A DNA stretch of 64,000 bases from Nitrosomonas communis. Lineage in GTDB: Bacteria; Pseudomonadota; Gammaproteobacteria; Burkholderiales; Nitrosomonadaceae. Position numbers and translations under genes: made by a program. The stretch covers positions 62,001 to 126,000 of the forward strand of contig NZ_FOUB01000001.1 of NCBI RefSeq assembly GCF_900114745.1, read 5' to 3'. The notes under the pieces were generated by a model. The model was not told where the DNA came from and did no database searches. It was given only the letters and a program-made list of their open reading frames with translations. Each line of letters opens with the position of its first letter. Position 1 is the first letter of the stretch. Of this stretch, positions 1 through 64,000 are shown in pieces.

Positions 1-406
1 TGTCGTGGCTGGATTGGCTGTACGACCTCGGTGATGTAATTGACCAGCAGCACGTAAAATACGATAGAAACTGCTTTCTGACGCCAGATAAATAGCTTTG
101 TCTGCTAAGGCAGGTATAATCTGTTTGGGTGTCTGGCTGCAGAATGCTTTACTGTTACAAACATCGAATATGCTTTCTTTCCTGCGCACTGAGTTTGTTG
201 GTAGGGGTTTTCTTGACTGTTTGCCGACGATCTGTCAGGCCAATGCTATGCCAGTATTGTAGCGTGCGACTGTTGATGCCGATTACCTCACAGGACAATC
301 GTTGCCGTACACCTTGATTTACTGCTTCTGTTATTAATTTTATGGCCATCTGACGATCCTGCGCGGATATCAATCTTCCTCGCTCACCCCCCAGATGGCT
401 TCGCAC
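1..406 (-). pseudogene. IS3-family transposase OrfB, frameshifted and cut by the window edge
   Basis: The frame that opens at GTG 406 encodes the N-terminal helper region of an OrfB (GRLISAQDRQMAIKLITEA) and stops at 155. The similarity continues in the next frame from about 178 to position 1 (KAFCSQTPKQIIPALADKA, then LASESSFYRILRAGQLHHRGR). That is the conserved stretch before the DDE integrase core. A one- or two-base indel near 172-185 therefore breaks this copy. The DDE catalytic domain lies outside the window and could not be checked. A sequencing error at the indel is a possible alternative. Confidence 0.75.
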
Positions 407-870
407 TTTTTTGACAGCACCAGCAGCGCGGCTGTTTCTGCCAGTGCTTTTTCTTTGCGTCTGAGTTCAGATTCCAGATGCTTTATCTGCTTCCGCTCTT
501 CCTGACGATAGCGATTCTTTTCTTTCTCAGCCTGGGCATGGCGTTGATACCCTAACAGTGCTGCCGTTTTCCATTGATCAATCTGTTCTGGGTACAGCCC
601 CCTACTGCGGCAATACTCACTCAGTTGTGCGCTATTAAAACCAGCTGTTTCTATGACAACCGCCAGCTTATCTTCTGCTATCCAGTCATCTGCTTTACTG
701 TTATCTCCCGGCACTGCGATTCCTCTGTTCCTGTATTCTTTTCTCCATTTGCACAGCGTAACATCAGATACGCCTGTTTCTTTACACAATTGTGGAACAG
801 ATACCGCATTCGGTGGCATCATCTTCTTGATTACTGATTCCTTAAATTCTTTCGAATAACTCTTTTGCAT
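370..870 (-). CDS. IS3-family transposase OrfA
   Basis: This 166-residue protein begins MQKSYSKEFKESVIKKM and has a helix-turn-helix at about residues 22-48 (VPQLCKETGVSDVTLCKWRK). It ends in a charged heptad-like segment at about residues 118-150, as in OrfA proteins of the IS3 family that bind the element's ends and dimerise through a leucine-zipper-like helix. It reads in one open frame from ATG 870. Its last codons overlap orfB, and a -1 slip at 406-412 would give the OrfAB fusion transposase. The family assignment is from motif recognition; the precise IS name is not known. Confidence 0.85.
   Translation of the reverse strand: MQKSYSKEFKESVIKKMMPPNAVSVPQLCKETGVSDVTLCKWRKEYRNRGIAVPGDNSKADDWIAEDKLAVVIETAGFNSAQLSEYCRSRGLYPEQIDQWKTAALLGYQRHAQAEKEKNRYRQEERKQIKHLESELRRKEKALAETAALLVLSKKCEAIWGVSEED
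406..412 (-). promoter_or_regulatory. A6G slippery heptamer for -1 ribosomal frameshifting
   Basis: On the minus strand orfA reads TCA AAA AAG TGC here. A -1 slip gives TCA AAA AAA GTG CGA, which enters the orfB frame exactly. A6G is the commonest frameshift signal in IS3-family elements. No downstream pseudoknot was modelled. Confidence 0.65.
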
Positions 871-959
871 CTTCTCCTCTCACTTCGCCCTTCAAGTTTC
901 TAGGCTTCAATTAAGGCGAAAGGTATCCTGACACATAGGGACCTCGTCTAAAAAAGTTT

Positions 960-1249
960 TGAGATCCTATGGTTCTTTTAAGCATCAGCGCCCCGAATGC
1001 CGGAGCAAGAGTATTGCCTATTGCGATCTCTAATGCAGTGGAAAAGGCGGGTTCGCCCGTAGTTAAGTTAATTAAGAACGCACCGAGAAAAATGCCAAAC
1101 CAGCATGAAGGTCCCCATATCAAGACGGCTGCTAGTGCAATGCCGGTGGGTGGCTAGAACAAGGTAATGTTAGAACCAATGAAGGACATGCTTAGTCCCA
1201 GCTTTCCGGCTATAAAATAAGCTGTCGTTAGCGCTATAATTCGTATCAT
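960..1249 (-). pseudogene. MASE1-domain membrane sensor, N-terminal fragment with an amber stop, truncated by the IS
   Basis: From ATG 1249 the minus strand reads MIRIIALTTAYFIAGKLGLS and reaches a TAG at 1154-1156. It then continues in the same frame as PPTGIALAAVLIWGPSCW and GAFLINLTTGEP. In MASE1 domains the tract before PPTG is normally WPPTG, so the TAG most simply replaces a TGG tryptophan codon. About 95 residues (roughly three predicted membrane helices) remain before the IS boundary near 955. The lost C-terminal part would usually carry a histidine kinase, GGDEF or EAL output domain; which one cannot be told. Confidence 0.75.
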
Positions 1250-1669
1250 GAAGACTTAGAAGAGCTTAGTAAGTGCAGTTTCATCCTAAATTTAACTGCG
1301 ATTAGGAGTAGGGTAATCATCAGATATTTGTGAGGTAGATTGAGAACTACTTTTTATATATGCGCTAAATAGTTCCATCAGCTGGTGACATATTGTTATG
1401 CAGATTGCTTTAGCCCTTGCTTGTATTCCTTTACTGCTTGCCATGAACATGCCATCCTTTATATTCAATACTAATTGATTGAAGTTTGATTATATTATTT
1501 GAGCTTGATTATATGTCATATAAATCCTTTGATTAATCATAGATGTGCTGTAATAAAATGAGCAATGCCGGTTAAAATAGTAGAGTGATAAATAATTGTT
1601 AATTCTTTAATTTTTCTTAAAATAATCAACGATGATCCGCCAGTATGGCGATAAAGAAAGGAATGTCTC
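1250..1669. other. AT-rich intergenic region upstream of cysK with a direct repeat
   Basis: No gene was found. The sequence is strongly AT-rich and contains TTGATTATAT twice (1486-1495 and 1505-1514), start-to-start distance 19 bases, close to two helical turns. This spacing would suit a dimeric or LysR-type regulator such as a CysB-like protein, but no regulator consensus is claimed. The cysK ribosome-binding site (AAAGGAA) lies at about 1656-1662. Confidence 0.35.
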
Positions 1670-2650
1670 ATGTCAAATTGGTACCAAGACAATTCAAAAT
1701 CGATTGGAAGAACACCGTTAGTTCGACTTAATCATATTATTGATGGTGCAGCAGCAACAGTACTGGCCAAGATAGAGGGACGTAATCCGGCATATTCAGT
1801 CAAATGCCGTATTGGAGTTGCAATGGTCGATGATGCCGAGCGACGAGGATTACTCGGCCCTGGTAAAGAATTAGTTGAACCAACAAGTGGTAATACGGGC
1901 ATTGCTTTGGCATTTGTTGCGGCTGCACGAGGTATTCCATTGACCTTGACAATGCCGGAAACCATGAGTATCGAACGCCGAAAATTACTTGTCGCTTTTG
2001 GCGCCAAGCTGGTTCTGACAGAAGGCCAGCGTGGTATGGGCGGTGCTATTGCAAAGGCTAATGAAATTGTTGCTGCAGATCCTGATCGTTTTGTTTTATT
2101 ACAACAATTTAAGAATCCGGCCAATCCAGCAATACACGAACAAACGACAGGCCCTGAGATCTGGCAGGATACTGAGGGTGCAATCGATATTTTTGTTGCA
2201 GGAATAGGAACGGGTGGCACGATGACAGGTGTTTCCCGCTATATAAAACAAGTCAAAGGGAAGGTAATTACGTCAGTTGCAGTCGAACCGGCCGCAAGTC
2301 CTGTCATTACTCAGCAGCGGTCAGGTCAGCCTTTAACGCCTGGGCCACACAAGATTCAAGGAATTGGCGCTGGATTTGTTCCGGATAACCTTGATCTTTC
2401 CTTGGTGGATGAAGTCGAACAGATTAGTAACGAGGATGCTGTCCTGTATGCTCGTCGACTCGCTCGGGAAGAAGGAATACTTTCTGGGATTTCCTGTGGT
2501 GCTGCCGTTGCAGCAGCTGTACGACATGCCAAGCGCCCAGAAAATGTAGGCAAAACGATCGTTGTCATTTTGCCAGATTCTGGTGAACGTTATCTAAGCA
2601 GTATACTTTTTGAAGGTATGTTTAATGAACAGGGGTTAAATATAGAGTGA
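1670..2650 (+). CDS. cysK: Cysteine synthase A (O-acetylserine sulfhydrylase)
   Basis: This is a pyridoxal-phosphate enzyme of fold type II that makes L-cysteine from O-acetylserine and sulfide in the cytoplasm. At 326 residues it matches the usual CysK length. Visible motifs are [11 protein letters not shown] near residue 40-50 (its lysine forms the Schiff base), [11 protein letters not shown] near 70-80 (substrate loop), GTGGT near 180 (phosphate-binding loop) and the C-terminal SGERYLSS segment. ATG 1670 has an AAAGGAA Shine-Dalgarno. The stop codon overlaps the GTG of the serine acetyltransferase gene, so the two enzymes of the pathway are translationally coupled; in many bacteria they also form a complex. 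CysM is the alternative label, but the [11 protein letters not shown] variant fits CysK. Confidence 0.93.
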
Positions 2651-3597
2651 CTAACGTCAATAGAGTCAGCGATCTCCAGTTAAGAAGTACCTATCTTGAG
2701 ATTGATCCAATCGTTGGAGAATTACGTACTCTGCGATTGGCATCGCTGGAAAACCGACAAAGGCATCGGAGGCCTCCGAAGCTTCCTTTACGCAAAATTC
2801 TGGTAGGTGTTGCAGAGGGCTTGAGTGCGGCGATGTTTCCGAATCGTTTGGGTCCGGCCGATCTTGCGGATGAGGGAGTTGATCATTATGTGGGACACAC
2901 ACTGAATACTACTCTGCGCACGTTACTGGTACAAATACAGCATGAATTACATTTTAGCTCAGGTTTGGAAAACCTGAGTGACGAAGATCGTGAACGGGCA
3001 ATAGATATCACGCAAGCATTTGCCAAGCGTTTACCTGCGATTCGCAGTTTACTGGAAAGCGACATTGTTGCAGCCTACGAAGGTGATCCGGCAGCGCACA
3101 GCGTTGATGAAGTATTGGTATGTTATCCGGGCATTATGGCCATTACCTACTATCGGCTAGCGCATGAGTTGTGCCGACTCGGTGTGCCACTGATTGCGCG
3201 CATGATTTCAGAAATAGCACACTCAATGACTGGGGTAGAAATACATCCAGGTGCTCAGATTGGTGGCAGTTTTTTTATTGATCATGGCACAGGGGTAGTC
3301 ATTGGAGAGACTGCCATTATAGGCCGTAATGTGCGGTTGTATCAGGCTGTTACTTTAGGTGCAAAACGATTTCCGGTAGATGAGCACGGAGCGTTGGTGA
3401 AAGGCATACCACGGCATCCCATCGTCGAGGATGATGTTGTGATTTATGCGGGGGCTACTATCTTGGGACGTATCATTATCGGGCGTGGCTCAATAATTGG
3501 TGGGAATGTTTGGCTGACACGCAGCGTGCCAGCTGGCAGCCATATTACCCAAGCACAGATGCGTCATGAAACATTCGAAGGTGGGGCGGGGATATAG
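2647..3597 (+). CDS. epsC: Serine O-acetyltransferase (EpsC/CysE type)
   Basis: The protein transfers acetyl from acetyl-CoA to serine, the first step of cysteine synthesis. It has 316 residues: a long N-terminal helical region (about 1-190) and then a left-handed beta-helix of hexapeptide repeats (from about 195: [56 protein letters not shown]). The HGTGVVIGE tract carries the active-site histidine region. The start is a GTG whose last two bases are the first two bases of the cysK TGA stop. The gene has no Shine-Dalgarno of its own, so its expression should depend on translation of cysK. The long form is the one called EpsC in many betaproteobacteria. Confidence 0.9.
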
Positions 3598-3612
3598 GAT
3601 TATATTTGAGAG

Positions 3613-4035
3613 ATGGAAATGGCAAATAGCAAACTTTTTTTGACACTTGAAGACGCCAAAGAGATCGCTGCAGCAGCAGAAGCGGAGGCCAAGCGCAATA
3701 ATTGGCCAGTAGTTATTTCTATTGTTGATGAAGGAGGGCATTTACTTTACTTGGTGCGGTTGGATAATACGCAATATGGCAGTATTGAAGTTGCTATACA
3801 AAAAGCCAGATCAGCCATTGCTTTTCGAAGATCAACTAAAATACTGGAGGAGCAAGTCAATCAAGGGCATGTGCGTTATTTAAATTTACCTGGGGCAGTA
3901 CCCATAGAAGGCGGACTGCCTATTGTACTCAGTAGTCAATTTGTGGGTGCGATCGGTGTGAGTGGCGTAAGATCTCATCAAGATGCACAAATTGCGCAAG
4001 CGGGAATCGATACACTTAATTCAGATTCTTTTTAA
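3613..4035 (+). CDS. GlcG/HbpS-family haem-binding-like protein
   Basis: The product has 140 residues and belongs to the GlcG/HbpS (DUF336) family, seen in the tracts LTLEDAKEIAAAAEAEAKRN, VVISIVDEGGHLLYLVRLD and GGLPIVLSSQFVGAIGVSG. Members are small cytoplasmic or exported proteins linked to haem or cobalamin-type cofactors or to glycolate genes; the function here is unknown. There is no signal peptide. It follows epsC by 15 bases on the same strand, so it may be read from the cysK transcript. An internal ATG at 3619 is an equally possible start. Confidence 0.75.
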   Translation: MEMANSKLFLTLEDAKEIAAAAEAEAKRNNWPVVISIVDEGGHLLYLVRLDNTQYGSIEVAIQKARSAIAFRRSTKILEEQVNQGHVRYLNLPGAVPIEGGLPIVLSSQFVGAIGVSGVRSHQDAQIAQAGIDTLNSDSF

Positions 4036-4638
4036 TCTGTAATTTTCACAGAGGGAATGGTGTGTAGGCAATTGATTATTAATTAAATATTTTTTTATCA
4101 GATTGTGATAGGATTTTTGACTCGTATAATCTATTATTCTATTCTCTGACAATCAAACGACCTGAAAATGTAGAGAAATGGCTTGCAAAGAGTTTACTAT
4201 GCATACTGTTCCTCAAAATAATACCCTAAACTTATCCGTGACTGCGCTCGTTTCAGTAAAACCCTGCTTAATACCCTTTTAACACGGATATTTTGCTAAT
4301 ACCTGTGAAGGCGGGCGATACGATTGGTTTTGCGTAAATCTATCTCCGGAGCGCTTGTTCCTCAGCTTTTATTCCATTTCTAAATCAAAACTGACTTTTT
4401 TGGCTTCACTTTGCCGTATTATTTATACTGTCTGCGGCTCACCTTCGTGTTATTTTTGATTTGGAAATGGAATTACATTGCGAGTCATTGCCATTAAGAG
4501 CAGGGAATGTGTGGATATATTTTATTGATAAATTCTTTTTAAAGAATAGTAGGGGCTGTGTAATTTTCAGTTCAACGGTCGTTGATCAATCAAATGAGAT
4601 AAACTAGCCAACCGTTTTTTTGTAAATATTTGTTAAAT
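4036..4638. other. Intergenic region with one MITE-like repeat
   Basis: No gene was recognised in this gap of about 600 bases. It holds one copy of the 103-bp inverted-repeat element at 4371-4473. Short inverted AACGGT/ACCGTT arms and a T run lie about 20-60 bases before the next gene. The rest is AT-rich with no recognisable remnant. Confidence 0.5.
4371..4473 (+). repeat. MITE-like element, copy 1 of 6
   Basis: This 103-bp unit begins ATTCCATTTCTAAATCAAAA and ends in the complement of ATTCCATTTCCAAATCAAAA, giving 20-bp terminal inverted repeats with one mismatch. The centre contains GCCGTATTATTTATACTG, which all copies share nearly unchanged. It has no coding capacity. Other copies lie at 8328, 29866, 37081, 46511 and 63124. 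This copy is taken as the forward orientation. Confidence 0.88.
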
Positions 4639-5646
4639 ATGGATCTACTTACTCAAGGATTGTTGGGTGCCAGTCTTGCTCAGTCAGGTACGCGACAAAA
4701 TGAAGCGCGTTTAGCTACAGGCATTGGATTTTTCGCTGGGCTACTTGCAGATGCGGATATTCTGATTCAGTCAGCGAATGATCCCTTATTAACTGTGGAA
4801 TTTCATCGCCATTTTACACATTCCATCTTCTTTGTTCCATTCGGTGGCCTGATTGCAGCACTTATTCTGTGGCCATTTCTCCGGAAGCAGTTATCTTTTT
4901 CACGCTTATACTTGTTCTGCTTTTTGGGTTATAGCTTAAGTGGCGTGCTAGATGCGTTAACCAGCTACGGTACTCATTTATTTTGGCCAGTGAATGAGGA
5001 ACGAGTTGCGCTTAATATTGTTTCTGTCATTGATCCCGTTTTTACTTTGATACTACTAGTCGCAGTCATTTTTACCTACAAGAAGAAAGCAGTCATGGTT
5101 GCGAAAATTGGCTTAATTATCGCAACTTTTTATCTTGTGCTTGGTTGGGTGCAGCTCCAACGCGCAGAAGCAGCTGCTGCAGCCTTGGCTGCTTCCAGGG
5201 GTCATGTTGCAGAGCAATTGCTGGTTAAACCGACTTTAGCCAATTTGGTATTGTGGCGTTCGATTTATGAAACCGAAGGAGAGTTCTATGTCGATGCGAT
5301 TCGGGTTGGCCTATTTGCGCAACCTCGCATCTATCCAGGAGAATCAATCAAAAAATTTAAGATTGATCAGTTTCTGAATCATCTGCCTAAGGAATCAACC
5401 TTGGCGAAGGATATTTCGCGTTTTACCATTTTTTCTGCTGGTTTTGTTGCTATTCAGCCTGATCGTCCTGATCTTCTGATTGACGTGCGTTACTCAAATT
5501 TACCTACGACCATTGCACCGTTATGGGGGATAGAAATGAATCTACAAGATCCTGATCAACATGCACTGTATCAATTATTCCGGGACACTTCCAAAGAAAC
5601 ACGTCAGAAATTTCTAGCTTACCTGCTGGGTGAATCTGTCGATTAA
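4639..5646 (+). CDS. YdjM-like inner-membrane metal-dependent hydrolase (DUF457)
   Basis: The protein of about 335 residues starts MDLLTQGLLGASLAQSG, typical of the DUF457/YdjM membrane-hydrolase family. A histidine-rich motif, FHRHFTHSIFF near residue 55, is the likely metal site. About five hydrophobic helices occupy the first 180 residues and a soluble domain follows. The frame opens earlier at TTG 4630, but ATG 4639 gives the conserved family N-terminus. Family members are DNA-damage inducible in Escherichia coli; the substrate is unknown. It stands alone between a repeat-bearing gap and the convergent darP gene. Confidence 0.78.
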   Translation: MDLLTQGLLGASLAQSGTRQNEARLATGIGFFAGLLADADILIQSANDPLLTVEFHRHFTHSIFFVPFGGLIAALILWPFLRKQLSFSRLYLFCFLGYSLSGVLDALTSYGTHLFWPVNEERVALNIVSVIDPVFTLILLVAVIFTYKKKAVMVAKIGLIIATFYLVLGWVQLQRAEAAAAALAASRGHVAEQLLVKPTLANLVLWRSIYETEGEFYVDAIRVGLFAQPRIYPGESIKKFKIDQFLNHLPKESTLAKDISRFTIFSAGFVAIQPDRPDLLIDVRYSNLPTTIAPLWGIEMNLQDPDQHALYQLFRDTSKETRQKFLAYLLGESVD

Positions 5647-5704
5647 GGGATTAAGGATGGAGTGAAATCACTGATGTGCGATTATTTCCGTTTATCTTTT
5701 GGCA

Positions 5705-6229
5705 TCAATTTGAAGGTGTTTTTTCAGAAATGATGCTGCGTAATTCCTGAAATAGGGCCCGGAAGTTTTTAGGAGGTTTTCCTGCAAGTTTTTCTTTGGT
5801 GGTATTGCGAACGAGTATTCGTAAACGTTGTAAATCAGCGTTCGGATATTGCTGTCCAAATTCAGTAAAAGCTGTCTCATCTGCTAGCAGACGCTCGCGC
5901 CATCGTTCCAAAAGATGTAACCATGCAGTATGGTGTATGCTTGAACTTCGTCCAGAATTAATTTTCTCCTGAATAGGGGCTACGTCAATTTTTCGCATCA
6001 GCTTGCCAATATATTGGAGCTGGCGACGATGCGCTTCATGCTTGGTGATACGTTTAGCCTCAAAGATGGCGTCCTGGAGTATTTCTGGTAAACCAAGTTC
6101 AGCTATTTGTTGGAGATCAAGCGCAACCAACTGCTCACCGATATCCTGCAACGCATGCATGGCACGTTTGCGCCGTGTTTTACTGAGCGAAGATTCCTGG
6201 TCAGCATCATGTTTTATGTTATTTTGCAT
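5705..6229 (-). CDS. darP: Ribosome-associated protein DarP (YjgA/DUF615)
   Basis: This 174-residue protein belongs to the YjgA (DUF615) family, which binds late 50S ribosome assembly intermediates. Recognition rests on SLSKTRRKRAMHALQDIGEQ, LPEILQDAIFEAKRITKHEA and RRQLQYIGKLMRKID, all standard for the family. It is basic and helical, with no membrane segment. It is divergent from pmbA, and this darP/pmbA head-to-head pair is common in beta- and gammaproteobacteria. Confidence 0.9.
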   Translation of the reverse strand: MQNNIKHDADQESSLSKTRRKRAMHALQDIGEQLVALDLQQIAELGLPEILQDAIFEAKRITKHEAHRRQLQYIGKLMRKIDVAPIQEKINSGRSSSIHHTAWLHLLERWRERLLADETAFTEFGQQYPNADLQRLRILVRNTTKEKLAGKPPKNFRALFQELRSIISEKTPSN

Positions 6230-6357
6230 GGCTAGCTATGTAATGCAATAACGAGAAGCTGTTATCATATCGCTCTTTGAGCGCTAATTTTATTAAATTT
6301 ACTTTAAAACAATTATATTGACTTCGTTGTGAGTTGATTTTTATCAAGCTAATTTAT

Positions 6358-7716
6358 ATGAATAATGATATCTCGTCATCTCAACATTTCTCTTATCCTT
6401 TTGGAACGCTTCAGCAGATTGCACGTGATATTTTGGATCATGCCCGGAAAGGGGGTGCCAGCGCATGTGAAGCCAATGTATCTGATGGTTGTGGTTTGAA
6501 TGTCACAGTTCGACAGGGTACTGTGGAAACTATTGAGCACACTCGAGACAAAGGATTGTCTGTGACAGTCTACATTGGCCAAAAACGTGGTCATGCAAGT
6601 ACCTCAGATTTTTCTCCACAAGCCATCGGTGATACAGTAACAGCTGCACTTTCTATTGCACGACATACGGCTGCAGATGATTGCGCAGGACTGGCTGACG
6701 CGAAGTTGCTGGCCACTTCATTTCCTGATCTTGATTTATATCATCCGTGGGGATTGTCAGTCGAACAAGCGATTGAGCTTGCGCAAGGCTGCGAAGCAGC
6801 GGCGTATTCAATCGATAAGCGCATTAGCAACTCGGAAGGAGCGACTGTATCCATGAATACATCACAGTTCGTATACGCGAATAGCCATGGGTTTACAGCG
6901 GGGTATCCTATTTCCCGGCATAGTATTAGTTGTGCGGTCATTGCAACAGAGCATGATGCAATGCAGCGTGATTATTGGTACACCGTGGCGCGTGATGCAG
7001 CTGATCTAGAATCTATCAATGATGTGGGTAAAAAAGCGGGAAAGCGCACTGTCGCTCGTTTGGGAGCGAAAAAAATTGCGACCTGTGAAGTCCCTGTATT
7101 GTTTGAAGCGCCAGTTGCCTCGAGTCTGATTGGACATTTTACTCAAGCTGTTAGCGGAGCCAGCCTTTATCGTAAATCATCCTTTTTGCTGGATAGCCTT
7201 GGGAAGCAGGTATTCTCGCCAGATATTCGAATACGTGAAATGCCGCATATTAAGAAAGGACTAGCGAGCTGTGCGTTTGATGATGAAGGCGTCGCAACGC
7301 AGGAACGAAACGTGGTTGAGAACGGAATTGTGCAAGGTTATTTTCTCGGTAGCTATTCGGCACGTAAGCTCGGCTTGCATACGACTGGCAATGCAGGAGG
7401 CAATCATAATCTGATAGTAGAAAACGCCACACCGCTGTCGTTTCCTGATTTACTCAAGAAAATGAACAGAGGATTGTTAGTAACAGAATTACTCGGTCAG
7501 GGTGTGAATGGGGTAACAGGAGATTATTCACGAGGTGCTACCGGTTTCTGGGTGGAAAACGGAGAGCTATGTTACCCAGTTGAGGAAATTACTATTGCTG
7601 GCAATTTAAAGGAAATGCTGCGTGGAATAGTAGGGGTGGGGTGCGATAGGATTGTTCGTGGCTCTAAGCAATGTGGGTCGCTGCTGATAGAGCGTATGAC
7701 AGTTGCAGGGCATTAA
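6358..7716 (+). CDS. pmbA: Metalloprotease PmbA (TldE)
   Basis: PmbA/TldE is one subunit of the TldD/TldE zinc protease, which degrades unfolded peptides and matures some microcins and antitoxins in the cytoplasm. The product has 452 residues and shows the family segments TSDFSPQAIGDTVTAALSIA, SFLLDSLGKQVFSPDIRI, GNAGGNHNLIVENATP and GVNGVTGDYSRGATGFWVENG. Translation could open at TTG 6334, but ATG 6358 gives the normal family N-terminus and is preferred. The tldD partner is not in the window. Confidence 0.92.
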   Translation: MNNDISSSQHFSYPFGTLQQIARDILDHARKGGASACEANVSDGCGLNVTVRQGTVETIEHTRDKGLSVTVYIGQKRGHASTSDFSPQAIGDTVTAALSIARHTAADDCAGLADAKLLATSFPDLDLYHPWGLSVEQAIELAQGCEAAAYSIDKRISNSEGATVSMNTSQFVYANSHGFTAGYPISRHSISCAVIATEHDAMQRDYWYTVARDAADLESINDVGKKAGKRTVARLGAKKIATCEVPVLFEAPVASSLIGHFTQAVSGASLYRKSSFLLDSLGKQVFSPDIRIREMPHIKKGLASCAFDDEGVATQERNVVENGIVQGYFLGSYSARKLGLHTTGNAGGNHNLIVENATPLSFPDLLKKMNRGLLVTELLGQGVNGVTGDYSRGATGFWVENGELCYPVEEITIAGNLKEMLRGIVGVGCDRIVRGSKQCGSLLIERMTVAGH

Positions 7717-8037
7717 ACCTAACAATCAGTTGACTTCTTGTTTGAGTAGTTAAGCCCATGGCATATAGAGGTATTTTTGAAATTTTCTTGTCTACCAGAA
7801 TGGTGAAGCCGCGTCGAAGCATATCAAGCATACCCTATGTCGCTCTAGGCATGAATGTGGCGTTGCTTCCCGCGCAGGGAACGATGCTGCGGCCTCATTG
7901 CGCTAAGTCTCGCGCCTGGACTATCATACGCTACACTCTCCAATTGTGGTTTTTGAGCCAAATGGAATATGGAAGATCACTAAAAATTGATGAGCGTTGA
8001 ATTTTCAACCTTATTTTTAATGCCCCGATTGAAATGG
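7717..8037. other. Intergenic region without a recognised gene
   Basis: An 80-codon plus-strand reading frame (7758-8000) fills most of this gap. It has no good Shine-Dalgarno, resembles no family I know and has an unusual residue mix. The stretch from about 7800 to 7960 is more GC-rich than its surroundings, as a decayed insertion might be, but no transposase motif could be read in any frame. Confidence 0.3.
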
Positions 8038-8265
8038 TTATTTCTTTTTTAAGTAAAATAAAAATTCACCGCTCGTTTCAGCTGAGGACAATAGCTGGTT
8101 ACCCGTTTGTTCGGCAAAGACTTGAAAATCAATGAGAGAAGCAGGATCGGTAGCGACGATTTTTAGTATTTGTCCGCGAGTCATATCTGTCAAAGATTTT
8201 TTGGTGCGTAGTATGGGTAATGGACAGACTAATCCGCGTACATCAAGTTCCTTGTCAAAATTCAT
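8038..8265 (-). CDS. tusA: TusA-family sulfurtransferase
   Basis: This 75-residue protein has the TusA/SirA signature RGLVCPLPILRTKKSL, whose cysteine carries the persulfide. In Escherichia coli TusA passes sulfur to tRNA thiolation and molybdopterin pathways; in lithotrophs paralogues act in sulfur trafficking. It has a strong AAAGGAG Shine-Dalgarno directly upstream of ATG 8265 and stands alone. One MITE-like repeat separates it from the divergent argJ gene. Confidence 0.88.
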   Translation of the reverse strand: MNFDKELDVRGLVCPLPILRTKKSLTDMTRGQILKIVATDPASLIDFQVFAEQTGNQLLSSAETSGEFLFYLKKK

Positions 8266-8327
8266 ACTTCTCCTTTTTTATAAGACTTTTACTTAATTTT
8301 ACCGGCCATGACATAAGGTACCAAGTA

Positions 8328-8429
8328 ATTCCATTTCTAAATTAAAACTGACTTTGTCGGCTTCACCTTGCCTATTATTTATACTGTCTGCGTCTCGTCT
8401 TTGCGCCATTTTTGATTTGGAAATGAAAT
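8328..8429 (+). repeat. MITE-like element, copy 2 of 6
   Basis: This 102-bp copy is in the same orientation as copy 1. The left end is ATTCCATTTCTAAATTAAAA and the right end has GAAATGAAAT in place of GAAATGGAAT. It lies between the divergent tusA and argJ genes, so it sits within their promoter region. Confidence 0.87.
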
Positions 8430-8503
8430 AACCTGATTTCAGATTGTTGGAACCTCCAGCTCAAGATAAGTTACGATAACGCATTTCTTAATCATCTTAT
8501 TAT

Positions 8504-9733
8504 ATGCCAGTTAATATTCCTCCCTTGTTACCTCAACAATTGTTACCGATTCAGGGCATATCTCTGGGTATGACTGAAGCAGGAATTAAACGACCTGATC
8601 GGAAAGATCTCTTGGTGATTGCGCTTGATGAAAATGTAAAAGTAGCGGGTGTTTTTACCAAGAATCGCTTTTGTGCTGCACCAGTCGTAGTGGCGAAGGC
8701 ACATCTCTCTGCGGCCAGCTCAATTCGTGCATTGGTTATTAATACTGGTAACGCTAATGCTGGTACGGGAGAAGAAGGTATCGCCCATGCACGAGCGACT
8801 TGTACTGCACTGGCTAAGCTACTTAGCTGCGAGCCCCAGCAAATATTACCGTTTTCCACAGGCGTCATCATGGAACCATTACCTGTTGACAGAATTATTG
8901 AGGGTTTGCCTCGAGCCATGAGCGAACTTAAATGTGATAACTGGTTTGCTGCCGCACAAGCGATTATGACGACCGATATTGTTCCTAAAGGTGTTTCCAG
9001 TCAGATTCAAATCAATGGCACCACTATTACGATAACGGGTATAGCCAAGGGTTCGGGCATGATTCACCCGAATATGGCAACCATGCTGGGATATATCGCC
9101 ACGGATGCCAAGATATCTCAATCGTTATTACAGGAGATGGTGCGCCATGTTGCGGATCATTCTTTTAACCGTATTACGGTGGATGGTGATACCTCCACCA
9201 ATGATGCTTTGCTATTGATAGCAACTGGCAAGGCCAATCACTCGCAGAGTATTGATCGGGAAAGCCCGGAGTTTGGCTTGCTGCAAAATGCCATGACGGA
9301 AGTAGCTGTGAAGTTGGCTCAGATGATTGTACGAGATGGTGAAGGTGCAACTAAATTTATTACAGTGCAGGTAGAAAAAGGTAACACACTGGAAGAATGT
9401 TCACAGGTCGCTTATGCAATTGCTCATTCGCCATTAGTCAAGACAGCTTTCTTTGCATCTGACCCTAATTTAGGGAGAATACTTGCTGCGATTGGGTATG
9501 CCGGTATAGATGATCTCGATGTTAACAATATTCAGCTTTACTTGAATGAAGTTTTAGTCGCAGAACAGGGTGGTAGAGCAAAAAACTACTGTGAGGAGGA
9601 GGGGCAGCGCGTCATGAAACAAGCTGAGATTACAGTGCGAGTGATATTAAATCGTGGTGTGGTGGCAACTAGTATATGGACGTGTGATTTTTCTTACGAC
9701 TATGTGAAAATCAACGCAGATTATCGCAGCTGA
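8504..9733 (+). CDS. argJ: Bifunctional glutamate N-acetyltransferase / amino-acid acetyltransferase
   Basis: ArgJ recycles the acetyl group from N-acetylornithine to glutamate in arginine synthesis. The protein has 409 residues and cleaves itself between the alanine and threonine of [14 protein letters not shown] (about residue 188-200), the threonine becoming the nucleophile. Other family marks are [37 protein letters not shown] and [18 protein letters not shown]. The C-terminus runs past the usual end by a short stretch. It is followed after six bases by the DUF815 ATPase gene, which suggests co-transcription. Confidence 0.94.
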
Positions 9734-9739
9734 TTTGTT

Positions 9740-10627
9740 ATGAATAAGCTTGATTTATTCTACGATCGCTTGGATGAGCTGCTTAACCGTATCGAAGCCG
9801 TGCTTCCCGCTAAGCGGCCCAATACCGATCTTGATTCTGCGGTAGCATTCCGATGGCGCAAGCAAGCAAATACTGGGTACCTCCAACCAGTTACCCACCC
9901 GCATAACATTGTACTTGATGCATTATATGGCATTGATCAACAAAAGCAGTTGATCGATCAAAATACGTATCAGTTTGTCTTGGGCTATCCCGCTAATAAT
10001 GTTTTATTGACTGGCGCGCGTGGTACCGGAAAATCTTCTTTGGTGAAAGCGTTATTGAACAAATACGCAAACAAGGGGTTGCGGCTCATCGAAGTAGAAA
10101 AACACGATCTTATCGATTTGCATGATATTGTTGAGCAAGTTTTTCAGCGACCAGAGCGTTTTATTTTGTACTGCGATGATTTGTCATTTGAAAGCGATGA
10201 ACCAGGTTATAAGGCACTAAAAGTTGTTTTGGATGGTTCAATTGAGATGGCATCTGATAATGTACTTATTTATGCGACTTCCAATCGTCGACACTTGATG
10301 CCTGAAGCTATGCGGGATAATCTTGAGACGCGCCATGTGGATGGAGATATTCATCCCAATGAGACGATTGAGGAAAAGATTTCATTATCAGAGCGTTTTG
10401 GCATATGGCTTTCATTTTATCCTTTCGATCAAGCACAATATTTGGAGATTGTTCGTTACTGGCTTGCTTTTTACGGTATCAGAAAAATGGCTGCATCAGC
10501 AAGAGAAGAAGCGTTGCAATGGGCTCTTACGCGTGGTTCACGAAGCGGTCGAGTAGCTTGGCAATTCGCACGAGATTGGGCTGGCAAACGTAAGCTTCAT
10601 CAGCTTTCCCAAAATAACTCAATGTAA
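9740..10627 (+). CDS. DUF815-family AAA-type ATPase
   Basis: This is a 295-residue P-loop ATPase of the DUF815 family. The Walker A loop is GARGTGKSSLVKALL (about residue 92-106) and Walker B is FILYCDDLSFE (about 141-151), with IYATSNRRHLMPEAMRDN as the following sensor segment. The cellular role of the family is unknown. It sits six bases after argJ and about 20 bases before the Nudix-ThiE gene; the same order is familiar from other betaproteobacteria, so a three-gene transcript is likely. No membrane or signal sequence is seen. Confidence 0.87.
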   Translation: MNKLDLFYDRLDELLNRIEAVLPAKRPNTDLDSAVAFRWRKQANTGYLQPVTHPHNIVLDALYGIDQQKQLIDQNTYQFVLGYPANNVLLTGARGTGKSSLVKALLNKYANKGLRLIEVEKHDLIDLHDIVEQVFQRPERFILYCDDLSFESDEPGYKALKVVLDGSIEMASDNVLIYATSNRRHLMPEAMRDNLETRHVDGDIHPNETIEEKISLSERFGIWLSFYPFDQAQYLEIVRYWLAFYGIRKMAASAREEALQWALTRGSRSGRVAWQFARDWAGKRKLHQLSQNNSM

Positions 10628-10646
10628 TTTGTAGGTAAGCAATTTC

Positions 10647-11597
10647 ATGGCTCATTCTACTCCATTAGTTGAAGTGGCTGCGGCAGTCATCATTCGATCA
10701 GATGATCATTTTCTGCTAACAAGCAGACCGGAAGGAAAGCCTTATGCTGGTTATTGGGAATTTCCCGGTGGGAAAATCGAAGCGGGGGAATCTGCCTTGC
10801 AAGCACTTGACCGGGAGTTGCAAGAAGAGCTCGGCATCCAGATTAAGCAAGCTTATCCTTGGATTAAACGAGTATTTACTTATGCGCATGCCACGGTTCG
10901 TTTGCATTTTTACCGGGTGGTTGATTGGTCTGGGGAACCATTTGGGTGCGAGAATCAGTTGTTATCTTGGCAAATGGTCGATAATTTGTCAGTCACCCCT
11001 TTGTTGCCGGCTAACTTTCCGGTGGTTCGTGGACTTGCTTTACCATCTATCTATGCGATCACCAATGCATCAGAGTTGGGTGAAGAAGCTATGCTACACA
11101 AGCTTGAGCAGGCTTTGCAGCAAGGCTTGAAGTTTCTTCAGATTCGTGAAAAGACACTGACAAGAGATCGGTTTTGCTGGTTAGCAAGCGAAATTATTCA
11201 ACGCGCGCGTACTTTCGAGGCTAAGGTGGTCATCAATAGCGATATCTTGCTATCTCAGGAATTAGGTGCGGATGGTGTGCATTTAACTTCTGCACAGTTA
11301 ATGTCGCTCACTAGCCGACCTGATGTAAATTGGTGTGGAGCTTCTTGCCATAATGCTGAGGAACTTTATCAGGCAGAGCGCATCGGTGTGGATTTTGTGG
11401 TGTTAGGACCCGTCTTGCCCACTGTAAGCCACCCAGGATTAACTGCGTTAGGCTGGCAAAAATTCTCTTCATTGATACGCGATTGTTCTTTACCTGTTTA
11501 TGCGCTGGGTGGCTTAGTGCAGACGGATTTGGCTATTGCCCTGCAACAGGGGGGTCATGGTATCGCCATGCTACGAGATCCTTGGCTAAGTAAATGA
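10647..11597 (+). CDS. Nudix hydrolase fused to a thiamine-phosphate-synthase-like domain
   Basis: Residues 1-130 form a MutT-like domain that begins VEVAAAVIIRSDDHFLLTSR and contains a complete Nudix box at about 42-64 (GKIEAGESALQALDRELQEE, then LGI). Residues about 135-315 form a TIM-barrel related to ThiE, with LQIREKTLTRDRF, INSDILLSQELGADGVHLT and VDFVVLGPVLPTVSHPG. MutT removes 8-oxo-dGTP; ThiE joins the thiazole and pyrimidine moieties of thiamine. In this common proteobacterial fusion the second domain may be a regulatory or degenerate ThiE, so real thiamine-phosphate synthase activity is uncertain. It is the last gene of the argJ-ATPase cluster. Confidence 0.9.
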   Translation: MAHSTPLVEVAAAVIIRSDDHFLLTSRPEGKPYAGYWEFPGGKIEAGESALQALDRELQEELGIQIKQAYPWIKRVFTYAHATVRLHFYRVVDWSGEPFGCENQLLSWQMVDNLSVTPLLPANFPVVRGLALPSIYAITNASELGEEAMLHKLEQALQQGLKFLQIREKTLTRDRFCWLASEIIQRARTFEAKVVINSDILLSQELGADGVHLTSAQLMSLTSRPDVNWCGASCHNAEELYQAERIGVDFVVLGPVLPTVSHPGLTALGWQKFSSLIRDCSLPVYALGGLVQTDLAIALQQGGHGIAMLRDPWLSK

Positions 11598-11639
11598 ACG
11601 TCATAATTTGAGTTTATTCGCGACTATAAAATTGCAGAA

Positions 11640-11840
11640 TTAACTAAAAGTATCAGATTTCTTGTTAAAAACCCCGTCTTCTTCTTCCTGCTTAGCCTCT
11701 GATACACGATAAGATTCTGTTGCCCATTGCGCTAGATCGTGCATTTTGCAACGCTCAGAGCAGAAAGGGCGGTAACGGTTTGTTGTGCTCCAGGTTACTG
11801 ATTTGCCACATTGAGGGCAATTAACAATCGTTTGTTTCAT
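11640..11840 (-). CDS. yacG: DNA gyrase inhibitor YacG
   Basis: This 66-residue zinc protein has a four-cysteine site, CPQCGKSV with a second pair [16 protein letters not shown], as in the YacG family. YacG binds GyrB and inhibits gyrase in Escherichia coli. It lies 12 bases after zapD on the same strand, the usual coaE-zapD-yacG order. The acidic C-terminal tail is normal for the family. Confidence 0.9.
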
Positions 11841-11852
11841 TACTTTAGAGAA

Positions 11853-12608
11853 TTACAAATTACAATAAGCTAACTCAAAATCAATATCTTCCTCGTAGAC
11901 ATTCATTTTCTGATCTGGTCCAAACGGGATAAAACGAATATTAAGTGCATATTTATTAGCACTAATTTCAGGTACACACGGAATTTCTTTCTCAATTTTC
12001 AGGCGCAGTAGCTGCGCTAAGTGACCCGAATCAGTCTGTTGAAATAAGCCTTGGTAAGCGGTATAACGAAAAATTCTTCCGCTATTTCTCAATAGCTTTA
12101 ATATGATGTTAGAACTACTGCGTATAGGCAATAAAGGAGTGATCCATTCGCTAAAATCATGATGACGCACTTCAGGCGCTATACTTAGCCAGTAATGATA
12201 AGATGGTAAATCAAATTCACATGCTCCGCCTGGGAAACTCATACGTTGTTTGATGTTCATTAACCATTCATTATCACGTAGATGCCCACCTATTCGGCCT
12301 GAGACATTAAGTAAATCTCGGAATGCAACCGTAATGTCATTGAGGATACGATTTAATGCTTCTTCAGAGATTTCCGGATTCTTGCGTAAACCTTCCAACA
12401 AGCCTCTTTGTCGTTCTAGCTCTTGCAGCAAATCCGATTTAATATCGGCACGCCCGGTTACATCCAGAATTTCAAATAACGCGACAAGCGCCGCATGATG
12501 TTCAATGGGTGTGGCGCGTGCTAAAAAGAAATCAACTTTGTTAAATAAATCTTCAAGTCGCAACAAAGTGCGAATACGTTCATTAAGTGGGTGTTCGTAG
12601 CAAATCAC
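11853..12608 (-). CDS. zapD: Cell division protein ZapD
   Basis: This 251-residue protein matches ZapD (YacF/DUF1342), a cytoplasmic factor that cross-links FtsZ protofilaments. Family stretches include YEHPLNERIRTLLRLEDLF at the N-terminus, ALFEILDVTGRADIKSDLLQ and CEFDLPSYHYWL. The start is a GTG at 12608; no in-frame ATG lies just upstream. It sits between coaE and yacG on the minus strand. Confidence 0.9.
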   Translation of the reverse strand: MICYEHPLNERIRTLLRLEDLFNKVDFFLARATPIEHHAALVALFEILDVTGRADIKSDLLQELERQRGLLEGLRKNPEISEEALNRILNDITVAFRDLLNVSGRIGGHLRDNEWLMNIKQRMSFPGGACEFDLPSYHYWLSIAPEVRHHDFSEWITPLLPIRSSSNIILKLLRNSGRIFRYTAYQGLFQQTDSGHLAQLLRLKIEKEIPCVPEISANKYALNIRFIPFGPDQKMNVYEEDIDFELAYCNL

Positions 12609-12712
12609 GGTAATTATGTTACTGAGAGTAATAATAGCATAATAGAATCATACGCTATCGATCATCATTTCTGTAGAAAGTTTGATTCTTAAGCCATTAC
12701 CAATAAGATTAA

Positions 12713-13333
12713 TTAAACAGGTTTATTCAATTTATTCCTTGATAATGCAAGGTATTTTAGGTGGAGTATTTCAATTTGTTTATGCAGATGATCAAGATCT
12801 TGATCATTGATAATGATGTCATCCGCTTGTGTTAGACGTTCTTTTCGTGAAACTTGTGTTGCCATAATAGCGTGTATTTCTTGTTCGTCCAACTTGCTGC
12901 GAGCAATGGTACGTGAAATTTGCAATTGTTCCGTACAATCAATGACCAGAATTCGATGGACTAGTTCATGAAAAGCCTTTGCCTCCAACAGTAATGGCAC
13001 AATAATGAGAATATAAGCAGAAGTCGCTAAACGAATACGACGTACTACTTCCTGGTAGATAAGCGGATGCAGGATAGCTTCCAGTTTATTCTTGAAAATT
13101 GGATTTGAGAACACCAGCTCACGCATTTTACCCCGGTCTAGAGACCCATCTTTGCTAATAAAGATTGTGCCAAATGTTTTCTTGATGAGGCTCATTGCTT
13201 TGCCTCCAGGTAATGTTAATTCATGTGCGATTTCGTCCGTATCAATGATGTCAATACCATGGGCAGCAAAATATTTTGTAGCCGTAGATTTACCACAACC
13301 AATTCCTCCGGTTAAACCGATGATCAAAGGCAT
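12713..13333 (-). CDS. coaE: Dephospho-CoA kinase
   Basis: CoaE phosphorylates dephospho-CoA, the last step of coenzyme A synthesis. The 206-residue protein has the P-loop GLTGGIGCGKSTATKYF at residues 6-22 and the family marks DIIDTDEIAHELT, HPLIYQEVVRR and VPLLLEAKAFHELVHRILVI. It starts 3 bases after the pilD stop codon on the same strand. The end of pilD supplies its ribosome-binding region, so it is part of a pilC-pilD-coaE transcript. Confidence 0.93.
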   Translation of the reverse strand: MPLIIGLTGGIGCGKSTATKYFAAHGIDIIDTDEIAHELTLPGGKAMSLIKKTFGTIFISKDGSLDRGKMRELVFSNPIFKNKLEAILHPLIYQEVVRRIRLATSAYILIIVPLLLEAKAFHELVHRILVIDCTEQLQISRTIARSKLDEQEIHAIMATQVSRKERLTQADDIIINDQDLDHLHKQIEILHLKYLALSRNKLNKPV

Positions 13334-13336
13334 GCA

Positions 13337-14197
13337 CTAGAATAAACCAAGATAAGCGTGATTAATCTTATTCCCCCAGAATAAGGCAATCAAACCTCCT
13401 CCGGCAAGATAGGGGCCAAATGGAATGGTAGTATTTCTCTGAAATTTCTTTGTAATGATTAATATGATACTGATGGCTCCTCCTACAAATGAGGAAAATA
13501 GAATAACTAATGGTAACATTTGCCAGCCTAGCCACGCACCAATTGCGGCAAGTAACTTGAAATCACCGTAACCCATTCCTTCTTTGCCAGTAGTCAGTTT
13601 GAATCCCCAATAAATAGTCCATAGAACAAGGTAACCGGCAACTGTGCCTATGATAGCTGATCGAATTTCAATAAAACCGTTATCCAAATTAAATAAAAGC
13701 CCCATCCAGAGTAAAGGTAATGTAATCGCATCGGGTAATAATTGACTGTCAAAATCTATGAAGGTAAGTGCAATCATTGCCCAAATAAATAACAAGGCGG
13801 CGATAGCAGTCAAGCCAAATCCAAAATGCCATGCCGTAAAACCGCTCATAATACCTGTCAACCCTTCGATAATGGGGTAGCGCAGGGAAATACGCGTATT
13901 GCATTGTGAACAATATCCTTTCAGGAATAAATAACTGATGATGGGAATATTTTCGAGTGCGGTAATTCTATGCTCACACCGAGGGCAAGTAGAGCGAGGG
14001 ATGACAAGATTGAAAACCGGTAAATTATGAATATTCTCTCCCCGTAATTCAGCACATTGTTGATGCCATGCTCGCTCCATCATTCTGGGAAGTCGGTGAA
14101 TGACTACATTCAAAAAACTACCCACCATTATTCCAATGAGGGTGGTAAAAGCGATAAAAATTGCCGATGTATGCTGAAGAGACTCGATTAATGTCAT
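13337..14197 (-). CDS. pilD: Type IV prepilin peptidase / N-methyltransferase PilD
   Basis: PilD is an inner-membrane aspartic protease that removes the leader peptide of type IV pilins and methylates the new N-terminus. The 286-residue protein starts with a membrane helix and has two zinc-binding CxxC pairs in the cytoplasmic loop (CPRCEHRI and CSQCNTRI, about residues 73-101). Catalytic aspartates are in FIDFDSQLLPDAITLP and in GMGYGDFKLLAAIGAWLGW (GxGxxDxK motif). About seven further helices follow. The gene lies 33 bases after pilC on the same strand. Confidence 0.94.
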   Translation of the reverse strand: MTLIESLQHTSAIFIAFTTLIGIMVGSFLNVVIHRLPRMMERAWHQQCAELRGENIHNLPVFNLVIPRSTCPRCEHRITALENIPIISYLFLKGYCSQCNTRISLRYPIIEGLTGIMSGFTAWHFGFGLTAIAALLFIWAMIALTFIDFDSQLLPDAITLPLLWMGLLFNLDNGFIEIRSAIIGTVAGYLVLWTIYWGFKLTTGKEGMGYGDFKLLAAIGAWLGWQMLPLVILFSSFVGGAISIILIITKKFQRNTTIPFGPYLAGGGLIALFWGNKINHAYLGLF

Positions 14198-14229
14198 GTA
14201 TTGTTTATCAGATTGGTTATAAGCAGGAA

Positions 14230-15453
14230 TTAGCCAACGACTTGGCCCATTTTGAAGATAGGTAAGTACATAGCGACTACCATGCCCCCGATGAGGGTGC
14301 CAAGGACTACCATGATCACGGGTTCCATCAGGCTTGAGAGTGCTTCCACCGCATTATCTACCTCTGCTTCAAAAAAATCTGCGATTTTACTTAACATGGA
14401 ATCCAGAGAACCAGATTCTTCTCCAATGGCTACCATTTGTAGAACCATGTTAGAAAATACATTGGTCTGCGTCATCGCATCTACTAAGCTACTCCCTGTA
14501 CTTACTTCTATCTGAATTTTTTTAGTCGCATCAAAATAAATGTGATTCCCTGCAGCGCCTGCAACTGAGTCCATTGCTTCAACAAGTGGAACGCCTGCAG
14601 CAAACATGGTGGAAAGCGTGCGAGACCAGCGTGCCACAGTCGCTTTCCTGATAACATCTCCAAAAATAGGTAACTTCAATACAAGCCGGTCCATAAGACG
14701 TTGCATAGCAGTTGAACGTTTCCATACATAAAAGAAAGTATAAAGACCCAATCCTATTCCGCCAAATATTGCCCACCAATAATCGACAAAGAAATCCGAA
14801 ATGGCCATAATCATTAACGTCGGCGCTGGGAGATCCGCGCCAAAATTCTGGAATAATTCTTTGAAGGCAGGAATGACAAAAATCATAATGACTGCTGTGA
14901 TGATAAAGGCAACTACTATAATGGATATGGGGTAAAATAGTGCGGATTTAATTTTTCCTTTAATCGCTTGAATTTTTTCCTTATAAGTTGCTAAGCGATC
15001 CAACAAATCATCAAGGATACCCGCGGCTTCTCCTGCTGCCACAAGATTACAAAACAAGGCATCAAAGTAGAGCGGATATTTTCGAAAAGCATTTGCCAGA
15101 CTACTCCCGGTTTCAATATCCATTTTTATATCCATCAACAATTTAGCAACCGCCCGGTTGCTATGCCCCTTGCCTACGATATCGAAGGCTTGTAACAAGG
15201 GAACGCCGGATTTCATCATGGTGGCAAGTTGACGCGTAAACAAAGTAATGTCTTTATCCCTAATTGTTCCCTTCGTTTTGGTTTTAGTAACTTTTGTGAC
15301 CCGGATGCCTTGGCGGCGTAGAGTTGATGTGATAACGATAGTCCCTGCTGCGCGCATTTCCCCTTTCACTACTTTGCCAGATCTGTCTTTACCTTCCCAT
15401 GAGAAGCTAATTTCTTTGATTTTCTTATCTGGACGTCCTATCACAGCCGACAT
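14230..15453 (-). CDS. pilC: Type IV pilus inner-membrane platform protein PilC
   Basis: PilC is the GspF-family platform of the type IV pilus assembly machine. The 407-residue protein has two repeated T2SSF domains (about residues 75-200 and 275-400), each ahead of membrane helices, with LFTRQLATMMKSGVPLLQAF in the first and ARWSRTLSTMFAAGVPLVEA in the second. A near-perfect AAGGAGG Shine-Dalgarno lies six bases before ATG 15453. The ATPase gene pilB, usually directly upstream, is absent; the next upstream gene is an unrelated epimerase-like protein. Confidence 0.94.
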   Translation of the reverse strand: MSAVIGRPDKKIKEISFSWEGKDRSGKVVKGEMRAAGTIVITSTLRRQGIRVTKVTKTKTKGTIRDKDITLFTRQLATMMKSGVPLLQAFDIVGKGHSNRAVAKLLMDIKMDIETGSSLANAFRKYPLYFDALFCNLVAAGEAAGILDDLLDRLATYKEKIQAIKGKIKSALFYPISIIVVAFIITAVIMIFVIPAFKELFQNFGADLPAPTLMIMAISDFFVDYWWAIFGGIGLGLYTFFYVWKRSTAMQRLMDRLVLKLPIFGDVIRKATVARWSRTLSTMFAAGVPLVEAMDSVAGAAGNHIYFDATKKIQIEVSTGSSLVDAMTQTNVFSNMVLQMVAIGEESGSLDSMLSKIADFFEAEVDNAVEALSSLMEPVIMVVLGTLIGGMVVAMYLPIFKMGQVVG

Positions 15454-15634
15454 ACTAACCTCCTTGTTATCTCGATATTATTAATTATCTTAAAAGAAGC
15501 AGTTTTTTTAGGGTAATTCCATAAAAATTTAGGATTGCTGAGTTGACTGATTTCATCAAAAACAGGTCAAATTTTGGAATTTAACAGCAATTATGAATGA
15601 TTAATTTAGATTCTAATCGTGGAGAAAATGGTTT

Positions 15635-16552
15635 TTAACCCTGTAAATATTCGTCAGATTCACGTTGTAAATATGCCTTGGCAATACCGCTACTAATAGT
15701 AGGATAAAGTAGTTTGATATGTAGTTCTTGTTTAAGGCGGGTGTTTGTTAAGCGGCGCGATTCATTCATGAATGACATCAGGCTAGGCGATATATATTTA
15801 TTTGCTTGGAAGCGAGGAATTCTTGGTGGGTGTGGCAAACTAAAATGATCGGCCACCAGATCAAAATAATCGCCCATTTTTAAATGTGAATCATCACTTG
15901 CATGATAAATTCTGCCTGGTTTTCCATAATGAAGGGTTGCGACAATGATACGTGCAAGATCATCTGCATGAATATGGTTGGTATAGCTGTCTTCATCTGC
16001 TAAAAGTGCGGGTGTACCTTGCCGTAGACGTGCAAGAGGCAAGCGATCAGCCGCATAAATTCCAGGTACGCGAATAATGGAAACTTGCACGTCATTGCGT
16101 ACCCCCCAATTTCTAATTTGTCTTTCTGCATCAACGCGTCGCCATGCGCGCTCATTAATAGGATGGAGTGGATGGTTTTCGCTTACCCATTCACCTTTGC
16201 AATCGCCATAGACTCCACTGGTACTGATATAGATTAGCCGTTGTGGTAGTATTCTTCTTTTTGCTAATGTTCGCCGATGCAGAGTTGCTAACAGATGGGT
16301 GGTGCGTGAATCTTTTAAACCATAACCGGGCGGTGGAGCTAAATGGAGTATCGCGTGTGCCATTCCCGCAAGTCTATCGAGACTGTCTGGCTGATCAAGG
16401 TCACCATCTATGGGTATGATGTTGTGGGTACGTAATTTACAGGAATTTTCCGGTTTTCGACACAAACCTAGAAGTCGGTAACGTTTACGCAGCAGCGGCG
16501 CTACCCGTAAGGCGATGTCGCCACATCCTATAATCAAAAGCGTTTTTTTCAT
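15635..16552 (-). CDS. NAD-dependent epimerase/dehydratase-like protein (extended SDR)
   Basis: This 305-residue protein has an N-terminal nucleotide-binding fold (LLIIGCGDIALRVAPLL) and the SDR segment RLIYISTSGVYGDCKGEWV. It resembles the YeeZ group of SDR-fold proteins, whose substrates are unknown. No membrane segment is visible. It is divergent from the iron-sulfur reductase gene starting at 16597, with 44 bases between the two starts. A weak alternative is a nucleoside-sugar epimerase, but no sugar pathway genes are nearby. Confidence 0.78.
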   Translation of the reverse strand: MKKTLLIIGCGDIALRVAPLLRKRYRLLGLCRKPENSCKLRTHNIIPIDGDLDQPDSLDRLAGMAHAILHLAPPPGYGLKDSRTTHLLATLHRRTLAKRRILPQRLIYISTSGVYGDCKGEWVSENHPLHPINERAWRRVDAERQIRNWGVRNDVQVSIIRVPGIYAADRLPLARLRQGTPALLADEDSYTNHIHADDLARIIVATLHYGKPGRIYHASDDSHLKMGDYFDLVADHFSLPHPPRIPRFQANKYISPSLMSFMNESRRLTNTRLKQELHIKLLYPTISSGIAKAYLQRESDEYLQG

Positions 16553-16596
16553 TATTACTTATTTTATCAATAGTTTTTTCATTTATTCACGAGAAA

Positions 16597-17640
16597 ATGT
16601 CGTATCAAATCATTATTAAGCCGAGTGATCATATTTTTACTGTAGAACCTCACGAAACGATACTTGAAGCTGCATTGCGACAAGGATGCTCACTTCCTTA
16701 CGGTTGTCGTAACGGTTCATGTGGGGCATGCAAGGGAAAAATCATGCAAGGTAGAGTTGATTACGGAAGATATAATCAAGAAACGCTTACAGATACTGAG
16801 AAGCAGCATGGTGTGGCGTTGTTTTGCTGTGCTAAGCCTTTATCTGATTTGATTATCGAATGCCGTGAAGTAGATGCTATTAAGGATATTAAAATCAGGA
16901 TAATGCCAAGTCGCGTGCATAGACTAGAACGCGTTGCACCTGATGTTATGATCATATACTTGAAATTACCCACGAACGAACGATTGCAATTTCTTCCAGG
17001 TCAATATATCGATATTCTCTTGAAAGATGGAAAGCGTCGAAGTTTTTCGTTGGCAAATGCGCCCCATGATGATGAATTTTTGCAGATTCATGCACGTAAA
17101 TATCCTGGGGGCGTATTTTCGGAACACGTTTTCTCGCATATGAAAGAGAGAGATATTCTTCGTTTCGAAGGCCCCTTGGGCTCTTTTGTTCTGCGCAATA
17201 ATTCTGTTAATAATCCCATTATTTTTCTTGCTAGTGGTACTGGCTTTGCTCCTGTAAAAAGCATACTCGAGCATATTTTTTATACTGAGAACATTCACAA
17301 GCACAACAGAAAAATGATACTTTACTGGGGGGTGCGTACGAAGGCAGATCTTTATCTAGAAAAATTAGCAAAGGAATGGGAGCAGCAGCATAAAAATTTT
17401 ACTTTTATCCCAGTACTGTCAGATGCACTACCGACAGATAACTGGACTGGCAGATCTGGATTGGTGCATAGAGCAGTTCTTGAGGATTTTGAGAGCTTGG
17501 CAGACTACCAAGTTTATGCTTGTGGCTCACCGCTTATGATTAAAGCTGCTTATCAAGATTTTACACAATTTAAAAATATGCGAGCCGAAAATTTCTTCTC
17601 TGATATATTTTCTCCTTCGACAAGCAATCCTGTCGAATAA
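16597..17640 (+). CDS. 2Fe-2S ferredoxin / NAD(P)H reductase (CDP-6-deoxy-glucoseen reductase-like)
   Basis: This 347-residue electron-transfer protein has three parts. A plant-type 2Fe-2S ferredoxin domain has LPYGCRNGSCGACKGKI near residue 35-50 with the fourth cysteine in ALFCCAKPL. An FAD domain contains RSFSLANAP near residue 149. A C-terminal NAD(P) domain has ASGTGFAPVKSILEH and YACGSPLM. It is related to AscD/RfbI-type and phenol-hydroxylase-type reductases. No 6-deoxysugar genes are nearby, so the CDP-sugar name is only a family label and its partner oxygenase or other acceptor is unknown. Its stop lies two bases from the convergent hemY stop. Confidence 0.83.
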   Translation: MSYQIIIKPSDHIFTVEPHETILEAALRQGCSLPYGCRNGSCGACKGKIMQGRVDYGRYNQETLTDTEKQHGVALFCCAKPLSDLIIECREVDAIKDIKIRIMPSRVHRLERVAPDVMIIYLKLPTNERLQFLPGQYIDILLKDGKRRSFSLANAPHDDEFLQIHARKYPGGVFSEHVFSHMKERDILRFEGPLGSFVLRNNSVNNPIIFLASGTGFAPVKSILEHIFYTENIHKHNRKMILYWGVRTKADLYLEKLAKEWEQQHKNFTFIPVLSDALPTDNWTGRSGLVHRAVLEDFESLADYQVYACGSPLMIKAAYQDFTQFKNMRAENFFSDIFSPSTSNPVE

Positions 17641-17642
17641 AT

Positions 17643-18821
17643 TTAAGTATTCAATTTCTTTAATGTAAACCCTAATCCTTTATGGTAATGATCTGCAGCC
17701 AGCTCAGGTTTATCCAGTTTTTCGAATAATTGCGCTAAAGCAAGATGAGCGGCACGGCTTGGTTCAATTGACAAGCTTGCCTCGAGATAATTTTGCGCTT
17801 TACCCCATAGTTCACAGTAAGTACATAATTTTCCTAGTGTGAGTAATAATTCAGCATTGTTAGGATGCTTTCTTAGCCAACCTTCCGCTCGCTGGATTTG
17901 CCAGCTCACACTGCCATCCATGCAATTAGCATAAAGTGTAATCAATTCTGGATCTAACTTGGTATCAATGCTTTGTTCAATAATTTTTTGAGCGGTTGAT
18001 ACCTCATTCAATGCCATATAAGCACGAGCTGCTACTGCAGCCAGTCTGCTATCAAGTTTTTCTCCTGGATATAATTTGTTCCAGTATTTATTAAGTAATT
18101 CTAAATCCGAACCATATTTCTTAATATTCTCTACATGAGCATGATGCTTGATTTGTTCGATTAATGCCCTGTCAACGGGATAGCGTTTTTCAAGAATATC
18201 CGTCAACTCTAAAACTTTATCCCAATTGTGGGCCATCTGCTGCGCTTTTAATTCCAATTGAAGCACAGCTGTGCTTTGTAGCCCACCCATTGAGTAAAGG
18301 GATTGTAAGGCATTTAACGCTTCTTCATGACGTCCCTCTTCAAGTAATAATTCTGCTTGGGTGACCAGCCTTAACGCTTTTTCTTGAGGAGCTTTTTGTT
18401 CCGCAATATTTAGATAATGGTCACGTTGTGAATAGTTTCCTTGGCGATGAGCTGCGCGCGCTGCAATAGCAGCATTAATCGCGCTAATAACAGGAGGGCT
18501 TTTTAGCTTTAATACTGCTGCTGCCGCTTTCTCTGCTTTATCATATTGCTCCTCCAAAAATGTTTTCACAGCAGCAAGCATCGATTCCCTAATTTTTTTA
18601 TGATGTAAGTGTCTATTCAATCCCAATATTCTTGCTATCAATCTGACTAACAGATAGAAAATAAAGAAAGCAGCAATCAATGAAATGATAAAAATATTAA
18701 TCGTAAGCTCGATCCTGTAAGGTGGCACGATCATTAATACAGAGCCGTTGTTATATTGAGCGGCAATCACAACAGCCACTGCCGCAGCAAATAGAGCTAA
18801 TATCCAGAGCACCAGTTTCAT
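17643..18821 (-). CDS. hemY: HemY-like membrane protein with TPR domain
   Basis: This 392-residue protein has two N-terminal membrane helices (about 4-25 and 40-65) and then a long helical TPR-type periplasmic region, as in the HemY_N family found after hemD/hemX. The role is unproven; it is not the oxygen-dependent protoporphyrinogen oxidase that shares the name in Gram-positives. Its ATG overlaps the hemX stop by four bases (ATGA), so it is translationally coupled. It is the last gene of the hemC-hemD-hemX-hemY group. Confidence 0.88.
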   Translation of the reverse strand: MKLVLWILALFAAAVAVVIAAQYNNGSVLMIVPPYRIELTINIFIISLIAAFFIFYLLVRLIARILGLNRHLHHKKIRESMLAAVKTFLEEQYDKAEKAAAAVLKLKSPPVISAINAAIAARAAHRQGNYSQRDHYLNIAEQKAPQEKALRLVTQAELLLEEGRHEEALNALQSLYSMGGLQSTAVLQLELKAQQMAHNWDKVLELTDILEKRYPVDRALIEQIKHHAHVENIKKYGSDLELLNKYWNKLYPGEKLDSRLAAVAARAYMALNEVSTAQKIIEQSIDTKLDPELITLYANCMDGSVSWQIQRAEGWLRKHPNNAELLLTLGKLCTYCELWGKAQNYLEASLSIEPSRAAHLALAQLFEKLDKPELAADHYHKGLGFTLKKLNT

Positions 18822-19594
18822 TTACTCTCCTCATCACGTTTAATCTGATAAATATGCACAATATCATGACGTTGTGAAACATTTGATAGGGCCTTATCAA
18901 TTGTATAATTATGTATTTGATCTAATTGATTAAGTAGATCAGTAACAGATTCTGTTTGTTTGTCATAGTGGCGATTGATCAATTCTTTTGCAGTTTCTAG
19001 GCTTGTTTGGAAATTTGTTTGATCGTGAGAAAGCAGGGAAACTTGCGCCAATAACAATTGTAGCTTTATCTTTTCTTGTAGAAGTTCGCGTTGAGAAGGG
19101 GATAGCAAAACAATTTCCGGACTATCAACCTTCTGAATAACTATTAATTGCTGAAGATCTCGCTGAATATCATTAATGAATTTATAGCAATGATTATCTT
19201 CTGATGCGAATCGTTTAAATGGAAGATCAACTTTAATTAAATGAGCATCCATCGCTAAAGGTAATGCATCAATCTTCTCGAGCAAATTGGAGAGTTTTTC
19301 CAGTGCTTCTCGTTGCTCGGGAGAAGTAATCGCTGTTGCACGTAGTTCATTAAGCTGTTGTTGAGTTTCTTGTTGAGCAATTTGCACTTTAGAGATAAGC
19401 TGGCGTGGTTTCTTGCCCAAAAAATCAACATTAGTTAAATATTCAGCTATGGATCGTTGAATATCAGTAATCTGACCTCGCCTATCTGCCCATTGCCATG
19501 CCAAAAAAGCAATGATTACAAAAATAATAAAAAATAGAACTAAAATACTCAGATGTGATGATTTGGGTGGAGCAGTTTTAATCTCTCTATTCAT
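18818..19594 (-). CDS. hemX: HemX-like membrane protein
   Basis: This 258-residue protein has a single N-terminal membrane anchor (about residues 14-34, LSILVLFFIIFVIIAFLAWQ) and a coiled-coil-rich soluble part, matching the HemX family of proteobacterial hem operons. The old label uroporphyrinogen-III C-methyltransferase is not supported, since the SUMT domain is not present. It is shorter than the enterobacterial protein. It lies 13 bases after hemD and overlaps hemY. Confidence 0.85.
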   Translation of the reverse strand: MNREIKTAPPKSSHLSILVLFFIIFVIIAFLAWQWADRRGQITDIQRSIAEYLTNVDFLGKKPRQLISKVQIAQQETQQQLNELRATAITSPEQREALEKLSNLLEKIDALPLAMDAHLIKVDLPFKRFASEDNHCYKFINDIQRDLQQLIVIQKVDSPEIVLLSPSQRELLQEKIKLQLLLAQVSLLSHDQTNFQTSLETAKELINRHYDKQTESVTDLLNQLDQIHNYTIDKALSNVSQRHDIVHIYQIKRDEESK

Positions 19595-19607
19595 GATTGT
19601 CGAGAAG

Positions 19608-20396
19608 CTATGCTTGATTTTTAATTGATAGAAAATATTCCAGCAATCCTTGTACTAATCCATCATCTCCAGCAGCAGTAACGTGTATATTGGTAAGGCC
19701 AAGTTCTTTTGCAACATAGGCAATGCGTTCATGCGCAGTGAACAAAGGGGTTTTTTTAAGTAATTGTTGGCCAACTTTACCTATCATGTCAAATAAATTA
19801 TGCAGTCCTTCACTGCTTGTTACTGTAACGGCATGTAATGCATCATTTGACCAACTGTCCAACAGTGGCGATACGTTTATTTTAGGCTTGTCACGGCGAT
19901 AGCATTCAATATATTCTAAATGAGCGCCTCGTTGAATCAAGGTCTCACCCAATAATTTTCGTCCATCATTCCCGCGGAAAATAACAATATTTTTATTTAA
20001 CACTTGCTGTAATTCCGGTACTTCGAGCAAGGCTTCGCTGTCATAGCGGCTGGAGGGCACGATGACGTCATTTATTCCGTACTGTCTGAGCTTATTAGCG
20101 CTTCCTTCCCCCACTACAGCAATTTTCAGGTTGGGTGGGAATGTTCTGCGAGCCTGGATCAAGGGGATTGCTTTATCAACCGCATTTGGGCTAACGAAAA
20201 TGGCCAAATCAAATTCATCGAGATGATCAATAACCTTAAGAAGAGGCTGAGGATTATTTGTGGCAGATATCTCCAGAACAGGAAATAATACCGGATTGCC
20301 TCCCCTCTTCTTGATTTCATTGATCAGATGGGCGGCCTGATGTGCCGGGCGTGTGACTAAAACGTATAGCCCTGCTAGTGGCTGCGTTTCTGGCAA
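19608..20396 (-). CDS. hemD: Uroporphyrinogen-III synthase
   Basis: HemD closes hydroxymethylbilane to uroporphyrinogen III, inverting ring D. The 262-residue protein shows the weakly conserved family pattern: GLYVLVTRPAHQAAHLINEI at the N-terminus, DLAIFVSPNAVDKAIP and VTVTSSEGLHNLFDMI. Translation starts with a TTG at 20396, nine bases after the hemC stop, preceded by a GAAGGT Shine-Dalgarno. No better in-frame start is seen. The gene order hemC-hemD-hemX-hemY supports the call. Confidence 0.91.
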   Translation of the reverse strand: MPETQPLAGLYVLVTRPAHQAAHLINEIKKRGGNPVLFPVLEISATNNPQPLLKVIDHLDEFDLAIFVSPNAVDKAIPLIQARRTFPPNLKIAVVGEGSANKLRQYGINDVIVPSSRYDSEALLEVPELQQVLNKNIVIFRGNDGRKLLGETLIQRGAHLEYIECYRRDKPKINVSPLLDSWSNDALHAVTVTSSEGLHNLFDMIGKVGQQLLKKTPLFTAHERIAYVAKELGLTNIHVTAAGDDGLVQGLLEYFLSIKNQA

Positions 20397-20405
20397 GTTA
20401 CACCT

Positions 20406-21356
20406 TCAATCATGGGATTGCACTAAGGTTGCTAAAATTTCATCAGCACCTTGTTTCCTGAGGCTCTCTGCTAATCGTTGACCAAGCGAAACGCCATCTT
20501 CTGGCTTGCCGCTTAATTCATCATTTACCATGTTCGTTCCATCAGGATTGGCTACAAAACCACGTAAGGTAAGTACATCATCCGCGATTTCTGCAAAACC
20601 TCCCAGGGGTACTTGGCAACTTCCTCCCAATACTCGGCTCATCGCTCGCTCTGCTTCAACACAATAGGCTGTTTCAGCGTGATGTAAAGGTTGCATCAAT
20701 AATGCCAAATCAGCTTGATCATTGCGGCATTCTATGCCAAGTGCACCTTGCCCAACTGCAGGTAAGCTTATTTCAGGTTCGATTAGTGAACTAATGCGAT
20801 AAGCCAGTTCCAGGCGCTTCAGTCCGGCTGCTGCTAAAATGATGGCAGCAAATTGACCCTCATCCAGCTTTCGCAAGCGGGTTTGAACATTTCCACGCAA
20901 GGGTTGGACTTGAAAATAGGGATATCGCGCGCGTAACTGGGATTCGCGTCTCAGACTGGAAGTTCCGATGATGCTGCCTGCTGGCAATTCATCAAGATGA
21001 GTATATTTGTTTGAAACAAACGCATCACGAGGATCTTCACGTTCAGTGATAGCAGCCAGCATGAATCCTGGTGGCATATTCATCGGTACATCTTTCATCG
21101 AGTGAACGGCAATATCTGCACGACCATCTTCCAGTGCTTGCTCGAGTTCCTTGATAAATAATCCCTTACCGCCAATTTTTGAAAGAGAAATATCAAGAAT
21201 TTGATCGCCTTGTGTGGTCATGCCAAGTATGTTGATTTCGGTTTGCGGGTATAATTCACGTAATTTATCCCGAATAAAATTTGCTTGCCACATGGCAAGG
21301 AGGCTTTCACGAGAGGCAATGGTAATTTTAGAAGGGGAAGTAAATGAATTTGACAT
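20406..21356 (-). CDS. hemC: Hydroxymethylbilane synthase (porphobilinogen deaminase)
   Basis: HemC joins four porphobilinogen molecules into hydroxymethylbilane for haem, sirohaem and related tetrapyrroles. The 316-residue protein begins [20 protein letters not shown] and carries [31 protein letters not shown] and the cofactor cysteine in [14 protein letters not shown], where the dipyrromethane is attached. It is the first gene of the minus-strand hem group and is divergent from ppc, sharing an intergenic region of about 120 bases. Haem supply is a heavy demand in organisms rich in cytochrome c. Confidence 0.95.
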
Positions 21357-21478
21357 TAATTATAATATGAAAAGATTACGAAACTTTCAGAAACGAATTA
21401 TTGTAGCATGATCGATCATGGTATGGACTATAGCATACGTGAATTACTAGAATTTTATTAGATGGGAGATACATTGAG

Positions 21479-24277
21479 ATGAGTTCTGACGCTGGTGTAA
21501 GCGTTTATTCTGACAACAATATGAGCGAGGAAAAGGATAAGCCTTTGCGTGAGGACATTCGTATGCTTGGGCGCATGCTGGGGGATACTTTGCGAGAGCA
21601 GGAAGGAGATGCAACGTTTGAATTAGTCGAAACCATTCGTCAAACGGCAGTTCGCTTTCGTCGTGAACAAGATCCCAAAGCGCGGCAAGAGCTTGACGCA
21701 ATCTTGAATCGATTAAGCAATAAGGCGACGATCGCCGTCGTGCGTGCCTTTAGTTATTTTTCACTGCTTTCCAATATTGCGGAGGATCTGCATCATAACC
21801 GTCGGCGACGAGCTCATCTGCGTCAAGGATCTTCACCTCAGCCCGGCAGTGTTACGCTCGCACTGGAACGTGTGCTGGCAAGTGGCATAGATAACGCGAG
21901 CTTGGATGATTTTTTTGCTAAAGCGATGATCTCGCCGGTATTGACGGCTCATCCTACCGAAGTTCAGCGTAGGAGCATACTTGATTGTCAATTGACTATT
22001 CAGCGCTTATTGCAGGAACGCGACCGTATCCAGCTCACTCCTAACGAATTGCGTCACAATGAAGAAGCGTTGCGTGCTGCCATTCAGATTTTATGGCAAA
22101 CCCGTATGCTGCGGTCGGTACGTCTTACCGTTCATGATGAAATTGAGAATGGCCTTATTTATTATACTTATACTTTCCTGAGCCAAGTGCCTTATATCTA
22201 TGCCAAGATCGAGGATTTGCTGGAGCGCCATAAGGGTAAAGAGGCTCCCCAGGTAGCCTCTTTTTTGCGTATTGGTAGTTGGATAGGCGGTGACCGGGAT
22301 GGCAATCCTTTTGTGACGCATCAGGTCATGCTGCATGCGGCAGAGCGTCAAGCCACGCTCGTATTTGATTTTTATATGGACGAAGTCAGTAAGATTGGGC
22401 GAACCATGAGTCTGGCTGAGCGCCTGATCCATGTCAGTGAGGAACTTGAGCAATTAGCGGCTGCTTCGCCAGATATTCCTGCGAGCCGCATTGATGAGCC
22501 ATATCGACGAGCCTTTCTCGGCATTTATGCGCGTTTGGCTGCCACCAGTCGGCAACGGGGTCTTGCCGTGATGCAACGAGAGCAGGTCAATCCAACCGAA
22601 CCTTATGCCGACAGCGCAGAGTTTGTTCATGATCTTGATATCGTGATCAATTCACTCAAGCAGCACAGATCAGATTGGCTCGCGCGCGGAGCATTGCGCA
22701 ATTTACGGCGAGCAGTGGATGTATTTGGATTCCACTTGGCCTCACTCGATATGCGGCAGCACAGTAAAGTGCATGAGCAGGTTGTTGCGGAGTTATTTGC
22801 GCGCGGTACTCGTCGGGATAATTATCTCGAGCTGTCGGCGAGTGAGCGTATGAAATGGCTATTGGCAGAAATCAGTAGTTTGCGACTCCTTCATTCCCCC
22901 TATTTGAGCTACTCCGAACCAACACAAAGTGAATTGCGAATTTTGCAAATGGCAGCAGAAATCCAGCGCCGCTTTGGTCATGCTGCGCTGCCAAATTACA
23001 TTATTTCCATGACAACAGGTGTCATCAATATCCTGGAGGTCGCGCTATTATTGAAAGAGGCTGGTTTGCTCCAGGCTGGCGAGAATCCGCAGTTGGGTCT
23101 GAATATTATTCCTTTATTTGAAACCATTGAGGATTTACGCAGTTGCAGCACCATCATGGATGAATTACTTTCATTGCCATACTATCGTAAATTGCTGGAT
23201 TCTCGTGGCAATGTACAGGAAGTCATGCTCGGTTATTCGGATAGTAATAAAGATGGGGGATTTCTTACTTCCAACTGGGAAATATACAAAGCTGAAATTG
23301 AATTGGCGAAAATTTTTGCCAAGCATAAGGTGGAACTACGCTTGTTTCACGGACGCGGAGGGACGGTTGGACGGGGTGGGGGCCCCAGCTATCAAGGAAT
23401 TATGGCTCAACCACCGAAAAGTGTGAATGGGCAGATACGATTAACCGAACAGGGAGAGGTTGTGGCGAGCAAATATACGGATCCTGAAATAGGACGCCGC
23501 AATCTTGAAACATTGGTGGCCGCAACGATTGAGGCGACATTGCTAAGTCATGATGCCATCCAGGAAAATGCTGCGCGCTATTACCAGGTAATGGAAACGC
23601 TCTCATCCACTGCATTTGCAGTCTATCGAAATCTGGTATATGAAACGCCAGGTTTCAAACAATTTTTTCAGGAATCCACCCCGATTCGGGAAATTGCTGG
23701 GTTGCACATTGGTAGCCGGCCTTCTTCCCGCAAACCTTCTGATCGAATTGAAGATTTACGAGCTATTCCCTGGGTATTCAGCTGGAGTCTTAATCGTACC
23801 ATGCTGCCAGGGTGGTATGGTTTTGGTTCAGCGGTTGAAGCATTCGTTCAACAAGCGCAAGGGGAGGAGGCAGGATTAAAATTATTACAAGAAATGCATG
23901 AAAAATGGCCATTTTTGCAAACCTTGTTATCCAATATGGACATGGTGTTGGCAAAAACCGATATGGGGATTGCATCACGCTACGCTGAGTTAGTCACGGA
24001 TGCCCCATTGCGTAACCATATCTTTGGGCGCATCCAAGCAGAATGGGAACGTAGCGTAAAATGGTTATTTGCAATAACAGGGCATACAGAATTGCTGCAG
24101 GAGAATCCTACCTTAGCGCGCAGCATTCGTATTCGTACGCCTTATATCGATCCGCTTAACCATTTACAAATTGAGTTGCTGCGTCGTTATCGTGCGGGTG
24201 ATGATGTGGATCAGGTACATCGCTCCATTCATCTTACGATAAATGGCGTCGCAGCAGGACTGAGAAATAGCGGTTAA
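21479..24277 (+). CDS. ppc: Phosphoenolpyruvate carboxylase
   Basis: PEP carboxylase adds bicarbonate to phosphoenolpyruvate, giving oxaloacetate to refill the TCA cycle. The 932-residue protein has the expected length, with the catalytic histidine in LTAHPTEVQRRS (about residue 160), GGDRDGNPFVT, the lysine motif GYSDSNKDGGFLTSNW, the glycine-rich loop FHGRGGTVGRGGGPSYQG and the C-terminal NGVAAGLRNSG. ATG 21479 has a GGGAGA Shine-Dalgarno; ATG 21521 (MSEEKDKPLRED) is an alternative start. It is a single-gene unit followed by the broken restriction locus. Confidence 0.96.
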   Translation: MSSDAGVSVYSDNNMSEEKDKPLREDIRMLGRMLGDTLREQEGDATFELVETIRQTAVRFRREQDPKARQELDAILNRLSNKATIAVVRAFSYFSLLSNIAEDLHHNRRRRAHLRQGSSPQPGSVTLALERVLASGIDNASLDDFFAKAMISPVLTAHPTEVQRRSILDCQLTIQRLLQERDRIQLTPNELRHNEEALRAAIQILWQTRMLRSVRLTVHDEIENGLIYYTYTFLSQVPYIYAKIEDLLERHKGKEAPQVASFLRIGSWIGGDRDGNPFVTHQVMLHAAERQATLVFDFYMDEVSKIGRTMSLAERLIHVSEELEQLAAASPDIPASRIDEPYRRAFLGIYARLAATSRQRGLAVMQREQVNPTEPYADSAEFVHDLDIVINSLKQHRSDWLARGALRNLRRAVDVFGFHLASLDMRQHSKVHEQVVAELFARGTRRDNYLELSASERMKWLLAEISSLRLLHSPYLSYSEPTQSELRILQMAAEIQRRFGHAALPNYIISMTTGVINILEVALLLKEAGLLQAGENPQLGLNIIPLFETIEDLRSCSTIMDELLSLPYYRKLLDSRGNVQEVMLGYSDSNKDGGFLTSNWEIYKAEIELAKIFAKHKVELRLFHGRGGTVGRGGGPSYQGIMAQPPKSVNGQIRLTEQGEVVASKYTDPEIGRRNLETLVAATIEATLLSHDAIQENAARYYQVMETLSSTAFAVYRNLVYETPGFKQFFQESTPIREIAGLHIGSRPSSRKPSDRIEDLRAIPWVFSWSLNRTMLPGWYGFGSAVEAFVQQAQGEEAGLKLLQEMHEKWPFLQTLLSNMDMVLAKTDMGIASRYAELVTDAPLRNHIFGRIQAEWERSVKWLFAITGHTELLQENPTLARSIRIRTPYIDPLNHLQIELLRRYRAGDDVDQVHRSIHLTINGVAAGLRNSG

Positions 24278-24540
24278 GTCAGGCAGCCAAACGGATATAA
24301 GAATGTTATGACAATATTTTGCATACGGTTGGAGGCTGTAGATGGGTTGGAGCGTGTATTTTAGGGGAGGTAGCCCTTTTGCGCGGATCGGCTGGAGAGG
24401 GATCGTATCAAAGTTTTACAAGGGCGCTATCGAGACACCATTGGGGCGCTATCATCTTTGTGAACCCTTGTGAATATAACCAGTCGCCTCACCTGGCTGC
24501 TGCTCAACGAAATACTTGAACGGTTCAAGCCGGTCCCACT
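24278..24540. other. Gap between ppc and the broken restriction locus
   Basis: No gene was recognised. A plus-strand frame of 66 codons (24319-24519) has no similarity I can name. A short direct repeat GGGCGCTATC occurs twice near 24420-24450. The gap may hold a decayed insertion, but nothing in it can be identified. Confidence 0.3.
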
Positions 24541-27172
24541 TCATCCTACCTTGAACACCTTCATCACTTCATCGTCCAAGTGGTTGATCACCTTCACTGC
24601 AATACGGCCTGACTGAGGCTTGGAAAAAGGCCGCGAGCGGTCGCTATTGGGGGTAGTCCACAATTCTTCGTTGATCTCGGCTTTCAAGGTGGTCTTGAGC
24701 GCTTTGTACGGATCGTTCTGGCCTAGGAAGTCAGCATGGCGAACGAAAAAGCTTTCGCCGTTATAGTCGGTATCAATAAACCAGCAGGCAATGCCTTCGG
24801 CGCCATCACTGCGGATTCACCCGTACTAGGGTCAAACACATCTACTCCGTTTACTTTCACGCGGATAGTACCATTTTCTTCACTGAGGATTTCGATGTCG
24901 GGCTCGCCGAAAATGACGAACAGATTGCCCTTGCCGGTGGCCTTGAGTTCGCCGGCCATGTGCAGATCAGCATTCATGCGCGCCTTAAGGATATCGGGAT
25001 GCGGCCCAGCTTGTGGAACTCGCTGGCCTGCGCCTCGTAGTTGAAGGCGCAGGCAATGAGCACATCAAAGCCGGCATCACCTGCTTCGTGCGCAGCATCG
25101 ACCAGATCAGGGCGGGAAACGGTACCGAACTCGGGGCCGATGAAAATAACCGCACGCTTTTTGCGCAATTCACCTGCCACACCTTCCATGTATTACCTTC
25201 GGCGCAAATATAGTTGCCCGGCCAGCCGATAATGGTAGTGAAAGTAATGCGGTCTTCCTTGTACGCTTGCTGCCGCCTGCGGTTTGAGGTTTTCCAGGAT
25301 CATCTGCTCGAAGCTATAGCCAGTCGCATAGTCGGCATCCGGTTGTGCCATTTTGTACGGATCGATCAGCTCATCTTCTCATCCACCCCCAGCACGCAGT
25401 GGGACTCAGACTTTCTACGGTAAATGGACCGGCCACGCGCACCTTCTTTTTGCCCTCGTATGGCTTGTCGTAGAGATATTCATACTCAGTCTTGGCAGCA
25501 ATAGAAGCATCGATTTCCCTCTGCCGGGCGATGCGCGTTTGCCACCACTGGACATGTAAGGCTTCCGCTTCTTCCGTCGCCCCGGCGGAGGCCGGGGCCC
25601 AGTCTTTGTCGGCTTGCTGGATTCCGGCCCCCGGATGAAGGCACTCCGGGACAGGCTTTGCTGGAACGACTTTGGAGAGGTCGCGTGGAATTTACCATTC
25701 TTCTCGTGTTGTGCCCAACACCTTATTCAACTGCGCACGCAGCGGTTCCAGTTTTTCCTGGTATTTGTCCCAAATGATGTCAATTTCGGCATTGTTGGCA
25801 ATGGATTTCAGCGTGATATGCGTCACGCGCTGATAAATGAAGCCGTGGCGAATGCTGCCGTAGGTGGGTTTGCTAGAAGGTAAGGTGCGCGTGATTTCTG
25901 TTTCTTTCAACTGTCCCTCTGGGCTATCGGTTAACAGATAATAGGATTAACGCGCACCCATGATGCGTGCACGCGCCAGTGCCAAAGCAACGCGCGAAGT
26001 GTCGATCGTGGTCCAGCGGCGACCCCATTGTTCGGCCATATAAGCGGTGGTGCCGGAACCGCAGGTCGGGTCAAGCACCAGATCGCCGGGATCACTAGCC
26101 ATTAAGAGGCATGCCTGAAGCACGCGTACGTTTGTCTGCACTACGTAAACTTTATATTGAGCTCCCGTAATCCCTCTGTCCAAATGTTTTGAGTATTAAC
26201 AGAAGGAGAGTCGTCATAGCCTTCGATATAAAATGGTCTCTTGTCGCCTGGTTTTACATGGCCAGCAAAATACAATCGTTGAAGACCCACTGGATGATGC
26301 GTGCGCCAATGTCGGCCAAGGCCTGGAAAGAAGTCTGTACCATATACATGCCATGCTTTGTTCTCTGCTTCACCTCCACTATCCTGAGTAAGCGTGATGT
26401 CATCCCTAAAAGGACGCCAATCCTGAGGAATTTTGTCCGGTGAAGCACGCCATTCTTTCGGGATCGTTTCAACTTTACCAGCGGCATTCCATGCTTTTGT
26501 GTATTTTGAGTAATCGACTTCCAGAAGGCTTGCAGGCTTCTAGGACTTTCTAAATTTTATGTCCGATTTTTTCTTTGCATACAGCAACAAATAATCAGCG
26601 ATATTGGCTGTGTAATCGCTTTCTTGATAATGCGTTTCTTGAAAGTTATAAGGCCGATGAAATTATCTTCCTCAAACACCTCATCCATCATCATTCGTAC
26701 CCGATGCACATTCTCATCGCCAATCTGTACAAAGATCGAGCCTGAATCAGTCAACAAATCGTGTGCCACAGTGAGCCGATCGCACAGATAAGTCAGATAG
26801 GAATGAATACCATCGCGCCAGGTATCGCGAAATGCCTTGACCTGTTCGGGTTTGCGCGTGATGTGTGCAGCATTACCGTCTTTCACGTCGCGACTCGTGG
26901 TGCTCCACTGGAAGTTGCTGTTGAATTTGATGCCGTAGGGCGGGTCGAAATAGATGCACTGCAACTTTCCGCGCAGTCCTTCGCGCTCCGCGAGGCTTGC
27001 CATTACTTGCAGTGAATCACCGAGAATCATGCGGTTAGTCCAGTTTTGTTCGTGCTGGTAGAATTCGGTCTTATCGGCGCCGTCAGGGATGCCGTTGAAG
27101 TCGGAAAACAAGTCGAATTGTTCGGGCTGTGTTACATGCTCGTGCGCTTTGGTTTCTTTGAGCAAATCTTCG
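24541..27172 (-). pseudogene. Type III-like DNA methyltransferase (mod), degenerate and 5'-truncated
   Basis: Pieces of one long site-specific adenine methyltransferase run in order on the minus strand. They start with LLKETKAHEHVTQPEQFDLF, then motif IV in LQCIYFDPPYGIKFNSNF, then DWRPFRDDITLTQDSGGEAE, motif I in [20 protein letters not shown], a C-terminal region (KKVRVAGPFTVESLSP, FIGPEFGTVSRPDLV) and the last residues SGRIAVKVINHLDDEVMKVF. In-frame stops lie at about 26541, at 25947-25949 and at 25692-25694. Frameshifts occur near 26605, 26160, 25380, 25000 and 24830, and a repeat is inserted at 25575-25670. The true start is missing because a deletion joins this body to the upstream nuclease gene. 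The gene cannot be functional. Confidence 0.88.
25575..25670. repeat. REP-like palindromic repeat inserted in the mod pseudogene
   Basis: This GC-rich block of about 96 bases has outward ends GTCGCCCCGG and, on the other strand, GTCGTTCCAG, and contains CTGGATTCCGGCCCCCGG. It resembles the dispersed palindromic repeats whose translation gives proline/serine-rich PASAGATE-like peptides in many proteobacterial genomes. Mod-like coding sequence resumes on both sides (EEW-IPRDLSK before, HVQWWQTRIARQREID after), which marks it as an insertion. Confidence 0.6.
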
Positions 27173-27177
27173 ATCAG

Positions 27178-28122
27178 TGATGCGCTTCATCATTGAGAAT
27201 GAGGATGTTTTTCATGCTCATGAGTTCAGGCATGACGCGCTGGATCATCTGGCCTTCGTTTTCAGTGGTCTGGAGATCGCTGCCAGTGCGGCCTTGCAGC
27301 AGGGCGCAGTTGCCTTTGGAAAGTGCCACACGCTCACGCAGCTTGAAAGCATGATAGTTGGTGATGACGATCTTGGCCGTTTAATATCCTCCAGAAAATC
27401 ATGATGCACCAGCTCCCGGCTCGCGTAGTAACTATCCGGGTCATTGGGCAGTAACACGCGCAGACGGTCCTTGATGGTGAGCCCGGGCGCTACAATGAGG
27501 AAACCACGTGTAAAGCGTTTATTTGCAGGGCGACGCATCGCATTGATTGTCTGCCAGGCGATGAGCATGGCTATGACAGTGGTTTTACCTGCGACGGTAG
27601 CTAACTTCAATGCAAGCCGCTGAATTCCGGGTTGGTATTCCGATTGGCGCTCATCAGGTGCTCGAGGATGCGTTTGCCAGCAACGGAAAGCGAAGCGACC
27701 TCAGTTAGCCAGATCGTGGTCTCGACGGCTTCTATCTGGCAGAAAAACGGTCGAATCCAACTAAAGTCATAGCGCCGCCAATGTTGAAGAAGTCGCATGG
27801 TTTCCAGAGTAACTTGCCATTGACTTGAGGGCAAGGAATGCCAGGTATCCACAAGTTTGCGGATTTCGTTGATGATGGAAGTGGGATCATACTGCTGCTG
27901 TTTCTCGGAAGAAAGCCCTTTCCCTTCATCGAAGATGAGATCTTGTTGCACCGGTGCCGTCTTCTGCTTTTTGGATTTGGGGATGGGCGTAATGAATTCC
28001 GCAGGTCGACGGTTTTCAACGATGCGTTGCGTTGGCTGGCCCGAGGAATCCAGCTCCCAATGTCGACAAGGATACTCGTAGGGAGAATTTAGGATGGGCT
28101 GATCAAAAAAGGGGTTGGACAT
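27178..28122 (-). pseudogene. Type III-like restriction helicase/nuclease (res), N-terminal fragment, frameshifted and deleted
   Basis: ATG 28122 opens a 171-residue frame (MSNPFFDQPILNSPYEYPCR) typical of DEAD/DEAH restriction subunits. A second frame continues with the P-loop, but reads ATVAGKTTVIAML where ATGAGKTTV is expected, so a glycine is lost. A further frameshift near 27370 leads to VITNYHAFKLRERVALSKGN and NILILNDEAHH, the DEAH box. Right after AHH the sequence jumps into the methyltransferase body, so the rest of the helicase and the nuclease domain, probably several hundred codons, are missing. The locus is dead as a restriction enzyme. Confidence 0.88.
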
Positions 28123-28500
28123 ATTTTGTGATGGTTTTACAGCCTGAAGCAGGTATCGTTTAACATAAGATAAAGCCTTGTGCTACATGCTTTCAGCAAT
28201 AAATTTACTGATAAAAGGTTTATTGAGCAGTTGAATGAGCAAATCATCGCATTTTAGGGCGGATTACGAAGAGTGGCATCATTATAGTCGGTTGTTTCCA
28301 TGTTGCTATACAGCGTATCAGTTGAGCTCCGGAGATTGGCTGCAAAAACTTATCAAATAAGCTTGTCTGTCTTTGTAATGGGTTGCTAGCTGCATAAATA
28401 CTTGGTTTGGGAGCATAATCAATGCGATGATAGAACCATTTATAATTCATATATAAAAAGAAGTAGGATTCACCCTAAATTGAATGCTATTGCGAGGAGG
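28123..28500. other. Intergenic region without a recognised gene
   Basis: A 68-codon minus-strand frame (28244-28450) covers half of the gap but has no recognisable family and no clear ribosome-binding site. The sequence is AT-rich near both ends. It should contain the promoter of the DUF4389 gene; no convincing -35/-10 pair was identified. Confidence 0.3.
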
Positions 28501-28504
28501 ATGT

Positions 28505-28807
28505 ATGAAAGAAGAAATTAAACAACGATTGCAAAAAACTGAGACATGGATGCGCGGGCTTTATATGCTGTTGTTCATTTTCGTCTATGGCTTAATGGAA
28601 TTTGTCATTATTCTGGTGATGCTGTTTCAGTTTATTTCCATTGTCCTGTCAGGCCATACTAATGTGCAGTTACTCAAATTCAGCCAGAATCTGGCAGCCT
28701 ATGTCTATCAGATCATTACTTTTCTTACCTTTAATAGTGAGCAATTACCTTTTCCATTTAGTGTCTGGCCAAGCGAAAAGACCCAATATATTGAAGATGA
28801 TCAATAA
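28505..28807 (+). CDS. DUF4389-family small membrane protein
   Basis: This protein of 100 residues has the DUF4389 layout. A charged N-terminus (MKEEIKQRLQKTETWMRGL) precedes one long hydrophobic segment (LYMLLFIFVYGLMEFVIILV, continuing MLFQFISIVLSG) and a second amphipathic helix with AAYVYQIITFLTFNSEQLPF. The function is unknown. GCGAGGAGG at 28492-28500 is placed for ATG 28505, so the longer frame from ATG 28484 is not preferred. It appears to be a single-gene unit, followed by a hairpin at 28936. Confidence 0.78.
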   Translation: MKEEIKQRLQKTETWMRGLYMLLFIFVYGLMEFVIILVMLFQFISIVLSGHTNVQLLKFSQNLAAYVYQIITFLTFNSEQLPFPFSVWPSEKTQYIEDDQ

Positions 28808-28935
28808 CGGATAGGGGTGAGCTACTGAAGAAGAGATCAATGAAAATAACTGCAACCATTTAATATCAGGAAACCATCCATTATGTGAAAAAGAAAAATC
28901 TGTGCTGTCAGAACTCTATGCTGTTTTAATAATCT

Positions 28936-28970
28936 GATACCGTAGCTGAACATGAGTAACGGTATCGTTT
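28936..28970 (+). terminator. Candidate hairpin terminator
   Basis: GATACCGT (28936-28943) and ACGGTATC (28959-28966) form a perfect 8-bp stem with a 15-base loop, followed by GTTTATTTG. It lies 130 bases after the DUF4389 stop and 50 before the next gene. The T run is interrupted, so termination strength is uncertain. Confidence 0.4.
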
Positions 28971-29021
28971 ATTTGTGTTGAGACTGATTAAATTATCTCA
29001 ATATTTTCTTTTATTTTTAGA

Positions 29022-29804
29022 ATGAAAATGAAATTAGCGACTGTCGTCAGGCTTTTTCTGCTTGTTGTTCTTACAACGACTTTAGGAATTCATTTTGTCA
29101 CAGAGCATGTTAATGCAGGCTGGCAAACTGCGAGCCGCGAACCTGTAGGGCTGGCGCCCGATCCTGAACAAACTGCGGAAGCGATCATACAAGTTTATGG
29201 TGCGCGTGCTTATGGTTGGCGAGGTTATTTTGGTATTCATACCTGGATTGCGGTAAAACCATCGTTAGCCCGAACTTATACAGTCTATGAAGTCATTGGC
29301 TGGTATTTGCGCCGAGGTGGTTCATCAGTATCAATTCATCAGCAACGACCAGACAGACGCTGGTTTGGAAATATGCCCATCCTGCTGGCTGAGAAGCGAG
29401 GAGATGGCGTGGATGCATTAATTAACCGTATTGAAGAAGCAGCATTGAGCTATCCCTACGCGCGCGAGTACACCATGTGGCCAGGCCCAAATTCAAATAC
29501 CTTTACTGCCTGGATCGCGCGCGCTGTACCAGAGCTGGCGCTAGACTTACCTCCCACGGCTATTGGCAAAGATTATCTTGGAAGTAGCATGACTGCGGTT
29601 GCCCCCAGTGGTGGCGGTTGGCAATGGTCTTTATTTGGGTTATTGGGGGTCATCGTCAGTCAAGTTGAAGGGTTTGAAGTCAATTTACTTGGGCTGACAT
29701 TTGGTTTCTCTCACAGTCCGATTGCGATTAAGTTACCACTCATTGGACGGATAGAGCTGAGCGAACAAGACAGACTCGCTGTTTCTGCTCAGCAATTAGA
29801 ATAG
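29022..29804 (+). CDS. DUF3750-family exported protein
   Basis: This 260-residue protein begins with a signal-like hydrophobic segment (LATVVRLFLLVVLTTTLGIH). It continues with the DUF3750 segments EAIIQVYGARAYGWRGYFGI, HTWIAVKP, PYAREYTMWPGPNSNTF and AWIARAVPELALDLPPTAIGK. The HTWI, WPGPNSNTF and C-terminal glycine-rich segments suggest an enzyme-like fold, but no activity is known for the family. It probably works in the periplasm or anchored to the inner membrane. It is followed by a MITE-like repeat and the convergent phospholipase gene. Confidence 0.8.
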   Translation: MKMKLATVVRLFLLVVLTTTLGIHFVTEHVNAGWQTASREPVGLAPDPEQTAEAIIQVYGARAYGWRGYFGIHTWIAVKPSLARTYTVYEVIGWYLRRGGSSVSIHQQRPDRRWFGNMPILLAEKRGDGVDALINRIEEAALSYPYAREYTMWPGPNSNTFTAWIARAVPELALDLPPTAIGKDYLGSSMTAVAPSGGGWQWSLFGLLGVIVSQVEGFEVNLLGLTFGFSHSPIAIKLPLIGRIELSEQDRLAVSAQQLE

Positions 29805-29865
29805 TCTTGTGTAGCCGGTGAAGGTACCTCTGAATTATACTTGCACTACTCATGACGTCAGCATC

Positions 29866-29968
29866 ATTCCATTTCTAAATCAAAACTGACTTTGTCGGCT
29901 TAACCTTGCCGTATTATTTATACTGTATGCAGCTCACCTTCGCTTCATTTTTGGTTTGGAAATGGAAT
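29866..29968 (+). repeat. MITE-like element, copy 3 of 6
   Basis: This 103-bp copy is in forward orientation with left end ATTCCATTTCTAAATCAAAA and right end GGAAATGGAAT. It lies between two convergent genes (DUF3750 and the phospholipase D), where its inverted repeats could act as a bidirectional terminator. Confidence 0.88.
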
Positions 29969-29990
29969 AACAAGTGCTGGCGTACAAGTC

Positions 29991-31160
29991 TCAGACACGT
30001 GTCCTTTCCTGGCTGTAGCCTAGCACTCCTTGCAAAATTCGCACAATGTAATAGCTTATCCAATTCAAGGATCGGTTAATCCAGGATTGCTTCCCCCAAT
30101 AGATTTTTGATACAGGCTTGGAATCTTCCATCGCTAATTGCAGCGTGGTTCTCAGTTCCATGGCAAATGCCTGATCGAGGACCATGACATTCGCTTCTTG
30201 CGCCATTAAAAGACTCAAAGGATCGATGTTGGAAGAACCGATCGTTGACCAGTACTGATCAATGACGGCTACCTTGGCATGTAAGAAGCTTTTTTGATAT
30301 TCATAAATCTTGATGCCGGCATCCAGCAAATTATCGTATAAAGCGCGTGATGCATGATACTGTATGCGATACTCGATTTTTCCTTGCAGCAGCAGAATAA
30401 CCGATACACCCCGACGGGCTGCATGGATAAGGGCTTGCCGAAAATTTCTGCCAGGAAGAAAGTATGCATTGGCGATAATGATCTCATTGTAAGCATTAGC
30501 GATCGCTTTGAGATAAGAGCGCTCAATGTCACGGCGATGGCGAAAATTGTCGCGGATGACAAATGCTGCACGTTCGTTACCAACTGGTTTCGTAATAGGT
30601 TGCAATTCGAGATGAGTAATCCAGCGTTTTTTGAAGTGCGCCCAGGCGACCAGCATCCATAAACGTTTGGCGCTAGAATGAATGGTAGTGAGTAAGGGGC
30701 CTTCTATTTTTACTGCATAGTCAAAACGGGGTACAGCTTGGCCAGGTTTTTGATGGTCATTGATGATGTTGATTCCTCCCACAAAAGCGATGCGGGCATC
30801 GATGACGACTAGCTTGCGATGCATACGGCGTAATCGATGACGCCTGAACCGGAAAGAAAAAACTTCTTTTCGGTAATGCATCACTTGAACACCTGCAGCA
30901 ATTAAGTTCTCTATTGCTTTTTGGGGAAACTTGAGTGAGCCAAAACCATCTATCAACAGGTGAACGGCAACACCACGCTGGGCAGCACGCTTGAGTGCGT
31001 TGGCAATGCTGATGCCTGTCAGGTCGTATTTGAAAATATAAGTCTGGAGATGTATTTCTTTATTAGCCTCATCAATTGCGCTTTCCAGTTCTGGGAAATA
31101 TTCTGCTCCATTATGTAAGAGTGTTAGCCGGTTACCTTTGATAAACTTGGGTAACTTCAT
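29991..31160 (-). CDS. clsB: Cardiolipin synthase B-like phospholipase D protein
   Basis: The protein of about 389 residues has two phospholipase D HKD motifs: HRKLVVIDARIAFVGGIN near residue 118 and HAKVAVIDQYWSTIGSSN near 290. This matches ClsB-type cardiolipin synthases, which form cardiolipin from phosphatidyl lipids at the inner membrane. The frame extends upstream, but ATG 31160 overlaps the stop of the upstream EEP gene as ATGA and gives the expected N-terminus MKLPKFIKGN, so this start is chosen. ClsB next to an EEP-family (YbhP-like) gene is a known arrangement in Escherichia coli. Confidence 0.88.
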   Translation of the reverse strand: MKLPKFIKGNRLTLLHNGAEYFPELESAIDEANKEIHLQTYIFKYDLTGISIANALKRAAQRGVAVHLLIDGFGSLKFPQKAIENLIAAGVQVMHYRKEVFSFRFRRHRLRRMHRKLVVIDARIAFVGGINIINDHQKPGQAVPRFDYAVKIEGPLLTTIHSSAKRLWMLVAWAHFKKRWITHLELQPITKPVGNERAAFVIRDNFRHRRDIERSYLKAIANAYNEIIIANAYFLPGRNFRQALIHAARRGVSVILLLQGKIEYRIQYHASRALYDNLLDAGIKIYEYQKSFLHAKVAVIDQYWSTIGSSNIDPLSLLMAQEANVMVLDQAFAMELRTTLQLAMEDSKPVSKIYWGKQSWINRSLNWISYYIVRILQGVLGYSQERTRV

Positions 31161-31915
31161 ACACGCACAATATTGGCTGACAAGGCTGCATGATCGGAAA
31201 TTTTCGTCCAAGGATGGCTTTGATGGATACAGACATTTTTTACCTGAAAGCCACGAACATAGATACGATCAAGACGTAATAACGGAAAGATGGAGGGGAA
31301 GCTGCGGGCTGTTTTACCGTGCGTCTGTTCAAAAACCTCGGTAAGTTCCAAGTGCTTCATCAGGATGCGGCTGGCTGTTCCGTGCCAGTCATTGAAATCT
31401 CCGGCAATTACTAGTGGAGCATGAGGTGGTACGAGTTGCTTGATACGCTTCTCCATTGCTTCGAGCTGCCTGCGCTGGCCGCGCCTGAATAATCCCAGAT
31501 GAACACAAATACAGTGCAGTGTTTCCTGCCAACCAGGAATACTGAGTTCACAGTGGAGTAAGCCACGGTTCTCAAAACGATGAGACGAAATGTCTTCGTT
31601 CTCCCAGCTTACAATAGGAAAACGGCTGAGAATGGCATTGCCATGATGACCTTCGTCGTATACCGCATTCTTGCCGTAAGCAAAATCCTGCCATACTGAA
31701 TCTGCCAAAAACTCATGCTGGGAGATATTTGGCCAGCTTACAAAGCGGGATGCATGCTTGCTGTGTTCCCCGACCACTTCTTGTAAAAAGATGATGTCAG
31801 TGCCGAGCGCGCGCAACTGATCGCGCAGTTCGTGCAATACCAAGCGATGATTGAAATAGGAGAAGCCCTTGTGGATATTGTAGGTGGCAATATGCAGTTT
31901 ATCGATCATAGACAA
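31157..31915 (-). CDS. Endonuclease/exonuclease/phosphatase-family protein (YbhP-like)
   Basis: This 252-residue protein has the EEP fold marks ATYNIHKGFSYFNHR, IIFLQEVVGEHS, VIAGDFNDWHGTAS and KISDHAALSANI. Members cleave phosphodiesters of nucleic acids, lipids or other substrates with a divalent metal; there is no signal peptide. The tight coupling to clsB (ATGA overlap) suggests a role in phospholipid metabolism rather than DNA repair; this is inferred from context only. The gene is preceded by nadA about 60 bases away on the same strand. Confidence 0.86.
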   Translation of the reverse strand: MSMIDKLHIATYNIHKGFSYFNHRLVLHELRDQLRALGTDIIFLQEVVGEHSKHASRFVSWPNISQHEFLADSVWQDFAYGKNAVYDEGHHGNAILSRFPIVSWENEDISSHRFENRGLLHCELSIPGWQETLHCICVHLGLFRRGQRRQLEAMEKRIKQLVPPHAPLVIAGDFNDWHGTASRILMKHLELTEVFEQTHGKTARSFPSIFPLLRLDRIYVRGFQVKNVCIHQSHPWTKISDHAALSANIVRV

Positions 31916-31975
31916 CTATAAGAAATTGCAAATCACAAAGTTATAACCCTGACGCATTCAATATATCGTATCTTA

Positions 31976-33076
31976 CTACTTTGAAACAGCGAGCATCCTT
32001 TCAAGTGTCAATCTGGCAAGTTTTGCTTCATGAACCGGTACCTTGATTTGGTTGACTACATTACCTGCTACCAGATTTTCCAATGACCATGCCAAATGCT
32101 GAGGATCAATTCGTGCCATGGTTGAACACATGCACACCATGGGTGACATGAACTGAATAATTTTTTCCTGAGATTTGAATTCTTCAGCAATACGTCCAAC
32201 CAGATTCAATTCGGTACCCACCAACCAGCGTGTTCCTGCTTTGGCTTCACGAATGGTATTAATAATGAATTCAGTGGAGCCGACATAATCTGAAGCTTTG
32301 CAAACTTCAAAACTGCATTCTGGGTGCGAAATGACTAAACCTTCAGGATATTGATTGCGAAATCGCAGGATATGTTGTGGCTGGAACATCTGATGCACTG
32401 AGCAATGCCCTTTCCATAGCAAGATCTTGGCTTTTTTGATTTGCTCTTCGGTCAATCCACCCATGGGCTCATCAAAATCCCAAACAGGCATTTGTTCGAG
32501 AGGGAGGTCCAATTTGTAGCCACTCCAGCGTCCTAGATGCTGATCAGGAAAAAATAATACTTTTTCCCGCTGGGCAAACGACCATTGCAGAATTTTAGTG
32601 GCATTACTGGAGGTACAGACAATGCCGCCATGCTCTCCACAAAAAGCTTTTAAATCAGCACTCGAATTGATGTAGGTTACAGGTGTGATGACTTCATCTG
32701 GATCAAGTATTTCAGCTAATTCACGCCAAGCTCTTTCTACTTTGGAGAGATTAGCCATATCAGCCATTGAACAACCCGCTGCGAGATCAGGCAGAATAGC
32801 AATCTGCTCCGCGCTTGAGAGGATGTCTGCAACTTCTGCCATAAAATGCACGCCACAAAAAACCAGATAATCAGCATCCGTTTTTGCCGCGAGATAAGAC
32901 AGTTTTAAAGAATCTCCCGTCAGATCTGCATGCCGATAGACATCTGCTCGTTGATAATGATGCGCCAGGATAACAGCATGTTTCCCTAATTTTTCTTTGG
33001 CAGCAGTAATACGTTGAGCACAGGTTTCATCCTGCAATAGTTCGAAGTTTTCAAAGTCGATAGCGTTTGCGGGCAT
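31976..33076 (-). CDS. nadA: Quinolinate synthase
   Basis: NadA condenses iminoaspartate with dihydroxyacetone phosphate to quinolinate in NAD synthesis and carries a 4Fe-4S cluster. The 366-residue protein starts with KLGKHAVILAHHYQRADVYR at about residue 30 and has candidate cluster cysteines in VFCGVHFMAEVADIL, SHPECSFEVCKASD and VCMCSTMARIDPQH. HHYQ and GCSMADMA belong to the substrate-binding part. No nadB is in the window. The gene has its own upstream AT-rich region. Confidence 0.94.
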   Translation of the reverse strand: MPANAIDFENFELLQDETCAQRITAAKEKLGKHAVILAHHYQRADVYRHADLTGDSLKLSYLAAKTDADYLVFCGVHFMAEVADILSSAEQIAILPDLAAGCSMADMANLSKVERAWRELAEILDPDEVITPVTYINSSADLKAFCGEHGGIVCTSSNATKILQWSFAQREKVLFFPDQHLGRWSGYKLDLPLEQMPVWDFDEPMGGLTEEQIKKAKILLWKGHCSVHQMFQPQHILRFRNQYPEGLVISHPECSFEVCKASDYVGSTEFIINTIREAKAGTRWLVGTELNLVGRIAEEFKSQEKIIQFMSPMVCMCSTMARIDPQHLAWSLENLVAGNVVNQIKVPVHEAKLARLTLERMLAVSK

Positions 33077-33439
33077 GGTTATTTCAAAATTTGATTAGGA
33101 AATGTATTAACATAATCATATTGTGGCAGGGATTCAAGTTTAAAGAGCATAAAGCATAAAAATCTCAAATAGTATCCTTGATGCTTTTTTCTATCTAAAG
33201 AACACTTACCAACAATAAAAAACAGCATTTTTGACTGTTTGGTTGATTAGAGTGTGACTTTGATATAATTATCCAGCCAAATTAATTTTAAGCGCTTGGA
33301 TGACCCCTTTGCTGGATAAAACTAAAAGTGTTCTGCATAAAACGGTTAAGCTTTTTGTGGCTAACGAATATAAATTATTATTTCCAGACAATTTTCTCGT
33401 TATTTTGTTCATTACTGTTTCAGTAATAGGCAAAGGAGA
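33077..33439. other. Intergenic region with the probable lpt promoter
   Basis: This AT-rich divergent region of about 360 bases lies between nadA and lptC. A plus-strand -10 like TATAAT is at 33264-33269 with a possible -35 TTGATT at 33243-33248 (15-base spacer, shorter than ideal); TTGACT at 33231 is too far away. A 55-codon plus-strand frame from ATG 33300 (MTPLLDKTKSVLHKTVKLFV) overlaps the lptC leader and is not known to be a gene. The kdsC/kdsD genes often found before lptC are not present. Confidence 0.4.
33243..33269 (+). promoter_or_regulatory. Candidate sigma-70 promoter of lptC-lptA-lptB
   Basis: TTGATT and TATAAT are spaced 15 bases apart, about 200 bases before lptC. The -10 match is perfect and the spacing is two bases short of optimal. 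No other strong candidate was seen in the gap. Confidence 0.35.
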
Positions 33440-33469
33440 TTGTCATGGAAAAAAAAGTGGTATCGTGAG

Positions 33470-34090
33470 ATGATCCATCGTCTACTTCCAGGCCCTATTG
33501 CTCTTTTGGGGATACTTGCATTGTTAACATTATGGCTGGATCAAGCGATTCAATATCCTAGAACCCGTGAAGATGACGATTCAAATCATCAACCTGACTT
33601 TATTATTGAAAATCTTTCGGGTGTCCAAGTAGCTTATGATAAAGCACTTCAGCTTTTTTTTTCCGCAGATGTGATGACTCATTATCCGGCAGGAGATATG
33701 TCTTATTATGAACAGGTTGATTTTGCCCGTTTGCAACCGGATAAACCGTTGGTACGTATAAGTGCTGATTATGCTGAGTTTGATGACGGTAAAGATATCT
33801 ATCTCAAGGAAAACGTATTCATTATTAGAGAAAAAGACTTAGATAGGGTGACAATGCGTACCGAATTTCTGCATCTGATCCCTGATGCTGAAATTGCAAA
33901 AACAGATCAGCCTGTAACGCTGGTAAAGATGAATATGATCGTAAATGCGGTAGGGATGGAGCTGAATGATCGAACAGAACAAATCGATCTGAAATCAAGG
34001 GTGAAAGTGCAAGTGAACAAAATACATCAGAGTACTGATCGATCTTCGAATAAAAAGCCGCTGACCCAACTGAACCATCGTAAAAAATGA
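33470..34090 (+). CDS. lptC: LPS export protein LptC
   Basis: LptC is the bitopic inner-membrane protein that takes LPS from LptBFG and passes it to LptA. The product of about 206 residues has one N-terminal membrane helix (LLPGPIALLGILALLTLWLD) and a beta-jellyroll periplasmic part with DFIIENLSGVQVAYDKA and RISADYAEFDDGKDIYLKEN. The start is unclear. The in-frame TTG 33440 has no room for a Shine-Dalgarno. A good AAAGGAGA serves ATG 33445, which reads only MEKKVVS and stops one base before ATG 33470 of this frame. Start 33470 by reinitiation is therefore chosen. The lptC stop overlaps the lptA ATG. Confidence 0.84.
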   Translation: MIHRLLPGPIALLGILALLTLWLDQAIQYPRTREDDDSNHQPDFIIENLSGVQVAYDKALQLFFSADVMTHYPAGDMSYYEQVDFARLQPDKPLVRISADYAEFDDGKDIYLKENVFIIREKDLDRVTMRTEFLHLIPDAEIAKTDQPVTLVKMNMIVNAVGMELNDRTEQIDLKSRVKVQVNKIHQSTDRSSNKKPLTQLNHRKK

Positions 34091-34641
34091 ATGTATTTTT
34101 TTTCGTCTTTTTGATTATTAGCACACTGTTCTCGGAACACATTCTGGCAGAACGTGCTGATCGTAATAAACCGATTCAGATAGAATCAGATAGTGCTACA
34201 GTCGAAGACTATAAACGTAAGGATAACTTTCGCATAAGCACGTTTATAGGTAACGTTATTTTCACTCAGGGAACGCGTATCATTCGAGCAGATAAGGTGA
34301 TCATAAAAGAGGATCTCAAAAGCTTCCATTATGTGACCGGTTACGGAGATCTTGTCAGTTTCCGGGAGAGACGTGATAGTGTTGACGAATATATTGAGGG
34401 TTGGAGTCAACGCGTAGAATATGATGAAAAAACCAATAAAATCGAGTTATTTGGCAAGGCGCAGTTAAAGCGGGGGGAGGATGAAGTGCATGGTGACTAT
34501 ATTTCTTATGATATTATGCGGGATTTCTTCGAAGTTATAAGCCGCAAGGAGAAAAAAGCTCAAGAAAAATCAGAAAACAGAGTGAGGGTGATTATTCAGC
34601 CTAAAACAAAGTCTCCCCAAACAACAGATACTGGAGAATAG
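34087..34641 (+). CDS. lptA: LPS transport periplasmic protein LptA
   Basis: LptA forms the periplasmic bridge that carries LPS to LptDE. The 184-residue protein begins with a signal peptide ([19 protein letters not shown]). The OstA-like beta-jellyroll follows: [40 protein letters not shown] and [19 protein letters not shown]-like tracts, the last read as [23 protein letters not shown] 34087 overlaps the lptC stop codon (ATGA), indicating translational coupling. lptB follows after about 40 bases. Confidence 0.93.
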
Positions 34642-34679
34642 TTTTTTGTGCTACCGGCATAGATATCTCGGAAAATACT

Positions 34680-35402
34680 ATGAGCGTACTTAGAGCCGAT
34701 CATTTGATGAAGAGCTATAAATCTCGTACAGTAGTCCGGGATGTATCCTTTTCTATCGGTAGTGGCGAAGTTGTTGGTTTGCTTGGTCCTAATGGAGCGG
34801 GCAAAACCACTTGTTTTTATATGGTAGTGGGGCTGATACCAATAGGCAATGGTGAAATTCATTTGGATGACCGTGACTTGAGCAATATGCCGATTCATCA
34901 GCGTGCGCGCCTGGGCTTGAGTTATTTGCCTCAGGAAGCTTCCATTTTTCGACGCCTCTCGGTTGAAGATAATATCCTGGCAGTACTGGAGTTGCAGAAT
35001 TTTAATGCTGCTGAGACTCGGCAACGACTAGATCATTTGTTGCAAGATTTGCATATTACTCATCTGCGGGAGAATCTGGGAATTAGCCTATCGGGTGGTG
35101 AGAGGCGGCGTGTAGAGATTGCGCGTGCTTTGGCCACAAAACCAAGTTTTATTCTTTTGGATGAACCCTTTGCAGGTGTAGATCCAATCGCAGTCATGGA
35201 TATCCAGAGAGTGATTGGCTTTCTCAAAGAACGTGGGATTGGCGTGTTGATCACTGATCATAATGTGAGAGAAACATTAGGAATTTGTGATCGCGCCTAT
35301 ATTATCAGCGAAGGGACCGTACTTGCCAGCGGTAAACCTAGCGAAATCATAGATAATGAGCGGGTAAGGGAAGTTTATTTGGGAGAGCACTTCCGACTTT
35401 AA
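34680..35402 (+). CDS. lptB: LPS export ABC transporter ATP-binding protein LptB
   Basis: LptB is the cytoplasmic ATPase of the LptBFG transporter that extracts LPS from the inner membrane. The 240-residue protein shows Walker [20 protein letters not shown] (about residue 36-54), the Q-loop in [13 protein letters not shown], the signature [15 protein letters not shown] and Walker [20 protein letters not shown] with the switch histidine in ITDHNVRET. Its length and order after lptC-lptA are standard. rpoN follows after 54 bases. Confidence 0.96.
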
Positions 35403-35456
35403 TTATGAATATTCGATTCATGAAGCCAGATAGGAGACCGCTGCTTTCTCAGAACT

Positions 35457-36914
35457 ATGAAACCTACTCTTCATCTTAAATTAACTTCCAGTCTTAAGCT
35501 TACGCCACAGTTGCAACAGTCAATTAAATTGCTGCAACTTTCTACCATTGAGTTAAATCAGGAAATAGAGCGTATGTTGCAGAATAATCCTCTGCTGGAA
35601 TTAAGCGATAAGACTGATTATGAACAGGTTCTTGCAGAAGATTTCTCGCTCTCGTTACCCTTAGATAGGACTTCGTCCATTGAGTTGAATGGCGCGCAAC
35701 ATCAAGAGAAGGATGATGAATTGATTTTATCTTCAAATGAAGAGACCTATTGGCTTGGTGATTATGAAATCTTTTCCAGTCATCGAGAAAGCGAGGAAGA
35801 TGAATGGGATTTTACCCAACAGATGATCAATCCTCCCACTTTGCGTGAACATCTCATTATGCAGATCAGCTTGAGCCAGATCAACGAGCGTGACCGTCAA
35901 ATCGTGAGGATGTTAATCGAAAGTCTGGATGATGATGGTTACCTTGCGCAGGACCTGCAAGATTTATTTGAGATGTTGCCAGCGGAGTTGGACATTCATC
36001 TGGCTGACTTGCAGACAGCGCTTAAATATTTGCAGCAATTGGATCCACCCGGTTTAGGTGCACGCAATTTGCGAGAGTGTCTACTTTTGCAGCTACAAAC
36101 ACTTCCTGAAGAAACTCCTTGTCGTCAAGAGGCGCTTTTGCTTGTGGAGCACGATCTTGAGACACTTGCTTCAAAAGATTTTAAACAGATTAAGAAATTG
36201 TTGCATTGTGATGATGAATGCCTGCGTTCCGTGCAGCAACTTATTACTCAATTAAATCCCAAACCTGGTAGTACGTTCAATTCAACTGTCTCGCGTTATG
36301 TCATACCTGACGTAATTGTGACTAAGCTTAAGGGAACATGGATAGCCAAACTCAACCCTGAATCAATTCCTCGTCTTAGTATTAATCAATTTTATGCTGA
36401 TATATTAAAGCGTGATCGAAATGATTCGACTCAAATGTTAATGAGTCAGCTTAATGAAGCCAAATGGATACTTAAGAATATTCAACAACGTTCTGAAACG
36501 ATTTTTCGAGTATCCACTATCATAGTAGAGCACCAGCAAGCTTTTTTTGAGCATGGCGCAGTTGCAATGCGTCCGCTTGTCATGCGGGAAATTGCAGAAG
36601 CTCTAAATTTGCATGAATCTACCGTGTCACGTGTTACCACACAAAAATTTATGCATACACCACAAGGCATATTTGAACTCAAGTATTTCTTTGGAAGCCA
36701 TGTCGCAACCGATAGCGGCGGGGCCTGCTCTGCTATTGCAATTCGTACCTTAATCAAACAATTGATACAAGGTGAGGATCAGAAAAAGCCGCTTACTGAT
36801 AATCGGATTTCCGAGATTCTGGCTGAGCAGGGGATTATTGTTGCACGCCGCACTGTTGCAAAATACCGTGAATCAATGCAAATTCCCCCAGCTAATCTTC
36901 GTAAAGGGTTTTAA
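35457..36914 (+). CDS. rpoN: RNA polymerase sigma-54 factor
   Basis: Sigma-54 directs RNA polymerase to GG/GC-type promoters that need enhancer-binding ATPases, often nitrogen and pilus genes. The 485-residue protein has the glutamine/leucine-rich region I (LTPQLQQSIKLLQLSTIELN), an acidic region II, a core-binding region with QLDPPGLGARNLRECLLLQL, a helix-turn-helix in ALNLHESTVSRVTTQKFM and the RpoN box ARRTVAKYRE near the end. It follows lptB, as usual, but hpf and ptsN, which commonly come next, are absent here. Confidence 0.95.
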   Translation: MKPTLHLKLTSSLKLTPQLQQSIKLLQLSTIELNQEIERMLQNNPLLELSDKTDYEQVLAEDFSLSLPLDRTSSIELNGAQHQEKDDELILSSNEETYWLGDYEIFSSHRESEEDEWDFTQQMINPPTLREHLIMQISLSQINERDRQIVRMLIESLDDDGYLAQDLQDLFEMLPAELDIHLADLQTALKYLQQLDPPGLGARNLRECLLLQLQTLPEETPCRQEALLLVEHDLETLASKDFKQIKKLLHCDDECLRSVQQLITQLNPKPGSTFNSTVSRYVIPDVIVTKLKGTWIAKLNPESIPRLSINQFYADILKRDRNDSTQMLMSQLNEAKWILKNIQQRSETIFRVSTIIVEHQQAFFEHGAVAMRPLVMREIAEALNLHESTVSRVTTQKFMHTPQGIFELKYFFGSHVATDSGGACSAIAIRTLIKQLIQGEDQKKPLTDNRISEILAEQGIIVARRTVAKYRESMQIPPANLRKGF

Positions 36915-37277
36915 TAGCCTCAAAAATATTGATTCTTAGAAAACATAAGTACTCTCTTGTAATTGCAAAATCAACTTTACCGTTAGTGAAGTATTTCATT
37001 GGCGATTCTCTATTCCATATATCATCTGGATTTCATCGGCTTTATTAATTTGAGCTCTCGCAATCATGAGAAAGTGTTTAATTCCATTTCCAAATCAAAT
37101 TGACGCGAAGGCGTACCGCAGACAGGATAAATAATACGGCAAGATGAAGCCGACAAAGTCAGTTGTGATCTAGAGATGGAATAAAAACTAGTGGATTTTA
37201 GTTGGAATTATTGTGTTTAGCTTGTGTACTATTTACCTTGAATATTATTTTTCGGATTTATATTTACAATAGAGTTG
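36915..37277. other. Intergenic region after rpoN with one MITE-like repeat
   Basis: This gap of about 360 bases holds repeat copy 4 (37081-37182) and AT-rich sequence. No gene or remnant of hpf/ptsN was recognised. Confidence 0.5.
37081..37182 (-). repeat. MITE-like element, copy 4 of 6
   Basis: This 102-bp copy is in reverse orientation. Its plus-strand left end ATTCCATTTCCAAATCAAAT corresponds to the right end of the forward copies, and its other end is the most diverged of the six (AGAGATGGAAT). The core complement GATAAATAATACGGCAAG is clear. It lies between rpoN and the reductase-like gene. Confidence 0.86.
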
Positions 37278-38300
37278 ATGAATTTACTTAATAAACCCAT
37301 TCACATCTTAGGGATTGGAGGTATTGGCGCAGCGGTTGGTTGGGCCTTGTCACGGGAGGGGTATGCCGTAATATTGGTTGATAGCCATCCTAACAAAGTA
37401 GCTGAAGGTAAAAAGAATGGTGTAACGGTAGTTGGAATAGGAACACAAGCTGTACCTTTTATGGCTTTTGATGATTGGGTTGTGCCAAAGGAAGGTTTTA
37501 TTTTGCTCTGCACTAAAACCTATAATAATCCAGAAGTACTCGCACGTCTGCCTGACGATGCTTTTCTGGTACCGATTCAAAATGGCTTTGATGTGGGTCT
37601 AGAGCGGCGCAATCATGCTTGCGAAGGGATTGCCTCTTTTGTATCCGAATGTCTGCGCGATCGTTCCGAAACTCGAATTACAAGACCGGGTAGCCTCTAC
37701 ATTGGGGCACGTCGATCTGTCACTGCTAGGGAATGGGATGAAATAGTATCATTGGCTAAAGCACTGGGAAAAGCTAAATTATTTCCTGTTGAATTGGTTA
37801 AAGATATTCGACCTTACAAAGCGACCAAGCTTATGTACAATGCCGCCATTTCTCCGCTTGCGGCTGTGGCTGGCATCGATAATGGATCATTATTGACTGA
37901 TCAGTTAGCTAAAAAGCTCTTTTTTGGTATGCTGCACGAAAATTATGCCATTCTCAAGCATGCACACATTGAACTTGCTCGCATTGGACCATTTCATCCT
38001 GATACCGTTTCCCTCATTCTACGCATTACCGCTTTAAGTAGATTTATGGCCATGTTTTTCCGACCATCACTACGTGGTACCTATTGTTCAATGGCTCCAG
38101 ATATTTCAGCCCATTGCTGTCGCACGGAAATAGAGGCCTATAACGGTTATCTGATCCGACTGGCGGGGGAGACTTTCCCCTGTCCATTAAACCGTGCTGT
38201 ATTAGCGCTTTTTGAGCAGATCACTTCTGAAGGTTTGAAACCCCATCGAAAATATTTACAATATTTGGCCGATAGTTTACCAGAAGGTGTTTTTAACTGA
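37278..38300 (+). CDS. Ketopantoate reductase-like (ApbA/PanE family) protein
   Basis: The product of about 340 residues has the N-terminal Rossmann motif HILGIGGIGAAVGWALSREG, the segment FILLCTKTYNNPEVLARLP and the catalytic-region pattern YKATKLMYNAAISPLAAVAG. It is longer than typical PanE (about 300 residues) and lacks some of the usual central sequence. A real ketopantoate reductase (pantothenate pathway, NADPH-dependent) is therefore only probable; another 2-oxoacid reductase is possible. ATG 37278 is preferred over TTG 37275. The AI-2E family gene follows 28 bases later and may be co-transcribed. Confidence 0.75.
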   Translation: MNLLNKPIHILGIGGIGAAVGWALSREGYAVILVDSHPNKVAEGKKNGVTVVGIGTQAVPFMAFDDWVVPKEGFILLCTKTYNNPEVLARLPDDAFLVPIQNGFDVGLERRNHACEGIASFVSECLRDRSETRITRPGSLYIGARRSVTAREWDEIVSLAKALGKAKLFPVELVKDIRPYKATKLMYNAAISPLAAVAGIDNGSLLTDQLAKKLFFGMLHENYAILKHAHIELARIGPFHPDTVSLILRITALSRFMAMFFRPSLRGTYCSMAPDISAHCCRTEIEAYNGYLIRLAGETFPCPLNRAVLALFEQITSEGLKPHRKYLQYLADSLPEGVFN

Positions 38301-38327
38301 TTAAAACACCCCAGGAGGAAACTCATA

Positions 38328-39434
38328 ATGACTTCAAATTTCGTACCACCCCCACACGATAATTTGCCCAGTAAAGTAGCGGAAACTGATTTGTCCAGTA
38401 AAGTGGCGGAAATAGTCATACGGCTCGGAGTACTGGCGATTGTGCTGGTATGGTGTTTTCAAATATTGCAGCCGTTTATTATCCCATTGGTGTGGGGAAT
38501 CATTATTGCAGTGGCGATTCATCCTCTTTTTCTCATGTTGCGCAATTTACTTGGCAATCGACGCGTAATCGCAGCAACGCTGCTTATCACTGCGTTGTTG
38601 GTGCTATTAATGGTGCCTACTGTCATGTTGACAAAACTGCTGGTGCAAAACGTGGTAACGCTGGCAGAGCAATTTCTCCATGGGGAAGTCATTATTCCAC
38701 CGACACCGGAAGCTATCAGGAATTGGCCTCTTATTGGTGAGCCCATCGCGAAAATGTGGGATCTTGCCTCAACGAATTTGATTGAAGCCTTGAAGCTGGT
38801 GCAACCTCAACTCAGAGCAGCCGGTGTCTGGTTGATCAATGCTGCTGCTAGCGCGGGTATGGGAATAATCATATTTATTGCTGCGTTTGTGATTGCTGGT
38901 ATCTTATTGGCTTATTCCGAGAGCAGTTATCAGCTCGCCCATAGCATATCCAGGCGATTAGTAGGGGAGCGCGGCGATGACTTCGCCAATCTAGCCGAAG
39001 CTACGATTCGTAGTGTTGCTCGCGGCGTATTGGGTGTTGCTGTTATTCAAGCATTGTTGGCAGGCCTTGGTTTTATCTTTGCCGGCGTGCCCGCTGCTGG
39101 AATATGGGCGTTATTGTGCCTGATTTTGGCCGTAGTACAGATCGGGGTAGGGATTATTGTTGTTCCAGCTATCATCTACGTTTTTGCAACCGGTGATACG
39201 CTTACCGCGGTGATATTCCTAATTTGGAATGCGATGATTATGCTGTTGGATAATGTGTTAAAACCGTTACTGCTGGGACGTGGTGTCGGTGTGCCTATGG
39301 CAGTGATCTTTTTGGGGGCTATCGGCGGCCTGCTGATGTCTGGTATTGTCGGATTGTTCGTCGGCGCTATCGTCCTTGCGTTGGGTTATAAGTTGTTTCA
39401 GGTCTGGTTGAACATGAAATCAATGTCTCACTAG
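38328..39434 (+). CDS. AI-2E family (PerM/TqsA-like) transporter
   Basis: This 368-residue polytopic membrane protein has about eight hydrophobic helices. The AI-2E family segments are FQILQPFIIPLVWGIIIAVA, ANLAEATIRSVARGVLGVAV, GLGFIFAGVPAAGIWALLCL and the near-terminal LGAIGGLLMSGIVGLFVGAI. Members include the AI-2 exporter TqsA and ion/H+ antiporters; the substrate here is unknown. AGGAGG at 38313 serves ATG 38328. It begins 28 bases after the ketopantoate reductase-like gene. Confidence 0.87.
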   Translation: MTSNFVPPPHDNLPSKVAETDLSSKVAEIVIRLGVLAIVLVWCFQILQPFIIPLVWGIIIAVAIHPLFLMLRNLLGNRRVIAATLLITALLVLLMVPTVMLTKLLVQNVVTLAEQFLHGEVIIPPTPEAIRNWPLIGEPIAKMWDLASTNLIEALKLVQPQLRAAGVWLINAAASAGMGIIIFIAAFVIAGILLAYSESSYQLAHSISRRLVGERGDDFANLAEATIRSVARGVLGVAVIQALLAGLGFIFAGVPAAGIWALLCLILAVVQIGVGIIVVPAIIYVFATGDTLTAVIFLIWNAMIMLLDNVLKPLLLGRGVGVPMAVIFLGAIGGLLMSGIVGLFVGAIVLALGYKLFQVWLNMKSMSH

Positions 39435-39482
39435 ACCTGTACAGCAAAGCAGCGCAATCTCGCAATCTCTTCTTGCAGGCCA

Positions 39483-40166
39483 TTATGACTTAAGCGATGG
39501 GGAAGTCGTGTCCGGTTTGTTCCTCAGGTTTGTGAACAAAATATATGTGCTGACCAGCAGCACCCATAAGGGAAATGCCAGCGGTGTCCAGTAAAAATAC
39601 CCAGTGCTCAGTAGCAGTAGTAGCGCCATTGCATAGCCGAGAAGCGCAATCCACTGTGGGAAAATCTTGGTACGGACAGCGACTGTACAGATTGAGATCA
39701 TAAACACCCCCGCCATTTTCACGGCATAAACGTTGACGATCTGATATACCACGGTGCGTCCAAATGTGTAAATGCCCGATTCAACGAATTTGTCGGGTGT
39801 TATGCTGTAGCTGATCAGGATGCCTGCCGCAACTGCTCCAGAAGCAAATAGCATGGCTAGAAACAGCAAGCCGCTGCCGAAGAATACAGTCGAGAAAAAG
39901 CGGTCTTCATAGATTCCAATTCGATCCCGCAGCACGCCGATGAACCATAAAAAGGCAATGCCTGCGAATGGCAGCAGATACAATGCCAGATTGACGGCCT
40001 TCCAGCCCCCTGCCAGCCATGCTCCAGCATCATGCGGATCTGCTGGCACCGAAACTCGAAAGAGAACGAGGCTAGTAATATACAGCATGGAAAACAAAAT
40101 ACCCGCAACGGCGGCTGCGCGTGGGGTCTTCAAACGATTATCAGTGAGGGTTTTTTCTTGCTCCAT
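39483..40166 (-). CDS. DUF4386-like multi-pass membrane protein
   Basis: This 227-residue protein has about six hydrophobic helices, with AAVAGILFSMLYITSLVLFR at the N-terminus and YAMALLLLLSTGYFYWTPLA near the end, in the pattern of DUF4386 proteins. No enzymatic motif is visible. It is convergent with the AI-2E gene and has its own upstream region with a CTGACC/GGTCAG inverted pair (40197-40221). The role is unknown. Confidence 0.65.
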   Translation of the reverse strand: MEQEKTLTDNRLKTPRAAAVAGILFSMLYITSLVLFRVSVPADPHDAGAWLAGGWKAVNLALYLLPFAGIAFLWFIGVLRDRIGIYEDRFFSTVFFGSGLLFLAMLFASGAVAAGILISYSITPDKFVESGIYTFGRTVVYQIVNVYAVKMAGVFMISICTVAVRTKIFPQWIALLGYAMALLLLLSTGYFYWTPLAFPLWVLLVSTYILFTNLRNKPDTTSPSLKS

Positions 40167-40525
40167 GATTTAACTCTAGGAAGCATATTGCAATAACTGA
40201 CCTTCGCAGATGGACGGTCAGAGTAGGTTTTAGCTAGTGCAAAACAATACAGGGTTGCGTTTTTTCTCTGTCCAATGCACACTGAGAATTATAATTCTGG
40301 GCGTTAAGCGCTTTTTAATCTATTGCTCGGCAAATTCATCGTGTAATAAAACTTGGGTAATTCAAATAGTCGAAGCAGAGACCCACTGGTGGCTAAACAA
40401 GTAACGCTAATTTTGGAAGACCAACATAGTACTACTTATTATTTTTGTACTATGTTGAGTTTATCCCGGATAAAGCCAGCCTCCGCTTTGCTTTTATAGA
40501 TTAATTGATCAAGTATTTTCTACTG
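40167..40525. other. Intergenic region with an 11-bp palindrome
   Basis: This gap of about 360 bases has no recognised gene. It contains a perfect inverted repeat, CAACATAGTAC (40422-40432) and GTACTATGTTG (40447-40457), and a CTGACC/GGTCAG pair close to the DUF4386 start. Confidence 0.4.
40422..40457. repeat. Perfect 11-bp inverted repeat
   Basis: CAACATAGTAC and its complement are separated by a 14-base AT-rich loop. The arms are too AT-rich for a strong intrinsic terminator, but the T run in the loop and the distance to the small exported protein's stop (about 70 bases downstream of that minus-strand gene) leave both terminator and operator open. Confidence 0.45.
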
Positions 40526-40792
40526 TTAGTACTTGATTTCCCGTCCTTTCTCACGCGCATCCTGCTTGGTTTCTCGCTTATCCTGCCGACATTCTGGTCG
40601 ACTCTTCTCATCTCCTGCACGGCATTCCGCCTTGGTTTCTCTTGCTTGCTGACGTCCTTCCTGTCTTATCTCTCTTGCTTGCCGACGTTGCTCGCCTTGT
40701 TCGGTTGCGTAACTTGTTATCGGTACTATCAATATTGCTGATGTAATTGACAAACTCAATGCAACAAGCTGAAAACCAGTTTTTCGATTCAT
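40526..40792 (-). CDS. Small exported protein rich in Arg, Glu, Lys and Gln
   Basis: This 88-residue protein has a signal peptide (FQLVALSLSITSAILIVPIT, cleavage likely after SYA). The mature part has almost no hydrophobic residues: EQGEQRRQAREIRQEGRQQA and CRAGDEKSRPECRQDKRETK. Two cysteines (CRAGDEKSRPEC, 10 residues between) could form one disulfide loop. The chain is probably a long charged helix or disordered. I recall similar short hypothetical proteins in other proteobacteria but know no function. GGAGCAGGAAT-type sequence lies before ATG 40792. Confidence 0.65.
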   Translation of the reverse strand: MNRKTGFQLVALSLSITSAILIVPITSYATEQGEQRRQAREIRQEGRQQARETKAECRAGDEKSRPECRQDKRETKQDAREKGREIKY

Positions 40793-41043
40793 ATTCCTGC
40801 TCCTTGATATGAGATAAACATCACGCTAGCTGTCCAGATAAACCATTAATACCAGCTATATTCGACCGTACACTCATCAGGATATCTCTAAGTATTCATT
40901 CGATCTATCCGTATAGTTTTAGAAAAAGTATACTTTTATTAAACTTTGACACTTTAGAAGCTTATCGAAAAAGGCTAGTTAAAAAAATACGTGCAAACAC
41001 TTATGTTATAAGTTTGAAGGAGTAAAAGGTTATATTGACACAT

Positions 41044-41913
41044 TCATCGTTTAAGAAAATCAAGAAGTTTTTTGGGATTGTCAGTGATAATACCATCCAC
41101 CCCTTTTTTAATTATAGATTGCCAATCTTCCTTTGTGTTGGGAGTCCAGGGAATCACGCGGGCTTCCATTTCGTGGATCTCTGCCACATCTTGAGCCGTC
41201 AGCCACTCATAATTTGGCGAAAGAATTTGTGCCTGATAGGCTTTCATTAACTTTACTAGAGCGCCTGCTTCTGCGGGCCTATCTTCAATTAAAATAGAGA
41301 GAGGTAGCTTAGGTTCTAATTGACGTGCGATTTTTAACGTGCGTAAATCAAACGATTGCAAAATCACTCGATTCATGAGGTTGTGTTTTTTTACAACCGC
41401 CAACACAAGCTTTACAAATTTGTCGGGTGACGGCGAATATTCAGGGTGAGTCTCTTCACTTTTTATTTCAATATTGAAATGCACTTTTTTTGCGGTGTGA
41501 AGCTTTGATTTCTCAACCATTTCAAATACCTCATCGAGGGTTGGAATAGGTGTTTTTGGTTGAGCTATTTGCTGAGGAAAGCTGGGGTTGACCAATGAAC
41601 CGCAGTCATACCCTTTTAACTCCTTTAATGTCAGTGAACGAATGAGAATTTGGGCTGTAAGTTTCTTTCCTCTAGGATCCAGGCAAATATTGGGGTTTAA
41701 TGCCGGATCATGATGAACGACTACTTGGTCATCTTTAGTTATGAGGGTATCTAACTCCAAGGTGTCTACACCCACTTGCAGCGCATACTCAAAGGCTGGG
41801 AGAGTATTTTCTGGTCGCATCCAACGAGCACCTCGGTGCCCTTGCACTTCAAGTGCATAGGCAGACTCAAGAAATGAAATTAAAAAAGCACCCATCAGTA
41901 TTCCTCTTTTCAT
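41044..41913 (-). CDS. Exported glycerophosphodiester phosphodiesterase
   Basis: This GDPD-family enzyme of 289 residues hydrolyses glycerophosphodiesters to glycerol-3-phosphate and an alcohol. The N-terminus is a signal peptide (MGAFLISFLESAYA). The catalytic motifs follow: GHRGARWMRPENTLPAFEYA, VDTLELDTLITKDDQVVVHH and DPALNPN (His, Arg, Glu, Asp and second His of the metal/active site). The C-terminal IITDNPKKLLDFLKR is the usual TDxP ending. It should act in the periplasm, like GlpQ. It stands alone. Confidence 0.88.
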   Translation of the reverse strand: MKRGILMGAFLISFLESAYALEVQGHRGARWMRPENTLPAFEYALQVGVDTLELDTLITKDDQVVVHHDPALNPNICLDPRGKKLTAQILIRSLTLKELKGYDCGSLVNPSFPQQIAQPKTPIPTLDEVFEMVEKSKLHTAKKVHFNIEIKSEETHPEYSPSPDKFVKLVLAVVKKHNLMNRVILQSFDLRTLKIARQLEPKLPLSILIEDRPAEAGALVKLMKAYQAQILSPNYEWLTAQDVAEIHEMEARVIPWTPNTKEDWQSIIKKGVDGIITDNPKKLLDFLKR

Positions 41914-42406
41914 TTTTTATGCTCTTTTTAAATCGAGTGGATAAGCAAGGCCTGTACTCTAATTAGCAGCGTGATCATAAATACCGGACTCCATCTACGG
42001 AATCTGGACAATGCGCTACTTTACTGCTGTAAAGTTAAACTGGTAGAGTCTTCATCATTAATCAGATCCGCAAAAATTCCTGCTGATTTCAAAATTAGAG
42101 GCATGATGCAATGGGTCATCACATTAAGTACATAATCTACTGATTACTGATTTGAAGTATAGATTAAGTTAGAAAAGAATTTGCTGATCGCTTTTTAATA
42201 AAGATTATATTTACGTACTTGCATGTATTTGTTTACTTTCGTTTTTTCGATATCTTATTAATAGATAAGTAGGAAAGTATTGAGTTTAACATTCATTTAA
42301 CCTGCCTAAAACACTCAAGATTACCCTAATGATATGATTATGATCTCATTGATACAATGGATCAGCTGAAGATCAAGGATCAACGAATAATAAGGAACGA
42401 AGCGCC
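41914..42406. other. AT-rich intergenic region, no gene seen
   Basis: This stretch of about 490 bases separates the divergent GDPD and lipoprotein genes. It is AT-rich with many stops in all frames. Apart from short palindromes such as ACTTTACTGCTGTAAAGT near 42014 nothing recognisable is present. Promoters for both genes must lie here. Confidence 0.35.
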
Positions 42407-43009
42407 ATGATGAAGAAAATGGTTAAAGTAATTTGTTTAGTCGCGGCATTAGTTTATTTGCTTTCAGCCTGTTCAACTACCCAGAAAATGACAAATTCTC
42501 TTAGGACGGCGACCGAGCAGTTACTAATCAGTGAAGCAGTGATGCGCAGTCTTTCCAAGCGACCCGAATCGGCTTTGCCTATTCCGCAGGGTGCAAATGT
42601 CAAGCTTGATATTTCCGGAATAAGTCTGGATAAAGATTTTATACTAGGCGTGGTTGCTGGGTGGTTGGGACAACATGGCTACATGGTTCAAGGAAGTGCA
42701 GAAAATGCTACCTATCGTATTAATATAGTGATAAATTCGCTGGGAACTGAATTGGGAAATACTTTCGTTGGAATCCCTCCAATTCAAGCTTCTTTAATAC
42801 CTATTTCACTGCCTGAATTAGCGATCTATAAAGCTGAATACCAGACTGGATACGCAAATTTCTATTTTGATATTTTTGAGTTGCCATCTAATCGATTTGT
42901 TGCGTCATCTTCACCGTTTATTGCTGACACTTTCTTCAATGCATACACCGCATTGTTTGTATTCACTCATAAAAGCACAGATCTAGTTTCTCCTCTGCCT
43001 CTCCGTTAA
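42407..43009 (+). CDS. Outer-membrane-type lipoprotein of unknown function
   Basis: This 200-residue protein has a lipoprotein signal: positive N-terminus MMKKMVKV, a hydrophobic core and the lipobox LLSAC at about residues 18-22. The residue after the cysteine is serine, so no inner-membrane retention signal is seen. The rest has LDISGISLDKDFILGVVAGW and YRINIVINSLGTELGNTFVG and no domain I can name. It is flanked by long non-coding gaps and probably transcribed alone. Confidence 0.7.
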   Translation: MMKKMVKVICLVAALVYLLSACSTTQKMTNSLRTATEQLLISEAVMRSLSKRPESALPIPQGANVKLDISGISLDKDFILGVVAGWLGQHGYMVQGSAENATYRINIVINSLGTELGNTFVGIPPIQASLIPISLPELAIYKAEYQTGYANFYFDIFELPSNRFVASSSPFIADTFFNAYTALFVFTHKSTDLVSPLPLR

Positions 43010-43072
43010 TAAAATTAACTCGTAAGCCAAATAAATAGCAGCAGCCTGAATAAAAAAACAACTATCTCATAA

Positions 43073-43234
43073 TCATGGGACAGCTTGTTCGCCAACCTTA
43101 GGTGAGTATCTTATTGATTGATTCATAGCTCCATTCTCTTGAGGAGCGGAGTCTCCAGTAAACTTGGGGACTTCAGTTATTCCTACGTGTTCACACGTAT
43201 TTTTTTTGCAAGGATATTTAGATAGGATTTTCAT
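43073..43234 (-). CDS. Possible small protein divergent from phosphoketolase
   Basis: A 53-codon frame starts at ATG 43234 with GAAGGG about six bases upstream, well placed as a Shine-Dalgarno. The peptide begins MKILSKYPCKKNTCEHVGIT and continues VPKFTGDSAPQENGAMNQ. Two cysteines spaced CX4C and a histidine two residues later hint at metal or disulfide chemistry. No family is recognised. It is divergent from xfp with about 30 bases between the starts. It may equally be a chance frame. Confidence 0.4.
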   Translation of the reverse strand: MKILSKYPCKKNTCEHVGITEVPKFTGDSAPQENGAMNQSIRYSPKVGEQAVP

Positions 43235-43267
43235 AATATCCCTTCGCTTTATTAAAAAGGAGTGCTG

Positions 43268-45667
43268 ATGATGAACTACACCGCACAAAAGCCTACAACT
43301 GCCAGCAATCCACTCAGTACAGAAGAGTTGCGCGCGATGAATGCTTGGTGGCGCGCCTGCAACTATCTCTCAGTAGGCATGATTTATCTGCGAGACAATC
43401 CACTACTCAAGGAACCGCTCAAGATCGATCATGTCAAGCATCGACTGCTCGGACATTGGGGTGCGAGCCCGGCGCTATCGTTTGTCTGGTTGCACCTTAA
43501 TCGAGTCATCAAGCGCGACGATCTCGACATGATTTTTATGGCCGGGCCTGGACATGGGGCGCCGGGCGTTATCGGGCCTACCTATCTAGAAGGTACTTAT
43601 TCCGAGGTTTATCCCGATAAGAGTGAAGACGCAGAGGGGTTACGCAAGTTCTTGAAACAATTCTCCTTTCCTGGGAAAATCGGTTCGCACGTGACTCCGG
43701 AAACCCCCGGTTCCATTCACGAAGGTGGCGAATTGGGTTATAGCCTATCCCATGCTTATGGTGCATGCCTGGATAATCCCGACCTCATCGTTGCCTGCGT
43801 AGTGGGTGATGGCGAGGCTGAGACAGGCCCACTTGCTACCGCTTGGCATTCAAACAAGTTTATTAACCCGATCCGCGACGGTGCCGTACTGCCGATTCTG
43901 AATCTCAATGGCTATAAAATTGCTAATCCGACCATTCTTGCACGCATCAGTCCTGACCGGCTGGCAGCACTTTTTCACGGCTATGGATATACCCCCTATT
44001 TTGTTGAAGGCGATGATCCTGATTCCATGCACCAGATAATGGCGCAGACGCTCGATACGGTTATCGCCGAGATTCGCGCTATCCAGAAGTCAGCGCGCGA
44101 GAGTGGTAAGGCTGAGCTGCCGAGCTGGCCTATGATCGTTTTGCGTACACCCAAGGGCTGGACTGGGCCCAAAGAGATCAATGGTCACAAGGCTGAAGGA
44201 TCGTGGCGCTCGCATCAGGTGCCTTTCTCGGATGTGCGCACCAATCCCGCGCATTTAAAGCTGCTGGAAGACTGGTTGAAGAGTTATAAATCTGAAGAAC
44301 TATTCGACGCAAACGGCCGGCTCATACCAGAGCTGCGTGCGCTCGCTCCACAGGGACATAGGCGCATGAGCGCCAACCTCCATGCCAACGGTGGTCTGTT
44401 GCGCAAAGATCTTAAACTGCCGGATTTCCGTAACTATGCAGTCGAAGTCAAGGAGGCTGGTAAAGTACTGTATGAGAACACCAAACCACTTGGAGAGTTT
44501 TTGCGCGATGTGATGCGCAATAACATGACTAATTTCCGTGTATTTGGCCCCGATGAGACAGCATCCAACCGCCTGCAGTCGATCTACGAGGTGAGCAAGA
44601 AGGTTTGGATGGAGGAATTGTTGCCAGAGGATGCAGATGGTGGTGAATTGTCCCGCGATGGACGGGTGATGGAAATGCTTTCCGAACACACGCTGATTGG
44701 CTGGTTGGAAGGTTATCTTCTTTCCGGCCGGCATGGTTTTTTCCATACCTACGAAGCTTTCGCTCATGTCATCGATTCCATGTTTAATCAGCACGCTAAA
44801 TGGCTGGATATTTCGAAGAACCATGTCCCATGGCGCGCACCGGTGGCGTCACAGAATATTCTACTATCCTCCACCGTCTGGCGTCAGGATCATAACGGCT
44901 TTTCGCATCAGGATCCCGGTTTTATCGATCTGGTGACCAACAAGAGCCCAAGCGTCACGCGTATTTATTTACCGCCCGATGCGAATACCCTGCTGGTAAT
45001 TGCGGATCAGTGCTTGCGCTCAACCGATTGCATCAATGTGATTGTTGCCGACAAGCAGAAGCATTTGCAATTCACCACCATTGAGGAGGCGATTGTGCAT
45101 TGCGCCAAGGGTGTTGGGATTTGGGGTCGTGCCAGCAACGATGAAGGGGTGGAGCCGGATGTGGTGATGGCATCCTGCGGAGACGTAGCTACTCAGGAGG
45201 CGCTTGCCGCAACGGCTTTGTTGCGTGAACATCTTCCTGATCTGAAAGTACGCTTTGTCAACGTGGTGGATCTCTACAAAATGCAACCGATAACGGAACA
45301 CCCATGCGGCTCAACCGATCGCGAGTTTGACAGCCTTTTCACGACCAACAAACCAGTGATTTTTAATTTCCACGGTTATCCTTGGTTGATTCACAAACTC
45401 GCTTATCGCTTTAAGAATCACGAAAACCTGCATGTGCGCGGCTATAAAGAGCGTGGCAACATCAATACCCCGCTAGAACTTGCGATTTTGAATCAGGCCG
45501 ACCGTTTTACGCTGGTGATCGATGTCATCGATCGGGTTCCTGGGCTTGCTGCCAAGGCGGCGCATCTAAAGGAGCAGATGAAAAATCAGATCATCCTCAA
45601 TCTGGCCTATGCGCATGAGCATGGTACTGACAAGGATGAGTTCACCAACTGGGTATGGCCTCATTGA
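43268..45667 (+). CDS. xfp: Phosphoketolase (D-xylulose-5-phosphate / D-fructose-6-phosphate)
   Basis: The thiamine-diphosphate enzyme splits xylulose-5-P or fructose-6-P into acetyl-phosphate plus glyceraldehyde-3-P or erythrose-4-P. The protein of about 799 residues shows [39 protein letters not shown], the ThDP motif [19 protein letters not shown] and the C-terminal [19 protein letters not shown] 43268 is preferred (AAAAGGAG upstream) over GTG 43262. The LOG-family gene begins right after its stop, and acetate kinase lies downstream in the same block, which would convert the acetyl-phosphate to acetate and ATP. Composition is more GC-rich than the genes before 42 kb. Confidence 0.95.
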
Positions 45668-45678
45668 GGCCAAGTAAC

Positions 45679-46428
45679 ATGAGTAAGCAATCTTCTTCAT
45701 CCATTACAAATGCGACAACTGTCAGCCTGGCTGACGAGGAGGCGGTGAAGCGCATCCTTGTTGAGACGATTTTTGGGCTATGGGCAGCGGTAAACAATCT
45801 CACGCGTTTACGACCTTCCAGGCGCGAGCGCTATCGCGTCACGATTTTTGGTTCGGCCCGCACTCAACCTGGTCACTGGGTATATAAAGAGGTTAAGCGC
45901 ATGGCAGAGGCACTGGCAGCCATGGGCTGCGATATTGTGACAGGTGGGGGGCCAGGTTTGATGCAGGCGGCCAACGAAGGTGCGGAAGCAGCCAAAGCGC
46001 CGGAGCGAGTACATAACATTGGCATTCGTGTGAAGCTGCCGTTTGAGCAAGAGGTCAATCCATTCGTTGCGGAGGCTTTCGAGCATCAGACATTTTTTAC
46101 CCGCTTGCAACACTTCGTCCTGCTGTCCGATGCTTATATTGTCGCACCGGGTGGTATTGGCACGGTGCTTGAGTCGACAATGATTTGGCAACTGTTGCAG
46201 GTGAGGCATCTGCATGATACGCCGCTGATTTTTACCGGTCCGATGTGGCGAGGACTGGTCGACTGGGCGACGAAGATGATGTTGCGCCAGGGATTCGAAT
46301 TGGCTAACGCCGAAGACATGAAGATACCGTGCTGCGTGGATACCGCTGATGAGGCAATTACCATCATCCGAGAACACCATGCACGCTGGCTAGCCGAGTA
46401 CGCTGAAAGTAAGACTGCTAAAAATTGA
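45679..46428 (+). CDS. LOG-family protein (nucleotide 5'-monophosphate nucleosidase-like)
   Basis: The 249-residue protein has the LOG/lysine-decarboxylase-like fold with CDIVTGGGPGLMQAANEGAE (near residue 90-108) and YIVAPGGIGTVLESTMIWQL (near 150-170), the PGGxGTxxE motif of phosphoribohydrolases. Members release ribose-5-phosphate from nucleotides or cytokinin precursors; the old lysine decarboxylase label is wrong. The frame also opens at ATG 45655, inside the end of xfp; ATG 45679 is preferred because GAGG lies a few bases before it. A nucleosidase feeding pentose phosphate to phosphoketolase would make sense here. Confidence 0.82.
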   Translation: MSKQSSSSITNATTVSLADEEAVKRILVETIFGLWAAVNNLTRLRPSRRERYRVTIFGSARTQPGHWVYKEVKRMAEALAAMGCDIVTGGGPGLMQAANEGAEAAKAPERVHNIGIRVKLPFEQEVNPFVAEAFEHQTFFTRLQHFVLLSDAYIVAPGGIGTVLESTMIWQLLQVRHLHDTPLIFTGPMWRGLVDWATKMMLRQGFELANAEDMKIPCCVDTADEAITIIREHHARWLAEYAESKTAKN

Positions 46429-46510
46429 ACACTGAAGTAGTCGAATGGATACATGCTTATTGAGAAGAATTTTGTAACGGAATAAGAATGGCCGGAAGCG
46501 AGCAAATCTC

Positions 46511-46612
46511 ATTCCATTTCCAAATCAAAAATGACGCGCAGGCAGCAGCGGGCAATATCAATAATACGGCAAGGTGAAGCTGACAAAATCAGTTTTGATG
46601 TAGAAATGGAAT
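46511..46612 (-). repeat. MITE-like element, copy 5 of 6
   Basis: This 102-bp copy is in reverse orientation with plus-strand left end ATTCCATTTCCAAATCAAAA and right end GAAATGGAAT. It lies 30 bases before the glgP start, so its hairpin could affect glgP transcription. The central part differs most from the consensus (GGCAATATCAATAATACGGC). Confidence 0.88.
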
Positions 46613-46641
46613 CAAAATGACTATAAAAGGAATCCACCATC

Positions 46642-49161
46642 ATGGACAGCAAACCACCCCCGAAACAAATAAAAATTGCCCCCCCAGTTACCACCACGGG
46701 TCTTACAGACGTGGATGTTCGCTCTGGTATGCAGGTCGCTGCGCTCAAACAAGCCGTGACCGATCATCTGCGCTATTCCATCGGTCACCCACCGGTGGCC
46801 ACGACATTACATGATTATTATTATGCGCTCGCGCTGGCAGTACGTGATCGCATGCAGCACCGCTGGCTGAACACCCTACAAACTAATTTCGATCTCAAAC
46901 GCAAAATCGTCTGTTATCTCTCAGCGGAATTTCTCATGGGGCCGCATCTAGGCAATAACCTATTAAATCTCGGCATTGAGCAAGAGGCCCGCGCTGCACT
47001 GGCTGAACTCGGCCAGGACCTCGACATCGTCCTTGAGTGTGAGGAGGAGCCGGGATTGGGCAATGGCGGTCTGGGAAGACTCGCCGCTTGTTATCTCGAT
47101 TCGCTGGCAACTTTGCAACGTCCGGCTGTTGGCTATGGTATTCGCTATGAATTCGGCATCTTTGACCAGGAGATTCATGATGGCTGGCAGGCGGAGATAA
47201 CAGATAAATGGTTGCGCTATGGCAACCCGTGGGAGATCGCAAAGCCAGAAGTTGCTCACTATGTCAATTGGGGTGGCCACACCGAATATTATCGCGATGA
47301 AGCGGGAAACGATCGCGTGCGCTGGATGCCATATCGAGTGGTAAAGGGCACTGCCTACGACACGCCAACTCAAGGCTATGGTGTTAACAACTGCAACACC
47401 TTGCGGTTGTGGAGTGCCGAAGCAGTAGAATCTTTCGACTTTCAGGCTTTCAATACGGGTGATTACTACCAGGCGGTAGAGGACAAGATAATTTCCGAAA
47501 CAGTAACCAAGGTACTTTATCCTAACGACGAGCCGCAGATCGGCAAGCACCTACGCTTGGGTCAACAATATTTCTTCGTTTCCTGTTCGCTGCAGAATAT
47601 GCTTCATATCTTGTCTCTCTCAGGCGTACCCGTGGAGAATTTTGCAGAACGTTATGCTGTGCAACTCAATGACACGCATCCCTCCATCGGGGTGGTTGAA
47701 CTAATGCGCTTGCTGGTGGATGAACGGCGGCTGGACTGGGATAAGGCCTGGGCTATCACCGTTCAGACTTTTGGTTACACGAACCACACGCTGTTACCCG
47801 AGGCATTGGAAACATGGCCATTGCCGATGTTCCAGGCGTTGCTGCCGCGTCATCTGGAAATCATCTACGAAATTAACCGTCGTTTTCTCGATGAGGTGCG
47901 TGCGCGTTTTTCAGGGGATGAAGCGCGTGTGGCAAGGATGTCCTTGATCGGCGAAGAGGGCGAGAAGTGCGTTCGCATGGCACATCTCGCCGCTGTCGGC
48001 AGCCATGCCATTAACGGTGTCGCTGCACTGCACTCTGATTTGCTCAAGGCCAGTGTGTTAAAGGATTTCTACGAGATGTGGCCTGAACGCTTCAGCAATA
48101 AAACGAATGGTGTTACACCACGCCGTTTCCTGGCACTCGCTAACCCGGGATTACGCGCCTTGCTCAATGAGGCACTTGGCGAGCAATGGCCAGTGAATAT
48201 GGAGCAGCTGCACCAACTGGAAGCCAAGGCCGATGATGCCGCTTTCCGGCGCAAGTGGCGTGCAATCAAAGAGGCTAATAAGAAGCGCTTAGCTGACTAC
48301 ATCCTAGCACATACCGACATCGAGCTTGATCCCACTTGGCTGTTTGACATTCAGGTCAAGCGCATTCATGAGTACAAGAGACAGCATTTAAACGTGTTGC
48401 ATATCGTCACGCTTTACCGTCGCCTAAAAGAGAATCCAGGGCTCAACATTTCCCCGCGCGCTTTTATTTTTGGCGGTAAAGCCGCACCCGGCTATTTCAT
48501 GGCCAAGCGTATTATCAAGCTCATCAATGGTGTGGCCGAGACAATTAATGCTGATCCGGATGTGAATACACGCATGAAGGTAGCTTTTGTGCCTAATTTT
48601 AACGTCCAGAACGCTCAGCTCATTTATCCGGCTGCCGATCTGTCAGAACAGATTTCCACTGCCGGTAAAGAAGCTTCCGGCACCGGCAACATGAAATTCA
48701 TGCTCAACGGCGCGCTCACCATTGGTACTCTCGATGGTGCCAACGTGGAAATACGCGAGGAGGTCGGTGCAGAGAATTTTTTCCTGTTTGGCCTGACTAC
48801 CGAGGAGGTGGAGCATATTAAGCGCGAAGGGTATCACCCAACTGACTGCATTGCCAGCAATTCTGAATTGCGTACAGTGCTGGAACTTATCAACAGCGGA
48901 TATTTTTCCCGCGGTGATGCCGAAGTATTCCGTTCTGTAGTCAACAACCTGACCTATTCCGATCCGTTCCTGGTGCTGGCTGATTATGCCGCCTATGTCG
49001 CGTGCCAGGAGCGAGTAAGTGCTGCATGGCAGGATAAGGAAAACTGGACACGCATGTCTATTCTCAATACCGCACGCAGTGGCAAATTCTCCTCCGATCG
49101 CGCAATCCGTGAATACTGTGATGAAATCTGGAATGTACAGCCAGCGACGGTGAAATTATAA
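46642..49161 (+). CDS. glgP: Glycogen/starch/alpha-glucan phosphorylase
   Basis: GlgP phosphorolyses glycogen from chain ends, giving glucose-1-phosphate. The 839-residue protein has the expected length and family segments YLSAEFLMGPHLGNNLLNLG, EPGLGNGGLGRLAACYLDSL, QLNDTHPSIGVVELMR, VKRIHEYKRQHLNVLHIV and the PLP-lysine site KEASGTGNMKFMLNGALTIG followed by TLDGANVEI. GlgX follows after 11 bases. No glgA, glgB or glgC is in the window, so glycogen synthesis genes are elsewhere or absent. Confidence 0.96.
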   Translation: MDSKPPPKQIKIAPPVTTTGLTDVDVRSGMQVAALKQAVTDHLRYSIGHPPVATTLHDYYYALALAVRDRMQHRWLNTLQTNFDLKRKIVCYLSAEFLMGPHLGNNLLNLGIEQEARAALAELGQDLDIVLECEEEPGLGNGGLGRLAACYLDSLATLQRPAVGYGIRYEFGIFDQEIHDGWQAEITDKWLRYGNPWEIAKPEVAHYVNWGGHTEYYRDEAGNDRVRWMPYRVVKGTAYDTPTQGYGVNNCNTLRLWSAEAVESFDFQAFNTGDYYQAVEDKIISETVTKVLYPNDEPQIGKHLRLGQQYFFVSCSLQNMLHILSLSGVPVENFAERYAVQLNDTHPSIGVVELMRLLVDERRLDWDKAWAITVQTFGYTNHTLLPEALETWPLPMFQALLPRHLEIIYEINRRFLDEVRARFSGDEARVARMSLIGEEGEKCVRMAHLAAVGSHAINGVAALHSDLLKASVLKDFYEMWPERFSNKTNGVTPRRFLALANPGLRALLNEALGEQWPVNMEQLHQLEAKADDAAFRRKWRAIKEANKKRLADYILAHTDIELDPTWLFDIQVKRIHEYKRQHLNVLHIVTLYRRLKENPGLNISPRAFIFGGKAAPGYFMAKRIIKLINGVAETINADPDVNTRMKVAFVPNFNVQNAQLIYPAADLSEQISTAGKEASGTGNMKFMLNGALTIGTLDGANVEIREEVGAENFFLFGLTTEEVEHIKREGYHPTDCIASNSELRTVLELINSGYFSRGDAEVFRSVVNNLTYSDPFLVLADYAAYVACQERVSAAWQDKENWTRMSILNTARSGKFSSDRAIREYCDEIWNVQPATVKL

Positions 49162-49172
49162 GGCTGGTCGTT

Positions 49173-51341
49173 ATGTTGCCACAAGGTAAAGGAAGCACAC
49201 AAGGGAAGAGCAACGCAGGCGAAACCAATTTGGTCTCACCAATTCACGTCAAGATTTCCCCACCATTTACGGTTAGACCAGGAAGCCGATTTCCGCCCGG
49301 TGCGACTGTCAGTGCGGAAGGTGTGAATTTCTGTATCTTCAGTCGACATGCAAAACGGGCGGAGCTGCTGTTGTATGCAGCTGCGGATAGTTCAATGCCA
49401 TTTCAGGTGATTCTTCTCGATCCAGAACTTAATCGCAGTTTCTTTTTCTGGCATGTGTTCGTCGAGGATTTGCCAGCCGAGACGTATTACACTTGGCGTA
49501 TGGACGGTCCCAGCGATACCGCTGCGACTGGACGGCGTTTCTACCCCAATAAAGAATTGCTCGATCCTTGGGCAAAGGCGGTGAGTGATACGCTATGGAA
49601 CCGCAAACCTGTCTGCAGTGAGCAGGACAGTGAGGCGAGAAGCTTGCGGGGGATTGTTGTCGAGCCACTCCCAGGAATCTCAACTGGTGCAATGCCGCGC
49701 TGGAAGGAGCCCGACTTGGAAGGGGCGATAATTTATGAGCTGCACGTGGGTGGTTTCACTCGTCATCCTTCCGCCGCAGTAGCTTACCCTGGCACTTTTG
49801 CTGCACTCAAGGAAAAGATTCCCTATCTGCAGGCACTTGGGGTCACTCACGTCGAGCTTCTGCCAGTGATGGCGTTCGACACGCAGGATGTTCAGCCTGG
49901 CGTTGCAGCTCGTGGGCTGCGCAATTATTGGGGTTACAGCACGCACAGTTTCTGGGCGCCACATCCTGGTTATTGTATCGATCCAGTACGTGTCACGCGA
50001 GAGTTTCGCGACTTGGTCGATGCATTGCATGCAGCTAATATCCGTGTGCTATTGGATGTGGTGTTCAACCACACGGCAGAGGATGGAGAAACTGGACCTG
50101 TGATTCATTTCCGGGGGCTTGCCAATGACATTTTTTACCATCTCGATGTCAGTGACCGGCGTCGCTACCTCGATTTTACTGGCTGCGGCAACACCGTGAA
50201 TTGTAATCATCCGATGGTAACGGCATTTATCGTGCACTGTCTGGAATATTGGGTGGAAATACTGGGGGTGGATGGATTCCGTTTTGATCTTGCCAGTGTT
50301 TTTGCACGCGGTGACAATGGTTTACCGCTAGCTAACCCACCCTTGCCCTGGGCGATCGAGTCCTCGCGCATACTCTCCCAGGTTCCGTTGATCGCCGAGG
50401 CTTGGGATGCAGCCGGTTTATATCACGTGGGTGCTTTTCCCGGCATGGCCTGGTCTGAATGGAACGGTCAATACAGGGATGTGATGCGGCGCTTTGTACG
50501 CGGTGATCCCGGGCTCGTGGGTGAAGTGGCGACACGCATTTCTGGTAGTGCCGATCTCTACGCTCGCGACGAGCGTAAGCCGACCAACAGCATCAATTTT
50601 ATTACCTGCCACGATGGATTTACCCTTTATGATTTGGTGAGCTATAACAGCAAACATAATGAAGCTAATGGGGAGGATAATCGTGATGGCAGCAACGACA
50701 ATTTAAGCTGGAACTGCGGGGTTGAGGGCGAGAGCGTCGATCCAGCAGTACTCAAGCTACGCTTGCAGCAGGCGAAAAATTTACTGGCCATTCTCATGCT
50801 ATCACGTGGTGTACCTATGCTGCTAGCCGGCGACGAAGTGCTGCGCACCCAGCATGGTAACAATAATGCTTATTGTCAGGATAATGATCTCAGCTGGTTT
50901 GATTGGCGACTTACGGAGCACAATGCCGATATGCTGCGTTACACACGCGAATTGATTGCGCTGCGCCGGCGGCATCCCAGCCTGACTAGCAATCGCTTCT
51001 TTACTGGCTCACTCGTGCCTGGCCGCGATAGGGCTGATATTACTTGGCACGGAAGAAGGCTCCATGAGCCACTCTGGCATGATTCGCAAGCGCGTATTCT
51101 GGCTTTCACCATCGCCGGTCAGCGTGAGGACGAAGAGGACCTGCACGTAGTACTGAATATGTCGGATCAGCCATTGGGTGCACCTTTGCCATCCTTGCGT
51201 TCCCGATGCTGGCATCTGGCAATCGACACAGCCCAATCAGCGCCTGCGGATATCTTTGTTCGCGAGAATCAGATGCCGGTGGGTGCGGAACTCTATCCAG
51301 TCGGTCCGCATAGTGTGGTCGTGCTCGAGGCACGTGCATGA
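49173..51341 (+). CDS. glgX: Glycogen debranching protein GlgX (GH13)
   Basis: GlgX hydrolyses alpha-1,6 branches left by phosphorylase. The 722-residue protein has an N-terminal CBM48-like part with FPPGATVSAEGVNFCIFSRH, then the GH13 barrel: GVTHVELLPVMAF, IRVLLDVVFNHTAEDGE, WVEILGVDGFRFDLASVFAR (nucleophile aspartate), LIAEAWDAAGLYHV (acid/base glutamate) and NFITCHDGFTLYDLVSYNSK. The N-terminal ~30 residues look poorly conserved, so a start inside is possible. It lies 11 bases after glgP and its stop overlaps the ackA start by ATGA. Confidence 0.94.
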   Translation: MLPQGKGSTQGKSNAGETNLVSPIHVKISPPFTVRPGSRFPPGATVSAEGVNFCIFSRHAKRAELLLYAAADSSMPFQVILLDPELNRSFFFWHVFVEDLPAETYYTWRMDGPSDTAATGRRFYPNKELLDPWAKAVSDTLWNRKPVCSEQDSEARSLRGIVVEPLPGISTGAMPRWKEPDLEGAIIYELHVGGFTRHPSAAVAYPGTFAALKEKIPYLQALGVTHVELLPVMAFDTQDVQPGVAARGLRNYWGYSTHSFWAPHPGYCIDPVRVTREFRDLVDALHAANIRVLLDVVFNHTAEDGETGPVIHFRGLANDIFYHLDVSDRRRYLDFTGCGNTVNCNHPMVTAFIVHCLEYWVEILGVDGFRFDLASVFARGDNGLPLANPPLPWAIESSRILSQVPLIAEAWDAAGLYHVGAFPGMAWSEWNGQYRDVMRRFVRGDPGLVGEVATRISGSADLYARDERKPTNSINFITCHDGFTLYDLVSYNSKHNEANGEDNRDGSNDNLSWNCGVEGESVDPAVLKLRLQQAKNLLAILMLSRGVPMLLAGDEVLRTQHGNNNAYCQDNDLSWFDWRLTEHNADMLRYTRELIALRRRHPSLTSNRFFTGSLVPGRDRADITWHGRRLHEPLWHDSQARILAFTIAGQREDEEDLHVVLNMSDQPLGAPLPSLRSRCWHLAIDTAQSAPADIFVRENQMPVGAELYPVGPHSVVVLEARA

Positions 51342-52546
51342 GCAACAGTATCATTCTGGTGATCAATGCAGGTTCATCCAGTCTGAAATTTTCGGTGTTT
51401 CGTGTGAATGGCGCTGGAAATTTGCAAGCGGTAGTACGCGGGCAGATGGATGGTATCGGTACTCGTCCGTGTCTGAAGGCAAAAGATGGCACAGGAGCGC
51501 TGCTGGTTGAATCCGATTTTACAACTTCGGAAGCTGCTACAGTGGCAGACGCCATCACGCTCGTCGGCACCTGGCTGCGTGAGCACTTGCAACATGAGTT
51601 GCTATTCGCCGTGGGGCATCGGGTGGTCCATGGCGGCACCCAATTTTCCCATCCTGTGTTGGTTAATTCCGAGGTATTCACGACGTTGGAACAGTTGATT
51701 CCGCTCGCTCCTTTGCATCAGCCCCACAATCTGGCAGCGATCCGTGCGATACGCGAAAGGCAACCGCAGGTACCGCAGGTTGCGTGTTTCGATACGGCAT
51801 TTCACCGCACCCATCCGCAGGTTGCTGATCTTTATGCATTGCCCTGGAAATACTATGAATCCGGAGTGAGACGCTATGGTTTCCACGGCCTGTCATACGA
51901 GTATATCGCGCTCATATTGCCGAAGATTGCCCCCGAGATTTCTAAAGGACGGGTGATCGTGGCCCATCTTGGCAGTGGGGCAAGCTTGTGTGCCCTGCAA
52001 GCCGGCAAAAGTATCGATTCGACTATGGGTTTTTCACCACTCGATGGCGTACCGATGGGGACGCGGCCGGGTGCGCTTGATCCAGGCGTATTGCTGCATC
52101 TCGCCAATCAGTGTGGCTTATCAGGTGTCGAAATGGAAAAGCTGCTGTACAAAGAGTCGGGATTGCTTGGATTGTCTGGCATCAGCAGCGATATGCGCAT
52201 CTTGCTAGAAAGTCACGATTCACGCGCGCAATTGGCAGTTGAGTATTTCGTGTATTACACCGCCAAACAGATCGGTGCGCTCACCGCGGTGCTCGGAGGA
52301 GTGGATGGTATAGTGTTCACAGCCGGGATTGGCGAGCATTCACCGGTGATCCGTGCGCGCATTCTGCAAGCTTGTGCCTGGTTGGGTGTGTCGGTCGATA
52401 CCGCCGCCAATGAGCGCGGTGGCCCGTGCATCTCGTCGGCGGACAGCAGGGTTTCAGTCTGGGCGATACCTACTAATGAAGAATTGATGATCGCACGCCA
52501 TACACTGGGGCTGATAAACAGTAGAAAGGGTGAATATGTTGAGTGA
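51338..52546 (+). CDS. ackA: Acetate kinase
   Basis: AckA transfers phosphate from acetyl-phosphate to ADP, giving acetate and ATP. The 402-residue protein has LVINAGSSSLKFSVFRV at the N-terminus, RYGFHGLSYEYI, VAHLGSGASLCALQAGKSID, STMGFSPLDGVPMGTRPG and FTAGIGEHSPVIRARIL. ATG 51338 overlaps the glgX stop, a sign of coupling. Partnership with the phosphoketolase 6 kb upstream is a functional inference: together they turn sugar phosphate into acetate and ATP without oxidation. pta is not in the window. Confidence 0.94.
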   Translation: MSNSIILVINAGSSSLKFSVFRVNGAGNLQAVVRGQMDGIGTRPCLKAKDGTGALLVESDFTTSEAATVADAITLVGTWLREHLQHELLFAVGHRVVHGGTQFSHPVLVNSEVFTTLEQLIPLAPLHQPHNLAAIRAIRERQPQVPQVACFDTAFHRTHPQVADLYALPWKYYESGVRRYGFHGLSYEYIALILPKIAPEISKGRVIVAHLGSGASLCALQAGKSIDSTMGFSPLDGVPMGTRPGALDPGVLLHLANQCGLSGVEMEKLLYKESGLLGLSGISSDMRILLESHDSRAQLAVEYFVYYTAKQIGALTAVLGGVDGIVFTAGIGEHSPVIRARILQACAWLGVSVDTAANERGGPCISSADSRVSVWAIPTNEELMIARHTLGLINSRKGEYVE

Positions 52547-54248
52547 CTGGATACCTCTGCTGCGCGATCTACGCCAATATCGCAAAGAATGGTTGACGCA
52601 TGATGTGGTCGCTGGACTCTCGGTCACTGCAGTACAAGTGCCTACAGCGATCGCCTATGCCAATTTGGCAGGTTTTCCGCCTGAGGTTGGTCTTTATGCG
52701 AGCATACTGCCCGTGCTGATCTATGCTTTGTTTGGTTCGTCGCGACAACTCATGATCGGGCCAGATGCGGCCACTTGTGCGATGATTGCTGCATTGCTGC
52801 TGCCGATAGCGGGCGGCGATCTGGATTATTACCTGAAGCTCTCGGCTGGCATGGCGCTCACGGCAGGCCTACTGATGGTCTTTGGTGGCATGACCCATAT
52901 GGGTTTTATCGTGAATTTCTTCTCGCGCCCGATTTTGATCGGTTTTCTCAACGGTATTGCGCTCAGCATTATTGCCGGACAACTGGGCAAGTTGCTCGGC
53001 ATTGCGGTGGCAAACCTGGATTTTGGACCCTCGCTGATGGAACTGGCTGGACGCCTCGGCGAAATGGATGGCTACAGTTTGGGTGTAGGGTGTGCTACGT
53101 TGGTGCTGCTGATTCTGATCCAACACTATCTCCCCCGTGCGCCAGCAGCACTGATCGCGCTGCTGGTTGCTGGCCTGACCGTATTTCTGTTGGGGTCAGA
53201 TATGGGCTCGGTCAAACTGGTCGGTGAGGTTCCATCCGGCTTGCCGTCATTCTCGCTTCCGGGACTGGGTTATGAAGGTGTACAGGGCATTTTTATAAGC
53301 GCAGTCGGTCTGGTTATCGTCTGCTTTACTAGTGGCATGCTTACTGCGAGGAGCTTTGCTGCGCGCAATGGTTATGGTATCAATGCCGATCAGGAGATGC
53401 GCGCGATCGGCTTTGCTAACATGGCATCGGGTCTCTGCGGCGGATTTGCGGTCACCGGCGCTGACTCACGTACGGCAGTCAATGATGCAAGCGGCGGCAA
53501 GACTCAACTGGTATCGGTGGTCGCTGCATTGGCTACAGCCGGGATCGTGCTATTCTTAACGCAACCGCTGGGACATCTGCCTATTCCTGCTCTAGCTGCT
53601 GTGCTGATTTTCTCTGCTTGGGGCCTGCTGGATATTGCTGGTATACGCCGCTTACGCGTGATCGACCACTTCGAGTTCAGTTTGTCCCTGCTGACGACAG
53701 TTGGAGTGCTCGCCATTGGTGTGCTACCGGGTGTAGTGCTTGCGATCACGCTGGCGCTGCTCAATGTACTCATCAAGATTTATCGACCGGCAGATACGCT
53801 GCTGGGTATTGTCCCAGGCGTGGTTGGCTACAATGACATCAGTCTGTCGGAAGATGCTCGGCCGGTGCCTGGAATGATGATCTACCGCTTCGATGCACCG
53901 TTGCTATTTTTTAATGCCGATTACTTCAAGGCGCGGGTACTGTCATTGGTAGACAGTGCTGAACCCAAACCACGCTGGTTCGTGCTCAACGCTGAATCCA
54001 TTAGCCAACTTGACATTACCGGGGCACAGGCTATCGATGATCTGATTATCGAGCTACAGAACCGTGGTGTGCGTCTAGCCGTTGCGCGACCGAAGCTGTA
54101 TATGCGTAAGTACGGGCAACCAATGGGGCTGGGTAAGAAAATTGGTGCAGAAAATATTTTCTATTCCGTCCACTCTGCAGTTGAAACTCTTCTGGCAAGA
54201 GAAGCGCAAGCGCATAACTGTGTTCACGGTGTTCAAAATGACCGATAA
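52536..54248 (+). CDS. SulP-family anion transporter with STAS domain
   Basis: The protein of about 570 residues has roughly 10-12 membrane helices in the SulP pattern. Examples are VVAGLSVTAVQVPTAIAYAN, GLYASILPVLIYALFGSSRQ, LMIGPDAATCAMIAALLLP and the segment FANMASGLCGGFAVTGADSR. A C-terminal STAS domain (FVLNAESISQLDITGAQAID) follows. SulP members carry sulfate, bicarbonate, dicarboxylates or other anions; the ion here is not evident. ATG 52536 has AAAGGG upstream and overlaps the ackA end by 11 bases. The operon position suggests an anion tied to acetate or carbon metabolism. Confidence 0.9.
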   Translation: MLSDWIPLLRDLRQYRKEWLTHDVVAGLSVTAVQVPTAIAYANLAGFPPEVGLYASILPVLIYALFGSSRQLMIGPDAATCAMIAALLLPIAGGDLDYYLKLSAGMALTAGLLMVFGGMTHMGFIVNFFSRPILIGFLNGIALSIIAGQLGKLLGIAVANLDFGPSLMELAGRLGEMDGYSLGVGCATLVLLILIQHYLPRAPAALIALLVAGLTVFLLGSDMGSVKLVGEVPSGLPSFSLPGLGYEGVQGIFISAVGLVIVCFTSGMLTARSFAARNGYGINADQEMRAIGFANMASGLCGGFAVTGADSRTAVNDASGGKTQLVSVVAALATAGIVLFLTQPLGHLPIPALAAVLIFSAWGLLDIAGIRRLRVIDHFEFSLSLLTTVGVLAIGVLPGVVLAITLALLNVLIKIYRPADTLLGIVPGVVGYNDISLSEDARPVPGMMIYRFDAPLLFFNADYFKARVLSLVDSAEPKPRWFVLNAESISQLDITGAQAIDDLIIELQNRGVRLAVARPKLYMRKYGQPMGLGKKIGAENIFYSVHSAVETLLAREAQAHNCVHGVQNDR

Positions 54249-54280
54249 CAGTTAACCATCACTGAAAGGAATGATTAAGC

Positions 54281-55129
54281 ATGAAAAAAGCACATACTCA
54301 TGAATCTCCAGAACAGCGTACGGACATACCTGGCAAGAAACCTAACAAGAACAAGATCAAACGCAAGGATTATGAAAAGATTCTGCTCAAATTGCAGGCG
54401 GAATTATGTTCTGTGCAGGATTGGGTAATCGCTACAGGACAACGCATCATTCTCGTGTTTGAGGGGCGCGATGCGGCAGGCAAAGGAGGCACCATCAAGG
54501 CGATTACAGAACGTGTGAGTCCGCGCGTATTCAGGGTGGTCGCTTTGCCAGCTCCTTCCGACCGCGAAAAATCGCAGATGTATATCCAGCGCTATATGGC
54601 GCATTTTCCAGCAGCAGGTGAGATTGTCATTTTTGATCGCAGTTGGTATAACCGTGCCGGTGTCGAACATGTGATGGGTTTTTGTACCGAAGCCCAGCAT
54701 CGCCGTTTTCTGGAACTGTGCCCATTCATCGAGAAGCAAATTGTGGATAATGGCATCTATCTGCTCAAGTACTGGCTGGAGGTTGGTGATGAAGAACAGG
54801 AGCGTCGCTTTCACGCACGCATAGATGATCCCGTGCGTCAGTGGAAACTGTCACCGATGGATTTGCCTTCACGTGAGCGCTGGTATGACTATTCACGTGC
54901 GCGTGATCAGATGCTGGCAGCCACTGATACGGATTTTGCACCTTGGCACATCGTGCGTTCTGACGACAAAAAGTGTGCGCGCCTGAATTTAATTGCACAT
55001 CTACTGAAACAAATCCCTTACGAACCCATAGCTCATAAGAAAGTTAAATTGCCTAAACGCATTACAAAGGACGCCTATGACGATGAAGCAACTATGGCGA
55101 ATCGTCGCTGGATTCAGGAGATTTACTGA
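54281..55129 (+). CDS. ppk2: Polyphosphate kinase 2 (PPK2)
   Basis: PPK2 uses polyphosphate to phosphorylate nucleotides, or the reverse. The 282-residue protein has the Walker A-like LVFEGRDAAGKGGTIKAITE (about residue 60-80), SDREKSQMYIQRYMAHFPAA and the lid/Walker B region GEIVIFDRSWYNRAGVEHVM, fitting a single-domain PPK2 of class I. Direction and preferred nucleotide cannot be read from sequence. It follows the SulP gene by 32 bases and closes the ack/glg cluster before the efflux genes. The N-terminal extension is basic. Confidence 0.92.
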   Translation: MKKAHTHESPEQRTDIPGKKPNKNKIKRKDYEKILLKLQAELCSVQDWVIATGQRIILVFEGRDAAGKGGTIKAITERVSPRVFRVVALPAPSDREKSQMYIQRYMAHFPAAGEIVIFDRSWYNRAGVEHVMGFCTEAQHRRFLELCPFIEKQIVDNGIYLLKYWLEVGDEEQERRFHARIDDPVRQWKLSPMDLPSRERWYDYSRARDQMLAATDTDFAPWHIVRSDDKKCARLNLIAHLLKQIPYEPIAHKKVKLPKRITKDAYDDEATMANRRWIQEIY

Positions 55130-55274
55130 GAGCTACGTGTTTATACGTATTCTTTTAATTAGCATATTTTAATAATCTATTTAAACATCATAAATGATTA
55201 AAAGAGAGCATCCGGTTTCTGTACATCATTTTGAATTCTCGGTGCGTCAAACGACGATCTCAAGGAGCTTTCTT

Positions 55275-56459
55275 ATGTACATACGCGTTCTGATTGTTTT
55301 TTTTGTTCTCGCTGCTTTCCTCATACAAAGCGGCTGCTCCAAAGAAGCATCCGCCCCACAGCAGCGGCCGGCACCTGAAGTGACCGTGGTAACTGTGACC
55401 CCGCGGGATATTCCCTATACCCCTAGCTTCGTCGCGCAGACCGAAAGTTCGCGCCAGGTAGATATCGTTGCCCGTATTTCGGGTTTTCTCGACCGCATTG
55501 CTTATCAGGAAGGTGATTTGGTGAAAGAGGGGCAATTGCTGTTTCAACTCGACCAAAAGCCATTTAAAGCTGAGTTAGAAGCTGCTCGCGGAGTACTGCA
55601 AGCGCAGCAGGCGAGGTTTAAGACAGCTGGTGCCAATCTTAAGCGTGTAAAGCCGCTTACTGAACAGAACGCGCTTTCGCAGGCTGATCTGGATCGAGCA
55701 CAGGGAGAATTTGATGCAGCGAAGGCGGCTGTGTTCGCTGCAAGCGCGAAAGTAAAGGAGGCTGAACTCAACCTTGGCTATACCACCATCCGTGCTCCAG
55801 TGACGGGTCTGGCAAGCCGTTCACTCCAGCGTGAAGGTACGTATGTGAATGCGATGGCGGAGACTGCTAAACTCACCTATGTCGCTGCGATTGATCCGAT
55901 GTGGGTCACGTTCAGTGTTTCGCAGAATCAGATGGCTCGCATTCGCGAGGAAAGTCAAAAAGGATCGATTATTCAGCCCAAGAGCCAAGATTACGAGGTG
56001 GAGCTTGTTCTTCCTGATGGGAAACCATTTGCGGAAAGAGGAAGGATTAACTTTGCCGATCCATCGTTCAGTCAGGATACCGGTTCTTTCATGGTGCGCG
56101 CAGTGCTGCCAAATCCTAATAGGGAACTCCGTCCAGGCATGTTTGTAACAGCATACGTGAAGGGTGGGCTGCGACCAGATGCAGTCGTGATACCACAGCT
56201 TTCGGTGCAGCAAGGGTCGAATGGTCACATCGTATACGTGATTAAGCCGGACGGTACAGCAGAAGTGCGGCCAGTAGTCGTGGGTGACTATGAGGGCGAA
56301 AAAGACATTGTGATCCTGAGCGGACTGCAGGCCGGCGACCAGCTTGTGGTAGAAGGCATGCTCAAGGTGGTGCCCGGTCAGCCGGTCAAGATCGTGGAGC
56401 CAGCAGTCGATAATGATAAAGCAGCAGCAGCCAAGCCTGATATGGCCGCACAGAATTAG
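55275..56459 (+). CDS. RND efflux periplasmic adaptor (membrane fusion) lipoprotein
   Basis: The protein of about 394 residues has a lipoprotein signal (VLIVFFVLAAFLIQSGC), a biotinyl-lipoyl half motif GFLDRIAYQEGDLVKEGQLL, a helical hairpin (about residues 90-160) with RVKPLTEQNALSQADLDRAQ, the second lipoyl half TTIRAPVTGLASRSL and the barrel segment PNRELRPGMFVTAYV. It links the RND pump to the outer-membrane channel, as MexA/AcrA do. ATG 55275 has CAAGGAG upstream, so the longer frame from 55194 is not used. Pump and channel genes follow. Confidence 0.93.
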   Translation: MYIRVLIVFFVLAAFLIQSGCSKEASAPQQRPAPEVTVVTVTPRDIPYTPSFVAQTESSRQVDIVARISGFLDRIAYQEGDLVKEGQLLFQLDQKPFKAELEAARGVLQAQQARFKTAGANLKRVKPLTEQNALSQADLDRAQGEFDAAKAAVFAASAKVKEAELNLGYTTIRAPVTGLASRSLQREGTYVNAMAETAKLTYVAAIDPMWVTFSVSQNQMARIREESQKGSIIQPKSQDYEVELVLPDGKPFAERGRINFADPSFSQDTGSFMVRAVLPNPNRELRPGMFVTAYVKGGLRPDAVVIPQLSVQQGSNGHIVYVIKPDGTAEVRPVVVGDYEGEKDIVILSGLQAGDQLVVEGMLKVVPGQPVKIVEPAVDNDKAAAAKPDMAAQN

Positions 56460-56471
56460 GCGGGTGATTTC

Positions 56472-59400
56472 ATGTTTACTCACTTTTTTATCGATCGGCC
56501 GATTCTCTCAGCAGTTATTTCGATCCTGATTGTGCTTGCGGGCGCGGTGGCAATGTCTGTTTCACCCATCGAGCAGTATCCTGACATGGCGCCTCCACAG
56601 GTAACGATCGACGCGCGCTACCCTGGCGCCACCGCCGAGGTGATCGCGAACAACGTGGCAGCGCCCATTGAGGCGCAGTTGAACGGATTGGACAATTTAC
56701 TCTATTTTTATTCAACCAGTTCCTCCAGCGGTAACGTCCAGATTGTCGTCGTGTTCAATCAGGGCAGCGATCCGGATATCAATCAGGTCAACGTGCAGAA
56801 CCGCCTGAGCCAGGCGATGCCCCAGCTGCCGCAAGTGGTGGTCGAGCAGGGAATCACGGTAGACAAGAAATCGCCTAGCATCATGATGGTGGTCTCAGTT
56901 TATTCGCCGGATGAACGCTACGATGCTGCCTATATCGCCAACTATACCAATCTTTATGTGCTCGACGAATTGAAGCGCGTGCCCGGGGCGAATCGTGCGA
57001 AGACATTCGGCCTGCCCGATATCGCGATGCGCGTGTGGCTACGTCCTGACCGCATGGCTCAACTTGGCATTACGGTGAGCGAGGTGAGCAACGCGATCCA
57101 GAGTCAAAACCAGACCTTTGGTATTGGTCAGCTCGGTGCCTCACCGATGCCGCCTTCAGTGGAGCAGCAGTATGTCGTAACAGCACAGGGGCTGCTCACT
57201 AAGCCTGAAGAATTCGAGAACATCATCGTGCGGACTGCAAAAGAAGGCGCCGCTATCGTACGTATCAAGGATATTGGGCGAGTAGAACTCTCCCAACGGG
57301 ATTATTCTATGCCGAGTCGTATGAACGGCAAAACGGCAACAACTATCGGCGTCTATCAGCAGCCAGGTGCGAACGCAGTTGAAACTGCAAAAGGTGTGCG
57401 CGAGAAGATGGAGGAACTGAAAGCAAAATTTCCCACTGGCCTGGATTACAAGATTGTACTGGATACGAGCCAGTTCACGCTTTACTCGATCGACAAGGTG
57501 GTGCATACCTTCTTCGAAGCGGTAGTGTTGGTGGTGTTGGTAGTATTTGTCTTCCTGCAATCGCTACGGGCGACTGTGATACCCATCCTGGCAGTACCGG
57601 TGTCGATCGTGGGTACCTTTGTCGGTATGTACCTGTTCGGATTTTCGATCAACATGCTCACTATGTTTGGTATGATCCTGGCAATCGGTCTGGTAGTGGA
57701 TGATGCCATCGTGGTGGTCGAGAATGTCGAGGTAAACATTACGAAGAAAGGGCTTGCGCCATTGGCAGCTGCAAAGGAGGCAATGACGGAGATTGCGGGG
57801 GCACTGATCTCGATCGTGCTGGTTTTGCTTGCAGTTTTTCTGCCAGTTGCATTTCTCGGTGGAGTGACTGGTCTGCTGTACAAGCAGTTCGCGATTACTA
57901 TTGCAATCTCGATGGTGATCTCGGGCATCATGGCGCTGACCTTGTCACCAGCGTTAGCCGCAATTATTATCAAGGCACATCACGGCAAGAAAAACCGGTT
58001 TTTTCAGGGATTTGAAAATGCCTTTGGGTCTCTCCAGAAGGGATTTCTAGGTAGAGTTGCCCGCGTCATACAACTATGGCCAGTTTCACTCATCATGTTT
58101 GGTGCTGTGGTGATCGGCATTCTGGCGATGTTTCGTATTTTGCCGGCAAGCTTTGTGCCGGATGAGGACCAGGGTTATTTCTTCGTGCTCGCTCAGGTTT
58201 CCGATGCAGCGAGTTTGAATGTCACGAGTCGCTTCAGTCAGGAACTGGAGCAGATTGTACTCCAGGATCCTGCAGTACAGGATGTCGGTACGATAAACGG
58301 CTTCAGCTTTGTTGACAGTCAGCAGAACAACAGCGCTATACTCATGTTTGGTCTGTTGAAACCTTTTGAGGAACGCAAGGATGCAAGTCTACTGTCGTTC
58401 GATACATTAAAACGGCTTAATGCACAATTCGCGGTACTCAAGGATGGTAAAGCCTTTGCGGTAAATCCGCCCTCCATTCCTGGCCTGGGTACGACTGGGG
58501 GCTTCGAGTTCTATATCCTAAACCGCGGATCAGGTGATCCGCGCGCGACGGACGCTGCGCTCAAAGCATTTCTTGCAAAAGCGCGTGAGCGCAAAGAATT
58601 GCAGACAGTGAACACGACGTTTAGCGCAAACAGCCAACAGCTCTTCGTCGATCTCGATCGTAACAAGGCCGAAGTACTGGGTGTGCACGTAGCCGATGTC
58701 TTCAATACGATGCAGGCTTATTTCGGTTCCCAGGTGGCTGGGCAGTTCTCGCTGTTCAGCCGCGTGTGGTTTGTTATTATCCAGGCGGACGCGGATTACC
58801 GGGCGAAGCCGGAGGATTTCAGCAAAGTGTTCGTGCGCTCATCGAGTGGTGCTAATGTGCCGCTGTCGGCGTTGATTACGACCCGCTATGTGGTTTCACC
58901 GAAGCTGATGACACGCTTCAATGCTTTCCCAGCAGTAAAGATTACCGGTAGCCAAGCTCCAGGTTATAGCTCAGGAGACGCGATCCGGGTAATGGAAGAA
59001 GTGGCGCACGAAACACTGCCTGGTGACTTTGCTTATTCCTGGGCAGGGCAAGCATTACAGGAGAAAGGCGCGGGTGGCACTTCCTCATCGGCTTTCATCT
59101 TTGGCCTCATCGTAGTGTTTTTGCTACTCGCTGCACAGTTTGAGAAGTGGACGCTTCCTATTGCAGTGGTGCTCACAGTTCCTTTCGCGGTACTGGGCGC
59201 ACTGCTGCTGACTTGGCTGCTAGGACTCGAGAACGACGTTTATTTCCAGGTCGGTCTGGTAACGCTGGTCGGCTTGTCTGCAAAAAATGCGATTCTGATC
59301 TGTGAGTTTGCCATCGAACGCGTCCGGCACGGTATGCCAGCACGAGAGGCCGCTATTGAGGCTGCTGGGCTTCGATTGCGTGCGATTGTAATGACATCCT

Positions 59401-59690
59401 TTGCTTTTATTCTCGGCTGTGTTCCGCTTGCGATCGCGACCGGACCCGGCGCAAACAGTCTACGTGCAATCGGCACCGGGGTGATTGGAGGAATGCTCGC
59501 TTCTACATTGATTGCAATTTTCTTCGTGCCGCTGTTTTTCTGGTTGCTGGAATCGATGAGCGCAAAGTTTGCCAGCAAGAAAGAGATTAGCGATGGACAG
59601 GATGACAAGGATGAGAATGTGCTCGTGCCAGTTCCTGCTCCTGCTCATGTTTCCGAAGAAAGATCATCTGCAAAACGGGAGGATAAGTAA
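56472..59690 (+). CDS. RND multidrug efflux pump (HAE1 family)
   Basis: The 1072-residue inner-membrane proton antiporter matches MexB/AcrB-type pumps in length and layout. It starts FIDRPILSAVISILIVLAGA and has porter-domain marks SIEQYPDMAPPQV-like (here PIEQYPDMAPPQVTIDARYP). Helix 4 LVVDDAIVVVENVEVNITKK holds the proton-relay aspartates, and GLSAKNAILICEFAIERVR lies in helix 10. Twelve helices are expected. The C-terminal tail after the last helix is longer and charged. Substrate is unknown. The gene starts 12 bases after the adaptor gene. Confidence 0.95.
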   Translation: MFTHFFIDRPILSAVISILIVLAGAVAMSVSPIEQYPDMAPPQVTIDARYPGATAEVIANNVAAPIEAQLNGLDNLLYFYSTSSSSGNVQIVVVFNQGSDPDINQVNVQNRLSQAMPQLPQVVVEQGITVDKKSPSIMMVVSVYSPDERYDAAYIANYTNLYVLDELKRVPGANRAKTFGLPDIAMRVWLRPDRMAQLGITVSEVSNAIQSQNQTFGIGQLGASPMPPSVEQQYVVTAQGLLTKPEEFENIIVRTAKEGAAIVRIKDIGRVELSQRDYSMPSRMNGKTATTIGVYQQPGANAVETAKGVREKMEELKAKFPTGLDYKIVLDTSQFTLYSIDKVVHTFFEAVVLVVLVVFVFLQSLRATVIPILAVPVSIVGTFVGMYLFGFSINMLTMFGMILAIGLVVDDAIVVVENVEVNITKKGLAPLAAAKEAMTEIAGALISIVLVLLAVFLPVAFLGGVTGLLYKQFAITIAISMVISGIMALTLSPALAAIIIKAHHGKKNRFFQGFENAFGSLQKGFLGRVARVIQLWPVSLIMFGAVVIGILAMFRILPASFVPDEDQGYFFVLAQVSDAASLNVTSRFSQELEQIVLQDPAVQDVGTINGFSFVDSQQNNSAILMFGLLKPFEERKDASLLSFDTLKRLNAQFAVLKDGKAFAVNPPSIPGLGTTGGFEFYILNRGSGDPRATDAALKAFLAKARERKELQTVNTTFSANSQQLFVDLDRNKAEVLGVHVADVFNTMQAYFGSQVAGQFSLFSRVWFVIIQADADYRAKPEDFSKVFVRSSSGANVPLSALITTRYVVSPKLMTRFNAFPAVKITGSQAPGYSSGDAIRVMEEVAHETLPGDFAYSWAGQALQEKGAGGTSSSAFIFGLIVVFLLLAAQFEKWTLPIAVVLTVPFAVLGALLLTWLLGLENDVYFQVGLVTLVGLSAKNAILICEFAIERVRHGMPAREAAIEAAGLRLRAIVMTSFAFILGCVPLAIATGPGANSLRAIGTGVIGGMLASTLIAIFFVPLFFWLLESMSAKFASKKEISDGQDDKDENVLVPVPAPAHVSEERSSAKREDK

Positions 59691-59691
59691 A

Positions 59692-61152
59692 ATGCACAAC
59701 ATCATTCTCCCCTTGTTTGCAGTTGCACTCCTCAGCGCATGTGTGGTGGGACCCGACTATCGGCGCCCAGTCATTGAGACGCCAGAAAAATGGCGGGTTG
59801 ATTATCCGCAAGCAGCGGAAGTTACGAATTTCGGATGGTGGACCCAATTTGGCGATCCTGCCCTGAATGCACTGATCGAAACGGCGTTGAATGAAAACCG
59901 CGATATCCAGGCAGCGGCTGCTCGGGTAGATCAGTTTATCGGTGTGTTGAATACTACCCGCGCGCAGTTTTTTCCACAGATTGGCTACAGCGCAAGCATT
60001 AGCCAAAATCGTGCTACGGAAAAGTTGGCCGTTCTTCCACCCGGTAACGACCCTTATTTTACGCTTTATCGAGGGGCCCTTAATGCGTCCTGGCAGACCG
60101 ATCTGTTCGGACGCATTCGACGCCAGAGTGAGGCAGCCCAGGCACAAATATTCGCAAGCGAGCAAGGTCGCAGGGGGGTGATTCTTTCAGTTGTGACAAG
60201 TGTGGCCGCAAGTTACATCGGCCTGCGTGCGCTTGACCGACAGCTTGAGATTGCCCGCGCCAGCGCAGCGAACTACGCTGAGACGATGCGGATCTTTGAA
60301 CTCCGCTACCAATGGGGTGTGGTGTCACAGACGGAACTCTCCCAGATACAATCGCAATACCAGCTTGCACTTGCCACAATTCCGGGCATCGAGCAACAGA
60401 TTGTTGCGCAGGAGAATCTTATCTCAATCTTGCTTGGCCGTAACCCTGAAGCTATCCCGCGCGGCAACACCATCGATGAACTCATTGCTCCGACAGTTCC
60501 ACCTGATTTGCCTTCAACATTGCTCGAACGTCGACCCGATATTCTGGAGGCGGAACAAAATCTCGTCGCCACCAACGCAAATGTCGGAGTGGCAAAGTCG
60601 TTATATTATCCGACCATCTCACTCACGGGCATGCTTGGCTCAGCAAGCACCGCATTCGGTAATTTTCTCACGGGACCGGCCAGCACTTGGTCGGTCGCTG
60701 CCGGGCTCGTAGGACCTCTCTTTACTTTTGGTGCCATTACGGGGCAGGTGAGAACCGCTGAAGCCGTCCAGCGCGAAGCGATTGCTTTTTATCAGGCAAC
60801 CATTCTCAACGCTTTTCGCGAGACGAATGATGCACTCATCGGTGCAGTGAAGAAACGGGAGGAAGCAGAGGCTCAGGCAAAACGCGTCATGGCGCTTAAA
60901 GAATATGCTCGCCTTTCTTGGGCCAAATTCGACAATGGTTATGCGAGTTATCTTGAGGTACTCTTCGCGGAGAATCTGCTTTTCGATGTAGAACTTGCTG
61001 CAGTGCGCTCGAAGGCTGATCGTTACACCGAGCTCGTGAATGTCTACAAGGCAACAGGCGGTGGTTGGGTCGATGAAGCTGAGCAGTTCGCGCCGAAACC
61101 CCGGCTAAAGGGAGTGCAACCGGTACTAGAAGGAAATTTATTGGCCCCCTAG
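59692..61152 (+). CDS. Outer-membrane efflux channel lipoprotein (OprM/NodT family)
   Basis: The protein of about 486 residues has a lipobox in VALLSACVVGPDYRRP (residues 11-26), then two repeats of the TolC-like OEP domain with helical stretches such as NRDIQAAAARVDQFIGVLNT and FELRYQWGVVSQTELSQIQ, and VPPDLPSTLLERRPDILEAE between. GGGAGG at 59678 serves ATG 59692; the frame is open further upstream inside the pump gene but gives no signal. It completes a MexAB-OprM-like system. No regulator gene of the TetR or MarR type is adjacent. Confidence 0.93.
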   Translation: MHNIILPLFAVALLSACVVGPDYRRPVIETPEKWRVDYPQAAEVTNFGWWTQFGDPALNALIETALNENRDIQAAAARVDQFIGVLNTTRAQFFPQIGYSASISQNRATEKLAVLPPGNDPYFTLYRGALNASWQTDLFGRIRRQSEAAQAQIFASEQGRRGVILSVVTSVAASYIGLRALDRQLEIARASAANYAETMRIFELRYQWGVVSQTELSQIQSQYQLALATIPGIEQQIVAQENLISILLGRNPEAIPRGNTIDELIAPTVPPDLPSTLLERRPDILEAEQNLVATNANVGVAKSLYYPTISLTGMLGSASTAFGNFLTGPASTWSVAAGLVGPLFTFGAITGQVRTAEAVQREAIAFYQATILNAFRETNDALIGAVKKREEAEAQAKRVMALKEYARLSWAKFDNGYASYLEVLFAENLLFDVELAAVRSKADRYTELVNVYKATGGGWVDEAEQFAPKPRLKGVQPVLEGNLLAP

Positions 61153-61425
61153 AGGAGAGATTTAATAACATTCTGTGATTGAAATTCTGGAATTGAGAGG
61201 AGACTGACTCATCTTATACCAAATAAATCATAGAATTTTGGTTTATTAGTACCTATGACAACCAATTTTAGTACCAAGCGGTTATATTTCTGATGAAAAA
61301 GGCTATTTATTTTTCTCTATATTGTGAATTTTCCAGTTACTATACGATAACGGAATATGCGATCAACATGAAAAAGATGATTTGTATACAGTTTTTAGAT
61401 AGAACATTACCAAAGGAGAGGAGTC

Positions 61426-63069
61426 ATGACGATTTCACCAGCTGCAGGTAAACCGGCTACAAAAGAGATGCTCATCGATTTAACAAGACTTGAGCGTGAG
61501 TACTATGAGCGCCGGCCTGATCTGGTGGATAGCACCCAGTTAGTCAGTTTTGGTACAAGCGGACATCGCGGTTCATCACTGCATGGATCATTTACTGAAG
61601 CGCACGTTGTGGCTATCACGCAGGCTATTTGTGACTACCGGCAAGGTCAAGGTATCGACGGCCCGCTCTACATGGGGAAGGATACGCATGCCTTGTCGGG
61701 TCCAGCTCAGCGTACCGCACTGGAGGTACTGGCAGCCAACGGCGTAACAACGATAATCCAGAAAAACGATGGGGTTACCCCGACTCCGGTGATCTCGCGG
61801 GCGATTCTTGTATATAACCGGGACCATAAAGAACATCTCGCTGATGGCATTGGTATTACCCCCTCGCACAATCCGCCAGAAGATGGTGGTATCAAGTACA
61901 ACCCACCCAATGGTGGTCCCGCTGACGTTGAAGTAACAAAATGGATCGAGCAGAGGGCTAATACGCTATTGCGTCAAGGCAATGTCGGTGTGAAACGGAT
62001 AACTTATGCATCCGCTATGCAGGCGAGTACAACGTATCAGGATGACTTTGTGATGCCTTATGTCGAAGATCTGCGCAATGTTGTCGATATGGAGGCTATC
62101 CGTGCTGCTGGCCTTAAGTTGGCTGCCGATCCGCTCGGAGGCGCCGCTGAACCTTACTGGGAACCCATCAATGCCGTTTATCACTTGGACATTGATGTGG
62201 TCAATCCAACGATTGATCCAACGTTTTCTTTTATGACGGTCGATCACGATGGCAAGATTCGGATGGATCCTTCCAGCTCATACGCTATGGCACGGCTCGT
62301 GGACCTCAAAGATCGATATCGCATCGCCTTTGCAAACGACCCAGATGCTGATCGGCATGGTGTGGTGGTTCCGTCCACGGGATTGATGAATGCCAACCAC
62401 TACCAGGCAGTAGCGATTCGCTACTTATTGACACATAGAAAATGGTCTGACCAGGTAGCTGTGGGCAAGACGCTGGTCAGCAGCAGTATGATTGATCGAG
62501 TGGTTAATAAGCTGGGTTATGAGCTATACGAGACGCCGGTGGGTTTTAAATGGTTTGTTCCTGGGTTACTCAGCGGTTCGCTCTGTTTCGGAGGTGAAGA
62601 AAGTGCCGGAGCGAGTTTTCTGCGGCATGACGGCACGGTGTGGACCACTGACAAGGATGGTCTGATCATGGATTTGCTGGCGGCTGAGATGACCGCACGC
62701 ACGAGCAAGGACCCGGGCGAGCATTATGAGGAACTACAGGCCGAATTCGGCCAACTGTACTATACGCGTATCGACGCTCCTGCGACGCCCGAGCAAAAGA
62801 CAAAGCTAGCAAAACTGTCACCTGATGCGGTTGCAGCGCCAAAGCTTGCCGGCGATCTCATCAGAATGAAGCTGACGACTGCACCGGGTAATAACGCTCC
62901 TATCGGTGGTCTCAAGGTCATGACTGACAACGGTTGGTTTGCAGCTCGTCCCTCTGGTACCGAGAACATTTACAAAATCTATGCAGAAAGCTTTAAGGAC
63001 GAAAATCATTTAAAGGCAATCCTGCTAGAAGCTCAAAAAATCGTGAGCGATGCAGTAAGTATTGCATAG
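61426..63069 (+). CDS. pgm: Phosphoglucomutase (alpha-D-glucose)
   Basis: Pgm interconverts glucose-1-P and glucose-6-P. The 547-residue protein has [20 protein letters not shown] near residue 40-60, the phosphoserine loop [20 protein letters not shown], the metal loop [15 protein letters not shown], the sugar loop [16 protein letters not shown] and the phosphate-binding end [17 protein letters not shown]. It matches the single-domain-order Pgm of proteobacteria. AAAGGAGAGGAG precedes ATG 61426. Its job next to glgP, pgi and xfp is to move glucose-1-P into hexose phosphate. Confidence 0.96.
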
Positions 63070-63407
63070 AAATTTTTTGATGCAGCATGTTCTGGCTGAG
63101 CATCCTTTAAAATCTAGTACATAATTTCAATTCCAAATCAAAAATGACGCGAAGGCGAGCCGCAGACAGTATAAATAATACGGCAAGGTGAAGCCGGCAA
63201 AGTCAGTTTAGATTTAGAAATGGAATACGAGCAAGGCTGCTTGATACATTTCAAGTTTCTTGCTGCTTGTGCACACCACGAATTTGATGTTTGAGTTGCT
63301 AATTCATGGGAGAAGAAATGAAGTCCGTTATATCCTGAATGAGCGAATAAACGCGATCACTTTGATTTGCGTTGTTATTTAAAAGGCAAATTAAAGGAAC
63401 TATCATA
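63070..63407. other. Intergenic region before pgi with one MITE-like repeat
   Basis: The gap of about 340 bases contains repeat copy 6 (63124-63226) and about 180 bases of AT-rich sequence before pgi, which carries AAAGGAAC before the start. No other feature was recognised. Confidence 0.55.
63124..63226 (-). repeat. MITE-like element, copy 6 of 6
   Basis: This 103-bp reverse-orientation copy has a diverged left end (ATTTCAATTCCAAATCAAAA) and an intact right end GAAATGGAAT. Its inner sequence is closest to the consensus, with ATGACGCGAAGGCGAGCCGC and AGACAGTATAAATAATACGG. It lies between pgm and pgi. Confidence 0.87.
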
Positions 63408-64000
63408 ATGACAAATAGGACAGAAAACATACTACCCCTCAATGAACGTAATGCATGGAAAGCCTTGGCAGTTCATTACGAACAGGTTCGTCGCCTCCAT
63501 CTACGAACGCTCTTTGCAGATGACCCTCAACGTGGTGAACGCATGACAGCTGAGGCGGTGGGTCTTTACCTTGATTATTCAAAGAATCTCATTACCGATG
63601 AAACGCTCAAGCTGCTACTGCAATTGGCCAAGGAATGCGGACTTCGCCAGCGGATTGACGCAATGTTCTGCGGTGAGAAGATCAACATCACGGAGAATCG
63701 GGCTGTGCTGCACGTCGCGCTACGCGCTCCGAGGGAAGCTTCTGTCATCGTAGACGGTGTGAATGTAGTTCCCCTGGTACATGCCGTACTCGACAAGATG
63801 GCCGATTTTTCTGATCGCGTGCGGAGCGGTGAATGGAAGGGGCATACCGGCAAACGTATTCGTAACGTGGTTAACATTGGTATCGGCGGTTCTGATTTAG
63901 GGCCCGTGATGGCTTATGAGGCCTTGAAGTATTACAGCGAACGGGCTATGACATTTCGCTTCGTATCGAATATCGACAGCACCGATTTTACGGAAGCAGT
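63408..64000 (+). CDS. pgi: Glucose-6-phosphate isomerase, N-terminal part (cut by the window end)
   Basis: Pgi interconverts glucose-6-P and fructose-6-P. The 197 visible codons from ATG 63408 start [20 protein letters not shown] and include the family segments [39 protein letters not shown] and the sugar-binding [20 protein letters not shown] followed by [13 protein letters not shown]. The frame is open to the last base. It extends the sugar-phosphate set of the block. Confidence 0.94.

Follow-up and report, generated by a model that had tools for sequence, protein, structure and literature searches.

The leader of lptC

How do ribosomes reach the start codon of lptC, a gene of LPS export, an essential envelope function, when its own Shine-Dalgarno (SD) sequence is weak and the only good one nearby serves a seven-codon frame that ends one base before its ATG? 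In the 64,000-nucleotide stretch of Nitrosomonas DNA analyzed here (the window), an SD-like sequence, AAAGGAG, is read directly at 33432-33438 on the + strand and is followed 6 nt later by an upstream mini-frame (33445-33468, + strand). The ATG of this frame (33445-33447) leads into GAA AAA AAA GTG GTA TCG and a TGA (33466-33468), which corresponds to the peptide MEKKVVS. A single G at 33469 separates the TGA from the ATG of lptC at 33470 (lptC, LPS export protein, 33470-34090, + strand). The initial annotation had placed both frames at these positions, which hold. Its SD span likewise fits AAAGGAG, whereas the eight-letter sequence that it gave for this site, AAAGGAGA, would run to 33439 and reflects a one-base slip. 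Its statement that the only good SD belongs to the mini-frame agrees with duplex energies of −8.9 kcal/mol for the mini-frame versus −3.8 kcal/mol at the lptC ATG, which were computed with a sequence that we take to be the 16S tail.

The downstream frame is assigned to LptC by profile match (PF06835, E 6.7e-35; TIGR04409, above cut-off), and its start is set by aligned starts. In a scan of genome contigs, the sole named relative, Nitrosomonas sp. Nm34, has an LptC that is 91% identical to that of the window. On the + strand, lptC is followed by lptA (34087-34641), which overlaps it by four bases (ATGA), and by lptB (34680-35402) and rpoN (35457-36914), both assigned by profile match. Upstream lies nadA (31976-33076, − strand), a divergent neighbor in the position held by kdsC in other families of the order. 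A TATAAT at 33264-33269 (+ strand) probably serves as the −10 box for the promoter of the lptC operon; a strict sigma-70 scan detected no + strand promoter upstream of lptC. Since 73 of 81 genus genomes carry a TATAAT in the 300 nt 5′ of lptC, an lptC 5′ leader of ~190 nt is likely. The leader scan revealed no terminator-like site in 33060-33520, and Rfam gave no match at gathering score in 32900-34200; two matches below threshold (E 0.64 and 0.075) were regarded as chance hits. With neither a terminator nor a known regulatory RNA in these intervals, an attenuator leader peptide is not supported.

A proposed route to the lptC start

Based on the sequence of this leader and its counterparts, our judgment leans modestly toward the seven-codon frame being a ribosome-delivering mini-ORF, or leader cistron, for lptC. 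A ribosome would bind AAAGGAG and initiate at ATG 33445, and a heptapeptide would be made whose sequence would be irrelevant. The ribosome would then halt at TGA 33466-33468, stay on, and restart one base downstream, at the ATG of lptC. The lptC start, with its weak SD alone, would rely on translation of the mini-frame. Three elements of this proposal are directly observed: the leader anatomy, the weak lptC SD, and the recurrence of the arrangement in relatives. The leader anatomy includes two hallmarks of a reinitiation leader, namely a short ORF with its own initiation signals (AAAGGAG, a 6-nt spacing, an ATG, seven codons, and a duplex energy of −8.9) and a stop within reach of the main start (TGA-G-ATG).

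Such an arrangement is rare in the window. Among its 2423 ATGs (both strands), 21 are preceded, at a distance of one base, by the stop of a mini-frame that opens with ATG or GTG; two of these 21 show a loose SD match and one a strong SD, the latter being the lptC mini-frame. Across the source genome (4.42 Mb in 195 contigs), the pattern GGAG-N4-9-ATG-N6-36-TRA-N-ATG, limited to GGAG, ATG, TAA, and TGA, gave 50 matches versus 24 for a reversed control pattern. Three of the 50 are in frame; besides the lptC case, these comprise two in which the final ATG does not begin a frame of at least 50 residues. At a frequency of roughly one in 2400 ATGs, we estimate that chance alone would produce 1-2 cases of this kind in each genome. 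The weight of the argument therefore rests on conservation in relatives rather than on the single case.

This estimate is one of the points in favor of the main alternative, a real if lesser possibility: the frame may be there by chance. In that case, lptC would start alone with little SD help, perhaps via the A-rich stretch, and the upstream SD, ATG, and TGA would be accidental and may even compete with it. The comparisons with relatives bear on this alternative from both sides.

Conservation in the nearest relatives

The five nearest relatives of the window genome (G000) are G018 (the same genome as Nitrosomonas sp. Nm34, L032, and entered a single time), G101, G120, G051, and G011. In G120, the leader reads TAGGAG and then ATG AGA AAA AAA ATG GTG CCG TGA G ATG (MRKKMVP); in G051, it reads TTAGGGAA and then ATG GGA AAC AAA GTA GTA TCG TGA G ATG (MGNKVVS). 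These two leaders and that of the window thus have the SD, the ATG, the seven-codon length, and the TGA-G-ATG junction in common, while the peptides MEKKVVS, MRKKMVP, and MGNKVVS differ. The aligned LptC identity to the window protein is 79% for G120 and 65% for G051, and the difference at fourfold sites is 0.25 and 0.40, respectively. The 25 nt 5′ of lptC contain 3 mismatches between the window genome and G051, and are better kept than the fourfold sites; with G120 there are 5 mismatches, and the stretch is not clearly better kept. The duplex energies of the mini-frame and of lptC, respectively, are −8.9 and −3.8 in the window genome, −7.3 and −2.8 in G120, −5.1 and −1.5 in G051, and −5.5 and −3.4 in G011, where the frame ends as an ATGA overlap with lptC.

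The two closest relatives, G018 and G101, have a common 2-nt deletion, and the mini-frame ATG is lost, with TTA in its place. Two possible starts remain: a TTG that directly adjoins the SD and, 13 nt upstream of lptC and three codons before the stop, a GTG. The SD duplex of this GTG in G018 is −3.7, and in G101 the SD is altered. These two genomes and G105, which is without a mini-frame, do without the ATG, in line with a chance frame. A chance frame, however, is harder to reconcile with G120 and G051, which share the frame length, the ATG, the SD position, and the stop.

The arrangement across the genus

The genus set comprised 85 genomes, of which 81 were used: G004, G053, and G115 were without an lptC match, and G003 matched only from residue 78. 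Kept among the 81 were G011, whose lptC is split over two contigs, and G017, whose lptC is in two pieces with stops. The lptC start was the ATG nearest the aligned position, picked by a script, and nadA starts were usable in 73 of the 81 loci. In the LptC tree, the window group and its sister group form one branch of 18 genomes (support 100/100, midpoint root). A stop lies one base before lptC in 16 of these 18 (exceptions G102 and G104), and the use of three different stop codons, TGA, TAA, and TAG, at this position also argues against a chance frame. An in-frame ATG or GTG mini-frame ends there in 13 of the 18, including all eight members of the sister group (G036, G001, G045, G057, G012, G021, G038, and G017). 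Reinitiation at lptC, which the initial annotation had put forward, thus gains support from the SD, ATG, length, and TGA-G-ATG kept in G120 and G051 and from a one-base stop that recurs across the clade.

In the sister group, an SD of −5 or better is present at 1 of 16 mini-frame starts checked (G021, −8.6) and absent at the other 15, which counts against ribosome delivery. G036 and G001 (L006 and L008) have a chain of three frames separated by single bases: 14 codons, two codons, and then lptC. The two-codon frames read ATG TTT TAA or ATG TCT TAA, and the first (14-codon) start is without an SD. As a separate observation, a nine-codon frame, MKRxxFxNG, crosses the lptC start in G020, G022, G016, and G008 (L031, L037, L042, and L051) and ends 7 bases past its A.

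Over the whole genus, 16 of 81 loci have a mini-frame whose stop lies one base 5′ of lptC, versus 1.4 expected from dinucleotide shuffles; the same test at nadA gives 0 of 73, with 1.5 expected. A stop one base before the ATG is found at 22 of 81 lptC starts, at 3 of 73 nadA starts, and at 3.7% of all window ATGs. A stop directly against the ATG is found at another 22 of 81 lptC starts, at none of 73 nadA starts, and at 4.9% of all window ATGs. When positions from −8 to +12 are taken together, the effect is less marked, with stops at 44 of 81 lptC starts versus 27.7 expected and at 21 of 73 nadA starts versus 17.2 expected. After weighting by 25 sequence clusters, only a small excess is left, with counts of 3.1 versus 0.4 expected for stops exactly one base away and 11.2 versus 6.4 expected for stops within 3 nt, a control that is harsh and imperfect because single-linkage chained 36 genomes into one cluster. 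The mini-frame label changes four times among 44 labeled tree rows (37 rows uncounted); the rows are thus not independent and represent few events, a further point against the proposal.

The weak SD of lptC extends throughout the genus, which a chance frame would also accommodate. The median duplex is −1.9 at lptC versus −3.1 at nadA, and an SD of −4 or better is present at 4 of 81 lptC starts versus 22 of 73 nadA starts; at −5 or better, one start of each gene remains (1 of 81 and 1 of 73). Finally, in the portion of the survey of leader genes by Korolev et al. (2016, PMC4833913) drawn on here, there is no peak at distances of 2-4 bp, which again is in keeping with a chance frame.

A quite improbable alternative, which rests on modeled folds, grants that the mini-frame is translated and proposes that its ribosome would open a hairpin that covers the lptC start, which a second ribosome would then use. 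The consensus fold of six leaders, in which the lptC AUG is within a stem, and a mean unpaired probability of 0.32-0.47 at this AUG are consistent with such unfolding; a fresh ribosome, however, would find no good lptC SD. A loop-out hairpin that would carry the SD to lptC was also considered and, at only −2.1 kcal/mol, is not favored.

The lptC start and the A8 run

The mini-frame contains a run of eight A residues (33449-33456, + strand), for which run lengths were read in the window genome and its relatives. A8 is also present in G120, in the same phase, and A6 is present in G018, G101, and G011; G051 shares the seven-codon frame but lacks any A run of at least 6. As the initial annotation had pointed out, the loss of one A (A7) would, read on paper, fuse the two frames into MEKKWYREM-LptC, and a run shorter by one A would likewise join the mini-frame and lptC in G120. 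The alignments speak for separate frames. All 81 genus loci have an ATG at most four codons away from the position to which ATG 33470 aligns. In all five nearest relatives, the lptC frame is closed upstream by an in-frame stop (TGA at −12 in G018 and G101; TAG at −12 in G051; TGA at −24 in G120, overlapping the ATG of the mini-frame; TAG at −30 in G011), with no ATG, GTG, or TTG between this stop and the lptC ATG. Hence MEKKWYREM-LptC, the fused form, is not what the group normally encodes and, judged from these sequences, ATG 33470 is the true lptC start. An assembly error, with A7 as the normal length, is rejected on the same grounds and is not needed to explain the A8, since A8 recurs in G120 and the G051 frame is free of homopolymers.

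Slippage at the A8 run had been suggested as a source of variation in lptC expression. On paper, the mini-frame is fused to lptC at run lengths of A7 and A10, stops one base short of lptC at A8, and at A6 and A9 has a TGA that overlaps the lptC ATG (ATGA); the stops of both other frames are placed around this ATG by TGAGATGA. As A7, A8, and A9 all reach lptC, slippage could hardly switch the gene off and would at most alter the first residues of LptC. This outcome and the presence of A8 in one of the five nearest relatives both weigh against the suggestion. Programmed or phase-variable slippage was rejected: the run length and the alternative frame are not conserved, and a change in run length does not, on paper, switch the product. 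The A8 run is taken as incidental, and a homopolymer before a gene need be neither an assembly error nor a switch. The least probable alternative, that the true start is that of a fused frame (TTG 33440, or ATG 33445 after the loss of one A or a +1 slip, with A8 as an error or slippage site), can draw on an lptC frame that is open upstream as far as TTG 33440 and on the A7 readings above, but is very improbable given a TTG only 1 nt from the SD, the upstream stops in the five relatives, the A8 of G120, and the homopolymer-free frame of G051.

Separately, five A/T runs of at least 8 are present in the 64-kb window, and three of them lie within a 650-nt stretch at lptC-lptA: A8 (33449) before lptC, T9 (33654) in lptC, and T8 (34096) in lptA. 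Random placement would give this clustering with a probability of ~0.003, a post hoc value for a region that is also A+T-richer. The T9 of lptC is T6 in G018, G101, G120, G051, and G011, and the T8 of lptA is kept in G018, G101, and G120.

Relation to kdsC

The position of lptC relative to kdsC in other families of the order may suggest an origin for the arrangement. Of 33 such genomes in which lptC was matched, the best 20 were compared, and each carries upstream of lptC a frame whose tail, assessed by eye, is KdsC-like. Relative to the lptC start, the stop of this frame lies at −1 to +6 in 15 and further upstream in 5. When the KdsC model was applied to two of the 20, both matched (E 3.5e-53 or better). 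In Nitrosomonas, nadA was found in 74 of 81 loci and is divergent in all 74; it is missing in seven, six of which have short fetched upstream stretches. A KdsC domain is present elsewhere, in a frame of ~400 residues, in G000, G018, G120, and G051; in the window genome it is located away from lptC (G000:C127:11893-12342, L119). With the KdsC model, G036 and G020 gave no match above the cut-off, only matches below it, which raises the question of how KDO synthesis is completed in these two genomes. An origin of the mini-frame from a kdsC tail is not supported, because the KdsC-like tails (ending, for example, in APYLK or AQYLS) are unlike MEKKVVS.

The genus-wide weakness of the lptC SD is consistent with a start once made for coupling whose partner has gone. 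More tentatively, and with a history that we regard as less likely than not, lptC could be a coupled start that has outlived kdsC. Elsewhere in the order, lptC would restart ribosomes arriving from kdsC; Nitrosomonas would have lost kdsC at this site, and a strong SD would never have been regained. Individual lineages would then have recruited tiny leader frames with the sole role of carrying a ribosome to a stop like the one formerly provided by kdsC: seven codons here, and two-codon frames, even chained ones, in the sister group. The mini-ORF thus possibly replaces the lost kdsC coupling. If the ribosome-delivery proposal and this history are true, translation of an essential envelope gene begins by way of a heptapeptide frame so short that ordinary annotation would miss it. 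The genus would then also provide a natural series, running from other families with kdsC upstream, through loss of kdsC with a mini-frame present, to loss of the mini-frame, that lets one ask how a translationally coupled gene survives the loss of its partner.

Comparison with known systems

Among open-licence PMC papers, nothing was found that joins lptC, kdsC, and translational coupling, nor anything on Nitrosomonas with lptC and kdsC; for lptC with an upstream open reading frame, only trypanosome work was found. A chromosomal leader ORF that is coupled to an important gene is known in uof-fur of E. coli. The lptC mini-frame is likewise a chromosomal leader ORF before an important gene; uof, by contrast, is the longer of the two and overlaps fur; it is also targeted by a small RNA.

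Short upstream ORFs that raise translation by reinitiation have been described by Korolev et al. (2016, PMC4833913) and reviewed (PMC12548453), and the comparisons here refer to the portions of these sources that were consulted. Like the leader ORFs of the survey, the lptC mini-frame has its own start signals, a peptide that is apparently irrelevant, and a stop near the main start. The leader-gene peak reported there for Proteobacteria lies at 10-13 bp, and in four other bacterial groups the peak is strongest for UAG and weakest for UGA. The lptC case differs from this peak: its distance is 2 by that counting, its stop is TGA, and lptC is without a good SD of its own. In studies cited by the review, coupling was unaffected by spacings between −4 and +3 and as wide as +25 nt. 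As far as these sources go, the delivery of ribosomes by a short frame has already been proposed and reviewed, and the lptC case therefore belongs to a known kind. Its interest lies in the gene, lptC, in the weak SD, and in the possible replacement of kdsC.

The stop and start that lie a few bases apart also resemble those of overlapping gene pairs with termination-reinitiation in the consulted part of Huber et al. (2019, PMC6728339), and the downstream start, here that of lptC, would depend on the upstream frame as it does in those pairs. In contrast to them, the partner of lptC is a seven-codon frame rather than a gene, and a one-base gap takes the place of the overlap. A parallel within the order is the kdsC-lptC junction of other families, where the lptC start likewise sits at the stop of an upstream frame; Nitrosomonas differs in having no kdsC there and, in the 18-genome clade, a mini-frame instead.
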